A stretch of DNA of 49,952 nt from Oscillospiraceae bacterium (GTDB lineage: Bacteria > Bacillota > Clostridia > UMGS1810): NCBI GenBank assembly GCA_015068825.1, contig SVJU01000015.1:1-49952 (forward strand). The letters are read 5' to 3'. Position 1 is the stretch's first letter. Every line of letters begins with the position of its first letter. The position numbers and the translations under genes are program-made. The notes beneath the pieces are model-generated. The model did not search any database and was not told the DNA's origin. It saw only the letters and a list, made by a program, of their open reading frames with translations. Below are positions 1 through 49,952 of the stretch, piece after piece.

Positions 1-5
1 CAAAA

Positions 6-2414
6 ATGGCGTACAAAAAAGATGATATCATTAAGCTTTTAGATTCTAAATGTCTTAATATATTTGGTTGCACAATAGACGATGCAACAAAAAAGCAGGC
101 GTATAAATCACTTTGTTATGTGGTTAAGGACCTTCTTGCAGAAAAAAGAAGCACATTTGCTAAAAAGTTTAAAGAGGATGAAGGAAAACAGGTTTATTAT
201 ATGTCTATGGAGTTTTTGGTTGGAACTTCACTTAGAAACAACCTTTACAACTTAGGGCTTGAGAGCATTTTTAAAAATGCCTTAAAGCAAAAGAAAATAG
301 ACATAACTCAGCTTTACGATATGGAGCCTGATGCAGGACTTGGAAACGGCGGTCTTGGAAGACTTGCTTCTTGTTATATGGACTCTATGACAAGCGTTGG
401 TATGATGGGAACAGGTTTTTCTATAAGATATGAATTTGGTATCTTCAGACAGAAAATCGTTGACGGCTGGCAGATGGAATTTCCTGATAACTGGCTTGAA
501 ATGGGCGATGTGTGGCTTAACAGACGTGAAGATGAAGCTTTTGAGGTTAAATTTGGCGGACACATTGAAGAAAACTGGTGTGACGGAAAGCTTAATGTTA
601 TGCATAAGGATTATCAGACCGTTATGGCTATTCCTTACGATATGTTTATATCAGGTCATGATACCAATGCGGTAAACAAGCTTGTTTTATGGAGTGCCAA
701 ATCTCCTAACAGTCTTGATATGAACGCATTTTCTCGTGGCGAATATGTAAGGTCTTTGGAAGAAAATACAATGGCAGAGGTTATATCTAAAATTTTATAT
801 CCTGCCGATAACCATATTGAAGGTAAAAGATTAAGAATTAAACAGCAATATCTTTTGGTATCTGCTTCACTTCAGAGTATTCTTGCAAAGCATATCAAAA
901 AATACAAAACTTTAGATAATTTAGCCGATAAGGTTGCAATTCACATAAATGATACTCATCCTGCACTTTGCGTACCTGAGCTTACAAGAATTTTAATAGA
1001 CGAATACGGCTATGACTGGGATAGTGCGTGGGATATCGTTACAAAAACACTAACATATACAAACCATACTGTTATGAGCGAAGCTTTGGAAAGATGGCCT
1101 GAAAGCTTATTCTCACAGGAGCTTCCAAGGGTTTATCAGATTGTTCTTGAAATTAACCGTCGTCTTACACAAAAATTATACGAAATTTACCCCGGTGACA
1201 TTGCCAAAATTGAATATATGGCACCTGTTGCTCACGGTGAGGTAAGAATGGCAAATCTTTGTCTTGCGGCTTGTCACAAGGTAAACGGTGTATCAAAGCT
1301 TCACAGCGATATTTTGGTAAACAGTATCTTTAAAGATTATTACAACATCGGCAAAGAAAAGTTTACAAATGTTACAAACGGTATTGCATACAGAAGATGG
1401 CTTTGCCAGTCAAACCCGGAGCTTACATCTCTTCTTAAAAAGCTTATCGGTGATGATTTTATTAAGGATTCTACTTATCTTGAAGGATTGTTAAAATACA
1501 AGGGCGACAAAAATGTGCTTGAAGAATTAAGAAAAATCAAGCTTACCAAAAAAGAAGCTCTTGCAAAATATATTTCAAATAAAAATGGCATAAATGTAGA
1601 CCCGAATTCTATTTTTGATGTGCAGATTAAAAGACTTCACGAGTATAAACGCCAGCTTTTAAATGTGCTTCAGATTATGCATATGTATAATGTTATAAAG
1701 GATAACCCCAATGCCGATATCACACCAAGAACATTTGTTTTTGCGGCAAAGGCATCGGCAGGTTATATGATGGCTAAACAGATTATAAGACTTATATCGG
1801 CAGTATCTGACCTTGTAAACTCAGACCCTGTTGTAAGAGAAAAAATAAGAGTTGTATTTATTGAAGATTACAAGGTATCGCTTGCAGAAATTATTATTCC
1901 TGCGGCAGAAATTTCGGAACAGATTTCAATTGCAGGTAAAGAAGCATCGGGCACAGGTAATATGAAGCTTATGATTAACGGTGCGGTTACACTTGGTACA
2001 CTTGACGGTGCCAATGTCGAAATTTTTGAACAGGTTGGAAAAGATAATATCTTCTTGTTTGGTATGACTGCTCCCGAGGTTGAGGCATTGTGGCAGAAAG
2101 GTTATAATCCTAATGAATTTGTATCACCTGAATTAAAACGAGTTCTTGATATGCTTATAAATGGCAAGCTTGGCACACAGTTTGACGATATTTACAAAGC
2201 ACTTCTTACAAATTCGTTTGGTACAGCAGATGCTTATATGACACTTGCTGACTTTGATTCATACAAAAAAGCTCAGGAATTGGTTGGAAAGGCATATCTT
2301 GATAAAGATAAATTTACCGATATGTCGCTTGTTAATATTGCAAAAGCAGGTATTTTCTCATCTGACAGGGCAATTAAAGAATATGCCGATAATATCTGGG
2401 ATATTAAACTATAA
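6..2414 (+). CDS. glgP: Glycogen/starch/maltodextrin phosphorylase
   Basis: This GT35 enzyme phosphorolyses alpha-1,4-glucan ends to glucose-1-phosphate in the cytoplasm. The 802 residues match the usual family length of about 800-850. The PLP site reads EASGTGNMK, with the cofactor lysine at about residue 654. Other family blocks are the N-terminal GNGGLGRLA, NDTHPAL and the IKRLHEYKRQ segment. The start ATG lies five bases from the window edge, so its ribosome binding site and promoter cannot be seen. It is followed by a GH13 amylase, which suggests joint storage-glucan or maltodextrin breakdown. The identity is firm; whether glycogen or maltodextrin is the natural substrate cannot be read from sequence. 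Confidence 0.96.
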   Translation: MAYKKDDIIKLLDSKCLNIFGCTIDDATKKQAYKSLCYVVKDLLAEKRSTFAKKFKEDEGKQVYYMSMEFLVGTSLRNNLYNLGLESIFKNALKQKKIDITQLYDMEPDAGLGNGGLGRLASCYMDSMTSVGMMGTGFSIRYEFGIFRQKIVDGWQMEFPDNWLEMGDVWLNRREDEAFEVKFGGHIEENWCDGKLNVMHKDYQTVMAIPYDMFISGHDTNAVNKLVLWSAKSPNSLDMNAFSRGEYVRSLEENTMAEVISKILYPADNHIEGKRLRIKQQYLLVSASLQSILAKHIKKYKTLDNLADKVAIHINDTHPALCVPELTRILIDEYGYDWDSAWDIVTKTLTYTNHTVMSEALERWPESLFSQELPRVYQIVLEINRRLTQKLYEIYPGDIAKIEYMAPVAHGEVRMANLCLAACHKVNGVSKLHSDILVNSIFKDYYNIGKEKFTNVTNGIAYRRWLCQSNPELTSLLKKLIGDDFIKDSTYLEGLLKYKGDKNVLEELRKIKLTKKEALAKYISNKNGINVDPNSIFDVQIKRLHEYKRQLLNVLQIMHMYNVIKDNPNADITPRTFVFAAKASAGYMMAKQIIRLISAVSDLVNSDPVVREKIRVVFIEDYKVSLAEIIIPAAEISEQISIAGKEASGTGNMKLMINGAVTLGTLDGANVEIFEQVGKDNIFLFGMTAPEVEALWQKGYNPNEFVSPELKRVLDMLINGKLGTQFDDIYKALLTNSFGTADAYMTLADFDSYKKAQELVGKAYLDKDKFTDMSLVNIAKAGIFSSDRAIKEYADNIWDIKL

Positions 2415-2420
2415 TTTAAT

Positions 2421-2445
2421 CGGGCGGTTTTTAAAAAATCGCCCG
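2421..2445 (+). terminator. Hairpin after glgP (weak intrinsic terminator)
   Basis: A stem CGGGCG/CGCCCG is extended by a T/A-rich inner stem, and only short T runs follow. It sits between glgP and the amylase gene, so it may reduce rather than stop transcription into the amylase. Confidence 0.5.
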
Positions 2446-2473
2446 TGTAATTTTATGTAAAAGGAATTTTTAT

Positions 2474-4315
2474 ATGAGAATTTTATATGACAGCAAAAAT
2501 GAATATTTCAAAAAGCCGTTCGGGTGTCTTAAAACAGACGAAAAATGCGAGATAAAGATAAAAATACCCAAAAACTGCGAAACACTCAAATGCTATATTA
2601 TGATTGAAGGCAGTGACGGATTTTTAATGCAGATGCCGCTTTTTTTAGATGATGCGGATGAAATTTATGAGGTTTATAAAACATTTTTTTCGATTTCGCA
2701 TTGCGGGCTTTACAGGTACTATTTTAAAATAGAAACTAAAATGTCTGCATTTAATCTCTATAAATATGCATCCCGTGATACAAATATTGCCGACGGTGCA
2801 AAGTGGCAGTTTACATGCTATGACAAAAATTATAATACGCCAGATGATTTTAAGGGAAGGGTTTATTATCAGATTTTTCCTGACAGATTTTTTGAAGGCG
2901 ATAAATCAAATTTAGATGGTAAGCTTGAGCCATACTGGATTCATAACGATAAAAATGAAAATCCAAATTATCTTCCCGATGAAAAGGGCGAAATTTTAAA
3001 TAACGACTTTTTTGGCGGAAACCTTGACGGTATTATTAAAAAAATGGATTATATAAAGGATTTGGGTGTTGGGGTAATTTATTTAAATCCGATATTTTAT
3101 GCTTTTTCAAATCACCGATACGATGCGGCAGATTACAAAAAAATTGATCCTATGATTGGTGATGATTTAACTTTTAAAAAGCTTTGCGATACCGCACATA
3201 AAAATAACATAAAAATAATTATCGACTGTGCATTTTCGCATACCGGAAGCAACAGTATTTATTTTGACAAAAAGAATATTTTTGGTAACGGTGCATATTC
3301 TGATTCAAATTCGCCATATAAGGACTGGTATTCTTTTTCGGATTATCCCCAAAAATACACATCGTGGTGGGGCATTGACACTCTCCCTTGTGTAAATGAG
3401 TTAAATCCATCTTTTTTAAACTATGTAATTTTTGATGACGACAGCGTTGTAAATAAATGGATCAGTCTTGGCGCAGACGGAATAAGGCTTGATGTTGCCG
3501 ATGAGCTTCCTGATGAATTTATTGCGCATTTAAAGAAAAAATTAAAACAGATAAAACCCGATGCACTGCTTATGGGCGAGGTATGGGAGGATGCATCAAA
3601 CAAAGAAAGCTACGGCGTTTTAAGAAAGTATTTTTCGCATTCCGAGCTTGACAGCGTTATGAACTATCCATACCAGAACGCAATTATAAACTTTGCAAAT
3701 GAAAACATTTCGGGACATAATTTTTCGGATATTGTTATGACTATTGCCGAAAATTATCCTAAAGAGGTTTTAGACTGTGTTATGACAAGCCTTTCTACTC
3801 ACGATACATTAAGGATTTTAAATGCCTTAATGCCCGAAATATGCCATCTTTCAAAGGATGAAAAAGCGCATCACAAAATGAGTGAGGCTGAATACAAAAA
3901 GGCGCTTAAAAAAGAAAAAATGTGTGCACTTTTGCAGTTTACACTCCCGGGCTCGCCTTGCATTTATTATGGCGATGAAGCAGGTCAGGAAGGCTTTGAA
4001 GATCCGTTTAACAGAAGGTTTTATCCGTGGGGAAAAGAAGATTTAAGCTTAATAGATTTTTACAAAAATTTAGCGGATATAAAAAACAAAACAAAAGCAT
4101 TTAAAACGGGAAAGGTTGATTTTATTTTTGAAAACAACAAAAATTTTGCATTTGTAAGAGAAGAAGATAGCGAAAAATATATTGTTGTTGCATCGTGCGA
4201 TGAAAGCTTTTGTTACGAGTGCAAAAAAGAAGATATTATTCTTTTGCACAATGCAGATTATAATGAAGGAAAACTTAATCTTTCTAAATATAGCGCAGCC
4301 ATTATAAAAGCTTAA
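2474..4315 (+). CDS. GH13 alpha-amylase (neopullulanase/cyclomaltodextrinase type)
   Basis: A 613-residue GH13 glycosidase that hydrolyses alpha-1,4 (possibly alpha-1,6) bonds in maltodextrins or cyclodextrins. An N-terminal beta domain of about 115 residues precedes the barrel, which opens with YYQIFPDRF. The four GH13 regions are present: region I IDCAFSHTG, region II GIRLDVAD with nucleophile D340, region III GEVW with acid/base E369, and region IV HD at 443-444. No signal peptide is visible, so the enzyme is probably cytoplasmic. It lies 59 bp after glgP, the usual pairing of debranching or cyclodextrin-cleaving enzyme and phosphorylase. The exact specificity (neopullulanase, maltogenic amylase or cyclomaltodextrinase) is not resolvable here. 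Confidence 0.9.
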   Translation: MRILYDSKNEYFKKPFGCLKTDEKCEIKIKIPKNCETLKCYIMIEGSDGFLMQMPLFLDDADEIYEVYKTFFSISHCGLYRYYFKIETKMSAFNLYKYASRDTNIADGAKWQFTCYDKNYNTPDDFKGRVYYQIFPDRFFEGDKSNLDGKLEPYWIHNDKNENPNYLPDEKGEILNNDFFGGNLDGIIKKMDYIKDLGVGVIYLNPIFYAFSNHRYDAADYKKIDPMIGDDLTFKKLCDTAHKNNIKIIIDCAFSHTGSNSIYFDKKNIFGNGAYSDSNSPYKDWYSFSDYPQKYTSWWGIDTLPCVNELNPSFLNYVIFDDDSVVNKWISLGADGIRLDVADELPDEFIAHLKKKLKQIKPDALLMGEVWEDASNKESYGVLRKYFSHSELDSVMNYPYQNAIINFANENISGHNFSDIVMTIAENYPKEVLDCVMTSLSTHDTLRILNALMPEICHLSKDEKAHHKMSEAEYKKALKKEKMCALLQFTLPGSPCIYYGDEAGQEGFEDPFNRRFYPWGKEDLSLIDFYKNLADIKNKTKAFKTGKVDFIFENNKNFAFVREEDSEKYIVVASCDESFCYECKKEDIILLHNADYNEGKLNLSKYSAAIIKA

Positions 4316-4330
4316 TATACAAAACATAAA

Positions 4331-4399
4331 GCATCTTAAAAAATCATATACATTAATTATAAAAATTGGTGCAGGTGATTTTTTAAAGATGCTTTTTTT
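4331..4399 (+). terminator. Intrinsic terminator overlapping the next gene's start codon
   Basis: The left arm 4331-4346 pairs with 4377-4392 (16 pairs, one bulged A) and is followed directly by seven T residues at 4393-4399. This is the form of a Rho-independent terminator for the amylase transcript. The 3' arm contains the ATG (4389-4391) of the M23 peptidase gene, and its Shine-Dalgarno AGGTG (4373-4377) lies at the loop edge. Confidence 0.7.
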
Positions 4400-5393
4400 A
4401 AAAAGAAAAGTTATATCAGGCTTTTTGGCAGGATTATTTTTTGCGTTTATTATGCTTTTTATAAATAATAAAACCATTATGACAAGCAGTGATTCTTACA
4501 TTAAATGGGTTGATTTTGGCATAACAAGCAGTGCTTTGCAAAAGGCGTATTCTTACGATGTAAAAACCTTCGGTGATGAAAATCATATTGACTGGATTAC
4601 ACTTTTGGCACTTTGCGGCGAAAAGTGTGGCGGAAATTTTAAAAATCTTGATTTATCTTATATGGATAAGTGCTTTGAAAGGCTGAAAAACGGTGAAAAG
4701 GAAGAGGATATTTATCAAAACGAAAAATATTTTAACTATTACAAAGAGGCTTACGATGCAGTTATAGGTGGATTTTTAGGGAGTTTTTATACAAAAAAAG
4801 AAGGCGGCGAATGGGAAGAAAAATACGGACTTAAAGCATTTTCGCCCATTGCAGGAGGATACGGCTTTTCGCATTATAAGGATTTTGGCAACAGCCGTTC
4901 TTATGGCTTTAAACGAAAGCATCTTGGAAACGACCTTATGGGAGGTATCGGCACACCCATTATTGCTGTTGAGTCGGGTGAGGTTGAGGTTATGGGCTGG
5001 AACAGATATGGAGGCTGGCGTATTGGTATAAGGAGCTTTGATGGAAAAAGGTATTACTATTATGCGCATTTAAGAAAGGACTTCCCTTTTAACACAAAGC
5101 TTAAAGAGGGCGATGTGGTAGCGGCTGGCGATGTTATAGGGTATCTTGGTATGACAGGTTATTCAAACAAAGAGAATGTAAACAACATAAATATTGCGCA
5201 TCTTCATTTTGGTATGCAGATAATTTTTGATGAATCCCAAAAAGACGGAAACGGTGAAATATGGATAGATGTTTATGATATAATTGAATTTTTGCAAAAG
5301 AATAAATCGTATGTTAAAAGAAGCGAAAAGGACAAAAATTTTGAGCGCAAAACAATGTTTTATGAAAATTTATTAAAGGAAAACGGTGGTTAA
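4389..5393 (+). CDS. Membrane-anchored M23 (LytM) peptidase
   Basis: A 334-residue protein with a basic N-terminus and a single hydrophobic segment at about residues 8-26, suggesting a signal anchor. The C-terminal half carries the LytM zinc motifs: HxxxD (H178, D182) and HLH (H271, H273). This peptidase class cleaves peptidoglycan cross-links outside the membrane. The middle region has no motif I recognise. The start was chosen for its lysine-arginine signal and the AGGTG 11 bases upstream, but the ATG lies inside a terminator hairpin. It is followed after 3 bp by a polysaccharide deacetylase, so the two likely act together on the cell wall. All zinc ligands that I can check are present, so it is probably active. 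Confidence 0.88.
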   Translation: MLFLKRKVISGFLAGLFFAFIMLFINNKTIMTSSDSYIKWVDFGITSSALQKAYSYDVKTFGDENHIDWITLLALCGEKCGGNFKNLDLSYMDKCFERLKNGEKEEDIYQNEKYFNYYKEAYDAVIGGFLGSFYTKKEGGEWEEKYGLKAFSPIAGGYGFSHYKDFGNSRSYGFKRKHLGNDLMGGIGTPIIAVESGEVEVMGWNRYGGWRIGIRSFDGKRYYYYAHLRKDFPFNTKLKEGDVVAAGDVIGYLGMTGYSNKENVNNINIAHLHFGMQIIFDESQKDGNGEIWIDVYDIIEFLQKNKSYVKRSEKDKNFERKTMFYENLLKENGG

Positions 5394-5396
5394 TTT

Positions 5397-6266
5397 ATGA
5401 CAAGTACAAAAAATGTAGTGGTATCGCTTCTTTTTTCTATTATAGTGCTTTCATATTCGGTATGTGCACTTTTTGTTGAGCCTGATGTTTATACTCTTGC
5501 TGAAAAGGAACCGGGAATAAAACTTCCTGTGGTTATGTATCATCTTATTTTAGATGATGAAAAAAGGCTTGGAAAGTTTGTTATATCGCCGGATGAGCTT
5601 GAAAGGGATATGAAATACTTAAAGGATAACGATTTTAATCCTGTTGTGTTTTCTGACCTTATAAATTATACCGAAAAAAATATTGATTTACCCCCGAACC
5701 CAATTATGATTACCTTTGATGACGGATATTACAACAACTATTTATTTGCGTATCCTGTTTTAAAAAAATATGGTTTTAAGGCGGTTTTGTCGATTATTGG
5801 AACAGAGAGCGAAAAATATTCTTCATCAGGCGAAGTGAGTAAATATTATTCTCATGTTACATTCGAAAATATGAAAGAAATGAGCGATGTGTTTGAAATT
5901 CAAAATCACTCGTATAATCTTCATGAATATTCGGAAAATATAAAAGGGGCAAAAAAAACAAGCAAAGAAACGAGTGAAGTTTATGTTAAAAGACTTTATG
6001 ACGACCTTTTAAAATGCCATAATTTAATTAAAGACAACACAGGTATTACCCCTTGTGCTTTTGCTTTTCCTTTTGGTTCAATGAGCTATGATGCACATAG
6101 TGTTATTTCGGATAAAATGGGGTATAAAGGCTCACTTTCGTGCATTGAGGGTATAAATTACATAACAAAAGACAAACAAAGTTTATACAAATTAAAACGC
6201 TACAACAGACCAAGCGGTATAAAAAGTGATGAATTTTTTGTTAAAATAAATGCCATACAAAAATAA
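5397..6266 (+). CDS. Polysaccharide deacetylase (NodB/CE4 family), secreted or anchored
   Basis: A 289-residue protein with an N-terminal hydrophobic segment (about residues 8-25) and a CE4 NodB-type domain. The metal and catalytic motif TFDDGY contains D108-D109, and the histidine motif is HSYNLH (H171, H176). Members deacetylate N-acetylglucosamine in peptidoglycan or other polysaccharides on the outer face of the membrane. A GGTGG Shine-Dalgarno lies just upstream. The start is 3 bp after the M23 peptidase stop, so the two genes are co-transcribed. The substrate, peptidoglycan or another GlcNAc polymer, is not determined by the sequence. Confidence 0.88.
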   Translation: MTSTKNVVVSLLFSIIVLSYSVCALFVEPDVYTLAEKEPGIKLPVVMYHLILDDEKRLGKFVISPDELERDMKYLKDNDFNPVVFSDLINYTEKNIDLPPNPIMITFDDGYYNNYLFAYPVLKKYGFKAVLSIIGTESEKYSSSGEVSKYYSHVTFENMKEMSDVFEIQNHSYNLHEYSENIKGAKKTSKETSEVYVKRLYDDLLKCHNLIKDNTGITPCAFAFPFGSMSYDAHSVISDKMGYKGSLSCIEGINYITKDKQSLYKLKRYNRPSGIKSDEFFVKINAIQK

Positions 6267-6269
6267 TAC

Positions 6270-6298
6270 TTGCAAAAAATAGTGATATGTTGTATAAT
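6270..6298 (+). promoter_or_regulatory. Sigma-A promoter for yajC
   Basis: TTGCAA (6270-6275), a 17-base spacer and TATAAT (6293-6298), placed about 35 bases before the yajC start. Confidence 0.75.
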
Positions 6299-6332
6299 AT
6301 GTATCACTACTTAAAAAATGAGGTGTAAAAAT

Positions 6333-6668
6333 ATGTTAACAGTTTTTGCTGAGCCAGCGGCTCAAAGCGCTCAGGCAGCTGCAGCAGGCGGCAGTATGTT
6401 TTCTGCAATGCTTTTGCCAATAATTATGTTAGTTGTATTGTATTTTATTATGATAAGACCGCAGAAGAAAAAAGATAAGCTTGTTAAAGAAATGCTTTCT
6501 CAGCTTATTGTAGGAGATAAAATTCTTACAATCGGTGGAATTCATGGTAAAATTGTTGCAATTAAAGACGATAAACTAATTATTGAATCAGGTCAGGGTG
6601 CCGAGGTTTCTAAAATCAAAATAGAAAAATGGGCTGTTAAAGAGGTTATTAAACCTTACGAAGCATAA
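6333..6668 (+). CDS. yajC: Preprotein translocase subunit YajC
   Basis: A small membrane protein that associates with SecDF and the Sec translocon. It has one transmembrane segment (MLLPIIMLVVLYFIMI) followed by the family signature RPQKKK and a soluble domain with the GDKILTIGGIHGKI block. An ATG at 6318 is in frame, but GAGGTG (6320-6325) spaces correctly to the ATG at 6333, so I chose the latter, giving 111 residues. It has its own sigma-A promoter and a strong terminator. The location upstream of secD and secF is the usual one in Bacillota. Confidence 0.93.
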   Translation: MLTVFAEPAAQSAQAAAAGGSMFSAMLLPIIMLVVLYFIMIRPQKKKDKLVKEMLSQLIVGDKILTIGGIHGKIVAIKDDKLIIESGQGAEVSKIKIEKWAVKEVIKPYEA

Positions 6669-6686
6669 AAAGTTCATTTGTCGAAT

Positions 6687-6725
6687 AAGCTTTATTAAGT
6701 GTTAAAACTTAATAAAGCTTTTTTA
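6687..6725 (+). terminator. Intrinsic terminator after yajC
   Basis: A perfect 14-bp stem (6687-6700 with 6707-6720), a six-base loop and a T run from 6719. Confidence 0.85.
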
Positions 6726-6744
6726 TTTGGGGTGGTTATAGTTA

Positions 6745-7158
6745 ATGAAGAAAAAAGATTTGTCAAATGTAACTGAGGTGAAAAAAGAAGGTATTTTGAA
6801 TTTTAAATCAATTTTTGTTTCTCTTTTGTTATCTTATTTTGTTGCGCTGGTGCTCTTTTTAATTCTGGCACTTGTTGTTACATATACATCTTTTAAAGAG
6901 GAACATATAAAATTGTGCGTAAGAATTATTGCATCCTTTACCATTATATTGTCGGCACTTTTTGTATCAAGAAGGGCAAAAACATCGGGCTGGCTTAACG
7001 GTGGAATTCAGGGGATAATTTATAATTTAATTTTATTTATGCTCTCGTTTTTTATATTTGATGAGTTAAACTTTGATTTTAGTCTGGTTTTATCGTTTGC
7101 ATTTTCGTTTTTGCTTGGCGCAATAGGCGGTATATTGGGAATTAATATGAAAAAATAA
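6745..7158 (+). CDS. TIGR04086-type four-helix membrane protein
   Basis: A 137-residue protein with four hydrophobic segments at roughly residues 23-47, 58-73, 88-108 and 114-134, with a charged N-terminus. Size, topology and position between yajC and secD match the clostridial TIGR04086 family, whose function is unknown. GGGGTGG lies 10 bases before the ATG. In many Clostridia this family neighbours the six-cysteine peptide SCIFF and its radical-SAM maturase; here the 109 bp before secD hold only a terminator and a promoter. The family assignment rests on topology and context rather than a unique motif. Confidence 0.7.
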   Translation: MKKKDLSNVTEVKKEGILNFKSIFVSLLLSYFVALVLFLILALVVTYTSFKEEHIKLCVRIIASFTIILSALFVSRRAKTSGWLNGGIQGIIYNLILFMLSFFIFDELNFDFSLVLSFAFSFLLGAIGGILGINMKK

Positions 7159-7162
7159 TTGT

Positions 7163-7189
7163 AAAATCGGTCCTTTAGGGCCGATTTTT
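7163..7189 (+). terminator. Intrinsic terminator after the TIGR04086 gene
   Basis: An 11-bp stem (7163-7173 with 7178-7188, one G-T pair) with loop TTTA and trailing T residues. Confidence 0.8.
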
Positions 7190-7192
7190 AAT

Positions 7193-7235
7193 TTGACAAA
7201 TAAGTATTGACTATTTAATAAAATTTATATATAAT
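7193..7235 (+). promoter_or_regulatory. Tandem sigma-A promoters for secDF
   Basis: Two overlapping sites are seen. The better is TTGACT (7207-7212), N17, TATAAT (7230-7235). The second is TTGACA (7193-7198), N17, TAATAA (7216-7221). AAGGAGG (7254-7260) follows before secD. Confidence 0.78.
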
Positions 7236-7267
7236 ATAATTATGTATGCTAACAAGGAGGAAAGACT

Positions 7268-8533
7268 ATGAAATCAAAGAGCATAGTAAAATTTACAATT
7301 GTTGTTTTGGTAATTGCGCTTTTTGCGTATGTAGCAGCTTTTGGCTTAACAATCGGTGATTATCAGATAGCAAGTGTAGCAGATGAAGAACACGGTATTA
7401 AAAAAGGTATGGATTTAGCGGGCGGTGCAACAATTTTGTTTGAAGCCGATACCGATAATGTTGCAGATGGCGATATGGCTGCAGTTGTTCAGGTTTTAAG
7501 AACAAGACTTGACGCAGCAGGTCAGTTTGAAGCAACAGTTGCTCAGCAGGGCTCAAAACGAGTAAGAGTTGAAATTCCTGCTGTTATGGACACACAAGAA
7601 GCAGTTGAACTATTAGGTACAACAGCTAAACTTGAGTTCAGAGATAAAGACGGACAAGTTGTTTTAAAAGGTGAGCAGGTTAAAAAAGCTCAGGCAGTTT
7701 ACGGACAGCTTGATTCTTCCGGCGCACAGGGTTATCAGGTTAACCTTGAACTTACATCAGAAGGTAGAAAAGCTTTTGCAGAAGCTACCGAAAGAGTTGC
7801 AACTTACAGTGCAGAAAGCGGTAACTACATTGCAATTTATCTTGACGAAACAGTTGTTTCAAGCCCAAGAGTACAGGAAAAAATCGACAGTGAATCTTGC
7901 GTAATCACAGGTGAATTTACTGCTGATGATGCTAAAACACTTGCAAGCCAGATTCAGTCTGGTAAGCTTCCTTTCTCAATCAAGGTTGTAGAAAGCAGAA
8001 CAATTGGTGCTTCACTTGGTGAAGGTGCACTTGAAAAAAGCTTACAGGCAGGACTTATTGGTTTAATTCTTGTTATGTTGTTTATGCTTATTTTCTACAG
8101 AATGTGCGGTCTTATGGCAGACGTTGCACTTGTTGCTTATATTACTATTGTAATGATGATTGTTGGATACTGCCGAATTACACTAACACTTCCCGGTATT
8201 GCAGGTATTGTTCTTACAATAGGTACAGCGGTTGACGCAAACGTAATTATTTTTGAAAGAATTAAAGATGAATTAAGACTTGGCAAAACTTTAAGAGCAT
8301 CTGTTGATGCAGGCTTTAAAAGAGCATTTACCGCAATACTTGACGGTAATGTAACAACACTTATTGCCGCAGTTGTTCTTTACTTCTTTGGCACAGGTAC
8401 CATTAAAGGCTTTGCAGTTACACTATTTATTGGTACAGTAGTAAGCTTATTCTCAGCTATTGTTATAACAAAATTCTTACTAAAACAGCTTATAGGATTT
8501 AACATTAAAAATCCTAAATTATACAGTGCGTAA
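7268..8533 (+). CDS. secD: Protein translocase subunit SecD
   Basis: An RND-type membrane subunit that pulls exported proteins through SecYEG using the proton motive force. The 421 residues contain TM1 near the N-terminus, the D1 motif GMDLAGGATILFE, a large extracellular P1 domain, and five further transmembrane helices after about residue 260. Conserved GTAVDANVIIFERI lies in the membrane domain. AAGGAGG sits 7 bases before the start. secF follows after 15 bp. The short form, separate from SecF, is normal for many Clostridia. Confidence 0.96.
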   Translation: MKSKSIVKFTIVVLVIALFAYVAAFGLTIGDYQIASVADEEHGIKKGMDLAGGATILFEADTDNVADGDMAAVVQVLRTRLDAAGQFEATVAQQGSKRVRVEIPAVMDTQEAVELLGTTAKLEFRDKDGQVVLKGEQVKKAQAVYGQLDSSGAQGYQVNLELTSEGRKAFAEATERVATYSAESGNYIAIYLDETVVSSPRVQEKIDSESCVITGEFTADDAKTLASQIQSGKLPFSIKVVESRTIGASLGEGALEKSLQAGLIGLILVMLFMLIFYRMCGLMADVALVAYITIVMMIVGYCRITLTLPGIAGIVLTIGTAVDANVIIFERIKDELRLGKTLRASVDAGFKRAFTAILDGNVTTLIAAVVLYFFGTGTIKGFAVTLFIGTVVSLFSAIVITKFLLKQLIGFNIKNPKLYSA

Positions 8534-8548
8534 AAGGAGGAAATAAGA

Positions 8549-9589
8549 ATGTTTAACATTATTGAAAAGAAAAAAATATTTTTCGGCATTTCTATTGTTG
8601 TTATAATTGCCGGTCTTATCGCCTTTTTCGCAATGGGCTTTAACGCAGACATTGATTTTACAGGCGGTTACACAATGAGTGTAAAAGTTGTTACCGAGGG
8701 CAGTGAAGATGCTAAAGCATTAACAGAAGACGCTAAGGCAGAAGATGTTGCAACTGAAGAAAATGCTACCCCAGCAGTAGCTGAAGATGCTGCTAAGGCA
8801 GAAGAAACAGAAGAAGACGAAGAGCTTGTTAAAACTCAGCTTGTAAAAAGCGAAACAACTGCTCTTATAAAAGAATATACATTTAATGAAAATGATGTAA
8901 GAGATGTAGCTTCAAAAGTTGAAGGTGTAAAAGTTTCAAGTGTTGTTAAATCGGAAGATGGTTTTGTATTAAAAACAAATGAATTAACAGCTGAAGCAGC
9001 ATCTAATGTTAAATTGGCATTGGCAGATAAATTTGGTGCTATCAGAGTTACTGCAGAAGACAAGGTTTCTGCAACAGTTGGCGGTGAGCTATTTGGCTCA
9101 AGCTTAAGAGCACTTTTAATTGCAGCTATATTAATGCTGATTTATATTTCATTAAGATTTGAGCTTTTATCTGGTATTTCAGCAGTTATTGCTCTAATTC
9201 ACGATATGCTTGTTATGCTTGCAATTTATGCTATATTCCAGCTTCCTGTAAATACATCTTTTGTTGCAGCTATGCTAACAATTCTTGGTTATTCAATCAA
9301 TGCTACAATTGTTATTTTTGACCGCATCAGAGAAAACACAAGATTCTTGAAGAAAGAAACATTTTCTGAAATTGCAAACAAGAGTGTATGGCAGTCTATG
9401 ACAAGATCTATCAACACATCTGTTACAACACTTTTAACAATTGTTATGGTTTATATTTTGGGTGTAAATTCAGTTAGAGAATTTGCTCTACCAATTATAA
9501 TTGGTATTGTTGTTGGTACCTACTCATCAATATTTATTGCAGCATCGCTCTGGACACTTTTAAGAGGCGAAAAGAATAAAGCTCTTTAA
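8549..9589 (+). CDS. secF: Protein translocase subunit SecF with acidic insertion
   Basis: The partner of SecD: TM1, then the motif DIDFTGGYTM (about residues 34-43), an extracellular domain, and five C-terminal helices with GYSINATIVIFDRIREN. At 346 residues it is longer than the roughly 300 usual for SecF. The excess is an Ala/Glu/Asp-rich segment at about residues 49-95, just after the TGG motif, which contains repeated EDAK/AED units and is predicted to be disordered and outside the cell. AAGGAGG precedes the start. It is co-transcribed with secD and closed by a terminator at 9608. Confidence 0.95.
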   Translation: MFNIIEKKKIFFGISIVVIIAGLIAFFAMGFNADIDFTGGYTMSVKVVTEGSEDAKALTEDAKAEDVATEENATPAVAEDAAKAEETEEDEELVKTQLVKSETTALIKEYTFNENDVRDVASKVEGVKVSSVVKSEDGFVLKTNELTAEAASNVKLALADKFGAIRVTAEDKVSATVGGELFGSSLRALLIAAILMLIYISLRFELLSGISAVIALIHDMLVMLAIYAIFQLPVNTSFVAAMLTILGYSINATIVIFDRIRENTRFLKKETFSEIANKSVWQSMTRSINTSVTTLLTIVMVYILGVNSVREFALPIIIGIVVGTYSSIFIAASLWTLLRGEKNKAL

Positions 9590-9607
9590 TAATTAGATTA
9601 AAAAATT

Positions 9608-9641
9608 AAAGCTACGGAATTAATTTTCCGTGGCTTTTTTT
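9608..9641 (+). terminator. Intrinsic terminator after secF
   Basis: A 12-bp stem (9608-9619 with 9626-9637, one G-T pair) ends in a T run. The stem sequence nearly repeats at 10313-10345. Confidence 0.85.
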
Positions 9642-9693
9642 GTGGATAAAGCCTTCCCCTCAAGTAATTGATGATTAAATAGTATTTTGCGTA

Positions 9694-9812
9694 ACAACCC
9701 CTCCGTGTTTGCTTCGCAAACCCACCTCCCCTTACACAGGGGAGGCTTAACGGTGCGGTTTTCAAGGCTCCCCTGTGCAAGGGGAGCTGTCACGAAGTGA
9801 CTGAGGGGTTGT
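9694..9812. repeat. Palindromic repeat pair, copy A (ends-out arrangement)
   Basis: A 119-bp element with 10-bp perfect inverted ends (ACAACCCCTC / GAGGGGTTGT). Each half is a unit of about 50 bp with its own hairpins: GTTTGC-TTC-GCAAAC and CTCCCCT...AGGGGAG on the left, AGGGGAG and GTCAC-GAA-GTGAC on the right. The same unit recurs at 25157-25205, 25551-25604, 38209-38261 and 38308-38362. There the pairs face the other way, with the AGGCT side outermost. No open reading frame worth calling lies inside copy A. Confidence 0.8.
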
Positions 9813-9837
9813 AAAAACCGATTAAATCAATGGTTAC

Positions 9838-10053
9838 TCAAAGGGAAGCCTTTTTATTATTTGGGCAATCTAAATCATCGCATTTTTTACATTTGTTTTC
9901 ATTTAATGGTTTTAAACAACACATCATATAATTACATTCATCACAGCAACATTCTATTAAATTATTATTTTCATCAAAGTGCTCACCGTTTCCCAAACAA
10001 TCCTTTCCCATATTTCCCGGTGTAAGAACTATTCCTGTTACATCAATAATCAT
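9838..10053 (-). CDS. Small cysteine-rich protein, unknown function
   Basis: A 71-residue protein with 10 cysteines, in clusters KDC, ECCCDEC, MCC, NKCKKC and LDC. This suggests bound zinc or an Fe-S site, but no family is recognised. It has no signal peptide or membrane segment. I chose the ATG at 10053 (start MIIDVTG) because GGAGGT lies 10 bases upstream; the longer frame reaching 10113 would run through the terminator of the leader RNA. It has no promoter of its own apart from that of the leader RNA (10074-10232), whose terminator ends about 20 bases before the start. Expression therefore probably depends on read-through. Confidence 0.7.
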   Translation of the reverse strand: MIIDVTGIVLTPGNMGKDCLGNGEHFDENNNLIECCCDECNYMMCCLKPLNENKCKKCDDLDCPNNKKASL

Positions 10054-10073
10054 AATATAAAGTACCTCCAAAT

Positions 10074-10232
10074 AAAAAATGCGTGACTTTGAAGCCACGC
10101 ATGAAAAATGCACGACTCCAATTGTTGCGATACAATTTCAACATTTACAAAGCATGTCAAAATAGAGCCTGCATTTTTACCGAAGGTAAAATAACAAACT
10201 TTGCAAATGTTTTTATAAAATTGTATCGCAAT
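10074..10232 (-). ncRNA. Structured leader RNA 1 with terminator (family not recognised)
   Basis: A transcript of about 159 nt. Helix P1 is a perfect 14 bp (10218-10231 with 10125-10138). Helix P2 is 12 bp with one G-U (10199-10210 with 10141-10152). An inner hairpin is followed by the conserved strand at 10152-10168. The 3' end is a terminator stem (10079-10102) with a T run, then the GGAGGT of the cysteine-rich gene. The RNA at 37975-38145 has the same plan with different helix sequences and matching single-stranded blocks. It may be a riboswitch-like attenuator or an independent small RNA. Confidence 0.72.
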
Positions 10233-10236
10233 TAGA

Positions 10237-10265
10237 AGTATACCATATATTAAAAATAAGGTCAA
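10237..10265 (-). promoter_or_regulatory. Sigma-A promoter of leader RNA 1
   Basis: On the minus strand, TTGACC (10265-10260), 17 bases, TATACT (10242-10237). The 18 bases at 10228-10245 are identical to those at the leader RNA 2 promoter. Confidence 0.8.
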
Positions 10266-10312
10266 GGTCGAAATAAAAAATGCGATATTTATGATTGCCA
10301 AAATAACAAAAA

Positions 10313-10345
10313 AGCTACGGATAATTAGTTTCCGTAGCTCTTTTT
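10313..10345. terminator. Bidirectional intrinsic terminator
   Basis: A 9-bp stem (10313-10321 with 10331-10339) has T-rich tails on both strands. It closely resembles the secF terminator. Confidence 0.7.
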
Positions 10346-10389
10346 GGTTATACAAGGTGTAAAATATATAAGATGTATTTTTACTATAC

Positions 10390-10497
10390 CTACTTTTGTG
10401 CAACAAAAGTAGCAAAACCGTGGGGGAGTTTCGATTCTCCCCCATCACCCCTTAAAACGACACAGGGGCTTTCGCCCCTGGACCCCTTTAACAAGGG
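10390..10497. repeat. Multi-hairpin repeat-like block
   Basis: Four consecutive perfect hairpins: 10390-10399 with 10403-10412; 10422-10428 with 10437-10443; AGGGGC-TTTC-GCCCCT within 10463-10480; and CCCTT-type pairing at 10484-10497. It is more GC-rich than its surroundings and lies at the 3' end of the minus-strand yigZ-yfcE operon, so it may also end that transcript. The arrangement looks like a dispersed repeat, but only this copy is in the window. Confidence 0.6.
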
Positions 10498-10505
10498 TAA
10501 ATACT

Positions 10506-11051
10506 TTACATATTTTCCAAATCAAATTCGTTATAAACTTGCATATCAAGGTTTTTCCAGTAAAGATGAGTATCTTCCAATATCATATAGCTGTTTTGAG
10601 AATTGTTTTTTGGAATTGAAACAGAGCCGGGGTTTAAAAAAAGTACATCATCTTCTTTTTCGCATTTTGGAATATGAGTATGTCCGTGCAAAACAACATC
10701 ATTTTTTGAAAATAATGAGGTATCAGGAATATGATGTCCGTGCGTTGCATAAATAAGATGATTTTTTACATAAATTATGCAATAGTCTGATAGTATGGGA
10801 AATTCTAAAACCATCTGGTCAACCTCGGTATCGCAGTTTCCTCTTACGCACATAATTTTGTCTTTTATGTTATTTAACATTTCTATAACGCCTTTTGGAT
10901 TGTATTCTCCCGGAAGTGCATTTCTTGGCCCGTGATACAAAATATCGCCAAGCAGAAGCAGTTTATCGGGATTTTCTTTTTCATACGCTGTCATAAGCTT
11001 TTTACAAAATTGCTCAGAACCGTGTATGTCGGATGCTATCATAATTTTCAT
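10506..11051 (-). CDS. YfcE/MJ0936-family metallophosphodiesterase
   Basis: A 181-residue calcineurin-like phosphoesterase that hydrolyses phosphodiesters with two metal ions. The ligands are present in order: DIHG near the N-terminus, GDILYHGP, GNCD, THGHH and the final HGHTH. Length and order match YfcE. It is the last gene of a four-gene minus-strand operon, 19 bp after the penicillin-binding protein gene, with AAAGGA upstream. The natural substrate of this family is not settled. Confidence 0.9.
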   Translation of the reverse strand: MKIMIASDIHGSEQFCKKLMTAYEKENPDKLLLLGDILYHGPRNALPGEYNPKGVIEMLNNIKDKIMCVRGNCDTEVDQMVLEFPILSDYCIIYVKNHLIYATHGHHIPDTSLFSKNDVVLHGHTHIPKCEKEDDVLFLNPGSVSIPKNNSQNSYMILEDTHLYWKNLDMQVYNEFDLENM

Positions 11052-11070
11052 AATGGTAATTCACTTTCCT

Positions 11071-12489
11071 TTATTTATATAAATAAAAATATTCATTAAG
11101 TACACTTTTTGCGACTAAGGTGGCAATTGAGCTTGAGCCCTGATATGCCAAGGCTACCGTTACACAAACCTCGGGGTCTTCGTACGGTGCAAAGGCAGTA
11201 AACCACGAATGTGTTGCGTTTTCGTTATCATTTGTTCGCTCATTTTCGGCAGTTCCTGTTTTACCGCATACATTTTTGTTCCATATATTTGCACCCGCGC
11301 CTGTTCCTGATTCTACAACAAGACGCATATTATCTTTAATGGCATCGGCAACATATTTTTCACAAGCGGTAAGGTACACTTTTGGATAGGTTTTTTTCTC
11401 AGAGCCGTCAATATTGCTTTTTATGCTCGCAACAAGTCTTGGCTCCATCATTTTTCCGCCGTTTGCAATGGCGCCTGTTATCATATTTAAATGTATGGGA
11501 GAAATAAGTGTTTCGCCCTGCCCAATAGATGTAAGTGCTAAAGTATCGTCTGCAAAATCTTTTGTTTGAATATTTGATTTTGCAATATACATATCTCTTA
11601 CATCAAATTCTTTATTAAGGTTAAAATCCTCGGCACATTTTACAAGCTTTGATGCGCCCATTTCAATACCTGCTTTGCCAAAGTATATATTTGACGAAAG
11701 CCTGAAAGCATTTTCAAGGTTAAGTTCGCCGTATGCCTTACCTTTGGCATTTTTTATGTTTGTTCCGCTTATTGTCATATTGCCTTCATCAATGGTGGTA
11801 AAGGCATCAAGTTTGTTTGCAATAAGTGCGGCGCTTGTTATAATTTTGTAGGTTGAGCCAGGGGCATATAGTCCCTGTGTTGCCCTTGTAAGAAACGGAA
11901 ATTTTTTATCATCGGTGCTTAATTTATCCCAGTTTTTATATAAAGATGAAGGCGTGGGGTCAAAATCGGGTTTTGAAACAAGAGATAAAATTTCGCCTGT
12001 TTTTGGATTGGAAACAATTATTGCGCCTTCTTTATATGCCGACAAAAGTGTGTTGCATCTTGTTTGAAGCTTATGGTCAATTGTAAGATACAAATCGTTT
12101 CCTTTTGGTTTTTTATCATTTAAAAATGCGGTGATTTTTATTACATCGTCAGAAAGATATGCTCCGCTAAGCTCATTTGTATAGCGGTTTTCTATAAGTG
12201 ATGAGCCTCTTTTTTCGGTGTAATATCCAATAACATGACTGTAAAGATTTTTATACGGATAGTTTCTTTGGCTGGTTGTACCAGAAATTGTGCTGTATGC
12301 AAGCCTTTCGCCGTTTTTATCGTATATATCTCCGCGCAAAATAACAGATTCTCTTATTAAGCTTCTGCCTAAATCCTTTTTTGTGTATTCCTGTTTTTTA
12401 AATACACCTACTGTTGTAAGGTAGGTACAAAGCGATAAAAAAAGAATACTGAAAAAAACAAGAACATAAATTATTTTTTTATTGTTCAT
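11071..12489 (-). CDS. Short class B penicillin-binding protein (transpeptidase)
   Basis: A 472-residue peptidoglycan transpeptidase with one N-terminal membrane helix (about residues 5-27), a short dimerisation-type region containing RGDIYDKNG, and a transpeptidase domain. Catalytic motifs are intact: SxxK at about S212 (APGSTYK), SxN at about 265-267 (SSN) and KTG at about 410-412. The length is closer to the short PbpA-type proteins than to typical 600-700-residue FtsI/PBP2. It sits between trxA and a phosphodiesterase gene, not in a division cluster. A paralogue is at 42344. The role in elongation, division or sporulation cannot be told. Confidence 0.9.
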   Translation of the reverse strand: MNNKKIIYVLVFFSILFLSLCTYLTTVGVFKKQEYTKKDLGRSLIRESVILRGDIYDKNGERLAYSTISGTTSQRNYPYKNLYSHVIGYYTEKRGSSLIENRYTNELSGAYLSDDVIKITAFLNDKKPKGNDLYLTIDHKLQTRCNTLLSAYKEGAIIVSNPKTGEILSLVSKPDFDPTPSSLYKNWDKLSTDDKKFPFLTRATQGLYAPGSTYKIITSAALIANKLDAFTTIDEGNMTISGTNIKNAKGKAYGELNLENAFRLSSNIYFGKAGIEMGASKLVKCAEDFNLNKEFDVRDMYIAKSNIQTKDFADDTLALTSIGQGETLISPIHLNMITGAIANGGKMMEPRLVASIKSNIDGSEKKTYPKVYLTACEKYVADAIKDNMRLVVESGTGAGANIWNKNVCGKTGTAENERTNDNENATHSWFTAFAPYEDPEVCVTVALAYQGSSSIATLVAKSVLNEYFYLYK

Positions 12490-12508
12490 TTATTTTCTCC
12501 GAAAATAT

Positions 12509-12829
12509 TTATTTAAGAAGTGAAATAATGTCGTCTTTTGGGCGTGCACCAACAACTGTTTCGGCTAATTTTCCGCCTTTAAATACCATAAGCGTTGGAA
12601 TTGATGCAACACGGTATTCTATTGCAATATCCTGTGCATCATCTACGTTTAATTTGCAAACAACTGCCTCGTTTGCCATTTCTTCGGCAACCTCATCTAT
12701 AATTGGTGCAATCATTTTGCACGGACCGCACCAGTCTGCATAAAAATCTACCAAAACAGGCTTATCGCTTGTTTTTACAACCTCGTTAAAATTGTCTTTT
12801 GTAAGCATAACTACATTTTTTCCTGCCAT
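12509..12829 (-). CDS. trxA: Thioredoxin
   Basis: A 106-residue cytoplasmic protein disulfide reductase. The active site is WCGPC (C34, C37) in the context DFYADWCGPCK, and the cis-proline lies in SIPTLMVFK. It is full length with no signal peptide. GGAG lies 9 bases before the ATG. It is the second gene of the yigZ-trxA-PBP-yfcE-like operon. No thioredoxin reductase is nearby in the window. Confidence 0.96.
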   Translation of the reverse strand: MAGKNVVMLTKDNFNEVVKTSDKPVLVDFYADWCGPCKMIAPIIDEVAEEMANEAVVCKLNVDDAQDIAIEYRVASIPTLMVFKGGKLAETVVGARPKDDIISLLK

Positions 12830-12843
12830 TTTTCATTTCTCCT

Positions 12844-13452
12844 TTACTTATATATTTCTTTAATTTTTTGCATTTTAAAGTTTATTCCAAGTTCACTTTC
12901 CAGTTTTTCTTTTAGAAAATCACTTTTATCTTTTTGAGATACAACTTCCAAAACAACATTTTCGGCAAAGCTTTTTTTCTCAATTTCAAAATTGTTTGTT
13001 TTTAGTATGTGCTCGGTTTTGTTTAAAAATGCGTAGTCAAACGAAATTTCAAACAAATCGCAAAGCTTTCTTTGTTTAACCTCACAAAGTGCAAGGCAAT
13101 CCTTTGCCGCCTTTGTGTATGCTCTTATAAGTCCGCCGACTCCCAAAAGCGTTCCGCCAAAATACCTTGTTACAACACAGCAGATGTTTGTTATATGCTC
13201 GCATTCTAACATTTCCAAAACAGGAAATCCGCCTGTTTTAGAGGGTTCACCATCATCGCTGTATTTTTTTTCGCCCGTTTTTAAAATATAGGCATAAACA
13301 TTATGACGTGCGTCGTAATGTTCTTTTTTTATTTTGGTAATAAAGCTTTGTGCTTCCTCTTCAGTTTCTACATAAGTTATATGTGCAATAAAGCGTGATT
13401 TTTTTTCACTTATTTCGCAAATTGCATCTTTTGTGGGACAAATATAATCCAT
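12844..13452 (-). CDS. yigZ: YigZ/IMPACT family protein (UPF0029)
   Basis: A 202-residue protein of the YigZ family. Its N-terminal IMPACT domain has KKSRFIAHI, the DDGEPSKTGGFP block and the VTRYFGGTLLGVGGL segment. A C-terminal ferredoxin-like domain follows. The bacterial role is not settled; the eukaryotic relative IMPACT modulates Gcn2. AAAGGAG precedes the ATG, and an excellent sigma-A promoter sits upstream. It is the first gene of a four-gene operon and is divergent from the phage-like cluster. Confidence 0.93.
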   Translation of the reverse strand: MDYICPTKDAICEISEKKSRFIAHITYVETEEEAQSFITKIKKEHYDARHNVYAYILKTGEKKYSDDGEPSKTGGFPVLEMLECEHITNICCVVTRYFGGTLLGVGGLIRAYTKAAKDCLALCEVKQRKLCDLFEISFDYAFLNKTEHILKTNNFEIEKKSFAENVVLEVVSQKDKSDFLKEKLESELGINFKMQKIKEIYK

Positions 13453-13490
13453 ATTATCTCCTTTGGATAAAGCTTTGTAGTGTTTAAAAA

Positions 13491-13519
13491 ATTATATCAT
13501 TTTATAAAATAAAAGTCAA
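13491..13519 (-). promoter_or_regulatory. Sigma-A promoter for the yigZ operon
   Basis: On the minus strand, TTGACT (13519-13514), N17, TATAAT (13496-13491) with a TGA extended -10. I found no comparable promoter facing the phage-like genes in 13453-13652. Confidence 0.8.
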
Positions 13520-13652
13520 TTATCACATAACTTTCCTAAAATTCCTTTTTTAAATTTATATATTATAGTCATCAGGTTTGTTTTGCAGGCTTTGTTCCTG
13601 ATAATAAAAAAGCAGAAGCCTTGCCATAGAAAAAGCATAAGAGGAGGCAAAG

Positions 13653-14039
13653 ATGAAAAAGAACGAGTTTTCTAACCTTTATTTTTTAAATCGTGAAATT
13701 GAAAGCATCAAAAAAAGAATAGGCGATATTAATTATAAGATTAAATTTGTAAATAAATACACTCCTGAAGAAAAAAATGAATTTTTAAAAGAAGAAAAAA
13801 TGCTTTCAGAAATGCTTTTGATAAAACAGAAGGAGAGTATTACAGAGCATAAAAAGCTTGAGGATATTATAGAAAAAATACCGTCAAGCAGGTTAAGGCT
13901 TATTTTTGCATATCGATACATAAACGGTCTTACCTTTAAACAAATTGCTTTTTCTATTGGCGATTGCGACGAAAGCGATGTGAGAAAAAAACATAATGCA
14001 TATCTGGATGAGATAAAAAATAAATGTATTTTTTCCTGA
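13653..14039 (+). CDS. Sigma-70 region 4-like phage regulator
   Basis: A 128-residue protein. The N-terminal two thirds are charged and helical, probably coiled coil. The C-terminal part (about residues 75-120) looks like a sigma-70 region 4 helix-turn-helix: LRLIFAYRYINGLTFKQIAFSIG. Proteins of this kind often precede terminase genes in phages of Bacillota and act as late transcription regulators. GAGGAGG lies upstream. It is the first gene of the head-tail cluster and the only candidate regulator in it. DNA binding or RNA polymerase contact is inferred, not shown. Confidence 0.65.
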   Translation: MKKNEFSNLYFLNREIESIKKRIGDINYKIKFVNKYTPEEKNEFLKEEKMLSEMLLIKQKESITEHKKLEDIIEKIPSSRLRLIFAYRYINGLTFKQIAFSIGDCDESDVRKKHNAYLDEIKNKCIFS

Positions 14040-14088
14040 AAATCCTGAATTGATTTTGCACTATAAAGAAAAGGGGTGAGGATTATTT

Positions 14089-14334
14089 ATGGCAAAAAAA
14101 ACAACAAATAAAGAAGACGAGATTGAAAAATATATGGAAAAAAGGCGAAAGGATGCACTTAAGTTTATTGGGAAATGTCTTGATACAATGGCGAGCGAAG
14201 AAAAGCTTTCTAATGCACCTATAAATCAGATTGCATCGGCTATGGGGGTTGTGATGGATAAGTTTACAAAAAAGGAAGAGGACAACGAAGGAAGTCTTAA
14301 AGAGATTTTAAAGGCGGTGAGAGAAATTGAGTAA
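14089..14334 (+). CDS. Small protein before TerL, possible terminase small subunit
   Basis: An 81-residue, mostly helical, charged protein. It overlaps the terminase large subunit gene by 8 bp and sits where the small terminase normally lies. A helix pair around residues 25-55 (ALKFIGKCLDTM and APINQIASAMG) resembles the oligomerisation part of small terminases. No separate DNA-binding helix-turn-helix is visible, and at 81 residues it is shorter than most. AGGGGTGAGG precedes the ATG. The identity as TerS is inferred from position. Confidence 0.45.
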   Translation: MAKKTTNKEDEIEKYMEKRRKDALKFIGKCLDTMASEEKLSNAPINQIASAMGVVMDKFTKKEEDNEGSLKEILKAVREIE

Positions 14335-15559
14335 AATTTTTACTCAACCTCAGGAGAAGGTTTTGTCCGATTTTAAAAACGGAAGATTAAGAAGAATAAA
14401 TCTTCTTGACGGCTCGGTAAGAAGTGGTAAAACCTGGATAAGTCTTGTTTTGTGGACATTATGGATTGCTACACAAAACAAAGATGATGCTTTTTTGATG
14501 GTAGGAAAAACTTTATCTACTCTTAAAAGAAACTGTCTTGATGTACTAATTTCACTTGTGGGAAAAGAGAATTTTGATTACTCACTTTCTAAAAAAGAAG
14601 GAGTTCTTTGCGGAAGAAAGATTTATCTTGAGGGAGCATCGGATGCAAGAAGTGAAGCAAAAATAAGAGGTATGACACTTTGCGGTGCGTACTGCGATGA
14701 GCTTACTTTATTTAATGAAGAGTTTTTTACAATGCTTCTTTCAAGGCTTTCTAAAAATGGCGCAAAGCTTTTTGCAACAACTAATCCTGATAATCCTTCG
14801 CATTGGCTTTATAAAAGGTACATAAAAAGAAAAGATGAGCTTGATATTAAAATATATAAATTTTTGATTGGTGATAATTTGTTTTTATCAAAGGATTACA
14901 TAGAAAATTTAAAAAAAGAATATACAGGTGTTTTTTATGACAGGTTTATTTTAGGTCACTGGAAAGCGGCGGAGGGAATTATTTACAAGCTTTTTGCCGA
15001 TAACAGCGAAAAATTTATAATTGATGAGTTTAACAAAGACGATATTATGTTTGCATCGGTTGGAGTTGACTTTGGCGGAAATAAATCTGCTCACGCATTT
15101 GTGTGCAACGGATATACAAAAGGCTTTAAAAAGGTTATTACACTTGATGAATTTTATTTGAAGGATAAAATTGCGCCAAATGTTCTGGAGGATGAATTTA
15201 TAAAGTTTATCAAAAACATTCAAAAGGATTATAAGCTTTATGATGTTTTTTGCGACAGTGCCGAAACTACACTTATTGAGGGACTTAAAAAAGCTGCGGC
15301 AAAAGAAAGATTAAATGTTGATATCCGTCTTGCAAAAAAAGGCAAAATTACCGAAAGAATAAGGTTTTTTAACCGCCTTATGTCAAGGGGTGAGTATTTT
15401 ATTTTAAGAAAGTGCAAAAACACAATTGAAGCACTTGAAAACGCTTTATGGGACACCAAATCGGGAGTTGATATGCGTCTTGATGATGGAGAGGTAAATG
15501 TTGACAGCTTAGATGCATTAGAGTACGCAACAGAAAATTATTTTAACGATATTTTATAA
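14327..15559 (+). CDS. Phage terminase large subunit (PBSX/XtmB type)
   Basis: A 410-residue DNA-packaging motor. The ATPase part has Walker A GSVRSGKT (about residues 29-36), Walker B AYCDE (D124, E125) and coupling motif TTN (151-153). The C-terminal RNase H-like nuclease keeps acidic residues at D248 (VGVDFG), D310 (FCDSAE) and near 393-396 (VDSLD). Everything needed for packaging and cleavage looks intact. The start is TTG at 14327 with GGTGAG upstream, overlapping the preceding gene. It loads DNA through the portal encoded next. Confidence 0.93.
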   Translation: MSKIFTQPQEKVLSDFKNGRLRRINLLDGSVRSGKTWISLVLWTLWIATQNKDDAFLMVGKTLSTLKRNCLDVLISLVGKENFDYSLSKKEGVLCGRKIYLEGASDARSEAKIRGMTLCGAYCDELTLFNEEFFTMLLSRLSKNGAKLFATTNPDNPSHWLYKRYIKRKDELDIKIYKFLIGDNLFLSKDYIENLKKEYTGVFYDRFILGHWKAAEGIIYKLFADNSEKFIIDEFNKDDIMFASVGVDFGGNKSAHAFVCNGYTKGFKKVITLDEFYLKDKIAPNVLEDEFIKFIKNIQKDYKLYDVFCDSAETTLIEGLKKAAAKERLNVDIRLAKKGKITERIRFFNRLMSRGEYFILRKCKNTIEALENALWDTKSGVDMRLDDGEVNVDSLDALEYATENYFNDIL

Positions 15560-15581
15560 ATAAGAAAGGATATAAAAGAAA

Positions 15582-16883
15582 ATGAAAAATTATTTGAAAA
15601 AGCAGGGGTACAATGTACTTTCTGATACATTTTATAACACCATTGAAATGTGGGAGAGCTGGTACAAAGGAAAGGTTAAATCGTTTCACCGATATACTCA
15701 GTATAACGGCAAAAAACAGATTTTAAGAGAAAGAGCCTCGCTTTGCATGGCAAAAAGAGTTTGTGAGGACTGGGCAAATCTTATTCTTAATGAAAGATTT
15801 GAAATTAATGTTAATGACAAAAAAGCAGATTTGTGTCTTAAAAAGGTTTTGCTTGATAACGACTTTTTTGTTTTGTCAAACAGGCTTGTTGAGCTTACAT
15901 TTGCACTTGGAACAGGTGCTTTTGTTGAGTATCTTGCAAACGGTGAGGTTGTTATTGACTACATAAGGGCAGATATGATTTATCCTTTATCGTGGGACAA
16001 CGGAAAAATTACAGAATGTGCTTTTGCAAGCGAAAAAGTGATAAATGGAAAGGCACATATTTACCTTAATATGCACATTTTAAAAGACGGGCATTATAAG
16101 ATTATAAATAAGCTGTTTGAAAAAAACGGTGCAAAATTAGTAGAGGTTAATCTTCCTGACGGGATTGCAAAAAGCATTGATACAGGATACAAAAAACCAT
16201 TTTTCCAGATTATAACGCCAAATATTATTAACAATATTGATTTTGACAATCCAATGGGAATAAGCGTTTTTGCAAATTCTATTGATATTTTAAAAGGAAT
16301 TGATTTAATTTACGACAGTTATCAGAATGAATTTCGTCTTGGCAAAAAAAGAATTATTGTACCGCTTGGTATGGCGCAGATGATGAGTGAGGAAACAGGT
16401 GTTATGCCGGTGTTTGACGATAATGATACTGAATTTTACGCAATAAAAGAAAGCGACGGTATAACAGAGATTAAAGAAATTAATATGAACATAAGGGCCG
16501 ATGAACACGAGGCAGCACTTAAGAGAAATATTAATCTTCTTTCCGAAAATGCCGGTTTGGGTGTGGGAAGATATGAAAAGACACATGATGAAATTAAAAC
16601 TGCAACAGAGGTTATAAGCGAAAAGAGCAATCTTTATCAGAACATTAAAAAGAATGAGCTTATTGTTGAAAAGGCACTGATTGATCTGGCCGAAGTTATT
16701 TTGTATCTTAAAGGCTTTGAAAACAAAGTGGTTTCGGTATACTTTGGCGACAGCATTATTGAAGATACCCAGTCTGTTTTTAATCGTGCTATGGAGGAAT
16801 TTAAAAACGGTATTATTACTAAAGATGAGTATTTAAATAAGGTTTATAACCTTAACAAAGAAGTATCAGATAAAAAAGAATAG
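15582..16883 (+). CDS. Phage portal protein (SPP1 gp6-like)
   Basis: A 433-residue portal-ring subunit, the DNA channel at one capsid vertex and the TerL docking site. The N-terminus has WESWYKGKV and YNGKKQILRERASLCMAKRVCEDW, typical of SPP1-type portals. The C-terminal region contains a long helix with KTATEVISEKSNLYQ, a block common to this family. AAGGA lies upstream with a rather long spacer. It is 22 bp after terL. No MuF-type minor head gene follows, unlike many related phages. Confidence 0.88.
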   Translation: MKNYLKKQGYNVLSDTFYNTIEMWESWYKGKVKSFHRYTQYNGKKQILRERASLCMAKRVCEDWANLILNERFEINVNDKKADLCLKKVLLDNDFFVLSNRLVELTFALGTGAFVEYLANGEVVIDYIRADMIYPLSWDNGKITECAFASEKVINGKAHIYLNMHILKDGHYKIINKLFEKNGAKLVEVNLPDGIAKSIDTGYKKPFFQIITPNIINNIDFDNPMGISVFANSIDILKGIDLIYDSYQNEFRLGKKRIIVPLGMAQMMSEETGVMPVFDDNDTEFYAIKESDGITEIKEINMNIRADEHEAALKRNINLLSENAGLGVGRYEKTHDEIKTATEVISEKSNLYQNIKKNELIVEKALIDLAEVILYLKGFENKVVSVYFGDSIIEDTQSVFNRAMEEFKNGIITKDEYLNKVYNLNKEVSDKKE

Positions 16884-16994
16884 TTCTATTGGTTACAATG
16901 TAACTTTATATAAATTTCCTTTTTAAAAGGTTGCAGGAGTAAAAGAACAATCTTTAAAAATAAGTCGACGGACATTAAACGGAGGTAAACATAT

Positions 16995-17540
16995 ATGTTA
17001 AACGAAAAACAGGAAAAAAATGTTTTGGAAAACGAAGAAACTACAAAAGTTTTGGATATCCAGAACGATACTGATGCACAGGAAAATGCAAAAGACAAAA
17101 CATTTACTCAGTCAGAGGTAGACGAAATTGTTAAAAAAAGGCTTGCAAGAGCTTTAAAAGACTACCCTGAAAAAGAGGAAATAGCAAGGCTTATTAATTT
17201 AAAGGATGATTTGGAAGGCAAGGACAAAGAAATCGCTTCCTTAAAGGATGAGGCATCTTTAAACGCACAAAGGCTGGCTACTTATGAGCTTAAGGAAAAA
17301 ATTTTAAAAAACGGTGTAGACTTAAAGTTTGCCGACTTTGCCTTGTTTGAGGTGAAAAAAGGAATGGATGAAGGTCTTGATTTTGAATCATCTTTTGAAA
17401 ACTTTATTCAGAATAATGATTTTCTGGTTAAAAAATTTGAAACAACGGGGTTAAGGCAGGGAGGAACAATTTCTCATCAAAGCCAGGTAGAAGAAAGCTT
17501 TTACAAAATTAACCCCCAGCTAAAAAAAGGAGGATTTTAA
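16995..17540 (+). CDS. Phage capsid scaffolding protein
   Basis: A 181-residue acidic, helical protein with a central coiled coil (about residues 50-110) that carries FTQSEVDEIVKKRLARALK, the typical opening of the DUF4355/scaffolding family. It ends with a basic, glycine-containing tail (KKGGF). It lies 3 bp before the major capsid gene, the standard scaffold-capsid order, with GGAGG before the start. No maturation protease is encoded nearby, so assembly probably relies on a separate scaffold that leaves uncleaved, as in SPP1. Confidence 0.85.
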   Translation: MLNEKQEKNVLENEETTKVLDIQNDTDAQENAKDKTFTQSEVDEIVKKRLARALKDYPEKEEIARLINLKDDLEGKDKEIASLKDEASLNAQRLATYELKEKILKNGVDLKFADFALFEVKKGMDEGLDFESSFENFIQNNDFLVKKFETTGLRQGGTISHQSQVEESFYKINPQLKKGGF

Positions 17541-17543
17541 AAA

Positions 17544-18395
17544 ATGGCACATGAACTTATGACAAGATATTCTGAGCTTATAGACAAAAAGCTTCAGGCA
17601 ACTTTGGTTACAAAGGATAACTTTATTTTTAATAATCATTACGAGGGTAATGCAGTTGGCGGAAAGGTTAAAATTCCTGTTCGTTCAACAGATGTTGTTG
17701 TAGGTGATTACAACAAAGCATCGGGTATGGATTTAAACGAAGGTTCAACTACATACATTGACCTTGATTTATCTTATGACAAAGCGGTTAACGAAATTAT
17801 TGACGGTTATGATTTTGCAGCTGTACCTGATGATATTGTTGCCGAAAGACTTGACAATGCAGGCTATGCGCTTGGCGTTGTTGAAGATGCAATTTCTATT
17901 GCTGCACTTGAAAACGAAGGAACAATCGACGAGGATAAAGAGGCATTGACAAAAGAAAACATATACGAAAAAATTGTTAATTTAAGAACTTTGTTATCTG
18001 AAAAAAATGTTCCTGTTCAGGGTAGATGGCTTATTGTATCCCCCGAAGTTTACGGTATGCTTTTATGTGATACCACAAACTTTATAAGACAGGGTGATAT
18101 TTCGCAGTCTTTGGTAGAAAGCGGAGCAATTGGTCAGATTGCAGGCTTCACCGTTTACGAAAGCTCTCGTCTTACAAAAAATGACGAAGAAAAAGTAGAA
18201 GGAAAAACAACAACTGTTGAAATGATTGCAGGACATCCAAACTGGTGTCACAGAGTTGAAGAATGGAGTGTTCCTGTTGCGGTTAATCCTTTAACCAACA
18301 CATTTATTGGTGCTTCTGCCGTTCAGGGAAGAAAGATTTTCGGCGTTAAAATTTCTAACAGCGATGCTGTTATTGTTAAACGCAAAGAAGAATAA
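17544..18395 (+). CDS. Phage major capsid protein
   Basis: A 283-residue coat protein, probably HK97-fold, judged by its place after the scaffold gene and by sequence features common to this class. These include an N-terminal arm (LMTRYSELIDKKL), the beta-rich E-loop-like stretch VGGKVKIPVRS, and the C-terminal NPLTNTFIGASAVQGRKIFGVKI. AAAGGAGG precedes the ATG. It is full length and undamaged. Confidence 0.87.
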   Translation: MAHELMTRYSELIDKKLQATLVTKDNFIFNNHYEGNAVGGKVKIPVRSTDVVVGDYNKASGMDLNEGSTTYIDLDLSYDKAVNEIIDGYDFAAVPDDIVAERLDNAGYALGVVEDAISIAALENEGTIDEDKEALTKENIYEKIVNLRTLLSEKNVPVQGRWLIVSPEVYGMLLCDTTNFIRQGDISQSLVESGAIGQIAGFTVYESSRLTKNDEEKVEGKTTTVEMIAGHPNWCHRVEEWSVPVAVNPLTNTFIGASAVQGRKIFGVKISNSDAVIVKRKEE

Positions 18396-18398
18396 TAT

Positions 18399-18716
18399 AT
18401 GGTTGATTTTTTTTACTACAAAGAAAATTTTTTTGGTAATATGCTTTCGGAATACGATTTTTTAAGTTTTTGCAAAAAGGCAGAGGCGTATGTTAAATAT
18501 TATGTCGGTCCTAAATTTTGTGAATGTGATGAAATTAAAAACGCAATTTGCGCCGTTTGTGAGGTACTCTTTAAATATGAGGAGCGTGACGGTGTTGTAA
18601 GCGAGGCAAACGATGGAATATCCAAAAGCTTTTCGCCTATGGATATTTCAAAAAAGTCTGATGAGGTAATTAAAATTTATTTATCACAGACAAACCTTTT
18701 ATACAGAGGTATGTAA
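18399..18716 (+). CDS. Head-tail connector protein (gp6/gp15-like)
   Basis: A 105-residue protein following the capsid gene by 3 bp, in the usual place of the first head-completion or adaptor protein. It is predicted helical, with the start EYDFLSFCKKAEAYVKYYVG and a central KNAICAVCEVLFKYEER, matching the general pattern of gp6-type connectors. No strong Shine-Dalgarno is visible, so translational coupling to the capsid gene is likely. Confidence 0.6.
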   Translation: MVDFFYYKENFFGNMLSEYDFLSFCKKAEAYVKYYVGPKFCECDEIKNAICAVCEVLFKYEERDGVVSEANDGISKSFSPMDISKKSDEVIKIYLSQTNLLYRGM

Positions 18717-18719
18717 AAA

Positions 18720-19013
18720 ATGAATGTTACCTTTTTTCACAAAACAAAACAAGGATATGTGACAAAAGTTTTTAAAGGCGTCAAAGTAAGAATATTAAAT
18801 GAAGCTGACATTTTTGATGGCTCAAACGAAAATAAAAGCAGTGCTGTTATAAGGATTTTTACAAAAGAAAATTATGGAATTTTTACACTTGACCGATGTG
18901 TATTTTATGCAACAGATGAAAAAGAGCCTCCAAAGGAATCTTTTGCGGTAAAAAGTGTGCATTACAACACAAATGGTATTTTATCTCATATAAAGGTTGA
19001 GTGTGTATGTTAA
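18720..19013 (+). CDS. Putative head closure or minor capsid protein
   Basis: A 97-residue, mainly beta-strand protein of unrecognised family, between two adaptor-type genes. Position suggests a stopper or head-closure protein. GAGG lies 10 bases before the ATG. Its end overlaps the next gene, so the connector genes are translationally coupled. Confidence 0.5.
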   Translation: MNVTFFHKTKQGYVTKVFKGVKVRILNEADIFDGSNENKSSAVIRIFTKENYGIFTLDRCVFYATDEKEPPKESFAVKSVHYNTNGILSHIKVECVC

Positions 19014-19381
19014 CGATTGGATTAAGCATTATTGCAGCTGATGAGATACTGAAAAACCGCGGTCTTGAAAATAAAGGCAAAGTTCACCTTGAACTAAATA
19101 AAATGATTCTTGATTACTGCGAGCCTTATATACCAAGAAAAACAGGCGCACTTATAAATAGCGGAAGCTATTTTAATGAAGGTGTATCGTGGAATACGCC
19201 CTATGCAGCAAAGCAGTATTATCAGAATATGGGCTCTAATTTAAGAGGAAGATTGTGGTTTGAAAGAATGTGGGCTTTGAAAAAAGGCGAGATTATGGCG
19301 CGTTTTAACCGATTCAACAGTAAAACATCAAAAAAAGAACATCCATGGCTTGCCTTTTTAAAAGAAAGGAAAATAATATGA
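19007..19381 (+). CDS. Minor capsid / tail-joining protein
   Basis: A 124-residue protein with YIPRKTGALINSG and PYAAKQYYQ followed by LWFERMWALKKGEI, the pattern of the phage Minor_capsid_2 family. These act at the neck or tail completion. I chose ATG 19007 over the in-frame GTG at 19001 because AAAGG spaces better. It overlaps the previous gene by 7 bp and the next by 4 bp (ATGA). Confidence 0.65.
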   Translation: MLTIGLSIIAADEILKNRGLENKGKVHLELNKMILDYCEPYIPRKTGALINSGSYFNEGVSWNTPYAAKQYYQNMGSNLRGRLWFERMWALKKGEIMARFNRFNSKTSKKEHPWLAFLKERKII

Positions 19382-19785
19382 TTACAGATGGAATAAAGAA
19401 TTTTTTGCTAAAATGTCCTTACCTTGAAAATGATGATATTGGGGTTGATTTTCTCGGCTCAGAAGCATTTGATTATACAATTGAAATTATGCCCGGTGAA
19501 ACTTTGATAAAAAAATACACCGACGGTTCAACATATAATCAGATAAGCTTTGTTTTTGCCTCAAGAAACTTTTACGGCAGGGATAATTTACAAAACACTC
19601 TTTTTTACGAAAAATTTGCCGCATGGCTTAATGAATGTACAAAAAATGGTATATTGCCCGATATTGGAGAAAATCTTACGCCAGAAGCAATAGAAGCACA
19701 AAGTTTTGGTTATTTGTACTCATCGGGTGCAACAATTGCACGCTATCAGATTCAGTGCAGATTAACCTATTTTAAAAAATGTTAA
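19378..19785 (+). CDS. Tail terminator / minor capsid protein
   Basis: A 135-residue protein in the usual place of the tail terminator, just before the tail tube gene. It ends in a beta-strand region (GATIARYQIQCRLTYF) typical of neck or tail-completion proteins. I chose ATG 19378 because AAGGA lies 7 bases upstream and the ATGA overlap with the previous stop fits coupling. The longer frame from 19345 has no ribosome binding site. Confidence 0.6.
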   Translation: MITDGIKNFLLKCPYLENDDIGVDFLGSEAFDYTIEIMPGETLIKKYTDGSTYNQISFVFASRNFYGRDNLQNTLFYEKFAAWLNECTKNGILPDIGENLTPEAIEAQSFGYLYSSGATIARYQIQCRLTYFKKC

Positions 19786-19793
19786 ATTATAAA

Positions 19794-19825
19794 TTATCTC
19801 AGGTGCTTTTTTGCGCCTGAGATAA
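19794..19825 (+). promoter_or_regulatory. Hairpin before the tail tube gene
   Basis: A 13-bp stem (19794-19806 with 19813-19825, one G-U) with a T6 loop and no T tail. It ends 6 bases before AGGAGG. It may stabilise or process mRNA at the head-tail boundary. Confidence 0.6.
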
Positions 19826-19841
19826 TAAAAGGAGGAAAAGA

Positions 19842-20393
19842 ATGTCTAATAAACTACTTAGAAGATGCAATAAGATTGCGTTTTATTCTATTAAGGAAGA
19901 TGCTGTTACAACATATTACCGTATGAGAGGTTTTACCGATTTTACAGTAAGTAAAAACGCATCGGAATATTCAAGAAAATATGTTGATGAAAGCTTTGAA
20001 CAGTCTGATGTTGTAGGTTATAGCCCTTCGGTTTCGTTTTCTTTTGATTATATTATGGATAACAAGGTTCATAACGATATTGCAGAAATTTCTAAAAAAG
20101 AGCTTGTTGGCGATGATATTGTAAGAAGCATTGTTATTGTTGATACTACTTCTAAAGATTCAAACGGAAAATACCGTGCTGTAAAAAGAGATTTTTCGGT
20201 TATTGTTGATACCGAAGGAAACGGAACAGAAACATATCAGATTTCGGGAAATTTTAAAGCGAAAAGTATGTCTGTTTGCGGACTTGTATCAACAGAGGAC
20301 GATTTTGAAACTTGCACTTTCGTTACGGATGTTAATGATGATGGCGCCCCTGATAATGCGGTTGTAATTGTCCCAGATGAAGATGAATTATAA
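19842..20393 (+). CDS. Phage major tail (tube) protein
   Basis: A 183-residue predicted beta-rich protein with FTDFTVSKNASEYSRKYVDE and VVGYSPSVSFSFDYIMDN, features common in siphophage tail tube proteins of Bacillota. The C-terminus is acidic (DDGAPDNAVVIVPDEDEL). AGGAGG precedes the ATG, and a stable hairpin lies directly upstream. It is followed after 2 bp by a Gp15-like gene and then by the tape measure gene, the normal order. Confidence 0.82.
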   Translation: MSNKLLRRCNKIAFYSIKEDAVTTYYRMRGFTDFTVSKNASEYSRKYVDESFEQSDVVGYSPSVSFSFDYIMDNKVHNDIAEISKKELVGDDIVRSIVIVDTTSKDSNGKYRAVKRDFSVIVDTEGNGTETYQISGNFKAKSMSVCGLVSTEDDFETCTFVTDVNDDGAPDNAVVIVPDEDEL

Positions 20394-20395
20394 TT

Positions 20396-20968
20396 ATGAG
20401 TATGCTTACTAAGTCCCTTCCCGATTATGTAATGGTTGATGATAAGAAATACAAAATAAATACTGATTTTAAGGTGTGGCTTTCGATAGAGAGTATTATT
20501 TTTGATTCAACTTTAAGTATTGCAAAAAAAATGAGTAAAGTCATTTCTTTGTGTTATATTGAACTTCCGCCTACACTTGAAGATGCGCTTTGCCAGATTA
20601 TTAAATTTTTTATGCACAGTGATGAAATTAAAGATGTTTCTGAAAGTAATATTTCAGGAGGAAAAAGAAGCTTTAGTTTTGAGCAGGATGCTCCGTATAT
20701 TTATTGCGCTTTTTTAAAAGATTATGGAATTGACCTTTTAAAATGTGATATGCACTGGTGGGTGTTTTTAGATCTTTTTAAAGGGCTTGGAAGTGATAAC
20801 CGTATTATGGAGATAATAAAATACCGTACTATGGATTTATCGAAAATAAAAAACAAGGAAGAGAGAGCATTTTATTTAAGGCAGAAAAAAAGATATGAAC
20901 TACCCGATACAAGATGTGATGAAGAAAAAGAAAGGGACTTTGAATTAGGTCTTGAAATGTTATTTTAA
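20396..20968 (+). CDS. Gp15-family tail assembly protein
   Basis: A 190-residue protein with YKINTDFKVWLSIE near the N-terminus and the tryptophan motif CDMHWWVFLDLFKGL, characteristic of the bacteriophage Gp15 family. These lie between tail tube and tape measure genes and are thought to be tail assembly chaperones. The start has little Shine-Dalgarno and follows the tube stop by 2 bp, consistent with coupling; an alternative ATG is 6 bases downstream. I see no obvious slippery site for a -1 frameshift. Confidence 0.78.
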   Translation: MSMLTKSLPDYVMVDDKKYKINTDFKVWLSIESIIFDSTLSIAKKMSKVISLCYIELPPTLEDALCQIIKFFMHSDEIKDVSESNISGGKRSFSFEQDAPYIYCAFLKDYGIDLLKCDMHWWVFLDLFKGLGSDNRIMEIIKYRTMDLSKIKNKEERAFYLRQKKRYELPDTRCDEEKERDFELGLEMLF

Positions 20969-20976
20969 ATTATACT

Positions 20977-21010
20977 TGCACCAGGCTTTGGTTATAAAAG
21001 TTTGGTGCAA
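20977..21010 (+). promoter_or_regulatory. Hairpin before the tape measure gene
   Basis: An 8-bp stem TTGCACCA/TGGTGCAA (20977-20984 with 21003-21010), upstream of AGAGGTGAT. It resembles in placement the hairpin at 19794-19825. Confidence 0.5.
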
Positions 21011-21041
21011 ATGTATATAACGAAAAAGAGGTGATAAAAGT

Positions 21042-22217
21042 TTGGGTTATGACGGTGAGATTGTTATTGGTACAAGAATTGATTCTGAAGGACTAAAAGA
21101 GGATCTTAAAGGAATAAAAAAAGAATTTGAAGGTGGCAAGATATCTAAAAGAATTGGAAAGGATGATATTGGTGAGCCGTTTGTAGAGGGAATAAAGGTA
21201 GCTATAAATAATAGCTCATATAAAGTAAAAGATTCGGTAAAAAAAGTATTCGAAGAGCTTGAACTTCAAAAAAAGATGGGTGTTGTAAGCGAAGAAGAAT
21301 ACTACAATAAGCTTGAACAGTTAAGAGATCAATATTTTGCCAAAGGCACAAAAGAATGGTGGAATTACACAGCTAAAATTGTTCAGTATGAAACCAAGGT
21401 ATATGAGGATGAACAAAGAAAAATTGAGAAAATTTTTAGTCAGCTTGATAAAAATGTTGAAAAAAGTGTTTCTTCTTACGAAAAAAATATTGAGGCATTG
21501 GAAAAGAAGACAGAGTCTTTTTCATCAAAGCTTTTTGATAACGACCTTTTAACTACTGTTTCAATGAATTTTGGCAAAGGGGATTCTTCGCAGTTTATTG
21601 ATGGTGTGTGGAAAAGAAAAAGTGCCGATATTGTTATGACACAGCTTAAGGATTTAAAGGGTGAAATAAAAATTCTTGAAGAATACGGGAGTCTTTTAAA
21701 TGAGTTTGTAAACAAGGAAAATATGCCTTACGGGATGTCGGAACTTTTAAAAGGGTATTCTGCCAAAGACGGCGTTGATTATATGCGTGCGGTTCTTTCA
21801 TTAAGTGACGATGAATATAATTCATATATTTCCGATTTTAACAGAAAAAACAAGCTTAGTGATGATATTTCCAAGATTGTTTACAACAGCGAAGCGCAAA
21901 GTATAAAAGAAGAATTTTTAAAAGAGCTTTCCGAGAATTTTAAATCGGTTGACGAAGAATTTTTAAAATGCGGTATTGATGCTGCAACTGCTTTTGGAGA
22001 TAGCTTTTCTCAAAAAATAGGAGAGGTTCTGGAAAATGTTAAAACATATATTCAAACGGAGCTTCAAAGTATTGAATGTTCGTTTTCAATAAACGAAGGG
22101 GAAAAGGGCGCAAATACACTTGTTTACAATCTTTACGGCAGTGGTGAGACAACTGCACAAAAGCTTCAGGCAGCCCGTATGGATGCCGAACTTGAAAGTT
22201 TAAGAGGGGGTTATTAA
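21042..22217 (+). CDS. Very short tail tape measure-like protein
   Basis: A 391-residue protein in the tape measure slot. The N-terminus (DGEIVIGTRIDSEGLKEDL) is typical of clostridial phage tape measures. A second block (KMGVVSEEEYYNKLEQLRDQYF) resembles a domain normally found near their C-terminus, and the rest is helical or coiled coil. Typical tape measures have 700-1,500 residues plus hydrophobic segments; here there is no membrane segment and the middle appears missing. The start is TTG with AGAGGTG upstream. The frame is open throughout, so this looks like a compact working version and would imply a short tail. Confidence 0.65.
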   Translation: MGYDGEIVIGTRIDSEGLKEDLKGIKKEFEGGKISKRIGKDDIGEPFVEGIKVAINNSSYKVKDSVKKVFEELELQKKMGVVSEEEYYNKLEQLRDQYFAKGTKEWWNYTAKIVQYETKVYEDEQRKIEKIFSQLDKNVEKSVSSYEKNIEALEKKTESFSSKLFDNDLLTTVSMNFGKGDSSQFIDGVWKRKSADIVMTQLKDLKGEIKILEEYGSLLNEFVNKENMPYGMSELLKGYSAKDGVDYMRAVLSLSDDEYNSYISDFNRKNKLSDDISKIVYNSEAQSIKEEFLKELSENFKSVDEEFLKCGIDAATAFGDSFSQKIGEVLENVKTYIQTELQSIECSFSINEGEKGANTLVYNLYGSGETTAQKLQAARMDAELESLRGGY

Positions 22218-22219
22218 AT

Positions 22220-23065
22220 ATGAAATTAACCTTTGAAAATGAAATAGGGAAAATAAATCTTGGCGAAGATTCGGTTTTTAAAATAACGCACATAAATGGT
22301 CTTTATACGCCTCAAAAAAGTTATGGAAGCATAAATTATGCAGATTATGATGGGTCGTTTACATATTCTCAGAATGCGAATGCAAGAATCATCACCATTG
22401 GTGGAGATATTGTATCGAAAAATTTGAGATACTATCTTGAAAAAGCATCGTACATTTTTAATCAGAGTGGGATACTTATTATTGACTGTGGTGATAAAGT
22501 ACGAAAAATAATATGCAATCAGGTTAATTTTTCGGTATCGTCAAGAACATTGGTAAGTAGCGTTTTCACACTTCAGTTTTTATGTGATTACCCGTATTTT
22601 ACAGATGTTTATAAACAAAAATATGATATCCATGGCTATATGAATCTTATTAAAAACCCCGTAACTTTTCCGTGTGTTTTATCTCAAAGTAATAATAAAA
22701 GAAATATTGATGTAAAAAGCCACATTAAAACATATCCCGCATTAAGTATAATTGTTGAGAGCAAAGGCGCAGTAACAGATGAAGAAAATTACGGATATAA
22801 ATTTATAAATAATACAACAAATCAGAGTATTTATTTAAAGCACAAAAGTGTTGCAGGCGAAAAAATTTATATTGATATTCCAAAAAGAGAGATTAAAAGC
22901 TCTGTTTCGGGAAATATTCTTACAAAGCTTACAAATTACGATGATATAGAAAACTTTTATCTTGCACCGGGTATAAATCACCTTGAAGCCATTGATTTAG
23001 GTGAGGGTGATAAGTCACAAATGTCGGTTGAGTATGATAACTATTATGTTGAGGCGGTGTACTAA
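22220..23065 (+). CDS. Distal tail protein (Dit-like)
   Basis: A 281-residue protein following the tape measure by 2 bp. Position and a beta-rich N-terminal domain (LTFENEIGKINLGEDSVFKI, then ITIGGDI) fit the phage tail family of distal tail proteins, which form the hub at the tail tip. Its end is followed one base later by the Gp37-like gene. GGGGG lies 7 bases upstream of the ATG. Confidence 0.78.
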   Translation: MKLTFENEIGKINLGEDSVFKITHINGLYTPQKSYGSINYADYDGSFTYSQNANARIITIGGDIVSKNLRYYLEKASYIFNQSGILIIDCGDKVRKIICNQVNFSVSSRTLVSSVFTLQFLCDYPYFTDVYKQKYDIHGYMNLIKNPVTFPCVLSQSNNKRNIDVKSHIKTYPALSIIVESKGAVTDEENYGYKFINNTTNQSIYLKHKSVAGEKIYIDIPKREIKSSVSGNILTKLTNYDDIENFYLAPGINHLEAIDLGEGDKSQMSVEYDNYYVEAVY

Positions 23066-23066
23066 A

Positions 23067-24008
23067 ATGCAGGATATAAGAGTATACGATTTTAATCTTA
23101 ATCTTATCCATATAGAAAATATGATTTCATCGGTTGACTGGGTTATTAAGTTTAATGATATAGGCACTTTTGAAGCACATTTTCCGTTAAATGCAAAAAT
23201 TGTACCAATTGTAATGAAAAATGATTATCTCATCATTTCGCAAGGTGATAACCAGGCAATTGTAACAGGAAAAAGTGCGATTTCGGATTTTACTGTTTTT
23301 GGCAGAACCCCCAATTTTATTTTATCAAAAAGAGTAACACCTAATTTTACAAAAAAGACAGGAACAATTGAAAAAATTTCGGCAGGTATTGTGTCAGATG
23401 CGTTTTTGGATGTAGAAAATTTTGTAGTTAAAAGAGTAAGTGGCTTTACAAATGAAATAAACTTCTGGAGAAATGTTTATAATCCTACATTCAAAGTGAT
23501 ATCGGAGTGTCTTGACAGGGAAAAAGCGGGACATAAGGTATATTTTGATTTTGAAAATAAAAAATGGGTTTACACTGCAGTTAAAGGAAGAAATACCGGC
23601 ATTGTTTTTTCAAAAGGTAAGTTTAATGCATCAAACACAAGTTATTATGAAGATTTTCAGGAATATGTAAATGGTGGATTTTATGAGGTTATAGACGAGG
23701 AAACAGGCGAGAGCATCTGGGAGGAAATTGCATCCGAAAAAGAAGGTATATATAAATGGATGGGAGTACTTGGCGGAAACACGCTTTCAGATGCAAGAGA
23801 TAGCCTCAAAAGCCGAAAATGGAATAAAAATATCAGGTTTGATATTAAGGATATGAAATTCAATAAGGATTATTTTTTAGGTGACAGAGTAAAGGTGAAA
23901 ACCGAAATAGGCGATTTTAAAAGATATGATGAAAAGTACATTTCAGCAGTAAATATCTGGTATGAAAATGCAAATTCAGGCGAAAAACCTGTTTTTGCTG
24001 ATATATAA
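23067..24008 (+). CDS. Siphovirus ReqiPepy6 Gp37-like tail hub protein
   Basis: A 313-residue protein with IRVYDFNLNLIHIE, SVDWVIKFNDIGTFEAHFP and a late LGDRVKVKTEIGDF block. These are the hallmarks of the Gp37-like family found at the tail tip or baseplate. I chose ATG 23067 because the preceding Dit stop ends at 23065 and a GAGGCGGTG Shine-Dalgarno fits; the longer frame from 23001 would overlap Dit by 65 bp without benefit. No peptidoglycan hydrolase domain is apparent. Confidence 0.8.
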   Translation: MQDIRVYDFNLNLIHIENMISSVDWVIKFNDIGTFEAHFPLNAKIVPIVMKNDYLIISQGDNQAIVTGKSAISDFTVFGRTPNFILSKRVTPNFTKKTGTIEKISAGIVSDAFLDVENFVVKRVSGFTNEINFWRNVYNPTFKVISECLDREKAGHKVYFDFENKKWVYTAVKGRNTGIVFSKGKFNASNTSYYEDFQEYVNGGFYEVIDEETGESIWEEIASEKEGIYKWMGVLGGNTLSDARDSLKSRKWNKNIRFDIKDMKFNKDYFLGDRVKVKTEIGDFKRYDEKYISAVNIWYENANSGEKPVFADI

Positions 24009-24019
24009 GGAGGGGTAAA

Positions 24020-24865
24020 ATGGGATATAAATATAGCTTTGTAGATAACGAAACATATTCTGCAGCCGATGTTAATGAAATTACAAAAAGACTTGTAACA
24101 GACGGAATAGAAGACCCGTTTACAGACGGTGTTCCACATAATTTAAATTGTTTCAACCTTTTAAACAGTAATGCGGCAACCGATGGTATTGTGCCCGAAA
24201 GTGATAAAACTTTAAAAGTTACAAAGGTTTCTGATAAAAAGGTTTCTATAGAAGAGGGGACTGCGTTTTTTAAAAGCGGAGCAACAATTACTGTGGATGT
24301 AAACAAAGTTGAGCTTAGCATAGTACCTGATACAGTAAATTATATTTATGTTGAACATAATCAGGATTTAAACACAATAAAACCTGTATCTTCAATAACT
24401 GAGCCTACAGGCGACTGTGTAATGCTTGCGATTGTTGATGAAAATGGCAATGTTGAAGATAAAAGATATTATGCAGTAGGAAAGCTTCCAAGATATGTAA
24501 GTGGATACGATTTACCAAAATCCATTGATTTTTTGTATTCTGAACCTGGTGTGTATGAAATTGATGTTCAGGGAAAAAATTATAATTATTTTATTATAAA
24601 GGGCGTTACAAGTGATTTATCTCCGAGTGGAATTGAATCAATAGGTTTCTGGACACCGCTTATTCCAAATATTTATACTTATTCAGTTTTTGGAAGTAAA
24701 ATGATATCCAAAGTAAGAGATTCAATGCCAATAAGGGTATGTAACACAAACGGACTTTGTGGGGGAAGTCTTTCGCTTTCGTATGAAGGAAATATTTTAA
24801 CATTAACAATAGAAAGAAAAAATGATTATGCAATAGACGGAAGGCTTGAAATTATTGCAATATAA
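24020..24865 (+). CDS. Tail tip / receptor-binding-region protein, unknown family
   Basis: A 281-residue protein, the last gene of the cluster. The N-terminal part (YSAADVNEITKRLVTDGI ... VSIEEGTAFFKSGATI) resembles baseplate or tail-fibre proteins of clostridial phages. The C-terminal half is beta-rich and may contact the target cell. GGAGGGG precedes the ATG. A strong bidirectional terminator closes the operon 9 bp later. Normally holin and endolysin genes would follow; here the next genes are a stand-alone RNA and chromosomal-type genes. Confidence 0.6.
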   Translation: MGYKYSFVDNETYSAADVNEITKRLVTDGIEDPFTDGVPHNLNCFNLLNSNAATDGIVPESDKTLKVTKVSDKKVSIEEGTAFFKSGATITVDVNKVELSIVPDTVNYIYVEHNQDLNTIKPVSSITEPTGDCVMLAIVDENGNVEDKRYYAVGKLPRYVSGYDLPKSIDFLYSEPGVYEIDVQGKNYNYFIIKGVTSDLSPSGIESIGFWTPLIPNIYTYSVFGSKMISKVRDSMPIRVCNTNGLCGGSLSLSYEGNILTLTIERKNDYAIDGRLEIIAI

Positions 24866-24870
24866 AAACG

Positions 24871-25049
24871 CAAAAACACGGCATTAAAAAATGCCGTGTT
24901 TTTTATATAAAAATACTTTTTTAGGAGAGATGCCGATTCTACCACCTTATCGGAATAATAAAATCGGCAGTATGCTGCGCACCGTGCCCCACAACACAAT
25001 ACGCAACAAGTGAAAAAAGTATAGAAGCAAGCTATATTTAAAATAGATT
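24871..25049 (-). ncRNA. Stand-alone structured RNA candidate (RNA 3)
   Basis: A strong minus-strand promoter and the terminator at 24872-24905 bound about 179 nt with no plausible gene. The ends of the core pair (25013-25022 with 24913-24922, 10 bp). Inside are a 13-bp hairpin with G-U pairs (24995-25007 with 24974-24986) and an 8-bp hairpin (24962-24969 with 24931-24938). This gives a three-way junction. I could not match it to SRP RNA, tmRNA or RNase P; 6S RNA remains possible from the length only. Confidence 0.6.
24872..24905. terminator. Bidirectional terminator of the phage-like cluster and RNA 3
   Basis: An 11-bp perfect stem (24875-24885 with 24890-24900), loop AAAA, with T runs on both strands. 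Confidence 0.85.
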
Positions 25050-25055
25050 GTTAAC

Positions 25056-25084
25056 ATTTTATCATAATTTAAATGTAATGTCAA
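25056..25084 (-). promoter_or_regulatory. Sigma-A promoter of RNA 3
   Basis: On the minus strand, TTGACA (25084-25079), N17, TAAAAT (25061-25056). No minus-strand gene lies downstream before the terminator. Confidence 0.75.
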
Positions 25085-25156
25085 CTTTTATTTTTTGGCC
25101 TATAACATTGTTTTTTGTTAAATATTTTTGGTTGAGTTTGCAATGTTTATAAAAAT

Positions 25157-25604
25157 GGCTCCCTTGTGTAAAGGGAGCTGTCAACAAAGTTGACTGAGGG
25201 ATTGTTTAACTTCATTATCAATAAATATACATACTCCCTCAAAGTTTTTGGTTATATCAAGATTTGATATTCTTATAACTTTTAATCCATATTGTTCTAA
25301 AAACTCTGTTCGCAAAACATCTTTTTCTATTACTTTGTCATCATAATGCCCAGAGCCATCTAATTCAATAACAAGCTTTGCTTTGGCACAGTAAAAATCA
25401 ACAATATATTGTCCTATAACTTTCTGTCTTATAAACCTAATAGGATATTCTCTCAAGTAATCATACCAAAGGCGTTTTTCTTCTTTTGTCATATTCATTC
25501 TTAATGCTTTTGCAAGTGGTACAATTTCTTTGTTGTGTTTATATTTCATTGCAATCCCTCCGAGTTGCTTCGGTGGTCCACCTCCCTTTACACAAGGGAG
25601 GCTT
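25157..25604. mobile_element. Palindromic repeat pair (copy B) enclosing a DUF559 gene
   Basis: Inverted units of about 50 bp at 25157-25205 and 25551-25604 flank a single minus-strand gene. Each unit has an outer AGGCTCCCTT side, a CTCCCTT...AAGGGAG hairpin and an inner GAGGGATTG side. The right unit gives the gene its Shine-Dalgarno (GGAGGG); the left unit encodes its last residues and stop. The same pair with a 46-bp centre occurs at 38209-38362. This looks like a small non-autonomous or nuclease-mobilised element. No target-site duplication is evident. Confidence 0.65.
25181..25549 (-). CDS. DUF559-family endonuclease-like protein
   Basis: A 122-residue protein of the DUF559 group, related to Vsr and restriction-endonuclease folds. 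It shows KEEKRLWYDYLREYP, RQKVIGQYIVDFYC and the core AKLVIELDGSGHYD with likely metal-binding acidic residues, then LEQYGLKVIRISN. I chose ATG 25549 because GGAGGG from the flanking repeat lies 6 bases upstream; the longer frame to 25666 merely translates the repeat. The last seven residues (QSLSQLC) and the stop lie within the opposite repeat. Family function is not established; DNA cleavage is an inference. Confidence 0.8.
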   Translation of the reverse strand: MKYKHNKEIVPLAKALRMNMTKEEKRLWYDYLREYPIRFIRQKVIGQYIVDFYCAKAKLVIELDGSGHYDDKVIEKDVLRTEFLEQYGLKVIRISNLDITKNFEGVCIFIDNEVKQSLSQLC

Positions 25605-25729
25605 TTTAATAGTGTTTTCTTGTAGAATATATTATCATTTTTAGTACTTTTAGTCAACACAATCAACTTTAAAATCTTTTTGAGATGTCAATGAAAAGTC
25701 CGCTTAACAGAAAATCGAGTTATAGGTTT

Positions 25730-27118
25730 CTACATATATTCTAAAAATTCTTCGGCAGTTGATATAATTCCATAGTCGCAAAAATCAAATATTTTTGCAT
25801 CCTTATTGGGATTTACTGCAATTATACATCCTGCTTTCTGGATTGCACAGGTATGCTGAACAAGTCCTTCAATACCAATAGCTACATAAACCTTTGGATT
25901 AACATTTTTACCTGTTAAGCCAACCTGATTTTCATATTTTGCCATTTCCATATCTACAACAGGGCGTGATGCACCAAATCCAAAGCCGTTTTTTTCGGCG
26001 TATTTTTTTATATCGTTAATAACATCTTTAGCACCCCTGCCAACCGAAATTATAACATCGTTTTCGGTATTCTCACTTATTCTTACCGTTGCAAGTGCAG
26101 GTTTTGTGGTGCATTTTATTTTTGCAATAACATCACCGCCAAGTGCAGGACGGTACATAAAAAGGTCACTACCGTCTGTTTCTAAAAGTGTGCAGTCTGC
26201 GCAAAGGCCTGTGTTTAGCCTAACCTGAACTAATGGAGCATATTTTCTGCCCCAGAAATTTGCAGGGAAAAGTATTGCATCAACCTTTTCATTTTTGGCT
26301 TTTTCGGCTATTTTATCAATGTCGTCTTCGCTAAACTTAATAATGTTTTCGCCAATGGATTTTGCAATTTCTGTCGCCTTATCTCCAACTGCCCAAACAT
26401 TTTCGAGCTTTTTTTCGGCAGGTGGAATTTCTATTTTTTTGCGTTCCTTTTTTTGCTCATCAGCTAAAATTTGTTTAAATTCTTCTGGCTTAATAAATTT
26501 ACATTTTCTTTTGCCTGTTTCATTCTGAAAGCTTTTAACAACCTGTGTAGGTGAGCCTTTTAGTCCGCATTTCGATTTATCAACACCAAGTGTATCGGCA
26601 TTTATAATTTCAATTTCCTTTTCCTTCTGCCCAATTCTTGGAAATCTTAAATTATTAATCCTGTCAACGCAAATAACTGCAGGAAAGCTGACACTTTCAT
26701 CACCCATACGGCTTTTGGCACTTATTTTTGTGTCAGTAATTTCTTTTATTTCCATAATGTTTGTAATAAGAGAATATCCTAAAATTTCAGAAAGACAAGG
26801 TCCTACCTGACCTGTGTCGCCGTCAATGCTTTGTCGTCCGCAAATTATAAGGTCGGGTGCTATTTTTTTGATATCCTCAGAAAGAACATAGCTTGTTGCA
26901 AGAGTATCGGAGCCTGCAAAAATGTTATCGCACAAAAGATGAACTTTTATGTTTAAACCAAGCCTTGAAAGCCTTTTTAACGGGTCAATTGCCCTTTCTC
27001 TTCCCATACATACTATGTAAATTTCGTCAGCATCCATATTAAGTGCACACTCAAGCGCACATTCATCAAAAGGATTTATTTCGCCGTTTATTTCTTTAAC
27101 GCAAACAACAATTTTCAT
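25730..27118 (-). CDS. Fused electron transfer flavoprotein EtfB-EtfA
   Basis: A single 462-residue polypeptide joining both ETF subunits. Residues 1-215 are EtfB-like (MKIVVCVKEI, then GRQSIDGDTGQVGP at about 94-107). A charged linker follows, then an EtfA-like part from about 240 with the FAD domain at 382-462 (GASRPVVD, VGLTGKNVNPKVYVAIGI, IQKAGCIIAVN). Normal ETFs have separate subunits totalling about 590 residues, so the alpha domain I is shortened. The DGDTxQVGP signature is typical of bifurcating-type EtfB. It ends the catabolic operon and probably takes electrons from the FAD oxidase/[4Fe-4S] pair upstream. Confidence 0.85.
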   Translation of the reverse strand: MKIVVCVKEINGEINPFDECALECALNMDADEIYIVCMGRERAIDPLKRLSRLGLNIKVHLLCDNIFAGSDTLATSYVLSEDIKKIAPDLIICGRQSIDGDTGQVGPCLSEILGYSLITNIMEIKEITDTKISAKSRMGDESVSFPAVICVDRINNLRFPRIGQKEKEIEIINADTLGVDKSKCGLKGSPTQVVKSFQNETGKRKCKFIKPEEFKQILADEQKKERKKIEIPPAEKKLENVWAVGDKATEIAKSIGENIIKFSEDDIDKIAEKAKNEKVDAILFPANFWGRKYAPLVQVRLNTGLCADCTLLETDGSDLFMYRPALGGDVIAKIKCTTKPALATVRISENTENDVIISVGRGAKDVINDIKKYAEKNGFGFGASRPVVDMEMAKYENQVGLTGKNVNPKVYVAIGIEGLVQHTCAIQKAGCIIAVNPNKDAKIFDFCDYGIISTAEEFLEYM

Positions 27119-27144
27119 AATAAATAAAATTCCTTTCGGTAAAT

Positions 27145-28614
27145 TTATCTGTTATTGTAAATAGGTGCAAGAGCGTCGTGAATTTTTTTGTAATCTTCAT
27201 AAAGCTCAAGATATTTTTTGTGATTTTCTAAGTTTGGAATAGTTTCGCTTACCTTTACAGAGCATTTTTTAACTGCATCTTCAAAAGACGGGAACACGCC
27301 TGTTGCAACACCTGCAACCATAGCACTTCCAAAAGATGAGTCGGAGTTGTTTGTGGTGATAAGCTTAAAGTTTAGCATATCAGAAACAATCTGGCGCCAT
27401 AAAGGACTTGCACTGCCACCACCGATTGCAGTAGCTGTATCGCCCATTTCAATGCCTATTTCTTCAATAGCCTTTTTGCAGTCTAAAAGTGAGAATGCAA
27501 CGCCCTCTAAAACTGCTCTGTTAAAGTGGCCTTTTGTGTGAGATGAACGAACACCTGTAAAGCTTGCGCAAAGGCTTGGGTCCTGATGAGGTGTAAGTTC
27601 TCCGTTTAAATACGGATGATACATAAGACCATCACAACCAAGAGGAGCTTCTTTAGCGGCGGTGTCTAAGTCTTTATAATCGCCACCAAAGGTATCACGA
27701 TACCATCTGTAAGATGATGCGCACGCTTTTGTTGCAGTTCCCGGATACCATAAATCATCCACAAGGTGTGAATAGTTTACAAGATTTTTGTCAGGATATG
27801 ATTTATCGGTAACAATACAAATTCTGCCTGCAGTTGCAAGCTTTAAGGTCATCTGACCTTTTTTAACCGCACCTGAAGCATAAACCTCCATAACAGTATC
27901 GGTTGAACCTACAATTACCTTCATACCTTCCAAAAGGCCTGTTTCTTCGCTTGCCTTTTTTGTGATAAATCCTGCAATATCAGTAGGCTTTTTAACCTTG
28001 GGCATATCGTTTATGTCAAGCCCTGCAAGGTCTAAAAGCTCTTTTGACCACGAAAGTGTGTTAAAATCAAAAAGCATGCTTCCTTCTGCTTCGATAAAAT
28101 CGGTTGCATAGTCACCGCAAAGCTTATGTCTTACATAGTCTTTTGCAAAAAGCACTTTTTTGATTTTTTTAAATTCTTCCGGCATATTGTTTTTAACCCA
28201 CATAATCTGAGGAAGTGTCCAGATTGTGCCTGGGTTATGAAGAGCGCTTTTAAATATTAAATAGCCATAATTTTCTTTTAAATAGTTAACTTCTTTAACG
28301 CATCTTGTATCTGTCCAGTAAATTGCGGGCATAACAGGGTTAAAGTCATCATCCATTAAAACTGCGGTATGAGTTGCCGCATCAAGACAAAGCGCTGTGA
28401 TATCACTTGCATCAACACCGCTTTTTTCTAAAATTTTGTTAATTCCCACTTTAACAGCATCATACCAGTCGTCAGGATTTTGCTCGGCATAACCCATTTT
28501 AGGATAGCTTGTGGGATATTCTGTGGTAGCAGTAGCAACAACAATGCCATCGTGCGATAAAAGTGTAGCTTTTGATGCACCGCCGCCAAAGTCAATACCA
28601 AGTAAATATTTCAT
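27145..28614 (-). CDS. FGGY-family carbohydrate kinase (xylulokinase-like)
   Basis: A 489-residue ATP-dependent sugar kinase. The N-terminus LLGIDFGGGASKATLL is the phosphate-1 motif. IYWTDTR and, in the second domain, AIGGGSASPLWRQIVSDM are the conserved FGGY blocks. The length is standard. It lies 26 bp before the ETF gene. A 10-bp hairpin (28660-28703) separates it from iolB. FGGY kinases act on keto-sugars such as xylulose, ribulose or fuculose; together with the isomerase at 33788 it could form an isomerase-kinase pair, but the substrate is unknown. Confidence 0.88.
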   Translation of the reverse strand: MKYLLGIDFGGGASKATLLSHDGIVVATATTEYPTSYPKMGYAEQNPDDWYDAVKVGINKILEKSGVDASDITALCLDAATHTAVLMDDDFNPVMPAIYWTDTRCVKEVNYLKENYGYLIFKSALHNPGTIWTLPQIMWVKNNMPEEFKKIKKVLFAKDYVRHKLCGDYATDFIEAEGSMLFDFNTLSWSKELLDLAGLDINDMPKVKKPTDIAGFITKKASEETGLLEGMKVIVGSTDTVMEVYASGAVKKGQMTLKLATAGRICIVTDKSYPDKNLVNYSHLVDDLWYPGTATKACASSYRWYRDTFGGDYKDLDTAAKEAPLGCDGLMYHPYLNGELTPHQDPSLCASFTGVRSSHTKGHFNRAVLEGVAFSLLDCKKAIEEIGIEMGDTATAIGGGSASPLWRQIVSDMLNFKLITTNNSDSSFGSAMVAGVATGVFPSFEDAVKKCSVKVSETIPNLENHKKYLELYEDYKKIHDALAPIYNNR

Positions 28615-28659
28615 AGTGTATTTTCCTTTATATAAAATAGATTTTTTTCATTTTATCAA

Positions 28660-28703
28660 ATAATCCTGCAACCTGCAAGTAGAGTTTGCAAGCGCAGGAT
28701 TAT
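28660..28703 (-). terminator. Intra-operon hairpin
   Basis: A 10-bp stem (28660-28669 with 28694-28703) with an inner TTGCA pairing and little T tail on the minus strand. It may attenuate expression of the kinase and ETF relative to the upstream genes. Confidence 0.5.
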
Positions 28704-28715
28704 AAATTTTATAAC

Positions 28716-29507
28716 TTATTTGTTAAGCCAGATATGGTCTTCATCTGTGGTCATATAAAAACCTCTTACAGGACCTGCCATAATCCATAGCATATAGGCT
28801 TTATAACCTGGTGCTGTATGGAATGGATGATATCCTCTTGGGATTTCTACAAAATCACCTGATTTAACTGTGTAAGTTTCATCAATATCGCCTTCTTTGG
28901 TATAAACCTTCTGGATACCAAAGCCTTGTGGCTTATCGTACTCAAAGTAGTAAATTTCTTCTGTATTAGCCTCGGTAGGCATATTCATATCGTCGTGCTT
29001 GTGTGGAGGATAACTTGACCATTGTCCGCCTTCAATAAAAGCTTCGCCAATATAAATTTTATCAGCTTCAACTCTTTCATCAAGAATAAAGTGAGCTTCT
29101 CTTTCCCAACCGGGTTTACCAAGATTTTTAATAACAACATCTTCCGGATTGATAAGCTTAGCTTCAAAGTCTTTTTCGGTAGGACATTTACAAACAGCAA
29201 TGCTAACTTCGCCACTTCCTTCGATTGTAAATTCTGTGTTTCTTGGAACATATACGCTTGTTGCAGCTCCGTCGAATACAGTTTCTCTTTTGCCGATGTT
29301 TTTAAACTCAAAGCCTTTACCTGTAACAGTACATTTTCCGCCTAAAATCAAAAGACCGTATTCTTTGTTTTCTTCATTGTAAACTTTCTTTTCGCCGTCA
29401 TGAAGTTTTACCATATCAATTTCAACCATTTTACATGGTGAATTGTCTTTTGTAATCATTTCTGATTTGCCGTATTTTTTATTCCAGGTTTTTTTCAAAT
29501 TCATCAT
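28716..29507 (-). CDS. iolB: 5-deoxy-glucuronate isomerase (IolB)
   Basis: A 263-residue bicupin. It carries the IolB core YPPHKHDDMNMPTE (metal histidines at about 169 and 171), EEIYYFEY, GFGIQKVY, IPRGYHPFH and PGYKAYMLWIMAGPVRGF, ending in DEDHIWL. IolB converts 5-deoxy-glucuronate to 2-deoxy-5-keto-gluconate in inositol catabolism. I chose ATG 29507 because AGGAG lies 7 bases upstream; the GTG at 29513 is too close. It overlaps the PfkB gene by 29 bp. The inositol genes iolG, iolE, iolD and iolA are absent from the window, so the source of its substrate is unclear. Confidence 0.92.
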   Translation of the reverse strand: MMNLKKTWNKKYGKSEMITKDNSPCKMVEIDMVKLHDGEKKVYNEENKEYGLLILGGKCTVTGKGFEFKNIGKRETVFDGAATSVYVPRNTEFTIEGSGEVSIAVCKCPTEKDFEAKLINPEDVVIKNLGKPGWEREAHFILDERVEADKIYIGEAFIEGGQWSSYPPHKHDDMNMPTEANTEEIYYFEYDKPQGFGIQKVYTKEGDIDETYTVKSGDFVEIPRGYHPFHTAPGYKAYMLWIMAGPVRGFYMTTDEDHIWLNK

Positions 29508-30408
29508 ATCCACGCTCCTTTAAGAAATTAAGTGTTTCTTCATAAGTGGGAACGGCGGCTCTTGAACCCATTTTGGTACATTTTAAAGCCGATACCGCAC
29601 TTGAGAAGATTGCTGAATCATAATAATTATAACCTTTATTTACGCTAAATGCAAATGCTCCGTGAAAAACGTCGCCAGAGCCATTTGAATCAACTGCGTC
29701 AACTAAGAATGCAGGATATCTTGTAACCTTTTCTCCGTCGTAAATCATTCCGCCTTCTTTACCGTTTGTAATAACAATAATTTCGGGATGATATTTTTCA
29801 AAAAGAATTTTTGCTGCATCCTCATCATTGTCGGTTTTTGTTAAGCCAAGTGCAAACTCATAAGATGGAATTAAAATATCTGTTAAAGCAACAAGCTCTT
29901 CAATTCCTTCGTAAAGTCCGCCTGCATCAAGTAAAACCTTTGTACCGTTTTCTTTTGCAATTTTAGCTCCTTCTATGGCAGCTTTTAATTCGTTACCATC
30001 AACCATAAGAACATTTGCGCTTTTTACTGCTTCAATCTGCTTATCAGAAAGTGAAAGTGCAGGTACAGTTCCTCTATGGAAAACAATTGTTCTTGATGCG
30101 GTTTTGTTATTTAGCATAACTACTGAAAAGAATGTATCAAAACCGGGTTTGATAGTTATTAAATCGGTTGAAACATTATACTTTTCAAAATCTTTAATCA
30201 AAAAGCCAGCTTTGTCGTCATCGGTCATAGCACCAATAAAAGATGCAGTTGCACCAAGCTTTGATGCGGCAACAAGGCCCGTTGCACACGGGCCGCCACC
30301 TGCCACTTTAACGCTGTCGGCTTTTAGTTTTGTATCTTCGGGGGGGAAATCAGGTAAAACCATCAGTGTATCATAAACGTTTGCACCGATGCCAACTATA
30401 TTACTCAT
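29479..30408 (-). CDS. PfkB-family sugar kinase (IolC-like position)
   Basis: A 309-residue ribokinase-family kinase. The N-terminal GGGPCATGLVAASKLG and the C-terminal DSNGSGDVFHGAF (PfkB signature 2, catalytic Asp in GSGD) are present. It lies between aldolase and iolB genes, as IolC (5-dehydro-2-deoxygluconokinase) would, and overlaps both neighbours (ATGA with the aldolase). Sequence alone does not separate IolC from other PfkB kinases such as KdgK; the assignment as a 2-deoxy-5-keto-gluconate kinase is inference from context. Confidence 0.85.
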   Translation of the reverse strand: MSNIVGIGANVYDTLMVLPDFPPEDTKLKADSVKVAGGGPCATGLVAASKLGATASFIGAMTDDDKAGFLIKDFEKYNVSTDLITIKPGFDTFFSVVMLNNKTASRTIVFHRGTVPALSLSDKQIEAVKSANVLMVDGNELKAAIEGAKIAKENGTKVLLDAGGLYEGIEELVALTDILIPSYEFALGLTKTDNDEDAAKILFEKYHPEIIVITNGKEGGMIYDGEKVTRYPAFLVDAVDSNGSGDVFHGAFAFSVNKGYNYYDSAIFSSAVSALKCTKMGSRAAVPTYEETLNFLKERGYDEFEKNLE

Positions 30409-31244
30409 GCCTTGTTTTCAGCTCCCAATAATTTAATTTTTTCAAGTGCAAGCTTTTTAACGGTTTCAATTGGATGTTTCATAAACAGGTCAATTGCAAG
30501 GCTTCTTGATGGGTCATCAAGAATTTCTTTTGTACCGTCAGCAAACGCACAGCAAACATCTGTACCGATGTTCATTTTTCTGATACCCGCATTTACAGCA
30601 GCTTTTACCTGATCGTCAGGAATACCTGAGCCACCATGAAGAACAAGTGGAATACCGCCTGTTGCTTCTCTTATAGCTTTAACTCTTTCAATGTCAAGCT
30701 TTGGAGGTTTTTTGTAGTGACCGTGAGCATTACCGATTAAAACTGCAAGACATGTAACATTTGTTCTTTTAACAAATTCTGCAGCTTCTTCGGGGCTTGT
30801 AAATTCGTCCATAGCATCGTCGTTTACACTTCCGATGTGGCCAAGCTCACCTTCAACACAAACATCAATAGATTCGCAAATGTCTACAATGTGTTTTGTG
30901 TTTTTAACGTTTTCTTCAAATGGATGAACGCTGCCGTCATACATAATGCCTGTTGCGCCCCAACGAAGAGCTTTTTGTACTTCCATTTCAGAAGGACCAT
31001 GGTCTAAGTGGAAGCAAACAGGAACAGAAGCTTTTCTTGCTGCTGCAACAATTGCAGGGCAAAGGTAGTATCCAACTTCCTCGTTTAAAAGACGTGGATA
31101 AACCTGAATGATAATGGGAGCTTTTGCTTCTTCAGCTGCTTTTACAACACCCATTACAGTTTCTGTGTTATATACATTGAATGCAGGAATGGCAAAATTA
31201 CCTTTTTCTGCTAAATCTATAACGTATTTAAGATTTACAAGCAT
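30405..31244 (-). CDS. Class II fructose-bisphosphate-type aldolase (IolJ/KbaY/GatY-like)
   Basis: A 279-residue zinc-dependent aldolase. The core has FAIPAFNVYNTE, CFHLDHGP with catalytic Asp and zinc His, EGELGHIGS, IGNAHGHYK and LVLHGGSGIP, then the phosphate-binding KMNIGTD. It would split a phosphorylated keto-acid or sugar into DHAP and an aldehyde; next to IolB and a PfkB kinase the best guess is 2-deoxy-5-keto-gluconate-6-phosphate giving DHAP and malonate semialdehyde (IolJ). It overlaps the Fe-S protein gene by 10 bp, and GGAGG lies upstream. Confidence 0.92.
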   Translation of the reverse strand: MLVNLKYVIDLAEKGNFAIPAFNVYNTETVMGVVKAAEEAKAPIIIQVYPRLLNEEVGYYLCPAIVAAARKASVPVCFHLDHGPSEMEVQKALRWGATGIMYDGSVHPFEENVKNTKHIVDICESIDVCVEGELGHIGSVNDDAMDEFTSPEEAAEFVKRTNVTCLAVLIGNAHGHYKKPPKLDIERVKAIREATGGIPLVLHGGSGIPDDQVKAAVNAGIRKMNIGTDVCCAFADGTKEILDDPSRSLAIDLFMKHPIETVKKLALEKIKLLGAENKA

Positions 31245-32323
31245 TCTGCCACAACCTCCTCGATTGTTTTAACTTCTACGCCTTCAGGTTTTGTTTTCTT
31301 AAGCATTACATATTCTGCTGTGTTAGCTGTAACAACAATTTTTGCATTCATATTGATTGCATTTGTCCATCTGTTTTTAGCGACATCTTCAATAGCCTTA
31401 GGCATATATTCATTCATAATAAGGTGACCTGCAAGCATTGTACCTTTTCTGTTAAGAAGCATTTCGTTTACTTTTCCACAAGCAGAAATAATTTCACGAA
31501 CAGGCTCTGTTTCTTCTAAATCTCTTGCAAGAAGGTAGCTGTCCTGAATTGTGTATTCTTTGCCATTGTTTTTAACATTTAATTTACCATCTTTAATTAA
31601 AGAAGCAATAAACTCAGTAAATGTAACAACGTTAGCTTTTAAATCAACGCCCCACTCTTTGTATTCACGTTTCATAACTTTAGCGTCTGCACCGTCGTAG
31701 CATACAACTGTTTTAAATTTTGAAAGTTGTTTTGCACATTCTTTCATAACATCTTTTGTATCTTCAGCAGCACCAACCATAAAGTCCATTGTAAAACCTG
31801 AGTTTGGTTCAGAAGCTAAAACAGTAAAGTCAACGCCGTTGTTTTTAAGTAGGTTTATAGCGTTAATAGCACATTCAGGTGCTTTGTATGTAGCATCTTC
31901 GCCAAGGAATAAAAGTGTATCACTGTCTTTTAAAGAAGCGATAAGCTTTGTAAGGTCATCATTTTTGTCAAGACCATAAATATTTCCTTTAGTGCCTAAG
32001 TTTTCAATCATTTTTGTAATGTATTTTGGAAGTTTGTCTTCAAGTGCTGCAACAAGTCTTGCTTCTTTAGCAAACATAACAGGGTCCCAGCCTGTTGTAC
32101 AGTCAGCAACACAGCCGCCGCAAAGTGAACATTCGTAAACGTTAGCTACGATATCGTCAGAGTATTCAATAGCTTCTCTTGTAACCAAAGAAAGACCAAG
32201 TGCTCTTGCACGAGCAGTATTTCTTTCTAAACCGGTAGCATTACCGATTGGGCAAATATGATGACACATCCAGCAAAAGCGGCATGAATCGATATGTTCT
32301 TTAGATTTTTGTGAAAATTGCAT
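31235..32323 (-). CDS. (Fe-S)-binding oxidoreductase subunit, two [4Fe-4S] clusters
   Basis: A 362-residue protein with two ferredoxin-type motifs, CRFCWMCHHICP (C14, C17, C20, C24) and CSLCGGCVADC (C65, C68, C71, C75). A longer C-terminal region resembles GlcF/HdrD-like proteins. No CCG-type cysteine domain is evident. It probably passes electrons between the FAD oxidase encoded just upstream and the fused ETF. I chose ATG 32323 because GGAGG lies 9 bases upstream; the longer frame to 32347 overlaps the oxidase. It is soluble, with no membrane helix. Confidence 0.83.
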   Translation of the reverse strand: MQFSQKSKEHIDSCRFCWMCHHICPIGNATGLERNTARARALGLSLVTREAIEYSDDIVANVYECSLCGGCVADCTTGWDPVMFAKEARLVAALEDKLPKYITKMIENLGTKGNIYGLDKNDDLTKLIASLKDSDTLLFLGEDATYKAPECAINAINLLKNNGVDFTVLASEPNSGFTMDFMVGAAEDTKDVMKECAKQLSKFKTVVCYDGADAKVMKREYKEWGVDLKANVVTFTEFIASLIKDGKLNVKNNGKEYTIQDSYLLARDLEETEPVREIISACGKVNEMLLNRKGTMLAGHLIMNEYMPKAIEDVAKNRWTNAINMNAKIVVTANTAEYVMLKKTKPEGVEVKTIEEVVAECL

Positions 32324-32336
32324 TCTAATATCCTCC

Positions 32337-33761
32337 TTATAGACCAAGTTTAAATGGGTTCATAATTCCATTGGGGTCAAGCTGTTTTTTGATACCTTCA
32401 AATACTTGCATTGCAGGACCATACTGTTCTTTCATAAGTCTGCCAAGTTTGATACCAACACCGTGATGGTCGTTAACAACGCCGCCGTTAGCAAGAGCAG
32501 TTCTTACACCGCAGCTCCAGATTTCCTGATGAAGTCTTAGAGCTTCGTGAGGATCACGTGGAACATCTTTGCCGTCAACTATGAATCTGTCGTAAATCAT
32601 GCAGCCCCATTCATACCAGTGAGAGAAGTGAGCAATAAATTTAGCCTGTGGGAAGTTTGTTTCAATAGCTTTTTTCATTTCCCAGTAGATTTTTTCAATT
32701 TTGTCATAAGGTGCAATTGTATCCATTGTACCAAAGCACTGTGGAATATCCATCATGTGACCTGGATAGAAGAATGTAATTTTTTCTTTCCACCATTTTT
32801 CGCCGTATTCAGGACCTAAGTCTTCAGCACCGTATTTGCCGAATGTTTCAAGAAGGATTTTCTTTTCAAGCTCTACCATTTCAGCTACGCCTTCAATAGC
32901 GATGTTCATGAAAGCACCTTTCTTTTCAACACCAACAATCTTTTTAATTAGTGATGCGGTTTCAGCTTCGTCATAAAGACGCATTACAGAAGGTTTGAAT
33001 TTCTGTAAAAGTTCTCTTGCAGCATTGAAAGCATCTGTCATATTGTGGAATAAGAATCCTCTAAACTGTCTTGATTCTGGCTGATCATAAATTCTCATCT
33101 GAGCTTTTGTCATAACACCAAGTGTACCTTCGCTGCCGATGAAAATCTGGTTAAGGTCAGGACCTGCAGCGTGTTTTGGAGCAGGAGATGTTTCAATGAT
33201 ATCACCATTTGGAAGAACAACTTCCATCTGAAGTACCATATCGTCAATTTTTCCGTATTTTGTAGATGATACACCAATACCTCTGTGTGCTAAGAAGCCA
33301 CCTACTGTTGAACATGTAAGTGATGAAGGATAGTGCATTGTAGCGTATCCTCTTTCGTTAGCAGCAAGCTCAATGTGTTTGTAGATAGCACCTGTACCAC
33401 ATTCTATGTACATACCCTGTTCGTTAAAATCATAGATTTTGTTCATTCTTTTTGTATCAAGAACAATACCGCCTGCAACAGGAATAGCACCGCCTTGTGT
33501 TCCGCCGCCTGCACCCCATGTTGTAACAGGGATTTTATAGTAGTTAGCAATTTTTAAAACTGCTGATGTTTCTTTAGCATCTTTAGGAGCAACAATAAAG
33601 TCACCTTCGGGCATTCTTAAGCCTCTGTCTGCCCACATTCTTGATAACCAGAAATAGTCAACACTGTGAGTGATTTTATCTATTGGTCTGGTTGAGCAAT
33701 TTTCTTTGCCTACCGCATCTTCAAGCTCGGTAGCAATCATATCAAATAAAAAATCTGTCAT
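32337..33761 (-). CDS. FAD-linked oxidase (GlcD/AGPS-like dehydrogenase)
   Basis: A 474-residue flavoprotein of the FAD_binding_4 (PCMH/VAO) family. FAD-binding elements include VTTWGAGGGTQGGAIP, the SSLTCSTVGGFLAHRGIGV segment and GSEGTLGVMTKAQMRI. The C-terminus has GGVVNDHHGVGIKLGR and LDPNGIMNPFKLG, common to 2-hydroxyacid dehydrogenases (GlcD, D-lactate) and alkyl-DHAP synthase. With the adjacent [4Fe-4S] protein and fused ETF it makes a likely ETF-linked dehydrogenase. The donor could be a hydroxyacid or a sugar or cyclitol alcohol; not known. AAAGGAG is 7 bases before the ATG. Confidence 0.86.
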   Translation of the reverse strand: MTDFLFDMIATELEDAVGKENCSTRPIDKITHSVDYFWLSRMWADRGLRMPEGDFIVAPKDAKETSAVLKIANYYKIPVTTWGAGGGTQGGAIPVAGGIVLDTKRMNKIYDFNEQGMYIECGTGAIYKHIELAANERGYATMHYPSSLTCSTVGGFLAHRGIGVSSTKYGKIDDMVLQMEVVLPNGDIIETSPAPKHAAGPDLNQIFIGSEGTLGVMTKAQMRIYDQPESRQFRGFLFHNMTDAFNAARELLQKFKPSVMRLYDEAETASLIKKIVGVEKKGAFMNIAIEGVAEMVELEKKILLETFGKYGAEDLGPEYGEKWWKEKITFFYPGHMMDIPQCFGTMDTIAPYDKIEKIYWEMKKAIETNFPQAKFIAHFSHWYEWGCMIYDRFIVDGKDVPRDPHEALRLHQEIWSCGVRTALANGGVVNDHHGVGIKLGRLMKEQYGPAMQVFEGIKKQLDPNGIMNPFKLGL

Positions 33762-33787
33762 TTTACTTCTCCTTTTAATATATTATT

Positions 33788-35200
33788 TTATTCCAATGAC
33801 GAATCGTATTTAAGATTCGGGAAATACTTACAGAATTCTTTGATTTCTTTTGTAAAGTCGCCTTCCATTTCAACAAAGTGATGAATGTAAGGGCCTTCCA
33901 TTAAGCGGTTTTCAACTTTCTTTAAGTCGTCAAATTCTACCCAGATGTATGTACCATGTGTCTGAGGACCTTTGATTGTATCAGCTACAATAGGAAGAAT
34001 CATATAATTTCCGCTTTCCTGGTCAAGACGGGCAATTGTGTATTTACCATCTTTACCTCTGAACCATGAACGCTGATTAACAAGTCTTGGAGTAGAATCA
34101 ACACCGCTTTCAGCTTTTTGAGAAATCGGGAATGGTCCGCAGTGCCATAAAAGCTCAGCATTTTTGTTTTCAGGATGACGTACTGTAAATTCACCAAATA
34201 ATGGTTTTCCTTTGCCAAGTGTTGCACATTTTAGCATAGCCATTGTCATAGCACAGTGAACATCACTTTCGCAAGAGATAAGGTAACCCATATCGTTAAG
34301 TATGCCGTAAACTGTGCAAGGTGCAAGACCGTCAAACATAACAGGTGTTGCTGTCCAGCATTCTGCAGAAATAACATCAAGGTTAAATTCTTCAAACAAG
34401 CGTTTATACATAATTGTCATTGCAGCCATACGGTCAATGTACTGAGGTGTTAAATCGTCAAGCTTGTAGTTATTTTTGATATAATCAGCAATTTCATCAA
34501 CTTCAGGTGATTTTTCATCCATAACAGCTTTCATTCTCTGTTCGATTAAAGCAAAGTTAACAGGAATAATCTTTATGCCGAATTTTTCCATTAATTCGCC
34601 TTCGTTCCAGATAACTGAGAAGAATGGCTGAGGACGTGCACCAACCTGACCGATACGCATACCTTTAAAGTTTTTAACCATACAAGCAACTCTTACAAAG
34701 CTTTCAAAGCCTTCTTTAAATTCGTCGCTTTCAACTTCGCAGCAAGGAATGTGTGAGAAAGGAATGTGGAATCTTTGCATCTGGCGTGATACACCAAAAA
34801 TACCGCACTGAGAATCTGTAGGACGCATACCGTCTACATAATATTCATCATCAAGCGGTGCCCATAAAAGAACAGGTTTGTTAAGAGCCTGTGCAATGTC
34901 AGCAGCTGCTTCTTCGTTACCAAAGTTACAGTTGATGATAAACACAGCATCAACATCGCTGTCTTTAAAACGTTCAATGATTTGTGCAGCAGAAGCATCA
35001 TCATAAATTAAATCTTTATGACCAAGTCCTTTTGAGTCAACAAAAGAAACATTTTCGTTTGCAAAATTTTCTTCAATATATTTTACAAACTTTTCGCCTC
35101 TTTGTTCTGCAGAGTACCATGTAAGGAATGTTCCTTTCGGTCTGTCGGTAGTGTTACGACGCATAGGAACAAGCCCGATTTTTACTTTGTAATCCATCAT
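33788..35200 (-). CDS. L-fucose/L-arabinose isomerase-family protein
   Basis: A 470-residue protein of the fucose/arabinose isomerase superfamily. It has the N-terminal sugar-binding-like domain (VKIGLVPMRRN, DAVFIINCNFGNEEAA) and the catalytic C-terminal part with ISAECWTATP, CESDVHCAMTMAMLK and LLWHCGPFP, which include likely metal ligands Glu, Asp and His. I chose ATG 35200, as AAGGG is 8 bases upstream; the GTG at 35209 lies inside that site. It is the first gene of the operon, behind a good promoter. It probably interconverts an aldose and a ketose; the substrate is not recognised. Confidence 0.82.
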   Translation of the reverse strand: MMDYKVKIGLVPMRRNTTDRPKGTFLTWYSAEQRGEKFVKYIEENFANENVSFVDSKGLGHKDLIYDDASAAQIIERFKDSDVDAVFIINCNFGNEEAAADIAQALNKPVLLWAPLDDEYYVDGMRPTDSQCGIFGVSRQMQRFHIPFSHIPCCEVESDEFKEGFESFVRVACMVKNFKGMRIGQVGARPQPFFSVIWNEGELMEKFGIKIIPVNFALIEQRMKAVMDEKSPEVDEIADYIKNNYKLDDLTPQYIDRMAAMTIMYKRLFEEFNLDVISAECWTATPVMFDGLAPCTVYGILNDMGYLISCESDVHCAMTMAMLKCATLGKGKPLFGEFTVRHPENKNAELLWHCGPFPISQKAESGVDSTPRLVNQRSWFRGKDGKYTIARLDQESGNYMILPIVADTIKGPQTHGTYIWVEFDDLKKVENRLMEGPYIHHFVEMEGDFTKEIKEFCKYFPNLKYDSSLE

Positions 35201-35258
35201 TTTAATCACCCTTTACTTATGAAAATAATTTTTATTTTTTACCAAATTAAGCAAAATT

Positions 35259-35287
35259 ATTATACAACAAAGTGAAAAAAATTTCAA
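35259..35287 (-). promoter_or_regulatory. Sigma-A promoter of the iol-like catabolic operon
   Basis: On the minus strand, TTGAAA (35287-35282), N17, TATAAT (35264-35259). It is about 60 bases upstream of the first gene. Confidence 0.75.
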
Positions 35288-35413
35288 TACAATATCAAAA
35301 AAAAGTAAAGTTTTTGTAGAAAAATAATAAATATATGTATAAAATATGTGCATATTTACTGCTCTATTGATAAAAATACCGAAAAAAGCTTTTAAAAAGG
35401 GCATAAAAACTGC

Positions 35414-35442
35414 TTGACAAGATATTTTGCGTGTGATATTAT
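35414..35442 (+). promoter_or_regulatory. Sigma-A promoter of the alpha-galactosidase gene
   Basis: TTGACA (35414-35419), N17, TATTAT (35437-35442) with a TGA extended -10. It is divergent from the catabolic operon promoter; 35290-35410 holds A/T-rich DNA in which I see no clear operator. Confidence 0.8.
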
Positions 35443-35483
35443 GAAAATATGTAAAAATGTGATATTTTTAAGGGGGAATTTTT

Positions 35484-37688
35484 GTGGCAATTATTTTTAA
35501 CGAAAAAGACAAAATTTTTAACATTCAAACTAAAAATTCAAGCCTTGTTTTTGGAATTTATAAAGACAAGCTTCCTGTTATGCTTCATTACGGAAAAAGA
35601 TTAAAAGATACATATGATATTAAAAAAACACTTGATTTTACAATGGTTAAAGGTACTGCACATAATGCGGTTTTAAAGGATTTTGACAATGAATTTTCAA
35701 CAGAAATTGTGTCAACTTTATATCCTACTTATGGAAATACCGATTTAAGAAATCCTGCAATTTCTATTGTTCAAAATAATGGCACAATGTGCTCTTCTTT
35801 TTACTATAAGTCACATAAAATCATAAAAGGCAAAAACAAAATTGAAGGTTTGCCTCAAACTTATGTTCAGGATGGTGATAATGTTGAAAGCTTAGAGCTT
35901 TGTCTTTATGATGATATAGATAATATTGAACTTATTTTAAATTACTCTGCTTTTTATGATTATGATATTATCACACAAAGCGTAAAGGTAATAAATAAAA
36001 GTGATAAAGAGATTAAAATTGATAGAATTATGAGTGCATCTGTTGATTTAAAGCATAAAAATTTGGATTTTATTCATCTTCAGGGTGCATGGTGCCATGA
36101 GTGTCATATTCAAAGAGTGCCTGTTATGACAGGCGGTATGACAATCGACAGTAAACGTGGATGTTCTTCGCCAAACCATAATCCATTCTTTGCACTTGCA
36201 GATAAGTGTGCAAACGAAGATATGGGCGAGGTTTACGGCTTTAACCTTATTTACAGCGGTAACTTTGTTGCAGGTGTTGAGGTTGACTCAATAAAAACCA
36301 CAAGAGCATACATTGGAATTAATCCGTTTAACTTTGGCTGGACACTTGAAGCAGGCGAAAGCTTTACAACACCCGAAGCTATGATGAACTATTCGTGCGA
36401 GGGGTTAGGCAAAATGTCGGATAACTTCCACAAAATTATAAGAAAAAGAATTTGCCGTGGTAAATACAGAGATATCCGCCGTCCGCTTCTTTTAAATAAC
36501 TGGGAAGCGACATATTTTGATTTTGACGAAGAAAAGCTTCTTAAAATTGCAAAAAAAGCAAAAGAAACAGGAATTGAGCTTTTTGTTCTTGACGATGGCT
36601 GGTTTGGAAAGAGAAATACCGATAACTGCTCACTTGGCGACTGGTATGTAAATAAAGAAAAGCTTCCTTCGGGAATAGACGGTCTTGCAAAAAAGGTTAA
36701 TGATTTAGGATTAAAATTCGGTCTTTGGTTTGAGCCTGAAACAATTTGTGTAGACTCTGATTTATACAGAGCGCATCCTGACTGGTGTATACATATTGAG
36801 GGCAGACCGCAGAACGAATGCAGAAACGAGCTTTTGCTTGATTTATCACGTGATGAAGTTTGCGATTATGTAATAGATATAATGTCAAAAAATCTTTCTG
36901 AGGCAAATATATCTTATGTTAAATGGGATATGAACAGAAGTATGTCGGATATCGGAAGCTGTGGATTTGCACCCGAAAGACAGTGCGAAATAGCGCACAG
37001 ATACATTCTTGGTCTTTACAGAATTATGGATACTTTAACAAAAAAATTCCCCGATGTTCTTTTTGAAGGCTGTGCAAGCGGTGGCGCAAGATTTGATGCA
37101 GGTATTCTTTATTACTTCCCGCAAATCTGGACAAGCGACTGTTCTGATGCAGTAGAAAGAATGTTTATTCAGCACGGAGCAAGCCTTGTTTATCCTACAA
37201 GTGCAATGAGTGCCCATGTATCAGCTTCTCCAAACCATCAGGTAAAAAGAAGTGTAAGCATGAAAACAAGAGGTAATGTTGCAATGTGCGGAACATTCGG
37301 CTATGAGCTTGATTTAAACAAACTTACCGAAGAAGAAATGGAAGAAGTAAATAATCAGATTAAAATTTATGAAGACGTTGTAAATATAACACAACAGGGT
37401 ACAATGTATAGACTTTTATCTCCTTATGAGCAAAGCTATGTAGCATGGGAGTATGTGTCAGAGGATGAGCAAAAGGTTGTTGTTATGCTTGGCATAGTGC
37501 TTCGCCAGGGCGGAATAAGATGGGATACTACAAAGCTTATTTTAAAAGGCCTCGATAAAGATGCTGATTATGTTTTAGAAAACACAGGCGAAGTATACAG
37601 CGGTGATTTTCTTATGAATTTTGGACTTTATAAACAGTTGTATCAGGATTTTGATACAGAACTTTTAATTTTCAAAAAAGTAAAATAA
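35484..37688 (+). CDS. Alpha-galactosidase (GH36)
   Basis: A 734-residue GH36 enzyme, standard length for the intracellular bacterial type. It has an N-terminal beta-sandwich, then a TIM barrel with LDDGWFGKR, the nucleophile motif KWDMNR (D482) and WTSDCSD with acid/base D552. GCASGGARFD is the conserved preceding block. It has no signal peptide. The start is GTG with AGGGGG upstream. It would hydrolyse alpha-1,6-galactosides such as melibiose and raffinose. A strong 19-bp terminator follows. Confidence 0.95.
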   Translation: MAIIFNEKDKIFNIQTKNSSLVFGIYKDKLPVMLHYGKRLKDTYDIKKTLDFTMVKGTAHNAVLKDFDNEFSTEIVSTLYPTYGNTDLRNPAISIVQNNGTMCSSFYYKSHKIIKGKNKIEGLPQTYVQDGDNVESLELCLYDDIDNIELILNYSAFYDYDIITQSVKVINKSDKEIKIDRIMSASVDLKHKNLDFIHLQGAWCHECHIQRVPVMTGGMTIDSKRGCSSPNHNPFFALADKCANEDMGEVYGFNLIYSGNFVAGVEVDSIKTTRAYIGINPFNFGWTLEAGESFTTPEAMMNYSCEGLGKMSDNFHKIIRKRICRGKYRDIRRPLLLNNWEATYFDFDEEKLLKIAKKAKETGIELFVLDDGWFGKRNTDNCSLGDWYVNKEKLPSGIDGLAKKVNDLGLKFGLWFEPETICVDSDLYRAHPDWCIHIEGRPQNECRNELLLDLSRDEVCDYVIDIMSKNLSEANISYVKWDMNRSMSDIGSCGFAPERQCEIAHRYILGLYRIMDTLTKKFPDVLFEGCASGGARFDAGILYYFPQIWTSDCSDAVERMFIQHGASLVYPTSAMSAHVSASPNHQVKRSVSMKTRGNVAMCGTFGYELDLNKLTEEEMEEVNNQIKIYEDVVNITQQGTMYRLLSPYEQSYVAWEYVSEDEQKVVVMLGIVLRQGGIRWDTTKLILKGLDKDADYVLENTGEVYSGDFLMNFGLYKQLYQDFDTELLIFKKVK

Positions 37689-37730
37689 AAATATTAAAGG
37701 CGTGCTATTCGGCACGCCTTTAATATTTTT
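37686..37730. terminator. Strong bidirectional terminator
   Basis: A perfect 19-bp stem (37686-37704 with 37712-37730) with a seven-base loop. It ends the galactosidase gene on plus, and contains the last codons and stop of the minus-strand small gene. Confidence 0.88.
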
Positions 37731-37956
37731 CTGCACAATAATAAATATTGCTATCCCCAAGTATGTAACCGATTTTTTCATAAATGTCTTGATAATTAGG
37801 AAGAGCAAGGTTCATAACTTCCTGTATTTTGCCAATTACCTCAAGTGCGGTTTCGTAATCAATCTTTTCAGGAAGATGGTCAAATTTGTATTTGGTTATG
37901 CTTTTTCCAAGCTCGTATGTTATTCTTAAATCAATCATTTCAATGTCCATTTTCAT
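37720..37956 (-). CDS. Small protein behind leader RNA 2, unknown function
   Basis: A 78-residue soluble protein. Two or three helices are likely (YETALEVIGKIQEVMNLAL, QDIYEKIGYIL). It has no cysteine cluster, unlike the other small gene with the same kind of leader. AGAGGGG lies 6 bases before the ATG, and the leader RNA terminator ends about 20 bases upstream. I do not recognise a family. Because the promoter and terminator of the leader RNA precede it, expression should depend on read-through. The overlapping plus-strand frame 37702-37929 lacks a ribosome binding site and is rejected. Confidence 0.65.
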   Translation of the reverse strand: MKMDIEMIDLRITYELGKSITKYKFDHLPEKIDYETALEVIGKIQEVMNLALPNYQDIYEKIGYILGDSNIYYCAEKY

Positions 37957-37974
37957 TTTTTACCCCTCTCAAAT

Positions 37975-38145
37975 AAAAAATGCGTCCCCGAAGGAACGCA
38001 CGAAAAATACATTACTCCGCTTTGTCGCCAAACAAAAACTTTTCAACAGCTATCAATGCATGTGAAAACAGAGCATCTGTATTTTTACCAAAAAGTAAAA
38101 ATACACACACTGACAACTGTTTTTATTTAGTTTTTGTTTGGCAAT
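37975..38145 (-). ncRNA. Structured leader RNA 2 with terminator (same family as RNA 1)
   Basis: A transcript of about 171 nt. Helix P1 is a perfect 14 bp (38129-38142 with 38027-38040). P2 is 13 bp with three G-U pairs (38108-38120 with 38046-38058). P3 is a perfect 11 bp (38095-38105 with 38078-38088). The strand 38058-38074 matches 10152-10168 of RNA 1 in 15 of 17 bases. The terminator stem (37981-38000) has a UUCG loop and a T run. P1 and P2 differ in sequence from RNA 1 but keep pairing, which supports a real fold. Confidence 0.75.
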
Positions 38146-38149
38146 TAGA

Positions 38150-38178
38150 AGTATACCAAAAATAATACTTGGTGTCAA
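38150..38178 (-). promoter_or_regulatory. Sigma-A promoter of leader RNA 2
   Basis: On the minus strand, TTGACA (38178-38173), N17, TATACT (38155-38150). The -10 and start region match that of leader RNA 1 over 18 bases. Confidence 0.83.
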
Positions 38179-38208
38179 GGAACAATGTTTTCCTTTTACT
38201 ATAAAAAA

Positions 38209-38362
38209 AGGCTCCCTTGTGTAAAGGGAGCTGTCGAACATAAGTGAGACTGAGGGATTGTCTTTTTCTGCTTTTACTTTTGAGAATATATTTTTTCTTT
38301 CACAATTACAATCCCTCCGAGTTTGCTACGCAAACCCACCTCCCTTTACACAAGGGAGGCTT
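38209..38362. repeat. Palindromic repeat pair, copy C (no internal gene)
   Basis: Units at 38209-38261 and 38308-38362 have the same outward orientation as copy B at 25157-25604, with AGGCTCCCTT outermost and GAGGGATTGT inside. The 46-bp centre has no coding capacity, so this could be a deletion product or the progenitor of the gene-carrying form. Each unit contains CTCCCTT...AAGGGAG and, on the right, GTTTGC-TAC-GCAAAC. Confidence 0.78.
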
Positions 38363-38429
38363 TTCTCATTAAAATTTTCTGCTAAATTGCTCATTTGAAC
38401 TATATGACGATCTTTCTCTGATTTTATAA

Positions 38430-40115
38430 TTATTTTCTTTCGATTTTGAATGTTTCGTTGTTGTAGTCAACTGTAACCTTTGTGCCGTTTGAATATGTAG
38501 TAACATACACACCGTCAGCTATTTTTTCGTGGCTATCCATAAATTCGTATCGTTCTTCTTTTAAAAGGTCGTAGTCTTCTGACATAATTTTGATTTTTGA
38601 AACGCTGTCTTTAAGCTGATCGTCTGTATCGCAGATAAAGTCTTCAAGACCCATCCAGTTATTGTTAGATGCAAAGTTAGCATAATAACAAACAAGAGGT
38701 CTTCCGCCCCATTCAAAATATTTAAGTCTGTTTTTAACACCTTTTGTTGTGTAGTTTAATGCAAATGTGCAAGGGTTATAAAGAATGATTCCATGATATG
38801 CAATCTGCCAGAATGGAACAATTTCATCGCACATAGGGGTTTTGTCATCAGGCTCAATTTTAAATGTAGCATACATAATGTAGTCAATGCTCTCTGATGC
38901 AAAGTCAAAGCCCGATTCGGATGCAATACCGCCAAAGTTTTCTCTTGCAAGCTCCATTGTTTTTTTGTAATACATAGCGGTTTCGGCTCTGTTTACAGGA
39001 TGGTTTTTATCATAGCATTTTAAAAGGTCAATAATTGTTAAAACATCTATGTAGTGAATACCTTCAAAACCAAAATCTTTAATTAACTTCTGGTTAGAAA
39101 TTTCAAATTTTTCATACTGACGCTTCGGACAAACCTTGTGAGGTCTTCCGCCGCCCCAGCAGTAAGGTCTTTTGTAGATTGACATATCTTTGTTTTTTAA
39201 AAGATATTCTTCATCAAAGCAGTCGGCAATGGTGTAAGCTGCAGTTGCGTCGTCGTGACAAACAATGCTAAAGCCAAGATTTTGTGCTTTTTTAATAAGG
39301 TTTATCATTTTTTCTTCGCCGCCAAGACGCGGGTCAACAGGAAGAAGCTGCGGAAATCTTCCGTCGTGTCCGCCATAGTTCCAGCCAACCAGACAAAATT
39401 CTGCATTGTCAATACCCTGATTTTTAAATTCTTCAACAATGTCGCCTGCTCTGTCAAATGTGCAGGCTACATGCATTTCGGGTTCTGTTTCGGGTGTCTG
39501 ATATTCAACAGGACTTGGAACAGGTTTCCATCCCTGACGGATTCTTACTTCAATACCTTCAGCCGCTTTTTTAAGTCTATGATCTTTTTCGCATCTTTCT
39601 TTTAGCGGAACACAGCCTCGTCTTGTTATCTGGTAATCTCTGTAAAGACGCGCCATATCAGAATAGCTTCCGTTTTCAAGGTGGTACAATTCAACTTCAA
39701 TATCCTCGTACATTTTGTCGCCGTCAATGTAAAATCTTGGGTAAACATAATAGTTTTTGTCTTTAACGCCAACAACCATACCAAAGTCGCATCTCATACC
39801 GGTAACAATGGCAAATTCGCCTTCTTTACCTTTGTTCCAGCCATAGCATCCAACAAATGAAAAATCAAATTTTTCTTCAGTATCCTTACGGTCTGTAAAT
39901 CTTGTAAGATATGTTCCGTTTGTACCAAAGTTAGATATAAAATATCCTTCATCGCCTTCCTTTGCATTAAAATGGTCATACAAAAAGTCGATGTAGCTTA
40001 CATCCTCGCCAACTTCGTCTTTTGGAATGTATGCAACTAAAATTTTGTTTCTTTCTTTTGTTTTTACATCAAATATTTTTTCAGTATTGTTATCATAAAT
40101 AAATCTTGCTTTCAT
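38430..40115 (-). CDS. DUF5696-like putative glycoside hydrolase
   Basis: A 561-residue protein without signal peptide. The N-terminal third is beta-rich, followed by a barrel-like region with CLVGWNYGGHDGRFPQL, GFSIVCHDDATAAY, GFEGIHYIDVL and FGGIASESGFDF. Candidate catalytic acids are the Asp in HYIDVL and the Glu in SESGFD. It resembles DUF5696-type proteins related to glycoside hydrolases; a precise family and substrate are not assignable. It is divergent from an AraC regulator that probably controls it, and GAGGTGA precedes the start. Confidence 0.6.
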   Translation of the reverse strand: MKARFIYDNNTEKIFDVKTKERNKILVAYIPKDEVGEDVSYIDFLYDHFNAKEGDEGYFISNFGTNGTYLTRFTDRKDTEEKFDFSFVGCYGWNKGKEGEFAIVTGMRCDFGMVVGVKDKNYYVYPRFYIDGDKMYEDIEVELYHLENGSYSDMARLYRDYQITRRGCVPLKERCEKDHRLKKAAEGIEVRIRQGWKPVPSPVEYQTPETEPEMHVACTFDRAGDIVEEFKNQGIDNAEFCLVGWNYGGHDGRFPQLLPVDPRLGGEEKMINLIKKAQNLGFSIVCHDDATAAYTIADCFDEEYLLKNKDMSIYKRPYCWGGGRPHKVCPKRQYEKFEISNQKLIKDFGFEGIHYIDVLTIIDLLKCYDKNHPVNRAETAMYYKKTMELARENFGGIASESGFDFASESIDYIMYATFKIEPDDKTPMCDEIVPFWQIAYHGIILYNPCTFALNYTTKGVKNRLKYFEWGGRPLVCYYANFASNNNWMGLEDFICDTDDQLKDSVSKIKIMSEDYDLLKEERYEFMDSHEKIADGVYVTTYSNGTKVTVDYNNETFKIERK

Positions 40116-40146
40116 AAAACAATCACCTCATTTGTTATTTTATATG

Positions 40147-40207
40147 TTGATTTTATCATAAGTTTATTGTATAATATATGTCAAATCCAAATGATAATTT
40201 GTCAAAA
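40147..40207 (+). promoter_or_regulatory. Promoter and direct-repeat operator between glycosidase and AraC genes
   Basis: Plus-strand promoter TTGATT (40147-40152), N17, TATAAT (40170-40175). TGTCAAA occurs at 40179 and again at 40200, exactly 21 bp apart, a spacing typical of AraC-family half-sites. The first repeat doubles as a minus-strand TTGACA (-35), with TATGAT 18 bases on, facing the glycosidase gene. Confidence 0.55.
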
Positions 40208-40230
40208 ATAAACTTTATGGAGTAGTTTTT

Positions 40231-41073
40231 ATGAATTATGATATTTTGTCAAATCAAATAAATCCGTATGTGCGTTTTGCAGGCTTTAGAGAGCAGAGTG
40301 TAAACGATTATAATACTTTTGTTTATGCAAAAGACTGCCGTATGTTTTATTTTACCGATGGCTTTTGCACTCTTTATGCGGGCGATGAGGTGTTTGATAT
40401 TAAAAAAAACGACCTTGTAATTGTGCCTTCGTTAATTCCTTATTTTGCCGATTATTCAAAAAAAGATGCACACACTTCTTTATACAATATAAATTTTGAT
40501 TATCTTTCGTGTGACAAAAGTATTGAAAGAGCTATAAGTGTTTCTACCCAAAAAACAACAAAAACACATCAGAAGGTGCATATAACCGATTTTCCGTTCC
40601 TTGATTTTCCTTTTAAAACAAATATTGAAGGACTTTTGCCGTATTTTGAAAAAATGGCTGAGCTTTACAGTAAAAAAAGCTTTTATTTTAAAAGTGAAAT
40701 GAATTCTTATTTTTCACTTGTTTTATCGCAGGTTTTCAAGCATATTTTAAACGAGAAATCGCAAAACAACATATCAAAGGTTTTGGATTATATTCATTCT
40801 AATTATAAAGAAACATTGACAAATAAAGAAATTGGTAAAAAATTTGGTTATCACCCAAACTATTTAAACAAAATGTTTGTAACTTATACAGGCTCTTCGC
40901 TTCATAAATACCTTATAAATTACCGTATAGAAAAAGCACAGCTTTTTTTGAGCACAACAAATCTTTCTGTAACCGAAATCGCCGAAAAAACAGGCTGGAG
41001 GAATCTTGCACAGTTTTCAAAGGCATTTAAAAACATAACGGGTATATCACCCAAAAACTTTAAAATTATATAA
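40231..41073 (+). CDS. AraC-family transcriptional regulator with cupin-type sensor domain
   Basis: A 280-residue regulator. The N-terminal half is an AraC-type cupin sensor (DGFCTLYAGDEVFDIKKND). The C-terminal 100 residues form the double helix-turn-helix with TNKEIGKKFGYHPNYLNKMF and LSVTEIAEKTGWRNLAQFSKAFKNITGISP. It is divergent from the DUF5696-like glycosidase, which suggests control of that gene in response to a sugar. GGAG precedes the ATG. bioY follows after 14 bp, so bioY may be co-transcribed. Confidence 0.92.
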   Translation: MNYDILSNQINPYVRFAGFREQSVNDYNTFVYAKDCRMFYFTDGFCTLYAGDEVFDIKKNDLVIVPSLIPYFADYSKKDAHTSLYNINFDYLSCDKSIERAISVSTQKTTKTHQKVHITDFPFLDFPFKTNIEGLLPYFEKMAELYSKKSFYFKSEMNSYFSLVLSQVFKHILNEKSQNNISKVLDYIHSNYKETLTNKEIGKKFGYHPNYLNKMFVTYTGSSLHKYLINYRIEKAQLFLSTTNLSVTEIAEKTGWRNLAQFSKAFKNITGISPKNFKII

Positions 41074-41087
41074 AGGATTTTTAAAAT

Positions 41088-41591
41088 ATGAAAACAAAAG
41101 ATTTAATTCGTATATCGCTTTTTTGTGCGCTTATAAGTATTTTTTCGCAAATTTCAATACCTGTTTTAATGGTTCCTTTAACCCTCCAGACTTTTATTAT
41201 AGCATTGCAAGGCTACATACTCGGTATGAAAAATTCTCTTAAAACTATGCTTGTTTATGTGCTTTTGGGAATTTTGGGGATACCTGTTTTTGCAAATTTC
41301 AAATGCGGTATATCTGCACTTTTATCACCTACAGGTGGGTATATTTTAGCATTTTTTCTTGTGTGTATTTTTTGCTCGCTCAATACAAAGCACAAAATTT
41401 TATATGGAATACTTGGCGTTTTTCTTCTTAATGTTTTTGGGATAATTTATTTTAGCCTTGTTTCAAAGGTTTTTGATATTGCAACTCTTTTTTCTATGGC
41501 AGGTGTATTTATTATAAAAGATATAATTTCTGTAACGGGGGCATATTTAATTTCAAAACCCATTAAAAAGGCGCTTAATCTTACGGTGTAA
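41088..41591 (+). CDS. bioY: Biotin ECF transporter S component BioY
   Basis: A 167-residue membrane protein with six predicted helices, the substrate-binding subunit of the biotin energy-coupling factor transporter. Family blocks include VPLTLQTFIIALQGYILG and LLSPTGGYILAF. It is a little shorter than the usual 180-190 residues. AAAGGA lies upstream. No BirA operator is evident, and no ECF ATPase or T component is in the window, so it probably uses a shared module. Its 3' end overlaps the convergent yunB by 11 bp. Confidence 0.9.
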   Translation: MKTKDLIRISLFCALISIFSQISIPVLMVPLTLQTFIIALQGYILGMKNSLKTMLVYVLLGILGIPVFANFKCGISALLSPTGGYILAFFLVCIFCSLNTKHKILYGILGVFLLNVFGIIYFSLVSKVFDIATLFSMAGVFIIKDIISVTGAYLISKPIKKALNLTV

Positions 41592-42249
41592 CATCAAGTA
41601 TGTAATCTTCAATACTTCCCGGAATTTCGTTTATTCCTGTGTAAGTCTCGGGCACTTCGCCCACAATTACGGTATGACCTACAAGAAACGATGTTCTTAC
41701 GGTTGCACCTGTTTTTACAGCGGGCATAACTGCCATTACATTTGTTTCTATATCAAGATAAATTTCGTGAAGGGTCTGGTTTATACTAAGGCCCTTAAAA
41801 TCATCCCTGAAATTTATTTCTACTTCTGAATTGGGCACGATTTTAAAAGGTATTTTTGGTCCCATTCCCGACATAAATTCGTTGTTAAAAAAGTTTCCTA
41901 AAGGAATTTTTATTTTTGTGTTGTCAATGTTTGATATATCTTCTAAAATGCTTAAAGTAAGCTCGCTTTTTATTTTATTTATCTTTGGAAAATTAATCGA
42001 AACACTGCTTACACGGTTGTTGTTATCCTTTGATATTACAATAAGGTCGCTGTAATTTATTCCGTTTTGTGAAAATTTATCGCTTACCGATTTATTAATT
42101 ATTTTTGTGGCAATATATTTCAAATTTGAGTTTGCAACCGATAAAACAACAGGTCGTATATGTACCAAAAATGCCGTAGATAATAAAAAAATCAAAAGTA
42201 AAAAAATATAAGGAGTAATTCTTCTTTTTTGTTTAAACATTCTTCTCAT
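41581..42249 (-). CDS. yunB: Sporulation protein YunB
   Basis: A 222-residue protein with one N-terminal membrane helix (about residues 12-30). The family core follows (IRPVVLSVANSNLKYIATKIIN, IPLGNFFNNEFMSGMGPKIPFK, SINQTLHEIYLDIETNVMAVMP). YunB is a sigma-E-dependent sporulation protein of Bacillota, so its presence supports an endospore former. GGGGTGA precedes the ATG, and a CATACAAT box like the sigma-E -10 lies upstream. Its exact role is unknown. Confidence 0.92.
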   Translation of the reverse strand: MRRMFKQKRRITPYIFLLLIFLLSTAFLVHIRPVVLSVANSNLKYIATKIINKSVSDKFSQNGINYSDLIVISKDNNNRVSSVSINFPKINKIKSELTLSILEDISNIDNTKIKIPLGNFFNNEFMSGMGPKIPFKIVPNSEVEINFRDDFKGLSINQTLHEIYLDIETNVMAVMPAVKTGATVRTSFLVGHTVIVGEVPETYTGINEIPGSIEDYILDVTP

Positions 42250-42269
42250 AAATATTTCACCCCTATTTT

Positions 42270-42277
42270 ATTGTATG
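42270..42277 (-). promoter_or_regulatory. Possible sigma-E -10 box before yunB
   Basis: CATACAAT on the minus strand fits the sigma-E -10 consensus. The matching -35 is weak, so this remains a suggestion. Confidence 0.35.
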
Positions 42278-42343
42278 AAATTTTTCTGTTGTTGTTACCG
42301 CATAATTTTTATTTGAATTATCATAATAAAATAAGGTGATAAT

Positions 42344-43798
42344 ATGGAAAAAAGAAGCAAATTTATGTTTTATATGTTTGTTGTAGTTTTTTTGCTGTTG
42401 CTTTTTGTAATTTTGAAAATAATTATTTTTGATAAAGCATCTTTTATGAGTGCGGCAACAAATCAGCATCTTCAAAAAGATAGTGTCAAGCTTTTCAGGG
42501 GAATGATTTATGACAAAAACCTTATACCGCTTGTTGATTCAAGAGGATATGTTTTAAAATATAAAAATGAAGTTAAGTATTCTATAACAAAAAGATATGA
42601 TGAAAAAAGCCGTGCAAAGCATATTATAGGCTATGTAAATGCCGAAAACAAAGGCGTTTCGGGAATTGAAAAAATGTATAACAACCTTCTTGAAACAACA
42701 GGAAACTTTGAAATTTGCAATATAAACAATGTGCATAATTTAAGTGTAGCGTCGCTTCCTAAAACACTGAAAGAAAATGATTATTTGTCAAACGGAATAA
42801 AGCTTACTCTTGATTACCATATTCAGAAAATTACTGAGGATATATTTGATAAAAACAACGCTGAAGGTGCGGCGGTTGTGCTTGATGTGGAAACATTTGA
42901 TATTCTTTGTATGGTTTCAAAGCCCGATTTTGACCAGTCAAATATTGAAAAACATATAAATTCAGATGGCTCTGAGCTTGTGAATAGGGCGCTTAGTGCG
43001 TATAATGCGGGCAGTATTTTTAAAATTATAACAAGTGCGGCTGCAATAGAAAATAATATTGCACAGTATGATGATTTGTTTTTTTGTCCGGGATTAAGAA
43101 AAATAGATGGTCATATTTTCAATTGTAACAACAAAGAGGGACATAAATTTATTACATTTGGTGATGCCTTTGCTGCATCGTGCAATGTTTGTTTTTATGA
43201 CCTTGGAGTGATTTTAACAAATGAAAAGCTTTATGATATGGCAAAAAAGTTTTCACTCGGCAAAAAAATTCTTGATTTTGAAGGTGAGGCAGAAGGTTCA
43301 ATAGAAATGGGCGCTTTTGATGCCGATATGGCAAATACGGGCATTGGACAGGGAAAAATTTTAATAACACCGCTTCAGGCGGCAAAAATGGCTGCAATAA
43401 TCGCAACGGGCGGATTTGAAAAAAATATAAATCTTGTTTCGCACATTGTGGATAAAATGGGCAACGAAGTAAGAAGTATGCGCTATGACGACGAAAAAAA
43501 GGTTATAAGCACCTTTTGTGCTGATCAGATAAAAAAGATGATGAAAAATACAGTTGATTACGGAACAGGCAGTGCGGCATACGATGAAAATTTAAATATC
43601 TGCGGAAAAACAGGCAGTGCTGAAACAGGATGGGAGAAAAACGGTTCTTTAATGGTTCATGGGTGGTTTGTGGGATTTTTTCCTTATGAAAATCCAAAAT
43701 ATGCTATGTCAATTTTTCTTGAGAACGGACAAAGCGGCAAAAAAGCTGCAAAAATTTTTCTGGAAATTGCAAAAGAAATTGAAAGATATAAATTATAA
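42344..43798 (+). CDS. Second short class B penicillin-binding protein
   Basis: A 484-residue transpeptidase with an N-terminal membrane helix (about residues 8-28), a short non-catalytic region with FRGMIYDKN, and intact motifs: SxxK at about S224 (AGSIFK), SxN at 279-281 (SCN) and KTG at about 422-424. It shares architecture with the PBP at 11071-12489, especially the SKPDFD and SAxL/GxIFKIITSA segments, and is a paralogue. AAGGTGAT precedes the ATG. Lying divergent from yunB, it may serve spore or cell wall synthesis, but no motif proves that. Confidence 0.88.
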   Translation: MEKRSKFMFYMFVVVFLLLLFVILKIIIFDKASFMSAATNQHLQKDSVKLFRGMIYDKNLIPLVDSRGYVLKYKNEVKYSITKRYDEKSRAKHIIGYVNAENKGVSGIEKMYNNLLETTGNFEICNINNVHNLSVASLPKTLKENDYLSNGIKLTLDYHIQKITEDIFDKNNAEGAAVVLDVETFDILCMVSKPDFDQSNIEKHINSDGSELVNRALSAYNAGSIFKIITSAAAIENNIAQYDDLFFCPGLRKIDGHIFNCNNKEGHKFITFGDAFAASCNVCFYDLGVILTNEKLYDMAKKFSLGKKILDFEGEAEGSIEMGAFDADMANTGIGQGKILITPLQAAKMAAIIATGGFEKNINLVSHIVDKMGNEVRSMRYDDEKKVISTFCADQIKKMMKNTVDYGTGSAAYDENLNICGKTGSAETGWEKNGSLMVHGWFVGFFPYENPKYAMSIFLENGQSGKKAAKIFLEIAKEIERYKL

Positions 43799-43823
43799 AA
43801 AAGATATCATTTTAACCTTTTAG

Positions 43824-43852
43824 TTGCATAATTTGTGATAAAGTGTTATAAT
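43824..43852 (+). promoter_or_regulatory. Sigma-A promoter of the GH63-like gene
   Basis: TTGCAT (43824-43829), N17, TATAAT (43847-43852). Confidence 0.75.
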
Positions 43853-43885
43853 TATCATAAACTTGAGTAACTTGGAGGGATGATT

Positions 43886-45610
43886 TTGGGTTTACCTACT
43901 ATATGGGGCGGTGGTTCAACATTTGCATATTCAGCTTTGGACGGTGAAAATTTAAACGAAAAAGCACTTTATGCACATCTTTTGTCCGACAGACTTGGAA
44001 TAAGCTTTGACACCCCTTTTAAAGCAGTTATGTATGTAGCTTTAAAGGATGCGGCAGATATAATTTTTGAAGTTGTTGCATCTGATATTATAAAAGCAAA
44101 TATTGTTGATAAAGATTCGAGTATAAACTCGGTTGAAATAATTTTTATAAAGCACAATGTTATACTTGTAAAGCATTTGAATAAACATATTTTAAAGTTT
44201 TGCTTTGAGGATGAATATGATAAAAAAACAGACGGAAATTTAGTTTCGTATACATCTAAAAACGGAACTTTTGCGATATATTCCGAGGATAATGGAGAAT
44301 ATGTAATTTCATCTGTTGCTTATGGTGATGATGCCGAAAAAGATGCAAAGGTAAGCTTTACAGAAGAAATAAACAAAGAAATATCCGAAAAGCTTGATTT
44401 TTTTGCAAAGCTACCTATTATGGATAACATACCAAAAAACATTTCAAATCTTGCAAGTAAGTGCTTTTCGGTTTTAAAATCACATATTGTTTCAAAAAAA
44501 GGCTCTGATACAAAGATGTTATCAGAAAGAGTATGCCATAAAAGAAGCTACGCAAAAGATAATGTTTTATCTTCAATGGCTTTAAAATATATTTCACCCG
44601 ATGTTGCAAAAGAAACACTTTTTTCTGTTCTTGATACAATGAATGATGACGGTTCAATACCGCTTTTTACTGATGATGAAAAAAAGAGTGATTTGTGTAC
44701 CGTACCGTGTATTTCGTGGGCATTTTTAAAGCTTTTTGAATATACAAACGATATATCCTGTCTTTCAGAAAGCTTTGACAGACTCAAAAAACATATTCTT
44801 TATTATATAGAAACATCCGATGGTGAGAAAAAATCTCTTTTTGAGTGGAAGATAAAAATTTCGGATATGTCATCAAAATGTGAAGAAAGCTCAATGGATA
44901 ATTCGCCTCGTTTTGACAACACAACAAAGGCATACTCGGTAGATATTGCCTGCTTTATTGCAAATGAGGCAAAAAGCATTTCAAAAATTGCCGAAATACT
45001 TAATAAATCGGGTGAACATCTTTACTGGAGTGTTATTTACGACAGAATAAAAGAAGCAATTAACAAGCATTTGTATGATGATGAAGATAAATTCTATTAT
45101 GACAAAGACGCAAGCACAAATGAATTTATAAAGGTAAAAACCTCGTCTGCATTTTTGCCTCTTTTTGCGGGAATTTGCGATAAAAGACAGGCAGAAGATA
45201 TTGTTGAAAAGCATTTGTTTAATAAAGAAGAATTTTTTACTCCGTTTATGCTTCCTTCAACAGCACTGAATGAAGAAACATTTGAAACTGACATGTGGCG
45301 TGGATGCGTGTTTGCGCATATAAATTATTTTGTTTCGCTTGGACTTTTGGATTACGGATATAAGAAAGAAGCACAAAAAATTATAAACGATACAGTTATG
45401 AATATTTTAAACTTTTATGAAAATGACGGTGTGGTTTATGAATATTATGACCCGTTAAGAAAAACATCTCCATCAAGACTAAAAAGAAAAGGGGAGAGCA
45501 TTTTTGCATATCTTCCCGATGTAAAGCTTTCGCCAATGAAAGATTCTGAATTGTCGTGTACAGTTTGCGCACAAATGATTGTGTCAAATATAAAACAAAA
45601 TAACGAATAA
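43886..45610 (+). CDS. GH63/MGH1-like (alpha/alpha)6-barrel glycosidase
   Basis: A 574-residue cytoplasmic protein. The C-terminal half has the signature MDNSPRFD (a family acid), PLFAGICDKRQAE and DMWRGCVFAHINYFVSLGLLDYGY, as in GH63 glucosidase/MGH1-type barrels. VYEYYDPLRKTSP matches the family's second acidic region. The N-terminal third is a beta domain. I favour the TTG at 43886 because GGAGGG (43874-43879) then has a 6-base spacer; the ATG at 43880 directly abuts it. Possible substrates are alpha-glucosides or glucosylglycerate-type compounds; not determined. It has its own promoter and terminator. Confidence 0.75.
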   Translation: MGLPTIWGGGSTFAYSALDGENLNEKALYAHLLSDRLGISFDTPFKAVMYVALKDAADIIFEVVASDIIKANIVDKDSSINSVEIIFIKHNVILVKHLNKHILKFCFEDEYDKKTDGNLVSYTSKNGTFAIYSEDNGEYVISSVAYGDDAEKDAKVSFTEEINKEISEKLDFFAKLPIMDNIPKNISNLASKCFSVLKSHIVSKKGSDTKMLSERVCHKRSYAKDNVLSSMALKYISPDVAKETLFSVLDTMNDDGSIPLFTDDEKKSDLCTVPCISWAFLKLFEYTNDISCLSESFDRLKKHILYYIETSDGEKKSLFEWKIKISDMSSKCEESSMDNSPRFDNTTKAYSVDIACFIANEAKSISKIAEILNKSGEHLYWSVIYDRIKEAINKHLYDDEDKFYYDKDASTNEFIKVKTSSAFLPLFAGICDKRQAEDIVEKHLFNKEEFFTPFMLPSTALNEETFETDMWRGCVFAHINYFVSLGLLDYGYKKEAQKIINDTVMNILNFYENDGVVYEYYDPLRKTSPSRLKRKGESIFAYLPDVKLSPMKDSELSCTVCAQMIVSNIKQNNE

Positions 45611-45623
45611 ATTTTTTAATTCT

Positions 45624-45664
45624 AAAAGGCTTAATACCTTTAAACAAGGTATTAAGCCTTTTTG
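45624..45664. terminator. Bidirectional intrinsic terminator
   Basis: A 17-bp stem (45624-45640 with 45646-45662), loop TAAAC, with T runs on both sides. It serves the GH63-like gene and the convergent sensor gene. Confidence 0.88.
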
Positions 45665-45674
45665 TTATGCGTTT

Positions 45675-47978
45675 TTATTTATCGGAATACATACTTCTGT
45701 ATTCTGATGGCGTAACGCCTGTGTATTTTTTGAAAATTCTCATAAAGCTTATCTGGTTGTCGTATCCTACCAAAGATGAAATGTCGTTTACTTTATGCTG
45801 GCTTGATGTAAGAAGTTCTTTTGCTTTTTCAATTCTTTTGTAAATAAGATATTCCATGAATCTTTTGCCGGTAGATGCCTTAAATACACGGCTTAAATGC
45901 GAGTCGCTTACTTCAAAAGCTTCTGCGGCAGCATTAAGACTTGTGTTGGGATTCATATAGTTTTTGTTAATATAATCTATAACCTGTGATACAAGAGTGT
46001 TTTGCGAGTAAGTTATGCTCTGGCTTTGCTTGAATGTATTTAATATATCCAAAAGAATTTTCTGCATATTTTCTATGGCAGTTTTAATGTCTGTGCATGA
46101 GTCTATAATCTGGTTTGAGTTTAAATACTTTCCGCTTATTGGTGAATGTGAATACAACTCAATGGGCTTTATATACTGATTTACAATAAGCATAATTGTT
46201 TGCAGTACAAATTGTTTACAAACATCAACTGAAATCTTTTCCGAGAGTATTTCTTCAAGAAGCTTGTCTGAATATTTTTTAAGATCTTCTTCTGCAAAAT
46301 TTTTGAACTCTTTAACAATTGTATTTACCGTATCAGAGATGTTTTGTAAGTTCTCGTTTTCTTCGTAGCTTGTAAGATAGTTATCAATCATTAAAATTGA
46401 GTTATTCTGGTTGATTGTTTTGTACTTCATTGCACAAACAGCTTCGTTATAAGATTTGTGAAGCCCCGAAACCTCTTCATAAAAACGGCCTATGCTTGCA
46501 CAGACGGTATAACCAAAATGCTTTTTTGAAAATTCTATTAAATCGTTTGCAATAGAAATTACATAAGATACATTTTCGGGCTCGGAGTTATTTTCAAAGC
46601 TTATAATTGCAAAAATACTGTGGTCGCCTACTGCTAAACTGCAACCCTTTGTTTCCTGATTTATAAGGTTTTCAAGCTTTTGATGAAGCATATTGAATAC
46701 AAGTACAAATTCGTCGCTTTTGTATGACTTTGTTTCGTCAGTTGAGCTTACATCAAGCATAATAACAACAAAGTTTCTTGGATAAAGCGATATACTTGTT
46801 GTTTCAAGTGTGGATATAAATTTGTCGTAGTCGGTATCAAATCCCAGAAGCATATTCATAATAACATTCCAGCTAAGTGCTTTTGCACTCTTTTGATATT
46901 CCGACTGTAAAACCCTTTGCTCGTCTATAAGGTCTGAGAGCGTTTTTTCAAGGTCGTTTAATGTTCCAAAGTTATTTTTTGCCACATCGGATGAAGTATT
47001 TTTCATAACAGATGAAGCTACCGAATGAACGAATTTATCAACCGGCTTATACATTGTTTTAACAAGAAGATATGCAAGTGTTACCGATATTAAAAATATA
47101 AGCGCCGATAAAATGTAGATATGTATTTTCCCCCTGTTTATTTCGTTTGTAAAAAGAGAAACAGGTATTGAGCTTATATAACTCCAACTGGTATATCCTG
47201 AACGACTGCTGAACATTAATGATTTTTGACCAAGATATGTAGTCTCGTAAGGCTCAAGGGTTTGCTTTGTTGATAAAATATGAGGGGTAAATTCCTCTGA
47301 TGAAATATTTGTGCCTATATACGCCTTATCGCTATGAGAAAGAATAATCCCTGATTGATTTACAACAAAAAAAGTACCGTTTTTGCTTTCCTTTCTGTAT
47401 TTGCTTATTGCCTCATATAAAATTGTTTCGCTTACCTTCGCGATAATAACTCCCTTCTTATTATATAGGGGTTTTACAAGTGTTAGTGTTCCTGTTGAGT
47501 TTTTTGTGTCAATCCAACCATGCTTGTTATCGTAAAGAGCATTTTTTGCAAATTGAGATATACTCTCTGTAAGAGTTGAGCTGGTTGATGAATAATTTAA
47601 GGTGTCTTTTGTTATATCGGAATATAAAATAATGTCATTTATCATTCCGTTTTTGTTTATGGTATCTATAATTGTTTCCTTTGTATTGTATTTATCTAAA
47701 GGTGAAGGAGCTGGATTTAAGATGTAATTGTTGATATCTCTGTTTTTTGCGAGCTCTGAAATATATGTATCAATGTTTTTAAGCTGAGAATCAACATTTT
47801 GCATTGTCTGGTCAAGTATGGTTTTGTTTGCGATGTTCATTTCATTATATAATATATCGGTTACAGTATTAAAGCTTATAGCACTTACAACCAGAATAAC
47901 TATTAAAAACAATATTGAATTTGTAATTGTGGTTTGCCAGAAAAGTCTGCTTACATTATTGCTATGCATTTTTCCCAT
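45675..47978 (-). CDS. Membrane-bound AraC-type sensor/regulator (dCache-like domain)
   Basis: A 767-residue one-component regulator. It has TM1 at about residues 14-37, an extracellular sensor of about 250 residues of the Cache type, TM2 near 285-308, a helical cytoplasmic stretch, a middle region resembling a degenerate cyclase-like domain, and a C-terminal AraC helix-turn-helix pair (VIDYINKNYMNPNTSLNAAA ... VGYDNQISFMRIFKKYTGVTPSEYR). Such proteins sense extracellular sugars and control adjacent LplB/YtcP-type transporters, which lie divergently here. Its promoter is a near-consensus sigma-A site. Confidence 0.86.
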   Translation of the reverse strand: MGKMHSNNVSRLFWQTTITNSILFLIVILVVSAISFNTVTDILYNEMNIANKTILDQTMQNVDSQLKNIDTYISELAKNRDINNYILNPAPSPLDKYNTKETIIDTINKNGMINDIILYSDITKDTLNYSSTSSTLTESISQFAKNALYDNKHGWIDTKNSTGTLTLVKPLYNKKGVIIAKVSETILYEAISKYRKESKNGTFFVVNQSGIILSHSDKAYIGTNISSEEFTPHILSTKQTLEPYETTYLGQKSLMFSSRSGYTSWSYISSIPVSLFTNEINRGKIHIYILSALIFLISVTLAYLLVKTMYKPVDKFVHSVASSVMKNTSSDVAKNNFGTLNDLEKTLSDLIDEQRVLQSEYQKSAKALSWNVIMNMLLGFDTDYDKFISTLETTSISLYPRNFVVIMLDVSSTDETKSYKSDEFVLVFNMLHQKLENLINQETKGCSLAVGDHSIFAIISFENNSEPENVSYVISIANDLIEFSKKHFGYTVCASIGRFYEEVSGLHKSYNEAVCAMKYKTINQNNSILMIDNYLTSYEENENLQNISDTVNTIVKEFKNFAEEDLKKYSDKLLEEILSEKISVDVCKQFVLQTIMLIVNQYIKPIELYSHSPISGKYLNSNQIIDSCTDIKTAIENMQKILLDILNTFKQSQSITYSQNTLVSQVIDYINKNYMNPNTSLNAAAEAFEVSDSHLSRVFKASTGKRFMEYLIYKRIEKAKELLTSSQHKVNDISSLVGYDNQISFMRIFKKYTGVTPSEYRSMYSDK

Positions 47979-48012
47979 CCTTTATATTTTAGATGATTTT
48001 TAAATTATGTTC

Positions 48013-48128
48013 ATTATATCACAACATTTTGGATTTGTAAATTAAATATATTTGATTTACAAACAGGATAAATAATTAGTGATTTACCCTGTATTTACTT
48101 ATCTGACAAAAAAAGTAAGTGTAAATCA
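48013..48128. promoter_or_regulatory. Divergent regulatory region with TGATTTAC sites
   Basis: Minus promoter of the sensor gene: TTTACA (48041-48036), N17, TATAAT (48018-48013) with extended TGA. TGATTTAC occurs at 48053 and 48080, and its complement GTAAATCA at 48121. A related GTAAATTA overlaps the -35. TTACTT/AAGTAA pairs lie between. These are candidate sites for the membrane AraC regulator. Confidence 0.5.
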
Positions 48129-48180
48129 AAAATGATTAACACACAAATCAAAAAAGGCTTTTGTTAGCAAATATTTCAAG

Positions 48181-48210
48181 TTGAAAAATAAGGTTTTGCA
48201 GTGATAAGAT
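48181..48210 (+). promoter_or_regulatory. Promoter of the sugar ABC permease genes
   Basis: TTGAAA (48181-48186), N18, TAAGAT (48205-48210) with TGA extended -10. It is 44 bases before the permease start. Confidence 0.5.
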
Positions 48211-48253
48211 TAACTTGTAAGAAATGCAATGAAAGGAAGTGCACTAAAAAATT

Positions 48254-49213
48254 ATGAAAAGCAAAGGCAATTTGAAAAAAACATCTTTGGCAGAGCCTGT
48301 TAATCAAAAAGGATATGTGGCAAAATGCATAAAGAGAGATATATTGCTTTATGTGTTTTTGCTTCCTGCGGTTATCTATCTTATTATTTTTAAATATGCA
48401 CCTATGGTTGGTATGGTAATCGGGTTTAAAGATTACTCAATCGGAAAGGGTATCTGGGGAAGTGAATGGGTAGGATTTGACAATTTTATCCGTTTGTTTA
48501 AAACCCCCAACTTTTTCACGATATTAAGAAATACAATCGGACTTAATATTTTAAATCTGGCATTTGGATTCCCTGCACCTATCATTTTGAGTATTTTGAT
48601 TAACGAGATAAATAATAAGTTCTATAAACGAACAGTGCAGACGGTTTTATATATACCTCACTTTGTATCATGGGTTATTCTTGGCGGTATAATAATTCAG
48701 CTTACCTCTTTGAATGGTCCTATAAGCATGGGACTTAGCAAGCTTTTTGGTATAGAACCTATTTCGTTTATTACAAACCAGACTTCATGGGTTGTAATTT
48801 ATATACTTTCGGGAATATGGCAAAGTGCAGGATGGGGAACAATTATTTATCTTGCAGCCATAACAAATGTTGACTCGCAGCTTTATGAGGCGGCAAAAAT
48901 AGACGGTGCAAATAAATTCCAGCAGATTATGAATGTAACACTTCCTTGTATTATGGGTACTATTGTTACAATGCTTATTTTAAGAATGGGCAGCATGCTT
49001 TCGGTTGGTTTTGAACAAATCTATATGCTTCAAAACAGTGCAGTATTTGATGTATCTGACGTTATAAGCACATATGAATACAGAGTTGGTCTTGAACAAA
49101 GACAATACAGTTTAACGACTGCACTTGGTTTCTTTAAAGGTGTGGTAGGACTTATACTTGTATTCGGTACTAATGCAATTGCTAAAAAACTTGGCGAAGG
49201 AGGTTTGTGGTAA
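48254..49213 (+). CDS. Sugar ABC transporter permease, LplB type
   Basis: A 319-residue membrane permease with six helices and the binding-protein-dependent transport EAA loop YEAAKIDGANKFQQIMNVTLP, which contacts the ATPase. The N-terminal RDILLYVFLLPAVIYLIIF is typical of the LplB group, which imports oligosaccharides with an extracellular lipoprotein. The ATG is chosen with GGAAG upstream, though the spacer is long. It is followed directly by a second permease. No ATPase or binding protein is in the window; one should lie beyond the edge. Confidence 0.93.
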   Translation: MKSKGNLKKTSLAEPVNQKGYVAKCIKRDILLYVFLLPAVIYLIIFKYAPMVGMVIGFKDYSIGKGIWGSEWVGFDNFIRLFKTPNFFTILRNTIGLNILNLAFGFPAPIILSILINEINNKFYKRTVQTVLYIPHFVSWVILGGIIIQLTSLNGPISMGLSKLFGIEPISFITNQTSWVVIYILSGIWQSAGWGTIIYLAAITNVDSQLYEAAKIDGANKFQQIMNVTLPCIMGTIVTMLILRMGSMLSVGFEQIYMLQNSAVFDVSDVISTYEYRVGLEQRQYSLTTALGFFKGVVGLILVFGTNAIAKKLGEGGLW

Positions 49214-49214
49214 T

Positions 49215-49847
49215 ATGCAAAAAAGAATAAGCAGGGGCGAAATGGTATTTAACGTTATAAACTACATATATCTTGCTTTGTGCGTAATGGTCACATTGCT
49301 TCCGTTTGCAACAATTATTGCTAAATCGTTCAGTGATACTGTGGCGATTGAGTCGGGTGAGGTTTTTTTGTGGCCGGTTGATTTTAACATTCAGGCATAT
49401 AAAAACTTAATTACAGATGGTCAGCTTCTTCGTTCAATGAAAAATACAGTAATAATTACCATTATAGGTACATGCCTTAATATGATTTTTACAACAACAG
49501 CAGCGTATGCGTTGTCTAAAAAAAGACTTCTTGGCGGAAAGCTTATTATGAAGCTTATGACATTTACAATGATTTTCAGCGGTGGAACAATCCCTCACTT
49601 TATTGTTGTAAAAAGTCTTGGCCTTATGAATACATACGGAGCTTTATGGCTTCCGGGTCTTATAACAGTATATAACCTTATTGTTATGAAAACTTTCTTC
49701 GAGCAGCTTCCTGAAAGTTTGGAAGAAGCAGCAAGAATAGACGGTGCAAACGACCTTTTGATATTTTTCAAAATTGTTTTACCGCTATCGCTTGCAACAA
49801 TTGCAACAATTACACTATTCTATGCGGTAGCATGGTGGAATGAATGA
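49215..49847 (+). CDS. Sugar ABC transporter permease, YtcP/LplC type, C-terminally truncated
   Basis: A 210-residue portion of a permease usually near 295 residues. It carries the start MVFNVINYIYLALCVMVTLLPF, the segment MTFTMIFSGGTIPHFIVVK and the EAA loop EEAARIDGANDLLIFFKIVLPL. It then stops within the conserved YAVAWWNE, where relatives continue with WF and about 80 more residues. I chose ATG 49215 because GGAGG lies upstream and the first permease ends at 49213. The loss may be a real truncation, a frameshift or an assembly junction, discussed in the findings. Confidence 0.8.
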   Translation: MQKRISRGEMVFNVINYIYLALCVMVTLLPFATIIAKSFSDTVAIESGEVFLWPVDFNIQAYKNLITDGQLLRSMKNTVIITIIGTCLNMIFTTTAAYALSKKRLLGGKLIMKLMTFTMIFSGGTIPHFIVVKSLGLMNTYGALWLPGLITVYNLIVMKTFFEQLPESLEEAARIDGANDLLIFFKIVLPLSLATIATITLFYAVAWWNE

Positions 49848-49952
49848 ATGACCTTATTCAAAAGGCAACCGACGAATATGAAAAAGTAGAAATTGAAATT
49901 CCTCAGAACTATCAGAACCTGAATAATCAAAAAGATGCACATTTTAATGTGT
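49844..49952 (+). CDS. Partial open frame at the window edge, unknown
   Basis: A frame open from ATG 49844 to the end, beginning MNDLIQKATDEYEKVEIE. It overlaps the truncated permease stop by 4 bp (ATGA arrangement). It is hydrophilic, with no signal or lipobox, so it does not look like the expected sugar-binding lipoprotein, nor like the missing permease tail. It may be foreign sequence joined at the edge of the contig. Confidence 0.3.
   Translation, partial: MNDLIQKATDEYEKVEIEIPQNYQNLNNQKDAHFNV

Follow-up and report, generated by a model that had tools for sequence, protein, structure and literature searches.

Two RNA copies and their neighbours in the window

The window, i.e., the whole stretch of 49,952 nucleotides analysed here (positions 1 to 49,952 of contig SVJU01000015.1, assembly GCA_015068825.1, Oscillospiraceae bacterium), contains two copies of a structured RNA, A and B, both located on the minus strand. 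Each copy is preceded by its own promoter, is built up from the helices P1, P2 and P3, ends with an intrinsic terminator (T1) and is followed by a gene coding for a small protein (Table 1). This organization had been described, with no strand given, in a sequence-only reading of the same DNA, together with a change in the sequences of P1 and P2 between the two copies that leaves their pairing intact and a 71-residue, 10-cysteine protein encoded downstream, and all of these features are readily found again. The spacing has to be corrected in part, since the terminator had been placed about 20 bases before the Shine-Dalgarno sequence, whereas its U-run ends about 5 nt before that sequence and a distance of about 20 nt fits the start codon. 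With respect to dinucleotide shuffles, the folds predicted by RNAfold reach z values of -9.0 for copy A and -9.9 for copy B, and none of 200 shuffles is equally stable. Within P2, the P3 hairpin competes with the apical pseudoknot strand because the 3' strand of P3 overlaps it.

Table 1. Coordinates of the two RNA copies, their structural elements and the adjoining genes in the window.
Feature	Position	Strand	Details
Promoter, copy A	10237..10265	-	-35 TTGACC 10260-10265, 17-nt spacer, -10 TATACT 10237-10242
RNA copy A	10074..10233	-	Model start to end of terminator U-run; cmsearch with R1/R2
P1 5' strand, copy A	10218..10232	-	ATTGCGATACAATTT; where the 5' end of the transcript is expected
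P1 3' strand, copy A	10124..10138	-	AAATTGTATCGCAAC; from sequence and covariation
P2 with all its interior, copy A	10142..10209	-	Outer arms 10199-10209 and 10142-10152
P3 hairpin, copy A	10175..10191	-	Read from sequence
Apical pseudoknot strand, copy A	10164..10178	-	AAAAATGCAGGCTCT; predicted partner S
Switch strand S, copy A	10104..10119	-	GGAGTCGTGCATTTTT; predicted partner apical strand or T1 5' arm
Intrinsic terminator T1, copy A	10074..10102	-	5' arm ATGCGTGGCTTC 10091-10102, doubling as predicted antiterminator partner of S
Cysteine-rich protein gene behind copy A	9838..10053	-	71 aa, 10 cysteines; Shine-Dalgarno GGAGG 10065-10069; start codon 10053
Promoter, copy B	38150..38178	-	TTGACA 38173-38178, 17-nt spacer, TATACT 38150-38155
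RNA copy B	37975..38146	-	Layout as copy A
Pseudoknot strand, copy B	38070..38086	-	AAAAATACAGATGCTCT; paired with S CGGAGTAATGTATTTTT 38003-38019
78-aa protein gene behind copy B	37720..37956	-	Homologue behind another RNA copy, contig C25

The promoters are a regular component of the family to which both copies belong. A score of at least 10/12 to TTGACA/TATAAT is reached by 112 of 166 family upstream regions versus 19 of about 1000 random stretches, and nearly all family promoters exhibit the 17-nt spacing and a constant distance to the RNA start. Palindromic MITE-like repeats (GGCTCCCTTGTGTAAAGGGAGCTG...GAGGGATTGT) adjoin RNA copies of this genome, at 9700-9815 and 38200-38365 of the window and upstream of the RNA at locus L005.

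The cysteine-rich protein matches no Pfam or NCBIfam family. It occurs in three copies in this genome and in six copies in genome G005, all nine of them encoded behind the RNA. More distant homologues have the RNA beside them in only 11 cases out of 25, and a dedicated pair consisting of the RNA and the cysteine-rich protein was rejected as not obligate. At L207, L211, L212 and L222, where the RNA is absent, distant homologues adjoin what appears, by eye, to be a divergent small helix-turn-helix gene. A terminator remnant (CATCGGTTGGCGCATTTTTT) without the remainder of the RNA lies upstream of the cysteine-rich gene at L231, which suggests that the leader has been lost there. For the 78-residue protein encoded behind copy B, Pfam gives only a sub-threshold match to DUF4867 (E 0.057).

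Distribution of the family and covariation of its helices

The RNA consists of some 160 bases and is present in uncultured gut Clostridia, where a single genome may contain as many as about 16 copies. Further, diverged copies turned up when the genome to which the window belongs (2.0 Mb, 62 contigs) was searched at the DNA level. The covariance model R1, built from five copies of this genome and comprising P1, P2, P3 and T1 with the pseudoknot left out, has matches in 42 of the 118 genomes searched, many of them from other taxonomic families of the class. The model R2, built from 62 sequences, detects the RNA nine times in this genome and as many as 16 times in others; of 391 genomes drawn from the whole class, 97 have matches, as do 66 of the 318 high-quality ones. 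When named species genomes were scanned for a motif, the matches fell mainly in uncultured Clostridia, Oscillospiraceae and Ruminococcus, many of them from ruminant guts. Tandem copies, all equipped with a promoter and a terminator of their own, occur at L041/L091 (three copies), L017/L046, L049 and L116, and some of them precede a single gene. In addition, a longer subtype of 190-233 nt (L040 1199-1417, L086 2154-2371, L178, L182 and others) possesses a different apical region while keeping T1 and the pseudoknot between S and the apical strand.

The family had not been recognized in the sequence-only reading, which had called for a comparison with Rfam and for a covariance model. At the gathering cut-off, Rfam 15 gives no match in the window, and only tRNAs at 20 related loci; relaxed searches with copies A, B and L173 return nothing but sub-threshold noise with scores far below the cut-offs. 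The family is not described in the open-access papers searched either. P1, P2 and T1 covary strongly: across the 62 sequences, double changes occur in 11 of 12 pairs of P1, in all 13 pairs of P2 and in all nine pairs of T1, and 96% of the cells of the modelled structure are paired, versus 78% in shuffles and 31-51% with the strands slid. The compensatory changes in P1, P2 and T1, and those of the pseudoknot considered below, show selection on structure.

These compensatory changes also speak against a mobile or repeat element that merely spreads promoter-terminator cassettes without a specific switch. Such an element would account for a copy number of as many as 16 per genome, with differing neighbours and some copies in tandem, but the RNA has no match among the PLSDB plasmids, its conserved 25-nt motif is not found in the IMG/VR viral contigs, and no transposase was noticed at the loci read, so that this explanation appears very improbable. 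Carriage by phages or plasmids was likewise discarded on the basis of the PLSDB and IMG/VR searches, the only candidates being two unannotated contigs from human faeces. These contigs, MT835845.1 and MT837627.1, are labelled 'Bacteriophage sp.' and contain RNA 72-75% identical; the one record of the two that was read is flagged UNVERIFIED and could be bacterial DNA that was mis-binned.

Alternative pairings of the switch strand and the genes behind the RNA

The strand S (GGAGn(n)nUGCAUUUUU) is located between P1 and T1 and is complementary to a conserved apical strand, AAAAAUGCA-n-GCUCU. In the 62 sequences, on an alignment built on the model without the pseudoknot, this pseudoknot is 96% paired and shows 39 double-change cells versus 13.6 in shuffles. 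Moreover, an alignment-free search recovered it in 36 of 42 variants of 190-233 nt. When the duplex energies of self and permuted partners are compared in 96 sequences, z amounts to -12.4 for the apical strand with S and to -13.2 for S with the T1 5' arm, versus -0.7 for the control pairing of the apical strand with the T1 5' arm, through which alone the relatedness of the sequences is controlled in these values. The conserved loop had been noticed in the sequence-only reading; beyond that, the apical loop is predicted to pair with the strand that immediately precedes the terminator, and this strand in turn with the terminator 5' arm, two extra pairings involving S that account for the conservation of the loop.

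The antiterminator formed by S and the T1 5' arm is 85% paired in an alignment made without regard to it, compared to 28-63% when slid. Its covariation excess is modest (20 double-change cells versus 9.8 in shuffles), and its five double-change pairs are reached by 298 of 500 shuffles; the pairing is rich in G-U pairs. On average, the modelled antiterminator hairpin amounts to -11.7 kcal/mol, versus -6.2 kcal/mol for the S-shuffled control and -15.6 kcal/mol for T1, and that of copy B is weak (-7.0 kcal/mol). Concerted three-way changes can be read from two members. At L094, S contains GAAGUC while both the apical strand and the T1 5' arm contain GACUUC, and at L050 an S with ACAAAGC faces GCUUUGU in T1 and GCUUU in the apical strand. 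Taken across the family, these comparisons show the predicted alternative pairings of S and their conservation, and the antiterminator, mutually exclusive with its alternative, is conserved beyond chance both in energy and in the proportion of paired cells.

A leader-peptide (ribosome-stalling) attenuator starting from an AUG in S was also considered, as both window copies possess a GTG or ATG after the GGAG of S, with a frame open through T1. Among 123 RNAs, however, only 29 have ATG and 13 GTG at this place, 32 lack a start codon and the frames differ greatly in length; this explanation, which requires a start codon that is not conserved, was rejected and deserves hardly any credence.

Depending on the locus, the RNA is followed by a gene or not. 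Among the 167 distinct loci, an open reading frame with a ribosome-binding site is present within 110 nt at 112, its start codon lying at a median of 21 nt after T1, so that the intrinsic terminator stands between the promoter and a gene directly downstream. The products fall into some 50 unrelated clusters, among them BspA-type LRR, RCC1-repeat, copper-amine-oxidase N-terminal and AbrB-like proteins; 64 of the 112 are predicted, by a crude test, to be secreted or membrane-bound, and 39 comprise fewer than 100 residues. No pathway theme emerges among the genes of these 112 loci and, without a common pathway, they suggest no ligand.

It is possible, though quite unlikely, that the RNA acts on its own as a small RNA (RNA-binding, sponge or 6S-like) and that its terminator is an ordinary one, the downstream genes being expressed by leakage or being chance neighbours. 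The 55 of 167 loci devoid of an open reading frame within 110 nt would fit this explanation, as would the short, strongly terminated product and the tandem copies with a promoter and terminator each. It accounts poorly for the ribosome-binding sites and start codons that follow at 112 of 167 loci, mostly at a tight distance after T1, and in the window, inspection by eye reveals no promoter in the interval from T1 to the gene. Besides, a plain terminator needs no specific pairing of its 5' arm with S, and the Rfam searches returned no 6S match.

The RNA is most probably a new family of cis-acting transcription attenuators, outside every Rfam family tested, a reading to which a probability of about 0.78 is assigned; as a functional class, it would best be filed with the attenuator-like RNAs of the terminator/antiterminator type. 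To this extent, the attenuator or riboswitch-like leader proposed in the sequence-only reading stands, whereas confining it to the control of tiny proteins is too restrictive: roughly half of the genes downstream code for predicted secreted or membrane proteins, the families are mutually unrelated and about one third of the copies are geneless.

We infer that these pairings switch termination, with OFF as the default state. Each copy would form a cassette made of a sigma-A promoter, the structured RNA and T1, with S as the switch. The OFF state would be reached when P1 and P2 have formed and the apical loop captures S as a pseudoknot; T1 would then fold and stop transcription some 160 nt from its start. 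The ON state would arise when the pseudoknot is broken or remains unmade, the apical loop being occupied or the fold delayed; S would then associate with the T1 5' arm into the antiterminator, allowing the polymerase to read through and the gene some 20 nt further to be expressed.

Geneless copies, trigger and known systems

The geneless copies, about one third of the family, count against a purely cis-regulatory leader, which does not explain them. Some of the 55 are tandem copies placed ahead of another RNA. Many others contain, after T1 and mostly within 5-45 nt of it, a segment R' antisense to S and to the 3' strand of P1, behind which a second terminator usually lies. In eleven genomes, every RNA copy was sought, which gave 123 RNAs, at 43 geneless and 80 gene loci. 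An exact antisense match of at least 12 nt to the S/P1 region of a family member occurs at 18 of the 43 geneless loci versus one of the 80 gene loci, and an energy gap exceeding 8 kcal/mol at nine versus none.

With respect to the targets of R', none of the 18 segments of this eleven-genome set having such a match (at least 12 nt) matches its own RNA; an action of R' exclusively in cis was discarded on this ground, although a few R', those of L095, L097 and L036, fit their own RNA by energy. Matches within the same genome extend up to 16-19 nt, e.g., in this genome the R' of the copy on contig C9 matches the copy on C55 over 17 nt, and its matches to window copy B and to the copy on C25 comprise 15 nt. 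A first test of same-genome targeting on 17 loci gave a combined p of about 8e-10, but the gene-locus control was biased in the same direction, and after permuting the genome labels p amounts to 0.055 for the mean exact-match length and to 0.30 for the count. Strict same-genome targeting was rejected accordingly, and the tendency is only suggestive because P1 types are common to different genomes; the difference in energy gap between geneless and gene loci persists.

The R' segments hint at RNA switches wired to one another. Acting in trans, R' could either capture S, which would favour termination, or open P1, which would favour read-through, so that either sign is possible. A further step would be circuits made exclusively of RNA, in which geneless copies serve as relays, read-through of T1 producing an R' addressed to the S/P1 3' region of another member and silencing or opening its switch, while P1 doubles as a genome address code; at present this idea is speculative and rather unlikely to be correct.

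Concerning the trigger, a small-molecule riboswitch would have the same anatomy as the attenuator and would differ from it by the trigger alone, its core consisting of the pseudoknot and the P1/P2 internal loop. This loop contains, on its 5' side between P1 and P2 (nt 13-30), an AAUA motif found in 128 of 167 members (77%) versus 30% in shuffles. The terminator/antiterminator layout also suits a riboswitch, as does the occurrence of many copies per genome ahead of unrelated genes, since second-messenger riboswitches are known to occur in multiple copies per genome before unrelated genes. The downstream genes, however, have no pathway in common, riboswitches do not usually occur as free-standing or antisense-bearing copies, and beyond the short AAUA motif no long conserved unpaired core was identified. 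A riboswitch is accordingly a tenable but minority reading. For the attenuator proposed here, the trigger would most likely be a protein or an RNA that works in trans and targets either the apical loop or the internal loop with the AAUA motif; a small molecule bound to a classical aptamer is less likely because the competing pairings explain much of the conserved sequence.

Should the attenuator assignment be right, the gut Clostridia would gain a widespread multi-copy class of regulatory RNAs that precede genes for secreted and surface proteins and for dozens of tiny proteins as yet uncharacterised; for these genes, the papers searched revealed no regulation of this kind. The evidence for the pseudoknot and that for the antiterminator, taken together, render the switch directly testable by a few point mutations.

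Several known systems resemble the RNA. The preQ1-I and fluoride riboswitches are pseudoknotted, transcription-terminating riboswitches in which the pseudoknot decides between terminator and antiterminator, and the leader described here is proposed to be of the same kind. It differs from them by a much longer hairpin, covarying P1 and P2, the lack of a gene-pathway theme, the free-standing and antisense-bearing copies and the absence of any Rfam match. Type III toxin-antitoxin systems of the ToxIN type similarly comprise a pseudoknot RNA, behind which a terminator and a gene for a small protein follow in this order; in contrast to them, the new RNA is not a tandem repeat and is followed by about 50 unrelated clusters, around half of the products being predicted as secreted. 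No ToxN/AbiQ-like endoribonuclease was detected among the representative downstream proteins scanned, which gave LRR, RCC1, Cu-amine-oxidase-N, MazE/AbrB or nothing, and P0001 and P0002 gave no named family in this check. Like 6S RNA, the new RNA possesses a long hairpin, a similar size and its own promoter, but it is linked to a gene by a terminator, is pseudoknotted and has no RF00013 match in any Rfam search.

The antisense-controlled attenuators of the plasmids pT181 and pIP501, from which synthetic cascades have been built (PMC3753616), share with the RNA a pre-emptor strand that is located upstream of the terminator and pairs with the terminator 5' arm. By the same logic, an antisense RNA capturing the pre-emptor would favour termination, and the R' of the geneless copies could act in this way. 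Unlike the plasmid systems, the new RNA is chromosomal and multi-copy, has an intramolecular pseudoknot as competitor, and carries its antisense segment behind the terminator of another copy, with a putative action in trans. If the antisense-bearing copies do act in trans, they would represent a natural counterpart of the attenuator cascades of synthetic biologists.
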